DNA from: a virus
IMG/VR virus record: IMGVR_UViG_3300000517_000006
Span: 1-35,126 of that record
Strand: one strand, 5' to 3'
DNA: 35,126 nucleotides
Shown here one piece after another: positions 1 through 35,126 of this stretch (the stretch's first letter is position 1; each line of letters starts with the position of its first letter). Position numbers and translations under genes: made by a program. The notes beneath the pieces are model-generated. The model saw only the letters and a program-made list of their open reading frames with translations, made no database searches and was not told where the DNA came from.

Positions 1-27
1 TTCTATCTTGTCTTTTACACCTGTCAT
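1..27 (-). CDS. Start of a further minus-strand gene (partial)
   Basis: An ATG at base 27 (minus strand) is preceded by a good ribosome binding site (GAGGTG, a few bases upstream) and opens a frame reading MTGVKDKIE that runs off the window. It begins 7 bases after the stop of the 168 aa gene, so it is probably the next gene of the same operon. Only nine residues are visible, too few to assign a family. Confidence 0.55.
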
Positions 28-34
28 ACACACC

Positions 35-541
35 TCAAAAAAGATTTGTAAAATCTATTACTTCTGACTGACGAGAAATGTCTTTCACAAAATACGCACA
101 CAGCGGAGAGTCTCCATCCTCAATAGGCACACTCAACAACTGCCCGTTCTTCATCTTTGGAAAGTACCACTTCACGTCGTTATAAAAATTAGTTATCTTG
201 ATGTCACCGAACTCTACTCTGAAAGAGGAGAGAGGATTGTATAGAAATGCGTGAAAGCCTCTGTCGTTGATAGAGGTAAGAGGCAGGATTTCCAAGTCAT
301 TGCCACTGTTAGCATCACCTACAGCCATACACCAATCCACTGGCATCATAATCTCTCTACCGCCAATCTCCATTACCATAGCAGGTGACGAAAAACTCTC
401 AAGAAAGATTAGAGGAATAAAAAAGAAGTCAGGGTCCTTTGGATCTGAATTGTCAAGCACTGCGAACTGAACATCGTCTTCAAGTTCGTCTGGTAAGTTG
501 TTAAGTGAGAATGCGTAGTCTTCTACGGTTAATATTTTCAT
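35..541 (-). CDS. Conserved phage protein of unknown function (168 aa)
   Basis: Function unknown. The protein is acidic and soluble-looking, with no signal peptide or membrane segment. It contains a hydrophobic stretch near residues 40-60, a GGREIMMPVDWC block near residues 60-71, a PLTSINDRGFH block near 87-97, and ends in VIDFTNLF. I recall similar proteins next to uvsW in marine T4-like phages, but with no assigned role. The ATG is 3 bases downstream of the uvsW stop, so it is almost certainly translated with uvsW from the early promoter at 3221-3249. That placement suggests a DNA-metabolism or regulatory role rather than a structural one, which is inference only. Confidence 0.8.
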   Translation of the reverse strand: MKILTVEDYAFSLNNLPDELEDDVQFAVLDNSDPKDPDFFFIPLIFLESFSSPAMVMEIGGREIMMPVDWCMAVGDANSGNDLEILPLTSINDRGFHAFLYNPLSSFRVEFGDIKITNFYNDVKWYFPKMKNGQLLSVPIEDGDSPLCAYFVKDISRQSEVIDFTNLF

Positions 542-544
542 AAG

Positions 545-2002
545 TTAATTCCAATCTATTTTTTCTATTGTAAATGGGTATTGAGCTTCTTTGTAAAATT
601 TCTTACGCTGTGTTAGATGACGCTTGGCATACTTACAGGTAGAAGTGATATCCCATATCTGAACAAAATCTTTGTCGTGTGACTTTCTTACACCTCTGCC
701 TATGCTCTGTATAACTCGCACAAATGACTTGCCAGGCTCTAGCAGCACAAGGTTAAAGATGCGAGGAATGTTAATACCCACAGCAGCAACACCATAGGTT
801 GCGATTACTACTTTGTTATAACCTTCGTTGATATCGTCATAGGCTTCTTTCCTGTCGTTCAGCTTGACATCACCTTTCACAAACACAGAACCTTCTATGT
901 GTTCTTGCAGCATTTCCCCTGCGGAGATTCTATCCACAAGTATGAGAGTGTTGCCACTTTCTTTTACCTTGTCAAGCAGTTTTGCGATGTAGGCAATTCT
1001 GTCAGGATCTGTCACAAGATACTTCAACTCCTGCTGATAGTCTTGGAACGCAGGCGTGTCTAACAGCTGACAGATATTGACGTGGCAGTTTGACAGCACT
1101 CCTTTTTCTTGGAGTTCCTTGGCAGATACATTGCCTATAACTGGTCCTATTGAAGCGTGTATGCTTTCAAACTCAAACGATTCTTTGGGAATAGTGCCTG
1201 TCAATCCCCAGCGAATAGGAGCGTTTTTGAGGTTTTGGGTAAGCAGTTTTTTGAGGACATCTGCCTTTGCCTGATGTACCTCGTCTATGATTACAGTAGC
1301 AACACCTTCCAAAAACTCTGCGAGAGAAAGAATCTCCTCACCGTTCTTGTTTCGCTTGTCAAGAATGTTTAAACTCTGCCAGGTGCAGATAGTGTGTGTT
1401 TTGTTTAGTTCTTTTCTGTCACCAAAATACACACCTACATCAAGTCCGCAGTTTTTGTAGTCTTCTTCTGTTTGAACGACGAGACTTTTGTTTGGCACTA
1501 CAACGAGACTTCTGCCATAGGGCTCTACTATCTTTGACAGAGTAGCAGTAATGATAGTTTTACCTGCACCTGTTGCTACTTCTTGAAGTGCTTGAGGATT
1601 TTCCAAAAAGTTGTTGATGACTTCTACCTGATAGTCTCTCAATCTAATAGGCTCACCTTCAGCAGGATGTCCTTTGGGCCAACAAGTATTTCCCCAATAG
1701 TCTTCTGTAATCTTGTCAAAGTTAAGTTTAACAGGCTGCCTTCTGTCTTCGATGTCAGTAATTTCAACAGCACAGTTTTCTAGGATTTCTATAATCTTGT
1801 CAAGGTGATTGACATAGCCTGTTCCGCCTATACCAAAGAATGCTACCTTGCCATCCCACCTGCCTAGTTTATACTGCGGCATATAACGAGCATAAGGCAC
1901 TTCGAATTTGAGAGCGTTCGCAACCTTTCTACGAATATCTACAGGCAAGCCTTCCAGTTTTATATTAACTTCGTCTTCAATAATCAATCTACAAGTAGTC
2001 AT
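545..2002 (-). CDS. uvsW: UvsW, superfamily 2 recombination helicase
   Basis: UvsW is the T4 RNA-DNA and branched-DNA helicase that unwinds R-loops and remodels recombination and replication forks, closing origin-dependent replication late in infection. Visible are an N-terminal region (about residues 1-100), a Q-like LRDYQ at 121-125, Walker A ATGAGKT at 143-149, the DEVH box at 240-243, an LTGT motif III, and a C-terminal motif VI with QSIGRGVR. The 485 aa length is close to T4 UvsW (about 500). The ATG overlaps the stop of the upstream 404 aa gene as ATGA, so the two are translationally coupled. It is probably expressed from the consensus early promoter at 3221-3249. All catalytic motifs look intact. 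Confidence 0.95.
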   Translation of the reverse strand: MTTCRLIIEDEVNIKLEGLPVDIRRKVANALKFEVPYARYMPQYKLGRWDGKVAFFGIGGTGYVNHLDKIIEILENCAVEITDIEDRRQPVKLNFDKITEDYWGNTCWPKGHPAEGEPIRLRDYQVEVINNFLENPQALQEVATGAGKTIITATLSKIVEPYGRSLVVVPNKSLVVQTEEDYKNCGLDVGVYFGDRKELNKTHTICTWQSLNILDKRNKNGEEILSLAEFLEGVATVIIDEVHQAKADVLKKLLTQNLKNAPIRWGLTGTIPKESFEFESIHASIGPVIGNVSAKELQEKGVLSNCHVNICQLLDTPAFQDYQQELKYLVTDPDRIAYIAKLLDKVKESGNTLILVDRISAGEMLQEHIEGSVFVKGDVKLNDRKEAYDDINEGYNKVVIATYGVAAVGINIPRIFNLVLLEPGKSFVRVIQSIGRGVRKSHDKDFVQIWDITSTCKYAKRHLTQRKKFYKEAQYPFTIEKIDWN

Positions 2003-3213
2003 TCAATCCTTTCCATTTCAAAATAGCCACGCTTGATTATGTTGCCGTTTGCGTTTTCGAGATGAACAATCAAATCTTGATCCGCATAATAGTTTAGTAT
2101 CTTTCTCGTAGAAACAAGCATCGTGCTTTGTGCGAGAGATATAACAGAGCGTGGCTGCCATTCTGAAGAGAGAATGGGTTTTGGAATTCTATTGTCTATA
2201 GTATAGAGTATTTTCTTATTTTTGTCAATAGGATTGTTCAAGCCTTGCTCTTTTATCCACGAGTTGAAATAGGAACCTTCTTTGTCGTTGTCCAAACGAA
2301 ACATCACAGCAGCGTCTTCAGGAGGAACGATGTTTCGAATGTTTTTGTGTATTTCAACAACTGCTTCAGGCGTTTGTGAAGGAATAACAACAAGAACAGG
2401 CAGGCGTTTGAGTTCTTCAAGAGCAAGAACAATATTTTCTATAGGAAATCTGTTGTCTTCTATTACTACACTTGGTGCTGAACGATTGGCAATCTTTTGA
2501 GCAAGATAAGAGTATTGAGAAATGCTCTGCCATAAGTCATCGGGGTCAAAGTAATGCAAGCCATATCGTAGACTTCTGTCTTTATACAGCGCAAGTGTAT
2601 TATCTGAAACAGCACCTATTTCCGTTTCAAGAATTTCCTTTGCACGACTGGGAAGATTTTTCAACTCTCTCTCATACACACCGGGCACAACTGATTTAGG
2701 ATCTAGCTCACAGATTTGAGCGTAGATGCGATATACACTGTCAGAGATTTCAAAGTCGAAACGTCGAAATGCATTTACGATTTCATAGAGGTTGGATTCT
2801 GTGTATTCGAAATACCAAGTCTTGTTTTCTGCGTCATAGGTGCTCCACGAGGTGTTTTTCTTTACTCTGTCTATTTCTTCAATCAGTTTTTTTGCATAGC
2901 GAAAACGCACAGCAATCTTTACACCGTCGTCTGACACATCAAAACGAATCCAACGACTTCTGTCTATGTGACGTATTTCTAAATCAGTTTTCTGTTTTGC
3001 AGAATCAACATCTACACCACGAGATTCCAAATAGTTTTTATATTCGTCTAGCTTCTTTCTTGCTAGACGTAACTGCCTATCTGTCAAACCAACGTCTTTG
3101 TCTACCTGACGAGAGAGGCTGCCAATAAGTTTCTTGTCACTGTCTCTAAGTTCAGCAGCAGGAGAAGCAAGCAGGATAAGGCAGTCTTCAACAGAAAAAG
3201 TCGCATATTGCAT
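1999..3213 (-). CDS. HARP-like / degenerate helicase-like protein (404 aa)
   Basis: Not firmly recognised. Residues about 99-157 (IAVRFRYAKKLIEEI ... NKTWYFEY ... LYEIVNAF) look like a HARP module, the DNA-annealing element of SMARCAL1-type proteins. Residues about 255-400 alternate hydrophobic strands and helices (LPVLVVIP, KILYTIDNR, SVISLAQSTMLVSTRKI) like a RecA-type fold, but I see no Walker A, DEAD/DEAH or arginine-finger motif, so it is probably not an active ATPase. It overlaps uvsW by ATGA, suggesting a partner or targeting subunit for UvsW (inference). The ATG at 3213 has no ribosome binding site and lies 7 bases after a consensus -10 box, predicting a nearly leaderless mRNA. The next in-frame Met is far downstream, so this start is favoured. 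Confidence 0.75.
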   Translation of the reverse strand: MQYATFSVEDCLILLASPAAELRDSDKKLIGSLSRQVDKDVGLTDRQLRLARKKLDEYKNYLESRGVDVDSAKQKTDLEIRHIDRSRWIRFDVSDDGVKIAVRFRYAKKLIEEIDRVKKNTSWSTYDAENKTWYFEYTESNLYEIVNAFRRFDFEISDSVYRIYAQICELDPKSVVPGVYERELKNLPSRAKEILETEIGAVSDNTLALYKDRSLRYGLHYFDPDDLWQSISQYSYLAQKIANRSAPSVVIEDNRFPIENIVLALEELKRLPVLVVIPSQTPEAVVEIHKNIRNIVPPEDAAVMFRLDNDKEGSYFNSWIKEQGLNNPIDKNKKILYTIDNRIPKPILSSEWQPRSVISLAQSTMLVSTRKILNYYADQDLIVHLENANGNIIKRGYFEMERIE

Positions 3214-3220
3214 TGTTGTT

Positions 3221-3249
3221 ATTATATGCTATGTTAACTTTTCTGTCAA
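3221..3249 (-). promoter_or_regulatory. Consensus sigma70 early promoter for the 404 aa gene and uvsW
   Basis: On the minus strand a perfect TTGACA (3244-3249) is followed by 17 bases and a perfect TATAAT (3221-3226). The -35 lies inside the last codons of the upstream 281 aa glycan gene (stop at 3229). The -10 ends 7 bases before the ATG at 3213, so transcription should begin on or one base before the start codon. This is a strong host-polymerase early promoter for the uvsW operon. Confidence 0.85.
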
Positions 3250-4074
3250 GCATTTCAACGGGATACCCTCTCTAATCTCATCCAGTGTGTATTCTGTGTG
3301 AGCATAGTCATTTAGCCATTGTGTTCTGTCAGGCATGAGAGGAGATTCTATAAGAGAGTAATCAGTATTGCCAACAGGATAGGCAAGAGACGAAGGACCA
3401 ACAAAAGCAGGTATACCTTTTAGAATAGCATGAATTCCGGGGTTAGAACTCCAATTAATAACTGCGTGTGCGCCTTTAAAATTTATATCATAATCATCGT
3501 ATGATCCTGGTAACTTAAAAGGTTGTTGCACAGTTATATCTAACTTTTTATCAAAATTTCTAGAATAACATCTAGGATGAGGTCTAAACACTATTGGTCT
3601 ATCTGTATATTTTCGTATAAGTTTTACCTGCTGAGATACCCACTTTTCTATATTTGGCATGTTACGCCATTGCTCTGATTTATCGTGCTGTCCGCAAATT
3701 AAAATATAATTTCCTTCATTTCTCCATTCTTTACAGGTAAGGCCTAGTTTCTTTGCTCGTTTGTTGTCATTACCTAACGCGGAAAAATAAGCATCTCGAT
3801 TTACACCATTTAATCCAACCTTCCAAGTAGTCCCTCTCAGTATTGAACCGGCTTCTAACACAATTATTGGTTTATTTTGTTTTTTAGCATTTTGCCATAT
3901 TAGTTTATTTTGTAACATTCTGCCATGCCAAAGTACGCTCCATATAACATCAACATCGCAATAGGAACTATTTTCAACATATGAAAATCCTAATTTCTTT
4001 ATACCCTTTTTAAATGATTCAAAAACTGCTTTAGAATTCAGAGCACCATATTGTGTCCATAAACCAAATTTCAT
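3229..4074 (-). CDS. KpsC/KpsS-like capsule glycosyltransferase (281 aa)
   Basis: Likely a GT-B fold enzyme of the capsule-synthesis type (Capsule_synth family, relatives of KpsC/KpsS). The evidence is the C-terminal half: DRPIVFRPHPR near residues 155-165, AHAVINWSSNPGIHAILKG near 204-222, then IPAFVGPSS, the usual order of the nucleotide-sugar-binding half. The N-terminal half (WTQYGALNS, VIWSVLWHGRM) is typical of phage members. Two paralogs lie at 5694-6605 and 6592-7368. No membrane segment, so probably cytoplasmic. It is the last gene of the island on this strand and starts from a palindromic late promoter at 4089-4098 shared with the divergent GT at 4112. The exact sugar and acceptor cannot be read from sequence. 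Confidence 0.65.
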   Translation of the reverse strand: MKFGLWTQYGALNSKAVFESFKKGIKKLGFSYVENSSYCDVDVIWSVLWHGRMLQNKLIWQNAKKQNKPIIVLEAGSILRGTTWKVGLNGVNRDAYFSALGNDNKRAKKLGLTCKEWRNEGNYILICGQHDKSEQWRNMPNIEKWVSQQVKLIRKYTDRPIVFRPHPRCYSRNFDKKLDITVQQPFKLPGSYDDYDINFKGAHAVINWSSNPGIHAILKGIPAFVGPSSLAYPVGNTDYSLIESPLMPDRTQWLNDYAHTEYTLDEIREGIPLKCLTEKLT

Positions 4075-4087
4075 CGTGTAAATACCT

Positions 4088-4099
4088 CTAAATATTTAA
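4088..4099. promoter_or_regulatory. Palindromic, bidirectional late promoter
   Basis: The 10-base palindrome TAAATATTTA (4089-4098) gives CTAAATA on the plus strand (4088-4094, 17 bases before the ATG at 4112) and TTAAATA on the minus strand (4093-4099, 18 bases before the ATG at 4074). Both match the T4 late core TAAATA and sit in the 37-base gap between divergent glycan genes. One element could therefore serve both. Confidence 0.6.
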
Positions 4100-4111
4100 C
4101 GGAATTTCAAA

Positions 4112-4951
4112 ATGCCAAATATCACTGTGGTCACAACATTTCATAAAGAAGGTCTAGATTTATACGGCCAAAGATTTTTAGATTCCTTTGCTAAACATGT
4201 AGATAAAAAAATAAAAATGCTAGTTTACGCAGAAAGCTGCGATCCTAAAAATATTGATCCTAATCAAATAACAATTTTAGATGCTCAAGAAGCATTGCCT
4301 AAACTAAATCGATTTAAAGAAAAGTGGAAGAATGTTCCTAAAGCAAATGGAGTTTGTCCATTTCCTGAAAAGCGACCACGAGATTATCACAAAAAATTTA
4401 AATGGGATGCTGTTAGATTTGCTAACAAAATTTATGCAGTACTAGACGCCTGTGACAGATCTGAGGACTGGTGCGTTTGGATCGACGGGGATACTTTTGT
4501 TCATAGCGACTGGAGTTACGAAGATTTTGTAAAACTATTTCCTAGCAAAAAATGGATTACATATGTAGGACGAGGAAAAGCAGCAGCTACATGGCCTGAG
4601 TGTGGATTTTATGGTCTTAATCTGAAAGATAAAATTTGTAGGAAATTTTTACAGGATCTTGAAGATATGTATGAAGATGCCGAAAACAAAATGTTTAAAT
4701 TACCCGAGTGGCACGACTCGTATATTTTCGGTCATTTGTTAAATCAGTACAAAGTAAATTATCCAAACATTTATGATTATACTGAAAACATAACACTTAA
4801 GACTGCTCGTTCCGGCGGCGGAGGACATCCTTTAATAAACACAGATCTAGGAAGATGGATCGATCATTTAAAAGGTACCAGAAAACAGTTAGGCAAATCT
4901 AAGCAATCTGATATCAAAATTCCTAGAAACGAATCTTATTGGAAGACTTAA
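4112..4951 (+). CDS. GT-A glycosyltransferase (279 aa)
   Basis: Probable nucleotide-sugar glycosyltransferase with a GT-A fold. The N-terminus MPNITVVTTFHKEG is a first Rossmann strand. A metal-binding DxD appears as CVWIDGDTFVH near residues 121-131, followed by ECGFYGLNL near 165 and EWHDSYIFGHLL near 199, the acceptor and second catalytic regions. It is a clear paralog of the convergent gene at 4948-5697: both have F-K-H/K-A-Y-S/A before the DxD. It is the only plus-strand gene inside the glycan island and has its own late promoter. Its stop overlaps the convergent gene's stop inside a hairpin at 4939-4962. Sugar specificity unknown. Confidence 0.75.
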   Translation: MPNITVVTTFHKEGLDLYGQRFLDSFAKHVDKKIKMLVYAESCDPKNIDPNQITILDAQEALPKLNRFKEKWKNVPKANGVCPFPEKRPRDYHKKFKWDAVRFANKIYAVLDACDRSEDWCVWIDGDTFVHSDWSYEDFVKLFPSKKWITYVGRGKAAATWPECGFYGLNLKDKICRKFLQDLEDMYEDAENKMFKLPEWHDSYIFGHLLNQYKVNYPNIYDYTENITLKTARSGGGGHPLINTDLGRWIDHLKGTRKQLGKSKQSDIKIPRNESYWKT

Positions 4952-4962
4952 TCGTCTTCCAA
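4939..4962. terminator. Hairpin holding two convergent stop codons
   Basis: TTGGAAGAC (4939-4947) pairs perfectly with GTCTTCCAA (4954-4962) around the 6-base loop TTAATC. The loop contains the TAA stops of both convergent glycosyltransferase genes, overlapping by 3 bases. No strong T tract follows on either side, so as an intrinsic terminator it is weak. It may instead protect 3' ends or simply be a compact bidirectional end. Confidence 0.4.
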
Positions 4963-5697
4963 GTCGAAATTTTCTACAATTTGATCTTGATCTAGTCTTT
5001 CTTTAAGACCTGCTTTATAGTGAGACAGATAAGGAGCAAGTACACTTCTACTTATCGGAGTTTTGTGTTGACCAGGATTTAGATTAAGCATTTTGAAACC
5101 TTGTTCTTCCATTTGCTTCACAGTTTTTCCGTATACTTCTCCGTCATAAAATCTTCTAATATCTGAACACTCATCATTATTATAAATGTCAGCGTATCTA
5201 TCGTGAAATTTCCAAAATGCTTTATGTTTTTTGTTTAGCATAAAAAAACCAGTTTCGCAAGAATGAGCTATTCTATCCGGATCGGTGTCTGATGGCCATG
5301 AATGCCAAACATCGTAGTGTGTAGATAGAACATCGTCAGGAGAAATTAAATCAAGCAACTGCGCAGGAATACTTGCTGTTATTACAGTGTCAGCGTCGAG
5401 CCAAATTAGTCTATCGCATTCTATTGTACGCATTGCATGTATGATAGAATATGCTTTCTTTGCAAATTTTTTAATTTTAGAATTACTATGTCTTTCTATA
5501 AATGCTGTATATTCGTTGCCCAAATCAAAAGGTAATTCGTTTACGCTTTTAACTTTAATATCAAACAGGCCTTCCTTGTATACATACAAAGGCATTATAT
5601 GCGACCAATATTTTTTATAGCTCCGTAAAAATGTTCTACCGCATAAATTGTAGTAGTCTTCATTCATACTTGTAATAGCAACAATTTTTTTACTCAT
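4948..5697 (-). CDS. GT-A glycosyltransferase (249 aa)
   Basis: Probable GT-A glycosyltransferase. MSKKIVAITSMNEDYY forms the first strand, and the metal-binding DxD is in RLIWLDADTVI near residues 97-107, followed by SCETGFFMLNKK near 150 and DGEVYGKTVKQM near 188. The pattern parallels the plus-strand enzyme at 4112-4951, suggesting an old duplication with inversion. The ATG overlaps the stop of the upstream KpsC/S-like gene as ATGA. The donor sugar cannot be assigned. Confidence 0.75.
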   Translation of the reverse strand: MSKKIVAITSMNEDYYNLCGRTFLRSYKKYWSHIMPLYVYKEGLFDIKVKSVNELPFDLGNEYTAFIERHSNSKIKKFAKKAYSIIHAMRTIECDRLIWLDADTVITASIPAQLLDLISPDDVLSTHYDVWHSWPSDTDPDRIAHSCETGFFMLNKKHKAFWKFHDRYADIYNNDECSDIRRFYDGEVYGKTVKQMEEQGFKMLNLNPGQHKTPISRSVLAPYLSHYKAGLKERLDQDQIVENFDLEDD

Positions 5698-6605
5698 AGA
5701 TAATCCTTAATTATATTCCATGCTGTTCCGTTTCGTAGGTCTTCGAAATTGTAATGACTCATTGAAATCTTTTCTATCCAAGACTGCCTGTCAAATGTTT
5801 GCGGTTCTTCTATATATCTTAATTCTGTATTAGCAACTGCGTATGCTTGACTGTTTTTGGAGTTTTTGTCTGTAACAAATACTGGCACACCTTCTACTGC
5901 TGCTGCTACACCCGGCGACGAATTGTATGTGACGCATGCCCAGCAATTTTTTAAATCATCTAAGATTGAGCTAGAACTAGATATTTCAACTCCTTGGGGA
6001 GCAGAGCGAATGTAACCTTCTGCTTTCTTGTCTCCAGGATGTGTTCTAACTAGGATAGGTCTCTGAGTTCTTCTTCTTATGGTGCTAACAACTTCTGAAC
6101 ACCATTTCATAACATCATATGATCCCATACTCCAGCCGCCGTTTCTTTGCAGGCAGATCAAAATATGTTCACCGTTATTACGCCAAGGCTGTAAATCTAT
6201 TTTTAGATCTTGTTTTATTTTCTGCCATCTACTAGGATCTTGAGAATTCCAAAAATATTCTCCAGTTGTAGGAAACACATCGTCTAGGGAAAAACGAAGA
6301 TATTGATTGACGTTTTTGGGGTCGCGATATAAAAAAAGATTTGAATCTATCGCAAGTGTTCTGCCGCCGTGTTTTCTCTGTTCTTGTATAATTCTTTTTC
6401 TAAATGCAAGGTGAGGAGCATTGCCGCTTCTTGCATGTACCCAACCCTGTATAACAGCAAGGTCTGAAGGTTCGTATTTAAAATCTTCTACTTCTCGACT
6501 TTGATTGTCAGGAACGCCTAAATGAAAGTTTCTTAAAACTTCTCGTTTTTCAGATTTTGTATTTCTAGCAGGAATTCCTGCATAGTATATTCTAACCGAA
6601 GTCAT
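5694..6605 (-). CDS. KpsC/KpsS-like capsule glycosyltransferase (303 aa)
   Basis: Second member of the capsule-synthesis-like family in this island. Key blocks are QRPILVRTHPGDKK (HP motif), CWACVTYNSSPGVAAAVEG and VPVFVTDK. I place the start at the ATG at 6605 (MTSVRIYYAGIP) rather than an in-frame ATG at 6632. An AGGA lies 9 bases before 6605 and nothing like it precedes 6632. The overlap with the upstream gene also shrinks from 41 to 14 bases. It is followed by ATGA coupling to the GT at 4948-5697. The conserved HP motif suggests an active enzyme, though the reaction is inferred from family resemblance only. Confidence 0.65.
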   Translation of the reverse strand: MTSVRIYYAGIPARNTKSEKREVLRNFHLGVPDNQSREVEDFKYEPSDLAVIQGWVHARSGNAPHLAFRKRIIQEQRKHGGRTLAIDSNLFLYRDPKNVNQYLRFSLDDVFPTTGEYFWNSQDPSRWQKIKQDLKIDLQPWRNNGEHILICLQRNGGWSMGSYDVMKWCSEVVSTIRRRTQRPILVRTHPGDKKAEGYIRSAPQGVEISSSSSILDDLKNCWACVTYNSSPGVAAAVEGVPVFVTDKNSKNSQAYAVANTELRYIEEPQTFDRQSWIEKISMSHYNFEDLRNGTAWNIIKDYL

Positions 6606-7368
6606 TCTGTAATATCCTATATGCGTCGCCATTTTTTAATTCTGACACATGAAACTGTCCGTAAGCAAGATGACATGCCCATTTGTATATTTTATCCAAA
6701 TCCTGACGAGTAGGTGTTTCTAATAGACTTAGATCTTTGTCTGAAACAGGATCTGCTGCTGTAGGTGCAGTGGTAAAAGCGGGTACGCCGTATAACACGC
6801 TTTCTACAGCAGCTACACTTTGATAGGTAACCACTGCATGGCAATCTTTTAAATCATCAAAAATACTGTTTCGTATTCTCGATCTTCTGTTTTGCTTGTC
6901 TCTAATTCTAATAGGACGGTCGGTGTGTTTTTTTATTTCTTTTACGATGTTTGAACACCATGTGTCTCTATCAATGCCATAAAATTTGCAAGGTTTTTCA
7001 GACGGTGTTACTACTAAGATGTGTGTTCCTACTTTTGGTGAGTCAATTTTATAATCAAGTTTACGCCATCTATCATCAGGACGATCTACAATTTCGGAAT
7101 GTTGTAAATCGTTTTTAACTATTCTGTGCCAGTTTTTCCAACCATGCGGATTTTGGGTACAAGGATAGTTACCGACATATCCACTATCCATATAATAAAA
7201 ATCAATTTCGTCATGCCAGCATTTCCAAATCAGTTTGCGTTTGCCCATTCCTCTTATCAGAATCGGTCCTTTTTTAAAATCGTAACTGTAATCTTTTACG
7301 GGAAGGCCTGCACCTTCTGCAAACGCATTTACATATTCGTCTTTCAAATTTTTAGAAAGGCAAATCAT
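6592..7368 (-). CDS. KpsC/KpsS-like protein with altered HP motif (258 aa)
   Basis: Third paralog of the capsule-synthesis-like family. The C-terminal signature is present (CHAVVTYQSVAAVESVLYG then VPAFTT, residues about 176-200). However, the segment that in its two neighbours reads R-x-HP reads DRPIRIRDKQ here (150-159), losing the His-Pro pair. Either the catalytic role is different or the protein is an inactive partner. The ATG at 7368 overlaps the upstream GT stop by 17 bases. Context is a tightly coupled glycan operon. Confidence 0.6.
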   Translation of the reverse strand: MICLSKNLKDEYVNAFAEGAGLPVKDYSYDFKKGPILIRGMGKRKLIWKCWHDEIDFYYMDSGYVGNYPCTQNPHGWKNWHRIVKNDLQHSEIVDRPDDRWRKLDYKIDSPKVGTHILVVTPSEKPCKFYGIDRDTWCSNIVKEIKKHTDRPIRIRDKQNRRSRIRNSIFDDLKDCHAVVTYQSVAAVESVLYGVPAFTTAPTAADPVSDKDLSLLETPTRQDLDKIYKWACHLAYGQFHVSELKNGDAYRILQNDFG

Positions 7369-8044
7369 GCTGTTCCGAATAGTCTGTGTAGATCCTTTCT
7401 CTATGCCATTCTGCTGCGTAGCTTGATCCTTCTCTCGCAGCGAAGTCTGCGAAGCAGGGTGTTCCTAGAGTGTAATGCACGAGTTTAGCATCGGGATTGA
7501 AATCATATTCTATATCTAGCCAATTCCATTCTGTAGGTAATGCTCCAACTAGGTCGTCATCTAGCCATGTAAAACGATGCACCTGTGCGCCAGTTGCGTT
7601 CTTGACAAAATCAGGTGTTACTACCTTGTTAGCAGGATGGCTGCAATTCCATAATATTACAGAACTCCAATTCTTTTTAGGATAGTTTTCGTTCTTGGCA
7701 CCTAAATACTTCTCTGTTATTTTTGTTTGGTAATTATGCTGAACTACCTGGACTGCTTTTGAATTGTCTCGCAATGCCCATAGCTTTGCGATATCGTCTC
7801 TGAGAATCATATCACCATCCATAAAAATAGCCCAACCTTCGTAATTCATCATGTGCGGTACAAGGAAACGTGAATAGATAAAGTGATTAGATCCGTCACC
7901 GTGTGCTTCGTCGTAGTTGTCTAACAATGACAGAGCAAGCGGAACAAGACTCACCGGTTGAGAAGCCTGTCTAATAATTGAGTTTGAACAGGTGTGATAG
8001 GCTATGGCTTCTCTAGGATCATAGCCAATAAAAACGGGTATCAT
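7352..8044 (-). CDS. GT8-like glycosyltransferase (230 aa)
   Basis: Glycosyltransferase of the GT-A, GT8-like type often seen in marine phages. MIPVFIGYDPREAIAYHTCS opens the protein, the DxD metal motif is in WAIFMDGDMILRDD (about residues 71-84), SVILWNC lies near 130, and KLVHYTLGTPCF near 196 supplies the C-terminal histidine region. I start it at the ATG at 8044, which overlaps the cupin stop as ATGA and has a strong AAGGAG 7 bases upstream. A longer version from 8077 adds a basic leader (MRRRRYRKERH) with no support. It is a likely UDP-sugar enzyme of unknown acceptor. Confidence 0.8.
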   Translation of the reverse strand: MIPVFIGYDPREAIAYHTCSNSIIRQASQPVSLVPLALSLLDNYDEAHGDGSNHFIYSRFLVPHMMNYEGWAIFMDGDMILRDDIAKLWALRDNSKAVQVVQHNYQTKITEKYLGAKNENYPKKNWSSVILWNCSHPANKVVTPDFVKNATGAQVHRFTWLDDDLVGALPTEWNWLDIEYDFNPDAKLVHYTLGTPCFADFAAREGSSYAAEWHRERIYTDYSEQHDLPF

Positions 8045-8388
8045 GTGTCTCTCCTTTCTATATCGTCTTCGTCGCAAGCTGTGCCATATTGAACTTCAAG
8101 AATTCTTACAGGTTTTTTTGTAGGGTTTGAGGCTTGATGCCAAACCCTCTTGCCAATAGAGTATCCGCCTGAATTTTTTTGTAGATGAACTGTGTCTTTC
8201 ATCTTTTTCCATTCTGTATCAATACGCACAGTTCCGTCAAGCACATACCAATACTCAGAACGATTAAAATGGCGTTGAAACGAAAGCGATTTGCCTGGAT
8301 CTATTTCTAGTTCTTTTACTTTGTATCCGATTTCTGGTTCATGATTGAGGACTCTATACCATCCCCAAGGTCTAGTTGTATTTTTCAT
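8041..8388 (-). CDS. Cupin, mannose-6-phosphate isomerase type II-like (115 aa)
   Basis: A single-domain cupin resembling the C-terminal domain of bifunctional mannose-6-phosphate isomerase/GDP-mannose pyrophosphorylase. The signatures are RPWGWYRVL (residues 6-14), PGKSLSFQRHFNRSEYWYVLDGTV (near 32-55, cupin motif 1) and a second conserved histidine in KRVWHQASN near 84. Expected role is sugar-phosphate isomerisation feeding GDP-mannose-type donors; alone it may be a nucleotide-sugar 3,5-epimerase-like or sensing cupin. A perfect T4 late promoter ends 6 bases before its ATG, so it heads a late sub-operon covering the following minus-strand genes. Confidence 0.75.
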   Translation of the reverse strand: MKNTTRPWGWYRVLNHEPEIGYKVKELEIDPGKSLSFQRHFNRSEYWYVLDGTVRIDTEWKKMKDTVHLQKNSGGYSIGKRVWHQASNPTKKPVRILEVQYGTACDEDDIERRDT

Positions 8389-8394
8389 CAGGTG

Positions 8395-8402
8395 TATTTA
8401 TA
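8395..8402 (-). promoter_or_regulatory. Perfect T4-type late promoter TATAAATA
   Basis: An exact TATAAATA on the minus strand in the 16-base gap between the pyruvyltransferase and cupin genes, 6 bases before the cupin ATG. By T4 late spacing the start site would be one base before the ATG, so the mRNA would have essentially no leader. It implies late expression of the downstream glycan genes. Confidence 0.75.
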
Positions 8403-8404
8403 GG

Positions 8405-9172
8405 TTAAGAAACTATATCTAAAAATTTACGATAAAATTCTTTGTTCAAATTTCTTGATTCAGTTAAGAAATCATAATCTATTCTATTTGAAGTTTGTAG
8501 AGGAGTATCATTTATATTTTGTAAAAACAACGGAGGATTTTTAAAGTGATCAAATTTTACACTCCAACTTACTACTTGAACATTTTTTCCTAATAGTTGT
8601 GCCCAATATGCTCCGTGATAACTATCTGTAATTATTGTTTTGTGAGATCCTATAAATTCTAACGCTTTTTCAAAATCTATTTCGTTATTGTACATAATAG
8701 ATTTGTCTTGAGTGTTTTCAATTTTAGTTTTAAATTTGTGTAGAAAATAGCCTACTTCTTGTTTTTCTTCGTAAGTTTTATCGAATGCAGCGTGCATACA
8801 ACTTGCACAAGGAAGATATAGATCTTCGTATCCTGCTACAAAATCTCGAATACCAATTAAATTACATTGATATATCCAGTCTGGAAAAAACACTTTTCCT
8901 TTTGATTTTTGAATATGTTTTCTTCCAAAATTATGACCTATACTCCACAGAACGATTTTTTTTGGATTTTTTTTGATTAGATCTTGTATGTGCAACTGAA
9001 ATTTTTTATGTATTAATCCGCCGCCGCCTACTACAAGAATATTAGAAGATAGCAGAGATTTATTGTGCATTAATTCTTGAGAATTACAGTTTGGAAAATG
9101 GAAGTATCGGCTAGGGTTCGATAAATAATCACCTATATTGTTTGTAACTTTTCTATGTACTTCAGTTATCAT
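8405..9172 (-). CDS. Polysaccharide pyruvyltransferase-family protein (255 aa)
   Basis: Looks like the polysaccharide pyruvyl transferase family (CsaB/WcaK-type), which adds ketal pyruvate to surface glycans. Evidence: NILVVGGGGLIHKKF (residues 44-58), KKIVLWSIGHNFG (71-83), NLIGIRD (104-110), and the late signature KTIITDSYHGAYWAQLLGK (178-196), where the family has a Ser/His pair. The protein is short (255 aa) for this family, trimmed at the N-terminus. The ATG overlaps the upstream GT by 11 bases. Base composition is clearly AT-rich, like its neighbours in the island. Confidence 0.7.
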   Translation of the reverse strand: MITEVHRKVTNNIGDYLSNPSRYFHFPNCNSQELMHNKSLLSSNILVVGGGGLIHKKFQLHIQDLIKKNPKKIVLWSIGHNFGRKHIQKSKGKVFFPDWIYQCNLIGIRDFVAGYEDLYLPCASCMHAAFDKTYEEKQEVGYFLHKFKTKIENTQDKSIMYNNEIDFEKALEFIGSHKTIITDSYHGAYWAQLLGKNVQVVSWSVKFDHFKNPPLFLQNINDTPLQTSNRIDYDFLTESRNLNKEFYRKFLDIVS

Positions 9173-9737
9173 AATATTTTCTTAGATGATTTGTATAATG
9201 TAATATGTATGCGTTGTCCATGTGTTTTGGCTGACTACAGTTCCATTTTAAAGGTAATTCTTGTAAACCTTCGACCATTTCAGACAAAATCCATATAACA
9301 TGTCCATTGTCGCCCGAAGGCTTCACTTTAAATTTGCCTGGTACTTTCTTCGGTCTTCTGTTAATTAATTCATTATGAAAATACTTTCTAACACTGTCGT
9401 TACGATAAATCATAAAGCCGGCATTAGGTCTGCCACTTACGCCGTTTACATAGTAAATACTGTTTTCGTTAAGCACAGATTCTATAGGAGGTGTATGTGG
9501 TAGTATTTCGCAATCTGCATCAATAGCGACAAAGGCATCATGTGATTCTTCGTATTGATTTAAAGTGTAATGTTTTTTCCAAGTCCATTCATTGTTTGTT
9601 TCGCCTTCTCGCAAAGGTAGATTGTCAATAACATAATCATAACCGTGTTTTTTACAATACTGTTTTTGACTATCAATACATTTCTGCCATTTTTTTACAA
9701 AATTAGGTGATGCAGAACAAGAGACTATAATTTTCAT
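9162..9737 (-). CDS. Small GT-A glycosyltransferase-like protein (191 aa)
   Basis: A compact nucleotide-diphospho-sugar transferase-like protein. MKIIVSCSASPNF is the first strand, HDAFVAIDADCEILP (about residues 65-79) holds the DxD, and GRPNAGFMIYRNDSVRKYF (101-119) matches the usual substrate-binding block after DxD. The C-terminus includes PLKWNCSQP and ILHYTNHLRKYY, with a histidine suited to metal binding. At 191 aa it is short for the fold but all key elements appear. The start overlaps the methyltransferase stop as ATGA. Confidence 0.65.
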   Translation of the reverse strand: MKIIVSCSASPNFVKKWQKCIDSQKQYCKKHGYDYVIDNLPLREGETNNEWTWKKHYTLNQYEESHDAFVAIDADCEILPHTPPIESVLNENSIYYVNGVSGRPNAGFMIYRNDSVRKYFHNELINRRPKKVPGKFKVKPSGDNGHVIWILSEMVEGLQELPLKWNCSQPKHMDNAYILHYTNHLRKYYDN

Positions 9738-10288
9738 TGTTTTTCGACAAAAAACACGTAATTAAAAACCTTTGCGTTTTCCTTTACAGGTTCTCTCCAG
9801 AATTCGTTTACAATTTTAACATCCATGTTATAAAGAATTTTTTCTCTCCAGAAATCTGGTTGTTCTTGAATCAAATGTGCGTTCCTGCCGTCCGGTAATA
9901 AAGTAGGAGAAGCAGAAGTATGTATATCGAGATAAGCAGCTTTTGAAAACAGTTTATATATGTCTTTTAAATTTATATCTAGAAAATCTGGTTCTATGTG
10001 CTCTAACACGTCCATTGAAATAAGAACATCATAAACACGTTTAGGATATTTGCAATAATGTTCTACACACGGATCGTAACCATGAACTAGAGGATAATCT
10101 TTTGATAGATATTTTACTAAACTACCTGAACCGCAACCGTAATCAATAATACTTGAAGGATTGTAAGTCGAAAGAAATTCTGGTATGTTAAATAGCTTTG
10201 GAACTTTGCGCCTGCTGTTTTTGCCCATCTTATTAGAACCATGCAACTGTTCTAATTGTTTTTTATAGCTATCAGTAAGTTGTGGCAT
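9734..10288 (-). CDS. SAM-dependent methyltransferase (184 aa)
   Basis: Class I SAM methyltransferase: motif I is SSIIDYGCGSGSLVKYL (residues 45-61), the post-I acidic residue is in VHGYDPCVEHY, and the motif II/III region is YDVLISMDVLEHIEPDFLD (88-106). A later block, LLPDGRNAHLIQEQPDFW, is shared in my memory with phage methyltransferases near sugar genes. In this operon it most likely methylates a sugar or polysaccharide end, but small-molecule or protein targets are possible. The ATG overlaps the sulfotransferase stop by 17 bases. Confidence 0.75.
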   Translation of the reverse strand: MPQLTDSYKKQLEQLHGSNKMGKNSRRKVPKLFNIPEFLSTYNPSSIIDYGCGSGSLVKYLSKDYPLVHGYDPCVEHYCKYPKRVYDVLISMDVLEHIEPDFLDINLKDIYKLFSKAAYLDIHTSASPTLLPDGRNAHLIQEQPDFWREKILYNMDVKIVNEFWREPVKENAKVFNYVFFVEKQ

Positions 10289-10871
10289 TATGTTTTTTCC
10301 AGTGTTCTTTTTTTAATTCGAAATGAGGAGATAAAAAGTCAATTAACTGTAAAATGTTGTCTTTATCAATGTCATATTCAATAAAGTTTTTTGAATTACG
10401 AAAATAATCTCTTACGTTATTAAAATGATTTAACCTCATTTCTTTCCAAAAGTGTATTAACTCTTCGATATTTTTTAAACCTAAAGCAGAAATTGAACGT
10501 TTTGCAAAAGAAGGTTTTGATCTATGTTTTAACCTACTTTTAATCCAATCGTCTTCGTTTCTTAATTGTAAAATAAAATAACTATCAGGGTATTGTTGAT
10601 GCAATTGTTTAAAGTATTTGTTTGCTTCTAAGTATCGGTTTTTATTAGACAAAATCATATCTATTAAACAATCTGCTGTTTCTAAATTTGTTAGCAAAGG
10701 TAAATTGTTTTTAAAATTTTTATCTATAATATTAGCAATATTTTCTTTTTTATTTTGTCTTTTACAATGATGATAACTTACATAGCCGCTGTCTATAAAC
10801 AATCGATGCAGCGAAGTAGTAGCAGTTTTATTAAACCCAATAAAAAAAACTTTAGGTCTAGAGTGTTGCAT
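10272..10871 (-). CDS. Sulfotransferase-family protein (199 aa)
   Basis: PAPS-dependent sulfotransferase-like. The 5'-phosphosulfate loop is KVFFIGFNKTATTSL (about residues 7-21), and the 3'-phosphate region is FILQLRNEDDWIKSRL with the Arg and Ser expected of the family. Its likely job is sulfation of a glycan built by the neighbouring enzymes. I start it at the ATG at 10871, since extension to 10886 begins with a TTG codon. This start lies inside the last codons of uvsY (stop at 10858), so the gene is co-transcribed and coupled with the recombination operon. It marks the upstream edge of the glycan island. Confidence 0.75.
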   Translation of the reverse strand: MQHSRPKVFFIGFNKTATTSLHRLFIDSGYVSYHHCKRQNKKENIANIIDKNFKNNLPLLTNLETADCLIDMILSNKNRYLEANKYFKQLHQQYPDSYFILQLRNEDDWIKSRLKHRSKPSFAKRSISALGLKNIEELIHFWKEMRLNHFNNVRDYFRNSKNFIEYDIDKDNILQLIDFLSPHFELKKEHWKKHNATTY

Positions 10872-11313
10872 CTTCCATTCCGGCAACTCGAAGTTTCACA
10901 ACATTAGTAATCTGCCACTGCTTCTGATCCAATGCCTTCAAAACGCCAAGCCACTTGTTTCTTATAAGAGCAAAATCGTTGATTATCTTTTCATAATCAA
11001 CAACATCTGCTTCACCGTCTACATACTTTTCAACATCACGACTGCTTAAAGCTCTCTGATAGTTTTCAAGATACTGACGAAAAAAAGAACTGCGCAGGCG
11101 ACGCAGTTCTATATTAAGGTATTCAAGGATAGCCTCAAGTTCCTGAAGTTGATTGAAACGATGTTCGATTATGCCAGGCATAGAAGCAGAAGCCCGTTCT
11201 ATATTGCCTGCAAGTTTGACTTCTTCTCTCGCTTCAACAAGTTCGTTCTCAAAGAATCGAATTGCTTCAGGAATCTTTTCGATGTTGCGTGAGACTTCTG
11301 AGTACCAACCCAT
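10858..11313 (-). CDS. uvsY: UvsY-like recombination mediator (151 aa)
   Basis: Probable UvsY, the T4 mediator that loads UvsX onto gp32-covered single-stranded DNA. It is about the right size (T4 137 aa), rich in charged helices, and ends in FALIRNKWLGVLKALDQKQW, resembling the C-terminal helix region of UvsY. Position supports this: it follows uvsX and the 72 aa gene in the same operon, starting at a TAATG overlap. The N-terminal part (residues about 1-90) is long and helical with little direct similarity that I can see. The assignment rests on length, context and C-terminus. Confidence 0.7.
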   Translation of the reverse strand: MGWYSEVSRNIEKIPEAIRFFENELVEAREEVKLAGNIERASASMPGIIEHRFNQLQELEAILEYLNIELRRLRSSFFRQYLENYQRALSSRDVEKYVDGEADVVDYEKIINDFALIRNKWLGVLKALDQKQWQITNVVKLRVAGMEDATL

Positions 11314-11531
11314 TAAAAGTCCTCGTCATCATAGTCATCGTCAATTTCGAGATAGTAGTTGATTGCGTTATCCAACACAGCGTCTGCACCAAGAATAGTC
11401 TTAAATTCTTCGTCATCTACACCATAGTCTGCGAGTAGATCTACAAAGCGTTCTGCTGCAATATCAACCTGCTTTTTGTCGATGTATTCTTTAAACATCA
11501 TCCAAACATCTGCGATCTGACTTTCGTCCAT
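11313..11531 (-). CDS. Small acidic uvsX-associated protein (72 aa)
   Basis: Function unknown. An acidic helical protein (AERFVDLLADYGVDD in the middle) with a very acidic end (EIDDDYDDEDF). Joined to uvsX by TAATG and to uvsY by TAATG, so it is made in step with both. I recall a similar small gene at this place in marine T4-like phages. A role as a modulator of UvsX/UvsY is plausible from context only. Confidence 0.8.
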   Translation of the reverse strand: MDESQIADVWMMFKEYIDKKQVDIAAERFVDLLADYGVDDEEFKTILGADAVLDNAINYYLEIDDDYDDEDF

Positions 11532-12640
11532 TAGCTATCTGTCTCCTCGGTTTCGTCGTTTGAACTATTTATTACGGTGTCTTCAACTTCGATCTCTGGG
11601 TCTTCTTCTTGTGCGTCGGGAATAAGATGAAACTCTTCCATGATCTTATCTAGACAGCCTTCTTCATTTCGCTGCCATTCCTTGCGATACTTTTTGATTT
11701 CTTCACCGTCCTGAGTGACATACAGCAGCTTGTTGCCTGACTTTTCAAGCAGTTCTTTCTTCTCAAAAAGATCCACAAGGCCTGAATAGGGTGACATACC
11801 TTGCTCATAAGGAATCTTAACCTGCACTGCTTCGAAGGGCTTGTTATAACGAGTCTTCATTACCTTACAGGCTGCTCGAATACCCTTGACATCGGAAATC
11901 TTGTTGCCATCTTCGTCTTCCTTCAACTTCAACTTTCTCATAGCAATCACAATAGAAGAAGCATAGATAAATCCTTGACCGCCTGAAATCTTGTCGTCTG
12001 GGTCAAACATATCCTGCGACGCGTAGGTATGATTAGTAGCAACTAAGCCGACGTTGTGCGATCCAAACATGTTAACGCAGTTTCTAACAAGTGCTGTAAG
12101 TGCCTTGGGCTTGCGACCCATATCACCTTTCAAGTCACCCTTGCCAAACTGATCCACATCAGTAGGTGTAAGCAACATACCAAGCGAATCAATAACAAAA
12201 AGAACTTTCGGACGTTCTTCTTCGTTCAAATTCTTATAATCGTCCATAAATGTATGCACAGTCTTGGCAACATCGTCAATCATTGACATATTAAGTTTTA
12301 GTAGTTTCTCTTCTGAAGTATCTACATCAAGAGCTTGTAGCCAAGTTTCATCAAGCGCATTCTCTGAATCGATGAGAACTACAAAGATACCCTGTTCCTG
12401 AGCTTCTTTGATAATATTGCCAGAGCAGATATAACTTTTACCAGCACCGGATTCGCCTGCAAATACTGACACTTTACCAAGCGGAATCCCTTTGTAAAAG
12501 TCTCCTGAAATAAGATAGTTAAGCGCGTAGTTGCCTGTGCCTACCCAGTCTGTTGGATCATTGAAGCCTGAACTCATACCTGAGATAGACTTGGTTAATT
12601 GATTTCTAAATTTTGTTGGATCAAATGCCTTTGTTGCCAT
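11531..12640 (-). CDS. uvsX: UvsX, RecA-like recombinase
   Basis: UvsX is the phage RecA/Rad51-family strand-exchange protein. Walker A GESGAGKS lies at residues 62-69, followed by VVLIDSENALDETWLQ (86-101), Walker B VLFVIDSLG near 144-152, and an L2-like region with ATNHTYASQDMFDP and SGGQGF. The acidic C-terminal tail (EEDPEIEVED...) is typical. Length 369 aa versus 391 in T4. The ATG at 12640 has a strong AAGGAG ribosome binding site. It lies downstream of gp32 across a hairpin at 12670-12688, so its level may be set by read-through from the gp32 promoters. Confidence 0.97.
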   Translation of the reverse strand: MATKAFDPTKFRNQLTKSISGMSSGFNDPTDWVGTGNYALNYLISGDFYKGIPLGKVSVFAGESGAGKSYICSGNIIKEAQEQGIFVVLIDSENALDETWLQALDVDTSEEKLLKLNMSMIDDVAKTVHTFMDDYKNLNEEERPKVLFVIDSLGMLLTPTDVDQFGKGDLKGDMGRKPKALTALVRNCVNMFGSHNVGLVATNHTYASQDMFDPDDKISGGQGFIYASSIVIAMRKLKLKEDEDGNKISDVKGIRAACKVMKTRYNKPFEAVQVKIPYEQGMSPYSGLVDLFEKKELLEKSGNKLLYVTQDGEEIKKYRKEWQRNEEGCLDKIMEEFHLIPDAQEEDPEIEVEDTVINSSNDETEETDS

Positions 12641-12669
12641 TGAGTTCTCCTTGAATAGCCTTTGAAAGA

Positions 12670-12688
12670 GGGGAGTGATTCACTCCCC
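12670..12688 (-). terminator. Hairpin between gp32 and uvsX
   Basis: GGGGAGTG (12670-12677) pairs with CACTCCCC (12681-12688) around a 3-base loop. On the minus strand it is followed by CTCTTTC, a weak T-rich run. It lies in the 61-base gap between the gp32 stop and uvsX. It may partially terminate or stabilise the gp32 mRNA so that gp32 is made in excess over UvsX. Confidence 0.5.
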
Positions 12689-12701
12689 GTATATAGATTT
12701 A

Positions 12702-13727
12702 TTACTGATTCTGACGAGCGCGAATCATTGCGAGAATGTCTTGAGCGTTGCCGCCGCCTTCGCTTTCTTCCGTGCTTTCTTCTGCCTTTGGCTCTGGAGC
12801 AGGTTCAGCTGCTGGTGCAGTGTCTGCTTCTGCCTTGGCAACATCTGCTTCCATGCTTTCTGTTGCAGGAGCAGGAGCACTTTGAGAAGTAGCTGTTGCG
12901 CCTGCGCTGGGTGCCTTGGTTGGATCACCTGTGCGAGCCTGCATGCCAGCTGGGCGGAAGTATTGACTCCAACGATCAGGATCATATGCTTCGCCGTCAA
13001 CAGAAGCTTCAAACATCTCAGTCATAACTTTAACTTCTACCTCGCCTGGACGCTTGGGCAGGAAATCAGTGAGATTATACAAGCCATGTGTGTTAATTGC
13101 GTTCATTTCCTCATCGGAAAGAGGACGCTCACGGCGTGCCCAATTAGAAGTAGAATAGTCTGCATAACCGCCCTTGGAAGTCTTGTTGAGACGGAAGTCT
13201 AAGCCTGCTGTGAAGTCTGTTGGCAGTTCTTCCATGTCAGGATCAAGCAGAGAACTCTTGATAATCTGGAAAATCTGAGGACCAATAATAAAACGACGAA
13301 TTGGATTCTCCGGAGGATTTTCTTCTCCTAGCGGATCCTGTCGAACAAAGCCCTGGAAGATATAAGAACGCTTCTTCCAATACTTGCGACCCATGTCCTC
13401 GAGTGCTGGGTCCTTGAACCATCCACGCACTTCCTGCAGGATCGGGCAGCTTTCTCCATACATTTCCATGCAAGGAACCTGTACCATTACCGGGCGCGAA
13501 TCTGTTTCGCCTTTGACGCCTGCGAAAGGCAGTTTAATCATTAGTCGCTCTGCCCAAAAGAAATCATTAGAGTCGTCGCCATCAGGAAGGAAACGCAGTG
13601 TTGCGGAATCTTCTTCCTTCATATTCCAAAATGGGTAGATTGCGTTGTCGCCGGGCCCGGCAGAGTTGCTTGATGAACGATTTTCCTGCTCTTTCAGTCG
13701 AGCGCGAATTTCAGCGAGAGATGCCAT
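12702..13727 (-). CDS. gp32: gp32 single-stranded DNA-binding protein
   Basis: Phage gp32 coats single-stranded DNA in replication and recombination. The N-terminal LAEIRARLKEQ (residues 4-14) resembles the cooperativity arm, NAIYPFWNMKEEDSATLRFLPD (28-49) opens the OB fold, and KYWKKRSYIFQGFV (115-128) is a DNA-binding strand. The C-terminus (about 260-341) is Ala/Pro/Glu-rich and acidic, as expected for protein contacts, ending LAMIRARQNQ. The T4 zinc site is degraded: only C86 and C94 correspond, and no third Cys or His is nearby. Ribosome binding site AGGAGG is perfect. One early and two late promoter matches lie upstream. Length 341 aa versus 301 in T4. Confidence 0.93.
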   Translation of the reverse strand: MASLAEIRARLKEQENRSSSNSAGPGDNAIYPFWNMKEEDSATLRFLPDGDDSNDFFWAERLMIKLPFAGVKGETDSRPVMVQVPCMEMYGESCPILQEVRGWFKDPALEDMGRKYWKKRSYIFQGFVRQDPLGEENPPENPIRRFIIGPQIFQIIKSSLLDPDMEELPTDFTAGLDFRLNKTSKGGYADYSTSNWARRERPLSDEEMNAINTHGLYNLTDFLPKRPGEVEVKVMTEMFEASVDGEAYDPDRWSQYFRPAGMQARTGDPTKAPSAGATATSQSAPAPATESMEADVAKAEADTAPAAEPAPEPKAEESTEESEGGGNAQDILAMIRARQNQ

Positions 13728-13765
13728 AGTTTTGCCTCCTATTGTATGCCTATGTGCTTAGTGCC

Positions 13766-13772
13766 TATTTAT
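13766..13772 (-). promoter_or_regulatory. Late promoter core ATAAATA upstream of gp32
   Basis: ATAAATA on the minus strand, 38 bases before the gp32 ATG and downstream of the -10 box of the early promoter. It would give a leader of about 33 bases containing AGGAGG, allowing late synthesis of gp32. Confidence 0.65.
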
Positions 13773-13786
13773 GTAGCACATTTTTT

Positions 13787-13814
13787 ATTATACATGATGT
13801 GCTAAACATGTCAA
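13787..13814 (-). promoter_or_regulatory. Consensus sigma70 early promoter for gp32-uvsX-uvsY
   Basis: Minus strand: perfect TTGACA (13809-13814), 16-base spacer, perfect TATAAT (13787-13792). It is in the gap between the 549 aa gene and gp32. This is the expected strong early promoter for gp32, uvsX, the 72 aa gene, uvsY and possibly the glycan island beyond. Confidence 0.85.
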
Positions 13815-13816
13815 GA

Positions 13817-13823
13817 TATTTAT
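13817..13823 (-). promoter_or_regulatory. Second late promoter core ATAAATA upstream of gp32
   Basis: GATAAATA on the minus strand, immediately upstream of the -35 box of the early promoter. Together with the site at 13766-13772 it gives gp32 two late-type matches around one early promoter. Confidence 0.5.
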
Positions 13824-13832
13824 CTAAGAAAA

Positions 13833-15482
13833 TCAAACGCCTGCAAGATTTTTTAATCTTTCAAAATCTTCGTCGGTGTCTGGTTCTTCTTCGTTGTCGT
13901 CGCAGCCGCAGCCTTCCTCTAAGCCGTCCAGTTGCTTATATACCTGATCTACCATAGCAGAAATATCGCTTGATCCTAGTTCTTCTGCGCCTGCGTGCAT
14001 ATCTGCTACATCTCGAATCGCAGATACTATTTGATCGTTATCATACTGACTGAATAGGCGTTTTAGAGTCTGTCTTTTTTCCATTCTTGCAAAGATCGTT
14101 CTCGCAAGGTCTTCTGAATCTATACCTTCACGAGTGATTTTCCTATTGCCAGAATATTGTTCAAAGGTTTGATTTACTTTTTCAATAAATTGCTTTGCAG
14201 TTTCGATATACGATTCGCCATAGTCTTTCTCAACACCTGTGAGAACTGCTGTTTCACCTCTTGGCCAGGAACCTGTTTCTTTGTCATAGTAAGAAAGAAT
14301 AAACTCTGTGATTGGCAGTTGTTGTTCTGACTCTTCTCTGTCTTCTGAAGAAACAGATTCTACATCTTCTGGGTCTGCAGTTTCAATGCCATCTGGCGTT
14401 TTTACGATTATTTCGCCGTCTTCTTCGCCATAATACATACCAGTTTTATTTTTTGATTTGATATGAACATCATCACCTACCTGCATCTCTTCTTCAAGCG
14501 AGTCTGGTGTGATTTCATCTGGCTGTGTTTTTTCGCCAATCAATCTATAGATATACGGAAACACATCTTGAAGTTCTTCGTTAAACTGCCTAATAGTGAG
14601 TTCATCGATCCAGTTAGATTTTACATCTTCAGGAACTTCTTCAAGATTGACATTCTCATAGTTTTCCGCTATTTCGCTATACCTGCTTGACTTTTGAATA
14701 TCTGCGATTTCTCTTTTGACATCTTTGATTCTGCCTTCGATAATATCATTGTATTGAGAAAGGCCTTCTGCCATTACTCGAGAACGACCGAGATAGGTTT
14801 TAAACTTTCTCAACTTGCCAAGTTCTTCCGATAGTCCAACAATGTGCTTGCCAAAGTCATCATAGGGATTGCCGCCTTCTGCCACATGACGAGCCATTGC
14901 TCTCGCACCTGCTAAATGCCTATAAGGATATTTGAATCTCTCGCCCTCGGCAGACTCAATGTATATCCTGTCTATTGAACGAGTGCGTGAAGCAGGATCT
15001 TCTTCATTTACACCTTTTCTGTGTCGAATGTTTATTCTTGCGTTTCCAATGTTTTGATAGGAAACTCTGCTGGTTCCCCAGAGCTTGGACTCACTCATTG
15101 TTGAACTCCCTGATTTCTTAGCAAGAAACTGATAGTCTCTTCTATCAAGATTTGATTTTGTTATGTTGCGTGTGTCGAATTGAAGTAGGCGTTTTTTAGC
15201 AAATGATCGCAGTTCTCTCAAAAAATCATACCAGCCTTCTCTCACAGAATCTGGTTCGCCTTCCACAAAGTTGTTAGTATACATGACACTTACTCGGTCT
15301 TCGTCTAAGCTCACACTTACCCTGCCTAAACTTGCGCCGTTTGTTTTATAATCGAAATCATAAAAACGAGCAAGAGCAGGTTCATCAGTGACCTTGCCTT
15401 CATCTGTGCCGATTGTGACAGAAGGAAATCTTCCTCTTATTTTATTGAAAAGATCCTCTGCTATAGTGTCAAGATTCTTCAT
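13833..15482 (-). CDS. Virion-type conserved protein of unknown function (549 aa)
   Basis: Not assigned, but of a type I recall as virion-associated in marine T4-like phages. The N-terminus MKNLDTIAEDLFNKIRGRF resembles T4 capsid-targeting peptides, with IAE at residues 7-9. Residues about 220-290 are helical and charged. Around 340-380 (MQVGDDVHIKSKNKTGMYYG ... GEIIVKTPDG) there is an SH3/KOW-like beta segment. The C-terminus has a GCGC pair and the acidic ending DEDFERLKNLAGV. A late promoter core ends exactly 5 bases before the ATG and overlaps the gp17 stop, so expression is late and the mRNA should be leaderless. It could be an internal head protein; unproven. Confidence 0.75.
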   Translation of the reverse strand: MKNLDTIAEDLFNKIRGRFPSVTIGTDEGKVTDEPALARFYDFDYKTNGASLGRVSVSLDEDRVSVMYTNNFVEGEPDSVREGWYDFLRELRSFAKKRLLQFDTRNITKSNLDRRDYQFLAKKSGSSTMSESKLWGTSRVSYQNIGNARINIRHRKGVNEEDPASRTRSIDRIYIESAEGERFKYPYRHLAGARAMARHVAEGGNPYDDFGKHIVGLSEELGKLRKFKTYLGRSRVMAEGLSQYNDIIEGRIKDVKREIADIQKSSRYSEIAENYENVNLEEVPEDVKSNWIDELTIRQFNEELQDVFPYIYRLIGEKTQPDEITPDSLEEEMQVGDDVHIKSKNKTGMYYGEEDGEIIVKTPDGIETADPEDVESVSSEDREESEQQLPITEFILSYYDKETGSWPRGETAVLTGVEKDYGESYIETAKQFIEKVNQTFEQYSGNRKITREGIDSEDLARTIFARMEKRQTLKRLFSQYDNDQIVSAIRDVADMHAGAEELGSSDISAMVDQVYKQLDGLEEGCGCDDNEEEPDTDEDFERLKNLAGV

Positions 15483-15487
15483 ATAAG

Positions 15488-15494
15488 TATTTAT
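15488..15494 (-). promoter_or_regulatory. Late promoter core ATAAATA overlapping the gp17 stop
   Basis: Minus strand TGATAAATA: the last base of the gp17 TGA is the first A of the promoter. Exactly 5 bases separate it from the ATG at 15482, putting the predicted start site on the A of the ATG. Confidence 0.75.
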
Positions 15495-17074
15495 CAGATG
15501 CCTGATATGAATATCGGCATTGGTGTTTGGTAGTCTTCCTCTCCGTGATCCACAGAAGTAAAGGTATTATACACTCGAGGATCCCAGTCTTTTAGCACAT
15601 CAATCATTCGAATGCCAAGCAGCATTGCGGATATTAAATCGTCGTTGTGCCCTACCTTTGCTTGATAGGATGAGCCTGTTGCTACAAAGTTTTTTAGTTC
15701 TGACACAAATGGTTTCGAATGTATAGACATCTTGTCATTTTCTATCATGGTTTTCATTCGAGAACAGGCTGACACTTTTGTAGCATGTGTTGTGTTAAAT
15801 CCTTTTCTAAACTTTCTTACATGACCTTTACGCATGGGTTCTGATATAAACAGGCCTGGAATGTTTTCTTCTCCAAAATCGTTGATGACTATAAGAGCCG
15901 CTTCTCCTATACCGTTGTTTTCTACTGACCAATATATGCCTGTGGGGTTCTTTGTTTCTTCCTCTATGTAGCGGCAGATATCTGCGAGTATGCGTATCTG
16001 TCCAGGAATAGCTGTTGTATTGTGTTGCCATTCTGCTACCTGCTTGTATGTAGGCAGTTCTATTACCTGTATCGCAGCATAGTCGCCGCCAGTTCCCATA
16101 GAAGGATCAAGTGCCACGCAGTAGGTGTGTTGAGAGTCGGGTTTTTTATACCAACGAGTCTGACCCATTTTGAGAATGGGGTCTTCTCCCTCCATTGTGG
16201 CAAGGTGTACGGAAGAAATAAGAGTCTCATCAAATACCAAGAACTCACAACCATACTCGCGTCTAAATCGTTCTTCGCCTATTCTTCCTATTTCAGCGTC
16301 GCGCCATTCTTCGTCTCTGTCAGGATGTTCTTCCCAGCTTGCTCTAAATGCGTGGAATCCGTTAATACCAACATCTGTTTCATTGCCATTTTCGTCAAAG
16401 CATTGTTCTGCCTGTTTCCATATCGTGGCAAAAGTATCTTCGTCAGAGTTTGGTGTTGATGTGATAATTGCTCTACCACCTGTAGCAAGTGTGGGAGATA
16501 TCGAAGTCCAAAAGTCTTCCGCAATCGTAGGTTGGACAAACGCAAACTCATCGCAGTATAGTAAAGATATTGACATACCACGACCTGTGTTATCTGTTGT
16601 AGTTTGAGCTACTATTCTTGAGCCGTTTTCAAACTCTATTGATTGTTTGTTGTATGATACAACACCTGCTCTTATATGATCAGGGCAGAGTTCATACACA
16701 TACCGCAGGCGCTGCATTATTTCCTGTGCGCCTGTGTATTTGTGAGCAGCAATAAGAATAGTTTGGTCTGCGTTAAACATAGCATACCAGGCAAGGTAGA
16801 TAGCAGCACAGGTTGTCTTGCCTGTCTGTCTTGGAAGCATGTTTATGTTAAAACGATGATCATGATAAGAACGCATTAGACGCACTTGATAATCAAAAGG
16901 ATCAAAGAGCATTTTGCCTTTTACAGGATGCTGTATGTAGGCAAACTTTCGAGCAAAGTAGAGATATCCGTCGTTAGGATCCATACAGCGAGCAAGTTCT
17001 TCTATCTGCTTTTCTGAGTAAGTATCTTGAGCGTGAGCTTTCTTTGTTAATACGCCATCTAATGATTTCGACAT
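15494..17074 (-). CDS. gp17: gp17 terminase large subunit
   Basis: Packaging motor ATPase and headful nuclease. Walker A is PRQTGKTT (residues 81-88), Walker B LLYCDE (171-176), coupling motif ITSTP (204-208). The C-terminal RNase H-like nuclease shows VALDPSMGTGGDYAA with D323, SVENNG with E385, and HNDD with D478/D479 as likely metal ligands. Length 526 aa versus 610 in T4, with shorter ends. The gene starts just after a strong UUCG-loop terminator and has no clear late promoter core directly before its ATG (17074), so how it is transcribed is unclear. Read-through or a divergent promoter is likely. Confidence 0.97.
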   Translation of the reverse strand: MSKSLDGVLTKKAHAQDTYSEKQIEELARCMDPNDGYLYFARKFAYIQHPVKGKMLFDPFDYQVRLMRSYHDHRFNINMLPRQTGKTTCAAIYLAWYAMFNADQTILIAAHKYTGAQEIMQRLRYVYELCPDHIRAGVVSYNKQSIEFENGSRIVAQTTTDNTGRGMSISLLYCDEFAFVQPTIAEDFWTSISPTLATGGRAIITSTPNSDEDTFATIWKQAEQCFDENGNETDVGINGFHAFRASWEEHPDRDEEWRDAEIGRIGEERFRREYGCEFLVFDETLISSVHLATMEGEDPILKMGQTRWYKKPDSQHTYCVALDPSMGTGGDYAAIQVIELPTYKQVAEWQHNTTAIPGQIRILADICRYIEEETKNPTGIYWSVENNGIGEAALIVINDFGEENIPGLFISEPMRKGHVRKFRKGFNTTHATKVSACSRMKTMIENDKMSIHSKPFVSELKNFVATGSSYQAKVGHNDDLISAMLLGIRMIDVLKDWDPRVYNTFTSVDHGEEDYQTPMPIFISGI

Positions 17075-17088
17075 GAAAATACTTAGTC

Positions 17089-17114
17089 AAAAATAGCACC
17101 GAAGTGCTATTTTT
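17089..17114 (-). terminator. Intrinsic terminator with UUCG loop after the 530 aa gene
   Basis: An 11-bp perfect stem (AAAAATAGCAC / GTGCTATTTTT) closed on the minus strand by C(TTCG)G and ending in five Ts. It begins 2 bases after the 530 aa stop codon. Its A/T symmetry could also let it work in the other direction. Confidence 0.85.
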
Positions 17115-17116
17115 GT

Positions 17117-18709
17117 TTAGTTTGAAGCAGGGGCTGCGGTTTGATACACCTTTGTGTCCTTGCCGTATTTAGATTTAATAGTGTTGGCTGCTTTCTGTGC
17201 TGCTCTCTCTGATCTAAATACCTTCCACGGTTTTCCGGCTATATACACAGCGTAGTTATTAGGCTCTTCGTCGCCCAGTTCAACTTCCATTTCTCTACGC
17301 TTGAATGCTGCTTTATCCGATCCGAGGTTTGCGCCTTTACCGTCGCCGTATCCTGTTCTTCCTATATCAAAACCGCTTCGATAACCTCGTCTACGACGCA
17401 CTTCGTTGAGAGTTTCTTCGGGTAACACAGACAAGCCTTCTCTCAACTTGCCAATAACAGCTTCATGGACAACTGTATTTTGTCCGTGAGCAGCAAGTGA
17501 TCTTCTTTCTGTAGAAAGTCTATCGATAATAGCGCCTGCTTCTTTATCGTAAAACTCTACCATCTGTTGAGGTGATTTATCGAGGAAGGGTTTTACATAG
17601 CGTTCAAACACTGGAGCAGATTCCATTGACATGTCTCGGCCTTTGTGCTTGACAGACTTGCCTTTCTTCTGTTCCTTTTTACGATCAGTTTGAACCTGTG
17701 CCTTGTTAAACTTGCCTGCGTTTTTTGCTACAGGATTGTTTTTTGGTGCAGCTTCTGCATATTCGGAGTTATTAACTTTCACACATTTATCTTTGTATGT
17801 GCCGTCTGCTTTCTGTTCTCTGCCTGCGTATCTATATCCTTTCCAGCAGGCCTTGCCATCTACACCTTTCTTTTTTTCTTCTTCTACTTCTTTATCTTTT
17901 TTTTTAGCAGTTTCTTCGACGCCTTCTTTAGGCACGCAGTTAGGCACTTCTTTTCCATTCTTCTTTTTCGTGCCTACCATTTTGTAGTTTTTCCAGCAAG
18001 GATCGTCGTCGTCTTCGGCAACATCCATATCTTCGTTGTAGTCCTTGTCTTTCACTTTCTTTTTGGCTTCTTCCTTGCTCATGCCTGAAGCAACCATTCT
18101 CGCAATCTGAACGTCAGCAAAATCTTCATCGCCGTCACCGTCCTGGTCCTGCTCGCTCATTTTCTGTTTGAGCATGGCAGATAGTTCTTCTGCGAGGCTG
18201 GTTTCCAGTGCCATTGGATTGTCACCACCGTTTGTTGGCGGATAAGATTTCTTCTGACGATTAAGACCGCCTGACAGATCTTTTGTCATTTTGTGATGAT
18301 CGTCATAGCGTGCTTCTGGCTCGTTGTCCCAGCTTTCTTCTTCTACTGTCTCTTCTTCTACTGTCTCTTCTTCACCTGTTTCAATATCATCCATTACCCT
18401 TGGAGTAATCATGGCAGGTTCCTGTGGCGGCATGTCTGGCGGACCTTGATATCCTGTAGGTTCCGGCTGATCCGATCCGTTCATAAGACGAGCAAGTCTT
18501 GCTACTTCGTCCGCGGAATCACCTGACATTGTAACAGAAGCAATTTCGTCTAGCTGCTGAGGTTGGGGAACAGCATCGCCTGTGTCTTCTTTTGTAACAT
18601 CATAGAATGATTCTAATATCATTTTCATGTCGCTTGTTTCTGCTTTTGAAGCTTCGTAATTACCTGTTGAAGCAGCTTCAAAGTTGTTTAAAATCTTGTT
18701 CATATCCAT
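17117..18709 (-). CDS. Charged virion-type protein with EF-hand-like loop and Cys repeats (530 aa)
   Basis: Function unknown. The N-terminal 110 residues are acidic and Pro-rich, followed by Glu-rich low complexity. Residues 188-199 (DQDGDGDEDFAD) match a bacterial Ca2+-binding DxDxDGxxDxxD loop, followed by VQIARMVASGMSKEEA. Two similar Cys-bounded repeats follow, 238-258 (CWKNY...NCV) and 288-310 (CWKGY...KCV). The end (NYAVYIAGKPWKVFRSERAA, 485-504) is a small domain I recall from several marine phage virion proteins. It is translated with the 187 aa gene from the late promoter at 19295-19301 (GGGAG ribosome site) and ends in a strong terminator. A head or scaffold-core role is inferred from position between gp16 and gp17. 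Confidence 0.75.
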   Translation of the reverse strand: MDMNKILNNFEAASTGNYEASKAETSDMKMILESFYDVTKEDTGDAVPQPQQLDEIASVTMSGDSADEVARLARLMNGSDQPEPTGYQGPPDMPPQEPAMITPRVMDDIETGEEETVEEETVEEESWDNEPEARYDDHHKMTKDLSGGLNRQKKSYPPTNGGDNPMALETSLAEELSAMLKQKMSEQDQDGDGDEDFADVQIARMVASGMSKEEAKKKVKDKDYNEDMDVAEDDDDPCWKNYKMVGTKKKNGKEVPNCVPKEGVEETAKKKDKEVEEEKKKGVDGKACWKGYRYAGREQKADGTYKDKCVKVNNSEYAEAAPKNNPVAKNAGKFNKAQVQTDRKKEQKKGKSVKHKGRDMSMESAPVFERYVKPFLDKSPQQMVEFYDKEAGAIIDRLSTERRSLAAHGQNTVVHEAVIGKLREGLSVLPEETLNEVRRRRGYRSGFDIGRTGYGDGKGANLGSDKAAFKRREMEVELGDEEPNNYAVYIAGKPWKVFRSERAAQKAANTIKSKYGKDTKVYQTAAPASN

Positions 18710-18712
18710 GTT

Positions 18713-19276
18713 TTAACTCCCTACTGGGCTTGTGTTGTTTGATTGATCTGTTATGTCTTGTGAGTCGCCTACAGGCCCGCCTTTTCCGGGATCTGTTTCT
18801 CTTTCCGAGCGTGCTTTTTCGAGTTCTTTAAGCAGCTCCATTACTCTGTTTCCACCTACGCTCTCTTGAGCACTTTCGCCGCCCATGTCTTCTGTGTTAA
18901 GAAGAGCTTCGTAAGGTTGGTCTTCGTCAATAGCTTCTTCTTGATATCTTTCTTGAGGTTCTGCCATGTTTCTTACAATAATATGGCTGTGCGGAATACC
19001 TGTTGTCCAATGTAGGTATTCCTGAAGAACCTGCACGGTTGTAGGATACTGAAGTTCTGCTTCGTAGTAGGTTACTTCTACATTTTGAAGTTGTGGGAAA
19101 TCCAGAGGTCTTTCAGTGATTGGTGTTCTTTTTCCTGTGCTCATGTTTTGCACTGCATATTTTTGGAGCGCAGTTTCGAGAGTGTCTTCTACGCCTTCAG
19201 GCAGTTCGCCTGCAATACCAATCTTGAATTCGTATGTTTTCTTTGACTCAGTCAAATATTCTTTAAAGGTTTTCAT
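18713..19276 (-). CDS. Putative internal head protein with capsid-targeting-like N-terminus (187 aa)
   Basis: Unknown family. The first eleven residues MKTFKEYLTES closely match the capsid-targeting peptide of T4 internal proteins, MKTYQEFIAEA, including the gp21 protease-type cleavage rule (Leu/Ile-x-Glu before Ala/Ser). The rest has a beta-rich part (YEFKIGIAGELPEG, VEVTYYEAEL) up to about residue 110 and a disordered Glu/Gly/Asn-rich tail. A late promoter (19295-19301) and AGGA ribosome site precede the ATG. It is followed by the 530 aa virion-type gene. The inference is packaging into the prohead and removal of the leader by the prohead protease. Confidence 0.75.
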   Translation of the reverse strand: MKTFKEYLTESKKTYEFKIGIAGELPEGVEDTLETALQKYAVQNMSTGKRTPITERPLDFPQLQNVEVTYYEAELQYPTTVQVLQEYLHWTTGIPHSHIIVRNMAEPQERYQEEAIDEDQPYEALLNTEDMGGESAQESVGGNRVMELLKELEKARSERETDPGKGGPVGDSQDITDQSNNTSPVGS

Positions 19277-19293
19277 AGCTATGTCCTATACAT

Positions 19294-19791
19294 CTATTTA
19301 TCAATGTTTTTTAGTTTTTCTATTAAACTATTGCGGTCTGACACTACATAACCTTCGCCTTGAACTACATCACCATCACCGCCTGTGGAGTCTCTATCCA
19401 TTTTTTCTTTTTTAAGTTGTAGTTCGATCATTTTCAACTTCTTGTCCATTTTAGCAGTTTTTGCTTCGAGATTGGTTTTCAGCATGGTAGAGGCAACTTC
19501 GAACACTCTGCCTGAATAGCGACTTTCTACATTCATGCCTAAATCCATAAGGTCTTCATAGGCGTCCATAGCTTTTTCTGCAACTTCGTTTAGTTCTTTG
19601 TCAGCCATTTCGCCTAGACCTTTTACCGCAGGCAGTGCCGAACTTATCTTGTCAAGCTCTTCTATGTTACGCAGTTCTTTTGCGTGTTCTCTTTTTTCCT
19701 GCTTTTTTTCCTGTTCTGCTTGTTTTTTATCTTCTTCTACTATTTCTTTAGCATCAGGTAGATCAAGCATTTCTTCAAGTTTTTTAGTCAT
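19294..19791 (-). CDS. gp16: gp16 terminase small subunit
   Basis: Small subunit of the packaging terminase, which recognises DNA and regulates gp17. 165 aa, virtually the T4 length (164). The N-terminal half (KKQAEQEKKQEKREHAKEL) is a strongly charged helix, and the central part (DLMDLGMNVESRYSGRVFEV, 82-101) and KTAKMDKKLKMIELQLKKEK are long coiled-coil helices as in the family. It follows gp4 with its own late promoter at 19819-19825. It is separated from gp17 by two virion-type genes, unlike the adjacent arrangement in T4. Confidence 0.88.
   Translation of the reverse strand: MTKKLEEMLDLPDAKEIVEEDKKQAEQEKKQEKREHAKELRNIEELDKISSALPAVKGLGEMADKELNEVAEKAMDAYEDLMDLGMNVESRYSGRVFEVASTMLKTNLEAKTAKMDKKLKMIELQLKKEKMDRDSTGGDGDVVQGEGYVVSDRNSLIEKLKNIDK
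19295..19301 (-). promoter_or_regulatory. Late promoter core ATAAATA overlapping the gp16 stop
   Basis: GATAAATAG on the minus strand: the last two codons plus TAG stop of gp16 (Asp-Lys-stop) are the promoter. It lies 18 bases before the 187 aa ATG, giving a leader with AGGA. Confidence 0.7.
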
Positions 19792-19818
19792 AGGTTACAC
19801 CATTAAATGCTCTGTTTA

Positions 19819-19825
19819 TATTTAT
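19819..19825 (-). promoter_or_regulatory. Late promoter core ATAAATA overlapping the gp4 stop
   Basis: GATAAATA on the minus strand contains the TAA stop of gp4 (19822-19824). It is 27 bases before the gp16 ATG. Confidence 0.65.
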
Positions 19826-20259
19826 CGTCTTTTGCCTTGATGGAAAATATCATTTTCTGTAACTATTCTGAACTGCATGCCTTTCTGTTTGCAGTAAGCT
19901 CGAGCTGCTTCCCACTTTGCTTGATTGACAATATAGTGGGCTTGGTTGTGTTTTGAACGGCCGAGGTTTTCTCTAAATGCTTGTGTTGAAGGTTTAACTT
20001 CTATTAGTTCTACTTTTTGCTTCCCGTCCTTGTTCGAATAGGCAATAAAAAAGTCTGGCACATATACCGTGTATTTTCCTGTGAGAGGATTTCTATAAGG
20101 AATCTTTATTGCTTCTGATGCCCATTTTTCTACAGAAGGATGCTCGTCGCAGAAACGCATAAACGCAAATTCCCAGGAACTTCTATATGTAGGTGTTTTA
20201 TTTCCTACATACTTGTCAGGATTTTTTAAAGTGTATTTTCCTTGAGCAAAGCGTGGCAT
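19822..20259 (-). CDS. gp4: gp4 head completion protein
   Basis: T4 gp4 completes DNA-filled heads before tail joining. Matches T4 gp4 by pattern: GKYTLKNPDKYVGN, YRSSWEFAFMRFCDEHPSVEKWASE (residues about 24-48), PYRNPLTGKYTVYVPDFFI, VELIEVKPS, and NQAKWEAARAYCKQKGMQFRIVTE near the end. The fold is nuclease-like, with Asp in VPDFF and Glu/Lys in IEVKP placed as in PD-(D/E)xK enzymes. Length 145 aa versus 150 in T4. It starts at TAATG with the upstream 122 aa gene. Confidence 0.93.
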   Translation of the reverse strand: MPRFAQGKYTLKNPDKYVGNKTPTYRSSWEFAFMRFCDEHPSVEKWASEAIKIPYRNPLTGKYTVYVPDFFIAYSNKDGKQKVELIEVKPSTQAFRENLGRSKHNQAHYIVNQAKWEAARAYCKQKGMQFRIVTENDIFHQGKRR

Positions 20260-20627
20260 TAGGGAGCAATGTTTCTTACTTCTGCTTTATCGAATTGATT
20301 TCTTTTTCTATAACCAAGAGAACTGGTTTTAGGGCGAGAATAATTGAGAATTTCTGTAACAACTGCACTCAATTGAACTTCTTCTAGGCCTTTAAGAGTG
20401 TCAAGCAGCTGGTAAACATTTACATTGTCAATTTTTGACTGTTCTAATAACGCAGTGCCTGCAGCAATTGCACTTGACTTATCAAATCCTCTTTTTTCAA
20501 AAAATCCTATAACAGAATCTACCTTTGACGCAGAAAAACTTAATCTTTCCCTAAAGTATTTGTCAAAGAACTCTCTTACATCTCTGTCTGTAAAATTTTG
20601 CGGTTTGTCTTGTGGCAAATTAGTCAT
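20259..20627 (-). CDS. Conserved structural-region protein of unknown function (122 aa)
   Basis: Function unknown. Mostly helical: VREFFDKYFRERLSFSASKVDSVIGFF (residues about 17-43), then AGTALLEQSKIDNVNVYQLLDTLKGL. I recall a similar gene beside gp4 in marine T4-like phages. It starts 37 bases after the tube-like gene with AGGA 10-11 bases before the ATG and is joined to gp4 by TAATG. A head-completion or tail role is suggested only by neighbours. Confidence 0.8.
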   Translation of the reverse strand: MTNLPQDKPQNFTDRDVREFFDKYFRERLSFSASKVDSVIGFFEKRGFDKSSAIAAGTALLEQSKIDNVNVYQLLDTLKGLEEVQLSAVVTEILNYSRPKTSSLGYRKRNQFDKAEVRNIAP

Positions 20628-20664
20628 TAGTATTATTTCCTAATAAGTGTGCATACTATACATG

Positions 20665-22005
20665 CTAATTGTCTCCACCTAATAGCCTTAAACTGCCGGG
20701 CGGAGCATTTGGTGGCGGTAGAGGCTGGCCTTCGCCAATATCAGGAAGCGGTGTCGCAGGAGTAGCTATTGCTGTTGGTGCAGGCGGTCCTACAAATGCT
20801 CCAGGTGTGTCTATTCCTGGACCGCCTGCAGCAGTCGCAGATGATGCTAAACTCTCTCCTGCTTCTATTACGTCAGGCTGGCCGCCTTGACCTCTATTTT
20901 TAGGAAAGAACGTGTTAGGCAATCCGCCTAGATCTGGAGACTGTAGATCATTTAAAGCACTAGTTGCTAGATTTAGCCCTTCCTCGATCACGCCTTCTGT
21001 TGTAAGATTTTGTGCAGACTGCACAAGATTAAATCCTGCAATCGCGCCTCCGGCTAAACCAAATTCGCCACTCAAAACATCTCCTGCTCCTCCTATAATA
21101 CCCAAAACGCCTTGCTGTCCGCCGCCTAGAACAGAAATAGGACTAGGAGTATTGTCGTAATGTGCAGGATCTCCAAATCCTGTAGGTTCGCCGTTATTTC
21201 CTGCTTCTACATCGCCTGCAGAATAAAGAACAGCTTCGTATCTAAGTGTAATACTGTTTCGCATGGCTGTAGAATCGTCACTGCTATCCACGCTGTCATG
21301 ATTCCACTCTGTTAAAATTGGTCTAACTAAAGTATAGGTATTATAAGATCTTCGTGCAAGTTGTGATATTTCAATTTTAGTAAAAAAAGGAATCGCAGGC
21401 AGATTGTTATCCATGCCGAACTTAAATTCATTAAATCCTGGACTATAAAGCGTATCGCCTGTAAGTGTTTGGCCAACTTTTTGCGGAGGACCTATGCCTC
21501 TCGCACTAGGGGGAGCGCCACCGCCTAGCGATGTTGTGCCTGAAGCAGATATTGATCTGCCATGCGTGTCCCCAAAAGCGCCAGAATCTAATGTTTGAAA
21601 ACTATCTGCGAAATAGTATTTGTAATAACTTTCTAGTAATTTTGTTGTAGCGCCTAGGTTATCGTCAAAAAAATCTATTGTAATAGGATTATATTCTATG
21701 CCAGTTTGAAAGTTTTTCTTTCGATTATACTTATTTCTTGTTTCAACCTGCGCAGAATACGTAGGAAGATCAGCACTGTATACCAAACCTCCTATCGTGT
21801 TAGAAAATTTATCTAGTCCAGGTATAAATTGTTTTGCTGGCTCCGACAGTGTAAATTGCACGTGGTAGAGAAATTTGCTTTTAGGAGCAAACTTCATCTT
21901 CTCATCTACAAACAGTCTAGAAGCGTGTTTCCAGTCTGCTAGATTGCCTTTGGGGTTAAAAACACCACTTGCAAAATTATCGAAAAAACCGTCAAATATT
22001 GCCAT
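20665..22005 (-). CDS. Tail-tube-like baseplate protein, gp48/gp54 type (446 aa)
   Basis: The N-terminal 200 residues have the tail-tube fold signs: KSKFLYHVQFTLS, VYSADLPTYSAQVETRNKYN, KNFQTGIEYNPITIDFFDD, and KLLESYYKYYF. The family includes T4 gp19, gp48 and gp54; the length and long tail point to a tube initiator or cap rather than the main tube. The C-terminal third is Gly/Pro/Ala-rich low complexity (ATAAGGPGIDTPGAF, TPLPDIGEGQPLPPPN). I start it at the ATG at 22005 (MAIFDGFF) because a longer form uses TTG. A late promoter core ends exactly 5 bases before this ATG. gp48 and gp54 cannot be told apart here. Confidence 0.7.
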   Translation of the reverse strand: MAIFDGFFDNFASGVFNPKGNLADWKHASRLFVDEKMKFAPKSKFLYHVQFTLSEPAKQFIPGLDKFSNTIGGLVYSADLPTYSAQVETRNKYNRKKNFQTGIEYNPITIDFFDDNLGATTKLLESYYKYYFADSFQTLDSGAFGDTHGRSISASGTTSLGGGAPPSARGIGPPQKVGQTLTGDTLYSPGFNEFKFGMDNNLPAIPFFTKIEISQLARRSYNTYTLVRPILTEWNHDSVDSSDDSTAMRNSITLRYEAVLYSAGDVEAGNNGEPTGFGDPAHYDNTPSPISVLGGGQQGVLGIIGGAGDVLSGEFGLAGGAIAGFNLVQSAQNLTTEGVIEEGLNLATSALNDLQSPDLGGLPNTFFPKNRGQGGQPDVIEAGESLASSATAAGGPGIDTPGAFVGPPAPTAIATPATPLPDIGEGQPLPPPNAPPGSLRLLGGDN

Positions 22006-22010
22006 ACTAT

Positions 22011-22017
22011 TATTTAT
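22011..22017 (-). promoter_or_regulatory. Late promoter core ATAAATA for the tube-like baseplate gene
   Basis: GATAAATA on the minus strand followed by exactly 5 bases and the ATG at 22005. The predicted T4-type start site is the A of the ATG. No ribosome binding site fits between them. Confidence 0.75.
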
Positions 22018-22045
22018 CGGTAGCAATTAAATGCGTATAAAATAG

Positions 22046-22067
22046 AAAAAGGGCCGAAGCCCTTTTT
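22046..22067 (-). terminator. Intrinsic terminator with UUCG loop after gp19
   Basis: Minus strand: AAAAAGGGC(TTCG)GCCCTTTTT, a 9-bp stem with a C(UUCG)G loop and T tail, 28 bases after the gp19 stop. Confidence 0.88.
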
Positions 22068-22095
22068 CGTAACAAGGAATAAATGTTTTTTTTTA

Positions 22096-22722
22096 TTAAG
22101 TGCCGCCGCCTGTGATTAGGCTTCCTACTGTTCTGCCAACAGCAGTTCCAATTCCAGTATTTTCTGGAGTTTGAACAGCATTATCATAACGTATAGACAG
22201 TGTCGTAGTTACTGCTTCGTTGTTGGCATAACCAAGAGAGTTGTAATTAGCATTCTGCACAAAGCAACCATATAGCTCAAATGTTTCAAGAACGTTTGGT
22301 GTGTTTGCACCGTTGCCACCGTCTAGTATTTCAATTCTTGTTGTGAATTTGTAATCGATGCCAGATGCTGCCGAACTCATTTCAAAGAAATCAAATTGCT
22401 TCTGTAGTTGCTCACCTACAAGCTTTTGAACTCTACCATTTACGTCTTCACGTAGGTTAAGTTCGATTGGTTCCCAAGCATGACGACCTGCGAGATACAC
22501 ACGAGAGTTGTATGTTGGAATATCCATTTCTTCAAAACTTACCTGCGGTCTTGTAACGTCAATTACCTGTTTTGTTAATTCTGTTGTCGGTGTTGATACA
22601 CCAAAGTTTTCTAGTGTTACTCTAAAACGATACTGTAGCTTAGGCATCAACAGGCCTTGTGAGGCTGCTGAATCCGAAGTATCTAGCGGAACAGTAATTT
22701 TAGAAAGTGTTGAGATAGCCAT
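22096..22722 (-). CDS. gp19: gp19 tail tube protein
   Basis: Major tail tube subunit. Beta-rich tube fold: KLQYRFRVTLENFG (residues about 28-41), VTRPQVSFEEMDIPTYNSRVY (about 55-75, the usual tube signature), WEPIELNLRED, and LETFELYGCFVQNANYNSLGY (about 144-164) as in T4 gp19. Length 208 versus 163 aa, mainly from a Gly/Thr-rich C-terminus and an N-terminal extension. A late promoter (22746-22752) and AAGGAG ribosome site precede the ATG, and a strong terminator follows, as expected for an abundant virion protein. Confidence 0.93.
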   Translation of the reverse strand: MAISTLSKITVPLDTSDSAASQGLLMPKLQYRFRVTLENFGVSTPTTELTKQVIDVTRPQVSFEEMDIPTYNSRVYLAGRHAWEPIELNLREDVNGRVQKLVGEQLQKQFDFFEMSSAASGIDYKFTTRIEILDGGNGANTPNVLETFELYGCFVQNANYNSLGYANNEAVTTTLSIRYDNAVQTPENTGIGTAVGRTVGSLITGGGT

Positions 22723-22745
22723 AATCTTTTACTCCTTGTCACGAG

Positions 22746-22752
22746 TATTTAT
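22746..22752 (-). promoter_or_regulatory. Late promoter core ATAAATA for gp19
   Basis: GATAAATA on the minus strand, 23 bases before the gp19 ATG. The predicted 18-base leader contains AAGGAG, so this is a conventional late start. Confidence 0.75.
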
Positions 22753-22780
22753 CATTTTTTCACGAGATTTTTTTGGCCAT

Positions 22781-22808
22781 AAAAAAAGCGGTCCGAAGAC
22801 CGCTTTTT
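22781..22808 (-). terminator. Intrinsic terminator with UUCG loop after gp18
   Basis: Minus strand: AAAAAGCGGTC(TTCG)GACCGCTTTTTTT, an 11-bp stem with C(UUCG)G loop and T tract, 19 bases after the gp18 stop. Confidence 0.9.
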
Positions 22809-22826
22809 ATCCGCACTATGTTTTCT

Positions 22827-25800
22827 TTATAGTGCGTCGATTTCGCCAGTGTTCTTCAAGCGCAGCGGAATGTATATAAATTCGACTGCTTTGACTGGTT
22901 CGATTGCAATATCTACATAAAGCTCATTCCTGTCAATTCTAGAAGGTGTGTTGTTTGACTCGTCACACACTACTAGGAAGTCAAACAGAGCTCTTTGTCC
23001 AACAAGTTCGAGTAGAAGACTTTCTGTTGCCTGCTTGATCTCGTCCCTTGTAATCTTGTCATTCTGCTCGAAGATATAAGGTTTAGCAAGCTCATTCAGC
23101 TGTCCTCTCAAGAATACAACCAGTCTTGCTACGTTGATTCTATCGAGTGCGCTTGCGCCTCTAGCACGAGTTTTCTGGCCGTAGTTTACAAGTCCTGAAC
23201 CTGACAGGAATGTGATCGGGTTTACATTGTTCTCATAAAGAACGTCTCTTTGACCTTCGTTAAGAGCAATGGAATTAAACTCGCCTTCTTCGTCGACATA
23301 TCCAACGGAAGTTGCGTTTGTAATTCCGCCTCTTCTTATTCCTGCTGGTGCAAACCATGGGAAAGATACCTGATCAGATAGAACAATTGTTCTAATAATC
23401 ATGTGACTTGGCGGAACAATTACATTGTTGCCAAAGTTATCACTTGTAAAGCCCCATGGATAGAATATGCCAAGATATTCGTCTCTAGATACAAGACCGT
23501 TTTCGTTGTCTTCAACTGCTAGATTCTGGTTTGTTGCCCAGGTATTAAGTGCAGTAGCATTTGGCTCAAGTTTTGCAGGGGAATCACCTACAATAAATGC
23601 ACTTAGATCCCTATCAAAGTTGAGAGTAATCATTTCTCCAATTAGTTCTGGATAACCAGGCGTTGCCATGAGATTGAATCCTCTCGATTCTTTATCTCTT
23701 ATACTATCATTAGAGTTAACAAGTGCTTGTAGAGCTTGCACAACTACTTTGCGTTGGGCAGCAGCACCGAATGATCCTGAACCGTCTGCTTGGTTTGCAG
23801 ATTCAGTTACCCAACGATGTGGATAGTATGTCTCCATTGACGGATCGTTTGGTAGTCTTGTGTTATCGCTTAAGTTGTCAATGTAGTTTCTTACAAAACG
23901 TTTTACATTGAAGCCTGAACGACGTAGATTCCAAAGAATCATGCCTCTTGGATACAAAGCAGGATCCGGAGCATCTGGATCAAGGAAATCTGATGTAAGC
24001 AGTTCGCTTATTGAATCTGGTTCAAATGAATTATCGCTTATATTACCGCCTGTTGAAGACCATCTTGCGTCAGCAAATAGAACACCGTTTTCAGATGTTT
24101 GATCTGTTGTGTCTAGCTGTATCCAACGGTTTTCTGGTCTTGTGTTAGGAAGTTCTGCTTCGTAGCGATAGATAGTTGGATATTCATCTATATCAGAAGT
24201 ATCAATCCAAATATCGCCTGTTACTAGATCACCACCGTTGCTCTGTGTGCTTGGTCTTGAAGCAGATACAATAGGACCATTAGGATCAGTGCCTGTGTAA
24301 GGACCGTTTTGATATCCTACCCATGTAGTTCCGTCGTGTATCATAAGATCGACTTCGTCTACAACAGAGCTATACCAAAGTGTTCCGTCCGCTGTTAGAG
24401 TAGTAACTTCGTTTGGTGAAGGAACATAAAAAGTATTTCCTTCATCGTCTACTGGATTCCAAATTGAAACCTGAAGATAGTTATCTACAACATTCCAACC
24501 GTCGATGTTATAAACATTATCTACAGCAGTTGTAAAGCCGAGATCGGATAGAACGCTTTCACCGTCTGGTGCCTGTAACTGGATTTCACCGCCTGTTGCG
24601 TGACGTAGAGTGACTCTGTTTGCGGAATCAACAGAAGCAGTTAGACCTGTAATACCAAGAGCATTTATAGCACCTGCAAAATCATCTGCATCAGTTGTTG
24701 CATCTACAGAAACCGTGCCGTGTATGTAACCTTCTTGACCAGGCTGTGTTGCTCTAACCGTAATTGTAAAGCTTGCGCTTGGTGTAACAAATGCAGCACC
24801 CGTTGCTGTAGTAGGAGCAATTCCGTCTCTCTTGTACAACTTGAATGTTGCAAGAGAAAGAGGATCTGCTGCTACGTTTGTTTTTACAAAAACAGCACCG
24901 TTAGGAATATTAGCGCCGCCGCCGATGATATCAAGATTATAGATAGCATCTGCGTTGTCGTCAAAGAGAGGTGCTTCAATGTCTTCCCAAAGCTGTGTTT
25001 GAGAATTATAAACTTTCATTCTCCAGCGAGCGCCGCCACCTGGCTCTGTGGTTTTAAGCCATACAGACCCAGTTGGTCTGGCACTAGTGCCTTCTGGAAT
25101 GTTTGAATCTAAATCAGCAGCATCTGTTGTTTTGAATCTAGGAACTTCTGTGTGCGCAGAAATTTGTAGATTCGGTGGATAATAAGTCGAAGTTCCCGTA
25201 GGAAGGCCAAGTTCTCCGTCTGGGTTGTTAATAACTATAGGACCGCCTAGAGTAGAATCTAACGCGCCGCTGCTAGTTCCGTCGCTGAATATTTCTATAC
25301 GATCGTCGTCTGTAACAATAAATGTTAAACCGTCAATTTGTAATGTATTATTAAGATAATTTTGTAGATCATTTGCTGTAGTAGCTGATGTATCTATCAG
25401 TGTTCCATTTATTTCAAGATTTGTACCAGTAGTAGAGTATACAGTCTCATCGCCTGATACAGGAAGATCTCCGCCGCGCAATGTTGGCCAACTTGCAATC
25501 CACTGATCGCTACCTACTAGAACCCAATCACCTGGTTGAACGCCTGCTTCTGTATTACCAGCAGATTTAAAATATAGTTCTGCTACAGAAGTGTCAAATA
25601 CTACAGCATAGTCTCCTACTGCACCGATAGATTTTCTAGGAGCACCTGAATCTGTAATATCGTTGGCTTCTGTGATAGCAATAGGAGTTTTTGCTACAAA
25701 AGATTGTCCGTTTGGTTCGCTCAAAGGAGCACCGTTCCATTCAAATACTCCGTAAGCAGTAGCGTCTGTGTCTAACCAATAAGTGCCGTTAAGTGGTTCA

Positions 25801-26183
25801 GCAGCTGGTGCATCGATGGAAGGTTCGAGTTGATTTAGATCTATGTCTGCTCTTGTAACCCATGCTCTGTTCGTAACACCTAGCACAGAGTATGCTGCTT
25901 GAAGACCATACTCGTTAAGTTCGCCTGCGTTAATAGGATTGTTATTGTTATCTGTTTGAAAGACGGGATCGCCGAATGTGTCTGCGAGATCTCTCTGTGA
26001 TGTAAGCAAGAAAGGAACGCCGGCATTTGCTTTTGTAGTGCCTCTTGCGGTTCCTGTTCCTGAAGAATTCTGTTTGTTTTCTGCAGAAACAACAAAGAAC
26101 ATAGGAATTGTTCCTGCGGTTGCTGGGGTGTAGAAACTTTCGTCGATTACGGAAACTTCTACTCCTGGTGATACTAGTGCCAT
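22827..26183 (-). CDS. gp18: gp18 tail sheath protein, greatly enlarged
   Basis: Contractile tail sheath. The N-terminus (MALVSPGVEVSVIDESFYTP) and C-terminal core from about residue 745 (MILWNLRRSGFNVKRF, YPWGFTSDNFGNN, PAGIRRGGI, NPITFLSGSGLVNYGQKT, RINVARLVVFLRGQL) are classic sheath. At 1118 aa it is far longer than T4 gp18 (659). The extra mass lies at about 130-700: several W-containing modules of the form G-x-x-W-x-x-T (GTYWLDT, GSVWLKT, GTLWYSS, GDIWIDT) and two flagellin-IN-like repeats (256-332 and 472-556). These should sit on the outside of the tail. AGGAG precedes the ATG, with a late-type CTAAATA further up, and a strong terminator follows. Confidence 0.95.
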   Translation of the reverse strand: MALVSPGVEVSVIDESFYTPATAGTIPMFFVVSAENKQNSSGTGTARGTTKANAGVPFLLTSQRDLADTFGDPVFQTDNNNNPINAGELNEYGLQAAYSVLGVTNRAWVTRADIDLNQLEPSIDAPAAEPLNGTYWLDTDATAYGVFEWNGAPLSEPNGQSFVAKTPIAITEANDITDSGAPRKSIGAVGDYAVVFDTSVAELYFKSAGNTEAGVQPGDWVLVGSDQWIASWPTLRGGDLPVSGDETVYSTTGTNLEINGTLIDTSATTANDLQNYLNNTLQIDGLTFIVTDDDRIEIFSDGTSSGALDSTLGGPIVINNPDGELGLPTGTSTYYPPNLQISAHTEVPRFKTTDAADLDSNIPEGTSARPTGSVWLKTTEPGGGARWRMKVYNSQTQLWEDIEAPLFDDNADAIYNLDIIGGGANIPNGAVFVKTNVAADPLSLATFKLYKRDGIAPTTATGAAFVTPSASFTITVRATQPGQEGYIHGTVSVDATTDADDFAGAINALGITGLTASVDSANRVTLRHATGGEIQLQAPDGESVLSDLGFTTAVDNVYNIDGWNVVDNYLQVSIWNPVDDEGNTFYVPSPNEVTTLTADGTLWYSSVVDEVDLMIHDGTTWVGYQNGPYTGTDPNGPIVSASRPSTQSNGGDLVTGDIWIDTSDIDEYPTIYRYEAELPNTRPENRWIQLDTTDQTSENGVLFADARWSSTGGNISDNSFEPDSISELLTSDFLDPDAPDPALYPRGMILWNLRRSGFNVKRFVRNYIDNLSDNTRLPNDPSMETYYPHRWVTESANQADGSGSFGAAAQRKVVVQALQALVNSNDSIRDKESRGFNLMATPGYPELIGEMITLNFDRDLSAFIVGDSPAKLEPNATALNTWATNQNLAVEDNENGLVSRDEYLGIFYPWGFTSDNFGNNVIVPPSHMIIRTIVLSDQVSFPWFAPAGIRRGGITNATSVGYVDEEGEFNSIALNEGQRDVLYENNVNPITFLSGSGLVNYGQKTRARGASALDRINVARLVVFLRGQLNELAKPYIFEQNDKITRDEIKQATESLLLELVGQRALFDFLVVCDESNNTPSRIDRNELYVDIAIEPVKAVEFIYIPLRLKNTGEIDAL

Positions 26184-26220
26184 CTGTATTCTCCTGTAAG
26201 AACTGACTTCGTGTTATCAG

Positions 26221-26227
26221 TATTTAG
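26221..26227 (-). promoter_or_regulatory. Late-type promoter core CTAAATA for gp18
   Basis: CTAAATA on the minus strand, 37 bases before the gp18 ATG; the leader carries AGGAG. It is a variant of ATAAATA that recurs at 4088 and 28022. Confidence 0.5.
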
Positions 26228-26291
26228 CGGATCCTTACAAAAATACGGTGTTTTAACCGGTAAAAAAGGCACCAAAAAGGTTTCGAAAAAA

Positions 26292-26298
26292 TTAAATA
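26292..26298 (+). promoter_or_regulatory. Late-type promoter core TTAAATA for the HNH-like gene
   Basis: TTAAATA on the plus strand followed by exactly 5 bases and an ATG at 26304, the same geometry as at 15488 and 22011. It supports 26304 as the true start. Confidence 0.5.
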
Positions 26299-26303
26299 TG
26301 TAT

Positions 26304-26642
26304 ATGAGACCACTCTGCGAATGCGGTTTAAAGCCTGCTGCTATCAATTACAAGAAAGATGGTAAAACCTTTTACAGAAAAAAGTGCGGACCGTGTGCTA
26401 GAGCCGGCTATGCTGGTGCTACTGTGCCTAACTGGCAGAAACGAGGATACCAAAAAAAGAATCACTGCGAGAAGTGCGGATTTCAATCACAGCACGAAGA
26501 GCAATTCAATGTCTATCACATAGACGGTGATCTAAACAATTGCCGGCATAAAAATCTAAAAACTATATGTGCCAATTGCCAAAGGATTTTACAGAAGGAA
26601 GGTGTTAAATGGCGTCAAGGAGATCTGACACCTGATTTTTGA
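26304..26642 (+). CDS. HNH-like zinc protein (112 aa)
   Basis: Small Cys-rich protein with two zinc-type pairs: CECG at residues 4-7 with CGPC at 26-29, and CEKCGF near 53-58 with CANCQ near 88-92. Between the second pair lies VYHIDGDLNNCRHKNLKTI, the HNH nuclease core. The His usual at the end of the HNH consensus (CxxCH) is Gln here (CANCQ), so catalysis may be lost. A GTG-started frame from 26211 would add 31 residues, but the promoter-ATG geometry favours 26304. I recall such a gene beside gp18 in marine T4-likes. It converges on dNMP kinase, the two reading frames overlapping by 38 bases on opposite strands. Confidence 0.75.
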   Translation: MRPLCECGLKPAAINYKKDGKTFYRKKCGPCARAGYAGATVPNWQKRGYQKKNHCEKCGFQSQHEEQFNVYHIDGDLNNCRHKNLKTICANCQRILQKEGVKWRQGDLTPDF

Positions 26643-27198
26643 GATCGTCTATTGTGCCGTCGTTTCTTATTGTGTGATCTAGGTGTGCTTTCATCCACAT
26701 CCACTCTGAAGGATGTACGTCTTGTGGTTCTGCACCTGTTGTTTGGAAGTCTTCAGCCCAGTCAGGTAGTGATCCTCTCTGCACTTGAACAACTACGCCG
26801 CCTTGCTCTTGTATCATCGAAATCTCGTTTGGAAATCTTACATCTGGAATAACAAAGTCGAGATAGCTTTGTCTCTGTAGTTTCTGCTTGGTTCTGCTTA
26901 CCCAAATGCCATCGAACAAGCCTTGTCTCATGCACTCTGTGCCGACTTTTTGTAGCACATAACGAGGCGTAACGGAATAACCCATTTCTTCTGACCAAAA
27001 CGTGTCAGGCTGTTCCCGCCATTCTCGAGACGCAGGTGTATCACCTTCCAGCATTGACCTTGGCCAGTCAAACATTGCTGCGACACCGTCTTTGAGTGAG
27101 TCTGCGAAAGAAAGTTTTTGAAATCCGTGAGATTCGACTAGAATGTCTGCTACCGTTCCCTTACCAGAGCCTATTAAACCACATACACCTATAATCAT
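26605..27198 (-). CDS. Deoxynucleoside monophosphate kinase (T4 gp1-like)
   Basis: Phosphorylates dNMPs to dNDPs for phage DNA synthesis; resembles T4 gene 1 product. P-loop GLIGSGKGT at residues 7-15, a LID-like region with YVLQKVGTECMRQGLFDGIWV (81-101), and FVIPDVRFPNEI (115-126), a signature of phage dNMP kinases. Length 197 aa versus 241 in T4. A consensus sigma70 promoter ends 6 bases before the ATG, so it is an early gene with a predicted leaderless mRNA. Its 3' end overlaps the convergent HNH-like gene. Confidence 0.92.
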   Translation of the reverse strand: MIIGVCGLIGSGKGTVADILVESHGFQKLSFADSLKDGVAAMFDWPRSMLEGDTPASREWREQPDTFWSEEMGYSVTPRYVLQKVGTECMRQGLFDGIWVSRTKQKLQRQSYLDFVIPDVRFPNEISMIQEQGGVVVQVQRGSLPDWAEDFQTTGAEPQDVHPSEWMWMKAHLDHTIRNDGTIDDLKNQVSDLLDAI

Positions 27199-27204
27199 TA
27201 TTTG

Positions 27205-27232
27205 ATTATAACATAAATGCGGAGATTGTCAA
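27205..27232 (-). promoter_or_regulatory. Consensus sigma70 early promoter for dNMP kinase
   Basis: Minus strand TTGACA (27227-27232), 16-base spacer ending in TGT (extended -10), TATAAT (27205-27210). The -10 ends exactly 6 bases before the ATG at 27198, so the start site should coincide with the A of the ATG. The -35 abuts the 3' end of gp13. Confidence 0.85.
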
Positions 27233-27235
27233 GAC

Positions 27236-27994
27236 CTAACCTATGGTAAAATAGTATCCCATCCCGCCCGTGTATTGCTGCGAAACTTCTACGTCGAGTT
27301 TTTCCATCTCGGCTTGTGCTTCCGCTTTGAGCGCATCGCCGTTGAGAGTGCTTCCGCCCTGTGGACCTGCGATTGTAGCGAACTTCGAACGTGCTTCACC
27401 GAGCATATACTTACAGGCTGCCAGAGTGTAATCTTTGATCCATTGGCGGGCAAGGTAATCGTCTAACAGATTAATGTCTGGTCTATAGTTATAGGTATAA
27501 AGCAATAGGTCTTCTTTAGCCCTAGGTCTTTGGAGCAGTGTGAGTTTTTTCGTCACTGAATTCCACTTAAATTCTATAAATGATCCAAACATTCTACCTA
27601 CCAATTCCTGATGCTGTGCAAACATGTCATAGGTAGCAAGCCCGCCCATATTAGAACTTGCCAGCAGATAGGTATTTGTATACGCAAGGTTAAAGGGCTC
27701 AAACAGAGTCCCTCCGTCGCCGCCTCCTGTTCTTGATCCGATTGTTCTTCGGAATATTCTTCTTACTTCGATTACTTCGTTAGGTAGAACATATTCGTTT
27801 TCATCAATAACCGTAGGAAGAAAAACATATGACTCTTCTACTGAATTGTCAGAACGCTGTCTAAAACGAGTAAGTGCTTTTTCTAGTGCAGTTTCGTAAT
27901 GGCTCGGATCCAGCTCCACATCGATCATCCCACCGCCTAGCATGTTATACACGTAGTCATAGATTTCCTGTTTTTTTGTTGCAAGTTCTGACAT
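27236..27994 (-). CDS. gp13: Neck protein, gp13-like (252 aa)
   Basis: Head-neck connector protein, assigned to gp13 from my memory of marine T4-like neck proteins and from the adjoining gp14 and gp15. Blocks: KKQEIYDYVYNMLGGGMIDVEL (about residues 7-28), VEESYVFLP, EVRRIFRRTIG, GLATYDMFAQHQELVGRMFG (about 118-137), LLYTYNYRPDINLL, and LGEARSKFATIAGPQGGSTLNG near 205-226. Slightly shorter than T4 gp13 (309). AGGAGA precedes the ATG and a late promoter lies at 28012-28018. It is transcribed divergently from gp14-gp15, whereas these three are co-directional in T4. Confidence 0.8.
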   Translation of the reverse strand: MSELATKKQEIYDYVYNMLGGGMIDVELDPSHYETALEKALTRFRQRSDNSVEESYVFLPTVIDENEYVLPNEVIEVRRIFRRTIGSRTGGGDGGTLFEPFNLAYTNTYLLASSNMGGLATYDMFAQHQELVGRMFGSFIEFKWNSVTKKLTLLQRPRAKEDLLLYTYNYRPDINLLDDYLARQWIKDYTLAACKYMLGEARSKFATIAGPQGGSTLNGDALKAEAQAEMEKLDVEVSQQYTGGMGYYFTIG

Positions 27995-28011
27995 TTAGGT
28001 TCTCCTAGCAG

Positions 28012-28028
28012 TATTTATCCGCTAAATA
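28012..28028. promoter_or_regulatory. Back-to-back late promoters for gp13 and gp14-gp15
   Basis: Minus strand ATAAATA at 28012-28018, 17 bases before the gp13 ATG; plus strand CTAAATA at 28022-28028, 19 bases before the gp14 ATG. The cores are only 3 bases apart in a 53-base intergenic space, so the neck genes are driven divergently from one point. Confidence 0.65.
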
Positions 28029-28047
28029 TGTAATAAAGAGACAGCAT

Positions 28048-29430
28048 ATGCCACGTTTATCACTCTACCGTCCAGAAAAGGGCAAAGATTATAATTTTCT
28101 CGACGATACCATACGAGAGATGTTCCAGGTTGGGGGCACTGACGTGCTTCTACACAAATATCTTGGTCCTGATTCTCCGGAAGCGGGCGAAGGCACAGCA
28201 GATCAACCCTCATACGAATCACCTGATCCCGCTCAAATACAGGACCTCCTATTTCTAGAAAACAGAGATAGAAAATACGATCCAGACATTTATTCTATAC
28301 GTGGCATTTATAATGTTCAAGATATTGATTTCAATCTATCGCAGTTTGGTTTGTTTCTAGACAACGATACTTTATTTTTAACCGTCCATATAAATTCTTC
28401 TGTAAAAACCATAGGCAGAAAAATCATATCCGGTGATGTTGTAGAATTGCCGCATCTAAAAGATCCTTATAATTTAAAAGACGTGTCATATGCGCTCAAA
28501 AGATTCTATGTTGTAGAAGACGTATCGCGTGCGTCAGAAGGTTTTTCGCAGACTTGGTATCCTCACCTTTATAGATTAAAACTAAAACAGATAGTTGATT
28601 CTCAAGAATACAGAGAAATACTGGATCTTCCAGCAGACGAAGATAACCCCGGTGGCGACACTTTGAGAGACATGCTTTCTACGTTTGAAAGAGAAATGCA
28701 AATCAACGACGCTGTAATAGAACAAGCAGAAGCAGACGCACCCAAAAGCGGATACGACATATCTCACTACTATTCACTTGATGTAGATACAACAGAACAA
28801 AGTTCAACGGTTAATGTAAGGCAGGTAGATTCGGACTACACAACTGCTCCGCCCGCAAGACCAGGATACCAAGGCTATCTACTTGGCGACGAAAGCACAC
28901 CTAACGGCAACGCTTTTGGACACGGCATACAATTTCCTGACTCGCCTGAAAAAGGTGATTACTTTCTTCGAACAGACTATCTGCCAAAACGCATGTTTCA
29001 GTTTGATGGCTCAAAATGGGTGAAAGTGCATGATGGTGTGAGGATGACTATGACCAATAGTCAAGACAGAAGAACACAGAAAACAAAATACTACAACAAT
29101 CAAACTTGGACTTATAATGAACTAGTAAGACAGGATGTTGTAAGACTGGAAGAAGGCGATTCTGAAATTCAAACAGAAATCCCTGCAAGCACAGAAGCAC
29201 TCTATCTAGTCTTAAAATTCAATACACAAGAAAAGGACTATGTAATAGCAGATCATCCTGGATTGATTTCTTCGGATGATAGCGCAAGAATTGTAATTAC
29301 ACTGCCCGTAGAAAATGGTGTTCAGGACACGATAGAATACACCGGGCAATGGGAAGTCAAACTATACAACAATAGAGAACGAGAAAGACAGAGTCTGTCA
29401 GAGGCTCTTAGACCAAGGTCAGACAACTAA
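28048..29430 (+). CDS. gp14: Neck protein, gp14-like (460 aa)
   Basis: Neck protein linking head and tail. The N-terminal 200 residues follow T4 gp14: IREMFQVGGTDVLL (22-35), DLLFLENRDRKYDPDIYSI (66-84), and SQFGLFLDNDTLFLTVHIN (98-116), then the GDVVELPHLKDPYNLKDV block. The protein is much longer than T4 gp14 (256 aa). The extra C-terminal part includes GDYFLRTDYLPKRMFQFDGSKWVKV (about 303-327), a Trp module like those in gp18, and a final beta domain (ALYLVLKF ... EYTGQWEVKLYN). Linked to gp15 by TAATG. Plus-strand late promoter at 28022-28028. Confidence 0.82.
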   Translation: MPRLSLYRPEKGKDYNFLDDTIREMFQVGGTDVLLHKYLGPDSPEAGEGTADQPSYESPDPAQIQDLLFLENRDRKYDPDIYSIRGIYNVQDIDFNLSQFGLFLDNDTLFLTVHINSSVKTIGRKIISGDVVELPHLKDPYNLKDVSYALKRFYVVEDVSRASEGFSQTWYPHLYRLKLKQIVDSQEYREILDLPADEDNPGGDTLRDMLSTFEREMQINDAVIEQAEADAPKSGYDISHYYSLDVDTTEQSSTVNVRQVDSDYTTAPPARPGYQGYLLGDESTPNGNAFGHGIQFPDSPEKGDYFLRTDYLPKRMFQFDGSKWVKVHDGVRMTMTNSQDRRTQKTKYYNNQTWTYNELVRQDVVRLEEGDSEIQTEIPASTEALYLVLKFNTQEKDYVIADHPGLISSDDSARIVITLPVENGVQDTIEYTGQWEVKLYNNRERERQSLSEALRPRSDN

Positions 29431-30953
29431 TGGCAAATCTAGATCATTTTTACGACGGCCAACTTAGGCGTTATATTACACAGATCATTCGAATGATGAG
29501 TGGCTTTACTTATAAGAATTCATCTGGAGAGATAAAAACCGTTCCTGTCATGTATGGTGATCTTACAAGACAGGTAGGTTCTATTCTCAGAGACAATTCA
29601 GAAAATTCCATTCTTAGCGCACCTAGAATGGCTGTATATGTGACAGGCTTGGAATTAGATTCAGCTAGATTGTCAGACGCTTCCTATGTCAATAAAGTCA
29701 ATATAAGGGAAAGAGCCTACGACGAACAAGGCAACGAATATCTTGACAGAGAAGGCAAGAACTATACCGTAGAAAGACTAATGCCTACCCCATATACTCT
29801 ATCAGTTTCGGTAGATATATGGAGCACGAATACAGACCAAAAACTGCAGATACTTGAACCTATTCTTCAGTTGTTTAATCCTTCTCTGGAGCTGCAAACA
29901 ACAGACAACTATCTTGATTGGACCAGTCTAACAGCAGTGTATTTTAATGGTATTACTTGGAGTTCTAGAACAATACCGCAGGGAACAGAATCGGAAATAG
30001 ACGTATCTACTATTGAATTCACTATTCCGATATACATAGCGCCTCCTGCTAAGGTCAAACGTCTCGGAGTAATTACAGACATAGTTTCTCGAATTCATAA
30101 TTCTACTATCGACATGTTTGATGCTACACAGGACATTGACTTTACCGTCACAGAAGGCAATGCCGTTTCAGACACCCCAGCTTCGACAGACCAAGAAAAC
30201 GATCAGGCAGACGTAGATCCTAACTTTGCTAACAAACAAGACGATTCTTCTGACGGAGATGGTTTTGGTCTAGAACGCTACATAAGATCTAAAACCAGAG
30301 CAGATAGGAATGTAGAAGGTTCTGTGATTTCTATTATCAAAACAACCTATCAGAATATTGACCTGCTTGTAATAAAAGGCAAAGGCACACTTGTTAAAAA
30401 TGGCACGGTTGGCGGCATAGGTTGGCCGGAATTTCTCGAAGCATTCCCTTATAAATTAGAAGAAGGTGTTTCTGTGTTAAAACTACAGAGAGCAGATAGA
30501 AACACAGAAATAGTAGGAACATTTGCGATAGATCCTCAGGAAACCGCAACTATAAACATAGACTGGGACGAAGACAGCCTTCCAACAGACACGGTTATTT
30601 CGGGACCAAACGGCGATCGTTCTAAGATCGATTATATTATTGACCCTACAACATTTGATCCTTCTACACTAGATTTGTCTAATAGACCAAGAATTCTAAT
30701 ACTGGAATCTATCGGTGAACGAGACATATCAGCGTGGAAGAATAGCGACGACTCTCAATTTTCTGCTCATGCTAACGACATTATAGAATGGAACGGCGGT
30801 AGTTGGCACATAGTTTTCGAGGCAGGCGCTTACACAGGTACTGCCTATACAACCAATCTCAACACTGGCATTCAGTATAAATTCCAAGACGGAGAATGGC
30901 TGTTAAGCTTTGAAGGAGAGTATCCGAACGGCACTTGGTGGATAGATTTTTAA
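29430..30953 (+). CDS. gp15: Tail completion / sheath terminator, gp15-like (507 aa)
   Basis: Caps the tail and joins it to the neck. Residues 7-19 (FYDGQLRRYITQI) match the T4 gp15 start, followed by VPVMYGD, PTPYTLSVSVDIWSTNTDQKLQILEPILQLFNPSLEL (about 119-155), and FTIPIYIAPPAKVKRLGV (197-214), the order seen in T4. Length 507 versus 272 aa: the extra half (about 230-507) contains an Asp-rich linker and, near the end, repeated Trp blocks (DIIEWNGGSWHIVFEA, 450-465; KFQDGEWLLSFEGEYPNGTWW, 484-504) like those in gp14 and gp18. Starts at TAATG with gp14. Confidence 0.85.
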   Translation: MANLDHFYDGQLRRYITQIIRMMSGFTYKNSSGEIKTVPVMYGDLTRQVGSILRDNSENSILSAPRMAVYVTGLELDSARLSDASYVNKVNIRERAYDEQGNEYLDREGKNYTVERLMPTPYTLSVSVDIWSTNTDQKLQILEPILQLFNPSLELQTTDNYLDWTSLTAVYFNGITWSSRTIPQGTESEIDVSTIEFTIPIYIAPPAKVKRLGVITDIVSRIHNSTIDMFDATQDIDFTVTEGNAVSDTPASTDQENDQADVDPNFANKQDDSSDGDGFGLERYIRSKTRADRNVEGSVISIIKTTYQNIDLLVIKGKGTLVKNGTVGGIGWPEFLEAFPYKLEEGVSVLKLQRADRNTEIVGTFAIDPQETATINIDWDEDSLPTDTVISGPNGDRSKIDYIIDPTTFDPSTLDLSNRPRILILESIGERDISAWKNSDDSQFSAHANDIIEWNGGSWHIVFEAGAYTGTAYTTNLNTGIQYKFQDGEWLLSFEGEYPNGTWWIDF

Positions 30954-30966
30954 GATAACTATCTAT

Positions 30967-31398
30967 ATGATAGCAGCAGGCGCGTTATTTTACGCTAGAA
31001 ATACAAATAGATTTTTATTGTTACATAGAACACAGGGAAAAAGATCTCAAGTATGGGGTTTAGTAGGTGGTTCTCAAGAATTAGGTGAAACAGCTTGGGA
31101 ATGCTGCAATAGAGAAATAAAAGAAGAAGTAGGGTTGGTAGAGATTGAAAAAATTTTACCTCTAGAAAAATTTTGTACACGCGACAAATCGTTTGAATAT
31201 CATACGTATGTATGTTTTATAGAAGAAGAATTTATACCCAATCTTAATCACGAGCACGACGGCTATGCTTGGGTGACATACGGAAAATGGCCTAATCCTC
31301 TCCACTATGGTCTGAAAAATACTCTTGCAAAAAAGTATAACAAAGATAAATTAAAAACAGTACTCGAAGTAATGGCATTCCACAGAAATGAGCGATAG
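30967..31398 (+). CDS. Nudix hydrolase (143 aa)
   Basis: Carries a complete Nudix box: GSQELGETAWECCNREIKEEVG (about residues 35-56), fitting GX5EX7REUXEEXGU with the catalytic REIKEE. It hydrolyses nucleoside-diphosphate-linked compounds; substrate unknown (nucleotide sugar, NAD-type or mRNA cap are family options). It lies 13 bases after gp15 and overlaps the following cupin by 11 bases, so it is probably read from the gp14-gp15 late transcript. Composition is more AT-rich than gp14/gp15. Confidence 0.9.
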   Translation: MIAAGALFYARNTNRFLLLHRTQGKRSQVWGLVGGSQELGETAWECCNREIKEEVGLVEIEKILPLEKFCTRDKSFEYHTYVCFIEEEFIPNLNHEHDGYAWVTYGKWPNPLHYGLKNTLAKKYNKDKLKTVLEVMAFHRNER

Positions 31399-31735
31399 TT
31401 TAATAGAAACAGATTACGGATACGATCTTATTTGGGCAGATACTGAAAACTACAATTGTAGAATCATAGTTTTTAATGACCCTACTAATAAAATACCAAT
31501 TGGATTTCATAAACATATAGAAAAAACTTGGTTTGTTAACAATGGTAATTTTAGATTAAAAATTATAGAAACACATAACGGCACTTTAGTTGAAAAAGAT
31601 CTAAAAGAAGGCTCTGTTTTTCACATACCACCTCTTACTCCTGTTGGTATAGAATGCTTGTCTGCAGGAGCATCTATTACACAATGTGCTAGCGGTGATC
31701 CGTCAGAAGATTTTTATCAAATTATTCCAAACTAA
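31388..31735 (+). CDS. Cupin-fold protein (115 aa)
   Basis: Small beta-barrel cupin. IPIGFHKHIEKTWFVNNGNFRLK (about residues 36-58) supplies the HxH and Glu region of cupin motif 1, and GSVFHIPPLTPVGIE (about 77-91) is motif 2, though its usual His is less clear. It resembles the capsular-sugar and NDP-sugar isomerase-like cupins and could act with the Nudix enzyme upstream. It is unlike the island cupin at 8041-8388 in sequence. Ends CASGDPSEDFYQIIPN. Confidence 0.7.
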   Translation: MSDSLIETDYGYDLIWADTENYNCRIIVFNDPTNKIPIGFHKHIEKTWFVNNGNFRLKIIETHNGTLVEKDLKEGSVFHIPPLTPVGIECLSAGASITQCASGDPSEDFYQIIPN

Positions 31736-31749
31736 AATAGGAAATAATT

Positions 31750-32037
31750 ATGCTACCAAAAATTAGAGAATTGCCTAAAGTAAAAAAAGAACTAAATGAA
31801 TATAAAAAACTAATAAAAAACCAAAATAATCCGATATTACAAAAAAAGGCACAACTATTATACGACGAATTAATAGAAAAATTGGATTTAATTGATAAAG
31901 GACATTCGTCGGAATACGACGGAAACATCGACCCAGAAAAGTTAAGAGACACTATAGCCGAATCAATTTCTATCAGACGCCAACTTAACAAATTCCTTCC
32001 TAAAACAAAAAAAAATTTTAATCCTAAATCGAAGTAA
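31750..32037 (+). CDS. Small lysine-rich helical protein (95 aa)
   Basis: Function unknown. Highly charged, helical, Lys-rich (KVKKELNEYKKLIKNQNN), with a central DLIDKGHSSEYDG and a basic end (KFLPKTKKNFNPKSK). AGGAAATAATT gives AGGA 8 bases before the ATG. It converges with the fibre gene, overlapping it by 14 bases. It could be a DNA- or RNA-binding accessory, but there is no motif to support that. Confidence 0.65.
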   Translation: MLPKIRELPKVKKELNEYKKLIKNQNNPILQKKAQLLYDELIEKLDLIDKGHSSEYDGNIDPEKLRDTIAESISIRRQLNKFLPKTKKNFNPKSK

Positions 32038-34093
32038 AACGTTTAATAGTAATTCCTCCTACCATTGCAGCATGACTCAAACATTGATATCTATATGTAC
32101 CAGAAAGAACTTCCGGTATTCTCCAATAAAGAGTGCCAAAATCTTTTCCTTGGGCGTCGTTGCCGGTCGACACAGTTCCGTTAGAATCTACATGAATTAA
32201 TCCAACACTGTAATTTTCTCCGGTAGGATCTTGAATAGCAAAGGGATGTCCTCCTATTTCGTCAAGATCAAATGCAACTGTAGCTCCTGACAATACTAAT
32301 ATTGTTGGATTGTCATCGGAGTAATGCGGAGCAAATGTATAGGCCGAAGCACCTACATTATTCACTCTAAACATTAATAGTGCCGGTTCGTATACTTTAT
32401 CTATAGTAAGTCCGGCAGTGTTTACTTCATTAATACTTCCAAACGATGTAGAAGTATCTTGCTGGCTTATAGTAACCGTGTCTCCACTTACACTGGTAAT
32501 AATTCCTGTGCCGCCGGCTATAGTTAGAGTGTCAGAAATAGAATCTGCAGTAGTCGACCCAGAGTCTCCTGTAACTGTAGCGAAGAGATTTTGGTCCGGA
32601 TCGCCACCTGTACCTTCTACTGTAACAGTTGCAAAGGAAAAGTTGCCGGCGCCATCTGTAGTAAGCACCTGACCATTTGCACCATCTGAAATACCTAAGT
32701 CAAGTAGAGATTCTGGAATAACAGGTGTGTTTGAAAGGTCATTGTAATCGCCAGAAAAAGCATCAGTGATACCATATCCTGCTAAAGTCGTCGGAGTGCT
32801 TGTTAGATCTGCAAACGAGACAGTAGTAAGAGCACCTATGCCTTCCGCTGTAGGTGGTGTGTACCGGAACTCGCCTACGGTATTGTCATAGGATATTGCT
32901 CCATTACCGCTAGGTAAAAGTTCATTGCCTACAGAAATATCACTCAAAGTAAGAACACTTGGCGTGTTTGTAAAGTTATTGTAGTTGAGGTAGTAAGAAC
33001 CGTCTTGTCCGTCTAGTGTGTCTGCATCAAGACCTGATCCGCCTTCTGCAACATCAGTGCCTGGCGCCCATTTAGCGCCGTCCCATTTGAGAACTTCGCC
33101 TGTAGTGGGAGGATTAGAAACGGTATCAACATCCGAAAGAAACCCGATTGAAAATGCATCAAGATTAATAGAGAGTTCGTTGCTATCTGTGACAACTTCG
33201 GTTGATATGTTAATGCCACCTATGATGCGAAGATCAGACACATTAGAAGGATCAAAAGAACCGTCATCAGATACTATGGAATCGAAACTAGATCCTGTAG
33301 AAGATTGGATCGGTGTAAAGGCGAATGAGCCTGCGCCGTCTGTGGTTAATACTTCTCCTGCACCGCCGTCTGTGATACCAAAGTCTAGAATAGATTGCGG
33401 CGCGCCGTCGAGATCAGAGTAGGCGTTAGAATACGCCGCTGCGCCTAGTGGATTCACATAGCCTGCAGATTCAACATCAGAATGAGCAGTGTCTGTAAGC
33501 AGTTTTCTCCAGGCACCTGCATGAGCGTAATATAGAGCACCTGTCTCATGCACATGCATTGTCATTCCATGATAAACGCCTGCGTCATAGTTGGCAAGAT
33601 CTTCTTCAAGTTGGATTGCATTGGCATACTTGATTATGTTATTGCCAAAATCCCAGGTGCCTTCTACCCATTGTAATTCGTCTCTTGTGTCTGCTTCATA
33701 GGGTATGTCTGTTTCTAATGCTTCTGCAAGATTCGCAACAGGAACCCATTCTGCTGCATGAGCAAAATACAGTCTACCTTCTGAGTGTACATGAGCAATC
33801 ATGCCATGATAGGTAACAGGATCTACTTCATTCTCAAGATCAGATAATGTATCCCAATGAAACCGTATACGATTTTTTTGGCTTTGAATATCTAGCTGTG
33901 CTGTTGGCAATATATTGCCAAAGTCTGACCTTGCGATTTCAAATCCGCCTTGATCTTTACCAGAATATACTCTAAGGCTATTTGTTGCGCGATTAAAAAA
34001 GACTTCACCCGACGCACCTACGTTACGTCCTAGAAAGTCGTCCGGTCTTGGTATTATACGTATTCTATCTACTACGGGTGCAAAATTAGACAT
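32024..34093 (-). CDS. Fibre-like virion protein with C-terminal cupredoxin-like domain (689 aa)
   Basis: Repetitive, beta-rich virion protein, probably a tail fibre or appendage. The N-terminus has two copies of a HGM-HVH-G-LY-AHA-W unit (about residues 95-118 and 174-197). Fibre-type repeats with GITDG...GQVLTTDGAGNFSF pattern occur near 238-262 and 466-490, with DTLDGQDGSYYLNYNNFTNTP between. Residues about 570-689 form a cupredoxin-like domain: NPTILVLSGATVAFDL, GGHPFAIQD with H616, and YQCLSHAAMVGGITI with C671, H674 and M677, a full type-1 copper ligand set. Late promoter at 34114-34120. Role could be host adsorption or surface chemistry; structure is inferred only. Confidence 0.82.
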   Translation of the reverse strand: MSNFAPVVDRIRIIPRPDDFLGRNVGASGEVFFNRATNSLRVYSGKDQGGFEIARSDFGNILPTAQLDIQSQKNRIRFHWDTLSDLENEVDPVTYHGMIAHVHSEGRLYFAHAAEWVPVANLAEALETDIPYEADTRDELQWVEGTWDFGNNIIKYANAIQLEEDLANYDAGVYHGMTMHVHETGALYYAHAGAWRKLLTDTAHSDVESAGYVNPLGAAAYSNAYSDLDGAPQSILDFGITDGGAGEVLTTDGAGSFAFTPIQSSTGSSFDSIVSDDGSFDPSNVSDLRIIGGINISTEVVTDSNELSINLDAFSIGFLSDVDTVSNPPTTGEVLKWDGAKWAPGTDVAEGGSGLDADTLDGQDGSYYLNYNNFTNTPSVLTLSDISVGNELLPSGNGAISYDNTVGEFRYTPPTAEGIGALTTVSFADLTSTPTTLAGYGITDAFSGDYNDLSNTPVIPESLLDLGISDGANGQVLTTDGAGNFSFATVTVEGTGGDPDQNLFATVTGDSGSTTADSISDTLTIAGGTGIITSVSGDTVTISQQDTSTSFGSINEVNTAGLTIDKVYEPALLMFRVNNVGASAYTFAPHYSDDNPTILVLSGATVAFDLDEIGGHPFAIQDPTGENYSVGLIHVDSNGTVSTGNDAQGKDFGTLYWRIPEVLSGTYRYQCLSHAAMVGGITIKRFTSI

Positions 34094-34113
34094 AAAAACT
34101 TAATCCTATGAAG

Positions 34114-34120
34114 TATTTAT
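34114..34120 (-). promoter_or_regulatory. Late promoter core ATAAATA overlapping the SGNH-gene stop
   Basis: Minus strand AATAAATA includes the TAA stop of the SGNH-like gene (34117-34119). It is 20 bases before the fibre ATG; the leader contains AGGA. Confidence 0.7.
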
Positions 34121-34884
34121 TCTAGATATTTTTTTGCTCTTGGATAAAAACAATCTTGCCATATTATTCTATTTGCTTCTTCCGTAGGATGATGATTACA
34201 GCTTTGCAAGAAATCTGCACCTAAATCACTTGCATATTCCTCTAAGCCGTTATACTTACTGTGTTCGTCTTCGTATAGCCAAAAATTATCGAAATTAACA
34301 AGATTAATACTAGGAAAATACTTTTTAGTTTTAGATAAAGGCAAGTATTTCCTTGAACTTTTGAGTTCCATAACCTGCTCACCTGTTACAAAATTGAAAT
34401 TTTCTAATTGATTGCTATAAAAACAAAAAGTGTAAGGAATATTAAGGTTTTGTAATGTGTTTTGTGCTAAAAGTATATATCCTAAATTTTCTCTAATACG
34501 ATCTAGAAATCTATAACCAAACCTATACCTAGGTACAAATATGTGCCTGTCCTTTTCAAAAAAACAATTGCCGCCGTAACCTCCGCTCTGATACCAAACA
34601 TAATTTAACAGATCATAATCTCTATTCTTATTTCTTTTTGGAAAAATCTCAACATCTTGTTTTCTTATTACAAATTCATCTCGATCAAACCCACTAAAAC
34701 TGATAATTACATAGTCAGGCAGATTATTCGTTCCTAAATAGTCTAATAGTTGACTAACTATGCGTTTGTTTCCATAACCTCCTAAACCAAACTTATCAGT
34801 TTCAAAGTCTGTATATTCTTTTCTTACAAAATCAAAAGCATTGTCCTCAAAAAAAGAACATCCTATCATCAGTAATTTTTTCAT
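34117..34884 (-). CDS. SGNH/GDSL-like hydrolase family protein (255 aa)
   Basis: Resembles phage SGNH-fold proteins. MKKLLMIGCSFFEDNAF opens with a GCSF block in the place of the catalytic GDS, GLGGYGNKRIVSQLLDYL (about residues 34-51) carries the Gly and Asn blocks, YVIISFSGFDRDEF is the next strand, and NHHPTEEANRIIW near the end supplies the late His. Members deacylate or act on carbohydrate esters, so it might modify glycans recognised by the neighbouring fibre. The catalytic Asp/His pair is not certain. It starts by TAATG with the upstream gene and runs late into the fibre promoter. Confidence 0.5.
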   Translation of the reverse strand: MKKLLMIGCSFFEDNAFDFVRKEYTDFETDKFGLGGYGNKRIVSQLLDYLGTNNLPDYVIISFSGFDRDEFVIRKQDVEIFPKRNKNRDYDLLNYVWYQSGGYGGNCFFEKDRHIFVPRYRFGYRFLDRIRENLGYILLAQNTLQNLNIPYTFCFYSNQLENFNFVTGEQVMELKSSRKYLPLSKTKKYFPSINLVNFDNFWLYEDEHSKYNGLEEYASDLGADFLQSCNHHPTEEANRIIWQDCFYPRAKKYLE

Positions 34885-35126
34885 TATATGTACCTATAAT
34901 TTTTTACAAGTTCAAAAATTCTTCTTCTATTATAAAGCAAAGCATCTTGATTTTGTTCTAGTTTTTTTCTAATTGCAAAAATATCTGTATCTAATAATCT
35001 TTTTAATTCTTTTCCGTACAACATCAAACTTTTTTTGTAATCAGTTTCATAATCAAAACTCCAATCAATCAACCAGTCCCAGGTGTCGAACCCAAAGTGC
35101 TTTAGATATTCTCTTGTACCTGGTCC
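34884..35126 (-). CDS. C-terminal end of an unknown gene (partial)
   Basis: The frame is open from the window edge and ends at a TAA overlapping the next ATG. The visible 80 residues include GPGTREYLKHFGFDTWDWL, then SFDYETDYKKSLMLYGKEL. The reading R-x-Y-L-x-x-x-GF-x-T-x-x-x-x-ID-x-S-x-D resembles the C-terminus of a family of phage glycan-related or glycosyltransferase-like proteins, but I cannot name it. Shorter start at 35072 is a TTG and unlikely. Confidence 0.6.
   Translation of the reverse strand, partial: GPGTREYLKHFGFDTWDWLIDWSFDYETDYKKSLMLYGKELKRLLDTDIFAIRKKLEQNQDALLYNRRRIFELVKNYRYI

Follow-up and report, generated by a model that had tools for sequence, protein, structure and literature searches.

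Our results show that the eleven open reading frames (ORFs) between uvsY and the p404-uvsW pair, at positions 3229-10886 of the window (the whole 35,126-nucleotide stretch of viral DNA analyzed here), are all consistent with glycan enzymes and occupy a site with a six-gene core that is conserved among related phages. From sequence comparison, we propose with a probability of about one in two that this island is a standing glycan-decoration site which would alter the surface glycan of the host, hide receptors, and exclude competing phages. The site would belong to a clade of large T4-related marine phages whose hosts are probably alphaproteobacteria. In the open-licence papers searched, no description of the uvsY/p404 slot or of the six-gene core was found.

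Organization of the glycan island

A first-pass annotation had reported eleven glycan-related genes at this position, in an AT-rich and tightly coupled region with an inverted gene, and this description holds. The flanking genes were recognized by profile (Table 1), as were uvsX (phrog_97) and gp32 (phrog_1192), and the enzyme classes that had been named were borne out by Pfam, by fold, or by paralogy to K1. The GC content of the island is 34.8%, against 41.0% elsewhere in the window; among segments of equal length, just 0.9% reach so low a value. The genes overlap or are separated by gaps of no more than 37 bp; the single inverted gene is GT279, which is also inverted in about half of the relatives. 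The head gene (sulfotransferase) overlaps uvsY by 29 bp, which makes the suggested read-through from uvsY plausible. No membrane segments were found in any island protein. Neither a near DNA match to the window nor homologs of p404 were found in the phage records searched. The contig of the window ends 34 bases past g168.

Table 1. Genes and promoters of the island and its flanks
Feature	Coordinates	Strand	Evidence or remark
uvsW helicase	545..2002	-	phrog_16, 3.9e-79
p404, lower flank, fast evolving	1999..3213	-	
Sigma-70 type promoter of p404-uvsW	3221..3249	-	Perfect TTGACA-N17-TATAAT
K1 (281 aa), Kdo-transferase-like GT-B protein, core	3229..4074	-	Predicted fold; ExG/RPHP/SS motifs
GT279, GT-A glycosyltransferase, core	4112..4951	+	DxD and HxxGxxK; predicted GT-A fold
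GT249, GT-A/GT8-like, shell	4948..5697	-	Glyco_transf_8 0.0031, below cut-off; clusters with GT279
K2 (312 aa), K1 paralog, core	5694..6632	-	BLAST cluster of K1; QRxGGWSM, HPGD, NSS motifs
K3 (258 aa), K1 paralog without HP motif, core	6592..7368	-	BLAST clustering and motifs
GT232, GT8 glycosyltransferase, core	7352..8050	-	Pfam Glyco_transf_8, 5.2e-7
Cupin, mannose-6-P isomerase C-terminal type	8041..8388	-	PF01050 (MannoseP_isomer), 2.1e-24
Pyruvyltransferase-like, shell	8405..9172	-	PF04230 (PS_pyruv_trans), 5.9e-7, residues 145-203 (C-terminal part) only
GT191, probable GT-A (GT34-like), shell	9162..9737	-	Glyco_transf_34 0.012 and DUF273 0.0028, both sub-threshold
SAM-dependent methyltransferase, shell	9734..10288	-	Methyltransf_23, 6.6e-11; phrog_24759, 1.7e-16
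Sulfotransferase, shell, TTG start inside uvsY	10272..10886	-	Sulfotransfer_4, 9.3e-12
uvsY, upper flank	10858..11313	-	phrog_231, 3.1e-16
Sigma-70 type promoter upstream of gp32	13787..13814	-	Perfect

A conserved core and a variable shell

The locus was present in 63 of the 69 uvsW relatives with a readable state and the site was empty in the other 6, so that a recent one-off insertion was rejected, and with it the earlier view of an unusual insertion. The slot has changed between filled and empty at least twice on the uvsW tree. Where a fixed core of all eleven genes in related phages had been considered, six genes proved fixed (nucleotidyltransferase-cupin, GT8, K3, K2, GT279, and K1) and five variable (here the sulfotransferase, the methyltransferase, the pyruvyltransferase-like protein, GT191, and GT249). 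The shells of relatives include FkbM and other methyltransferases, sulfotransferases, GT25, an epimerase, a UDP-sugar dehydrogenase, and radical SAM proteins, all of them families of glycan or group-transfer enzymes. No homologs of the sulfotransferase in the window were found in other islands at the clustering threshold.

Four island genes (GT232, GT279, GT249, and GT191) are of the GT-A type. GT232, for which the start at 8050 is used here (the ORF list has a TTG start at 8077), scores 29.9 bits with Glyco_transf_8 against a cut-off of 24.3; it nests with ten SAR116 sequences in the tree (100/99), and its closest relatives are SAR116 chromosomal genes. GT279 has an invariant DxD (D125, D127) and HxxGxxK (H252, G255, K258) and a predicted GT-A fold (Foldseek E value of 3.5e-9, Z of 13.6). 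It has no Pfam Glyco_transf_8 match, one member of its alignment reaching 0.0031, and was therefore placed in GT-A without assignment to a family.

Three Kdo-transferase-like paralogs

Sequence profiles of K1 and GT279 gave no meaningful match to PDB chains, and a structure search was thus needed for both proteins. In the search with the AlphaFold model of K1 (pLDDT of 95.5) against the PDB, the top 24 Foldseek matches were all Kdo transferases (best E value of 3.9e-7), and the structural Z was 13.8 to KpsC versus 9.5 to the first fold outside the Kdo transferases. The predicted fold of K1 is that of the Kdo-transferase group (WbbB, KpsC), a GT-B fold. Its ExG/RPHP/SS motifs are invariant across 57 sequences. 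The catalytic nucleophile of the known enzymes is an Asp (D160 in KpsC, D232 in WbbB); the candidate in K1, D131, is present in 40 of the 57 sequences and replaced by Asn in 8. In hhalign, K1 aligned with bacterial members at 88%, with the catalytic Asp two residues out of register. K1 and K2 have no Pfam match and K3 has a sub-threshold match only. For Capsule_synth (PF05159), K1 of the window had no match and 2 of 51 K1-family members reached an E value of 0.015 at best; because no match is above the cut-off, we call K1 Kdo-transferase-like rather than KpsC/KpsS. K3 is fused to GT8 in the loci of 14 relatives. In cyanophage S-SCSM2R, the two proteins between GT232 and KdsB failed the K1, K2, and K3 profiles and were rejected as K-like genes.

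Sugar supply and acceptor

The only sugar-nucleotide supply gene in the window is the cupin, one half of the core gene; in relatives the cupin forms the C-terminal half of a protein whose other half is a nucleotidyltransferase. Relatives carry this fusion as well as KdsA, KdsB, and UDP-sugar dehydrogenase. KdsA and/or KdsB lay just past uvsW in 21 of 43 spanned island-bearing loci and were absent from 22, against 0 of 5 loci without the island (one-sided Fisher p of 0.047, weak, the loci not being independent). The KdsA of relatives exceeds the NCBIfam cut-off, and their KdsB neighbors are KdsB-like. This Kdo logic, visible in the KdsA/KdsB of relatives and in the Kdo-transferase fold, had gone unnoticed in the first-pass annotation.

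With the control positive, a search of eight phage records, one of them from a 357-kb relative, turned up neither an initiating sugar-phosphate transferase (PF02397) nor a flippase (PF01943). Together with the lack of membrane segments, this speaks against a complete Wzx/Wzy capsule locus and makes the term "full module" too strong; the acceptor must therefore come from elsewhere, most likely the host.

Promoters and transcription

The lower boundary of the island is the sigma-70 promoter of p404. Its -35 box lies in frame within the last codons of K1 in 56 of 57 cases, and the promoter is kept at 10/12 or better in 65 of 70 loci. The gp32 promoter, less well conserved in relatives, is probably the head of a gp32-uvsX-uvsY-island unit, in which the island would be a 3′ extension of the early gp32-uvsX-uvsY operon. 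The T4-type late promoter TATAAATA occurs once in 35 kb against 2.5 expected, 6 nt from the ATG of the cupin, and never before structural genes within the window. With fewer than chance, the internal late promoters proposed earlier find no support, and the promoter evidence points to early sigma-70 units.

Proposed role and alternatives

A glycan-building or -decorating module aimed at the host surface or the virion, as first suggested, is in our judgment the right description. We favor the host surface. The end of the island coincides with the promoter that p404-uvsW has of its own, and anatomy and comparison suggest that cargo could be swapped here without harm to the recombination genes. 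The core (GT8, GT279, and K1-K2-K3) is soluble, and its most likely product is a short acidic oligosaccharide, which would be assembled in the cytosol from CMP-Kdo and nucleotide sugars of the host; some relatives bring their own KdsA and KdsB. This chain would most likely be added to a lipid-linked acceptor of the host, an LPS core/O-chain or capsule intermediate, and exported by the host. The shell genes (sulfo-, methyl-, and pyruvyl-transfer and extra glycosyltransferases) may vary the end groups, with the outcome that receptors on the infected cell would be hidden or changed and competing phages excluded.

The main rival, possible but in our view unlikely, is that the enzymes glycosylate the capsid, tail, or fibers in the cytosol, protecting virions or tuning adsorption. 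Chlorovirus PBCV-1 decorates its own structural protein with its own glycosyltransferases. In the structure comparison of GT279, several matches tie for first place (Z of 13.6), and one of them is a capsid glycosyltransferase of PBCV-1, although GT-A folds are generic. Every island enzyme is soluble, and lipid-carrier and export genes were not found in the eight phage records. Glycosylated virions are known from mycobacteriophages (cited in PMC12619734). Homologous genes lie between tail and lysis genes in CcrColossus and adjoin terminase in one podovirus; the host-surface reading is weakened because such neighbors suit virion decoration at least as well. Three further observations count against that reading: the lack of KdsA/KdsB in 22 of 43 loci, the variability of the putative catalytic Asp of K1, and the reduction of the core nucleotidyltransferase-cupin gene to its cupin half in the window. 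However, in this clade the locus lies in the early recombination unit rather than a late one, and its chemistry (Kdo, GT8, FkbM) matches host surface polysaccharide and alphaproteobacterial chromosomal loci. In a stricter version, which we regard as improbable, the clade would own a Kdo-glycan pathway that is obligate (KdsA, KdsB, and three Kdo-transferase-like paralogs coupled to GT8) and whose product coats the virion, with all of its enzymes soluble and inside the recombination operon. Such a bacteriophage would wear a coat of a sugar that elsewhere characterizes the LPS and capsules of bacteria.

The remaining explanations account for less of the data. A soluble sugar-derived metabolite (a decoy, signal, or antibiotic, secreted or intracellular) instead of a polymer would agree with the presence of tailoring enzymes, radical SAM and 2OG-oxygenase-like ones among them, in the islands of some relatives, with the fact that no polymerase or transporter was seen in the island, and with the small-molecule product suggested for a second cyanophage cluster (PMC7824862). 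We hold this to be very unlikely, as the core is a series of several glycosyltransferases that includes a Kdo-transferase fold, and the corresponding chromosomal genes are found together. It is still harder to credit that the slot is a hot spot gathering host genes with no fixed role: although the variable shell, the lower GC content, and the exchange of GT8 with SAR116-like bacteria would fit, the order of the six core genes is kept across divergent phages, K1 and GT279 distances follow those of uvsW (rho of 0.71 and 0.59, respectively), and the K1 motifs do not vary. Phage glycosyltransferases often place sugars on modified DNA bases, and a 357-kb relative has a gene with a thymidylate synthase fold, but we give similarly little credence to DNA hypermodification against restriction. 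No island protein matched a DNA-glycosyltransferase family, the gene of the relative is one ordinary PF00303 copy without a tie to the island, and we know of no Kdo-type, GT8, sulfo, or pyruvyl chemistry on DNA.

With a fixed slot, a six-gene core, predicted Kdo chemistry, and SAR116-like gene exchange, the glycan island becomes a testable pathway. It would show how very large phages give fast-changing surface-chemistry genes a stable home, at the 3′ end of an early unit and just before the next promoter, and the locus may serve as a marker linking uncultured marine phages to alphaproteobacterial hosts.

Comparison with known systems

KpsC/KpsS and WbbB are retaining beta-Kdo transferases. K1 resembles them in predicted fold, in its E-x-G, HP, and SS motifs, and in the CMP-Kdo enzymes of relatives, but differs in being a single small module without a Capsule_synth match (likewise K2) and with a putative catalytic Asp that is not invariant. 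In SAR116, Chelativorans, and Mesorhizobium chromosomes, GT279 adjoins GT8 and/or K homologs, K3 homologs included; these clusters place the same glycosyltransferase families side by side, whereas they are chromosomal and have another order and other neighbors. The cultured T4-like SAR11 phage Mosig EXVC030M has a homologous cluster (MT647606, 124832-130666) that likewise unites GT8, K-like, GT279-like, sulfotransferase, and methyltransferase genes, but in another order and adjoining RuvC/NrdB rather than uvsY/uvsW.

Broadly comparable phage clusters have been published (PMC7824862, PMC7029224, and PMC9123017). These include the 15-gene cluster of P-SSM2 and those of the PGC_C marine jumbo phages (PMC7824862 and PMC9123017). 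A change of the cell surface against rival phages has been proposed for jumbo cyanophage clusters (PMC7824862), and a surface-change role also for the pelagimyophage host recognition cluster (PMC7029224). The cyanophage and jumbo phage clusters share with the island large sets of paralogous glycosyltransferases, cupin sugar isomerases, and nucleotidyltransferases, and are sporadic and polymorphic. In contrast, the island has a core of a K triplet (predicted Kdo-transferase fold), GT8, and GT279 in a fixed uvsY/p404 slot, with few sugar-producing enzymes inside and KdsA/KdsB nearby in relatives. Phage LPS/capsule clusters are thus already known, and the uvsY/p404 locus, with its clustered glycosyltransferases and sugar-modifying enzymes, is a new form of them.

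Conservation of the uvsY-p404 interval

Our comparison set comprised at least 80 IMG/VR loci, retrieved with uvsW and representing the closest relatives among the matches listed. Among these matches, the interval between uvsY and p404 (a 404-aa ORF) spans 4.9 to 8.7 kb with 5 to 11 genes in 32 two-ended loci (including L002, identical to the window), and 51 to 169 bp in 6 empty loci. In a uvsW tree of 69 of the listed loci, the empty loci form one cluster, within which L075 (bearing a divergent island) is nested, and at least two changes of state are needed. The island is therefore the normal state of this group rather than the unusual insertion proposed in the first-pass annotation. The AT-richness noted there is real: GC is 34.8% in the island versus 41.0% in the remainder of the window, and a value this low occurs in just 0.9% of stretches of equal length.

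The islands share a recurrent core in constant order: a nucleotidyltransferase-cupin fusion, GT8, the paralogs K3 and K2, GT279 (279 aa; inverted in only part of the relatives), and the third paralog, K1. GT8 and K3 form a single ORF of ~568 aa in 14 of the listed loci. The window cupin (115 aa) corresponds to the C-terminal half of the fusion; the N-terminal domain, which the window lacks, is cytidylyltransferase-like (PF01467), nearest to the heptose-1-phosphate adenylyltransferase domain. The shell includes FkbM and other methyltransferases, sulfotransferases, GT25, epimerases, UDP-sugar dehydrogenase, radical SAM, and GSCFA proteins. Among the listed islands, the window sulfotransferase is unique and GT191 (191 aa) is shared with one other; several also carry the pyruvyltransferase-like and methyltransferase genes. 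Pfam assignments are firm for 5 of the 11 window proteins (sulfotransferase, methyltransferase, pyruvyltransferase-like, mannose-6-phosphate isomerase cupin, and GT8); GT249 (249 aa) and GT191 gave only weak glycosyltransferase matches, and for GT279 and the K proteins there was no Pfam match beyond sub-threshold ones.

Features and their coordinates
Feature	Sequence	Coordinates	Strand	Remarks
p404	window	1999-3213		No family match; no homolog among phage records
p404 promoter	window	3249-3221	-	Perfect TTGACA-N17-TATAAT
Island	window	3229-10886		Eleven ORFs, flanked by uvsY and p404-uvsW
Hairpin	window	11086-11110	-	Within uvsY CDS; ten pairs, then TTTTTT; terminator-like
gp32 promoter	window	13814-13787	-	Perfect sigma-70 type
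NUDIX and cupin-like genes	window	30967-31735		AT-rich patch between structural genes and probable tail fibre
255-aa protein	window	34117-34884	-	30% GC patch; no Pfam match; start MIGCSFF SGNH/GSCFA-like by eye
GT232 (GT8) homolog, two unknown genes, KdsB, KdsA	Synechococcus phage S-SCSM2R (L155), cultured	209814-213339		Adjacent genes

A promoter-marked border

A sigma-70-type promoter (at least 10/12 matches, found in about 7% of random stretches) lies directly 5' of p404 in 65 of 70 listed loci, empty ones included. Its -35 box is in frame within the final codons of K1 in 56 of 57 listed island loci, as TTG-ACA/T (Leu-Thr) in the majority. Across the compared loci, no promoter above background was found upstream of uvsY or K1, and the late promoters TATAAATA earlier claimed for the island are unsupported. 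The first island gene starts within uvsY. Read most simply, the island would form the 3' end of a gp32-uvsX-uvsY unit and end exactly where the next unit starts. The hairpin within uvsY could be an attenuator of read-through into the island, or chance. p404 constantly adjoins uvsW; median identity among relatives is 32%, versus 76% for uvsW.

Predicted Kdo-type chemistry

The K1 structure model (pLDDT 95.5) matched Kdo transferases (WbbB, KpsC, KrkA) in all of its first 24 PDB hits, with Z of 13.8 to KpsC versus 9.5 to the first unrelated fold. Invariant in K1 are E-x-G, the Q and S of a Q-H-[D/N]-K-S stretch, R-x-H-P, and S; its catalytic Asp is not assignable. K2 retains HP and SS, and K3 has lost HP. 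GT279 is a GT-A protein bearing DxD and HxxGxxK.

Past uvsW and the following gene, g168, kdsA and/or kdsB occur in 21 of 43 spanned island loci versus 0 of 5 empty loci among the matches listed, a zone that falls beyond the end of the window contig. KdsA of the relatives scores above the NCBIfam cut-off; for KdsB, CMP-Kdo synthetase is the nearest family, yet scores are under cut-offs. In L017, L038, L011, L014, and L085 this is a second glycan-gene zone with both genes, to which L017 adds an epimerase, a UDP-sugar dehydrogenase, and a glycosyltransferase-like gene. The 383-kb empty-site relative has no K protein and no CTP_transf_3 protein. The only phage records outside the metagenomic relatives in which KdsA was found near KdsB are those of cyanophage S-SCSM2R and an uncultured 462-kb phage.

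Gene exchange and the window phage

GT279 profile searches found homologs in SAR116, Rhizobium, Pseudovibrio, Chelativorans, and others. They adjoin GT232 homologs in most SAR116 loci (often with a K homolog) and in several Rhizobium and Pseudovibrio, both GT232 and K homologs in Chelativorans xinjiangense, and K3 in Mesorhizobium. Since the window GT8 and those of L005 and L075 share a clade (100/99) with ten SAR116-type genes, apart from most other phages with a same-slot GT8, this gene was exchanged between phage and SAR116-like bacteria while the slot itself persisted. Distances of K1 and GT279 track those of uvsW (rho 0.71 and 0.59), but no such correspondence holds for GT232 (0.15) or the cupin (0.11).

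The window is a viral contig of 35 kb, the first 25 kb of which has no DNA-level match to phage records. Because its uvsW is nearest to those of the jumbo T4-related phages Phosso, PA5oct, Atu_ph07, and CBB, and relatives occur on 357- and 383-kb contigs, the window is likely a fragment of a jumbo phage. Phage-like contigs of the window type (L085, L086, L087, L099, L111, L112, L120, L144) are binned to MAGs of Neomarinimicrobiota, Euryarchaeota, Pelagibacter, Verrucomicrobia, Pacearchaeota, and others; carrying uvsX/uvsY/uvsW or p404 with K genes, they look like misbinned phage.

Proposed function and known systems

No membrane segments are predicted in any island protein, and eight phage records yielded neither an initiating transferase nor a flippase; the enzymes must therefore either modify a phage protein or complete a host-supplied substrate (LPS or capsule intermediates). 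The gene neighbourhoods in CcrColossus and one podovirus allow a phage-protein target, but early-unit placement and host-type chemistry favour a host LPS or capsule intermediate as acceptor. The predicted benefit of modifying such a host acceptor would be exclusion of rival phages, as proposed for pelagimyophages (PMC7029224) and jumbo cyanophages (PMC7824862).

Phage LPS and capsule clusters as such are already known, and LPS genes occur in 76% of PGC_C marine jumbo phages (PMC9123017). As far as the searched literature shows, the new features are a constant slot whose border is locked by a promoter, a core of six genes, a triplet of Kdo-transferase-like proteins, and the link to KdsA/KdsB.
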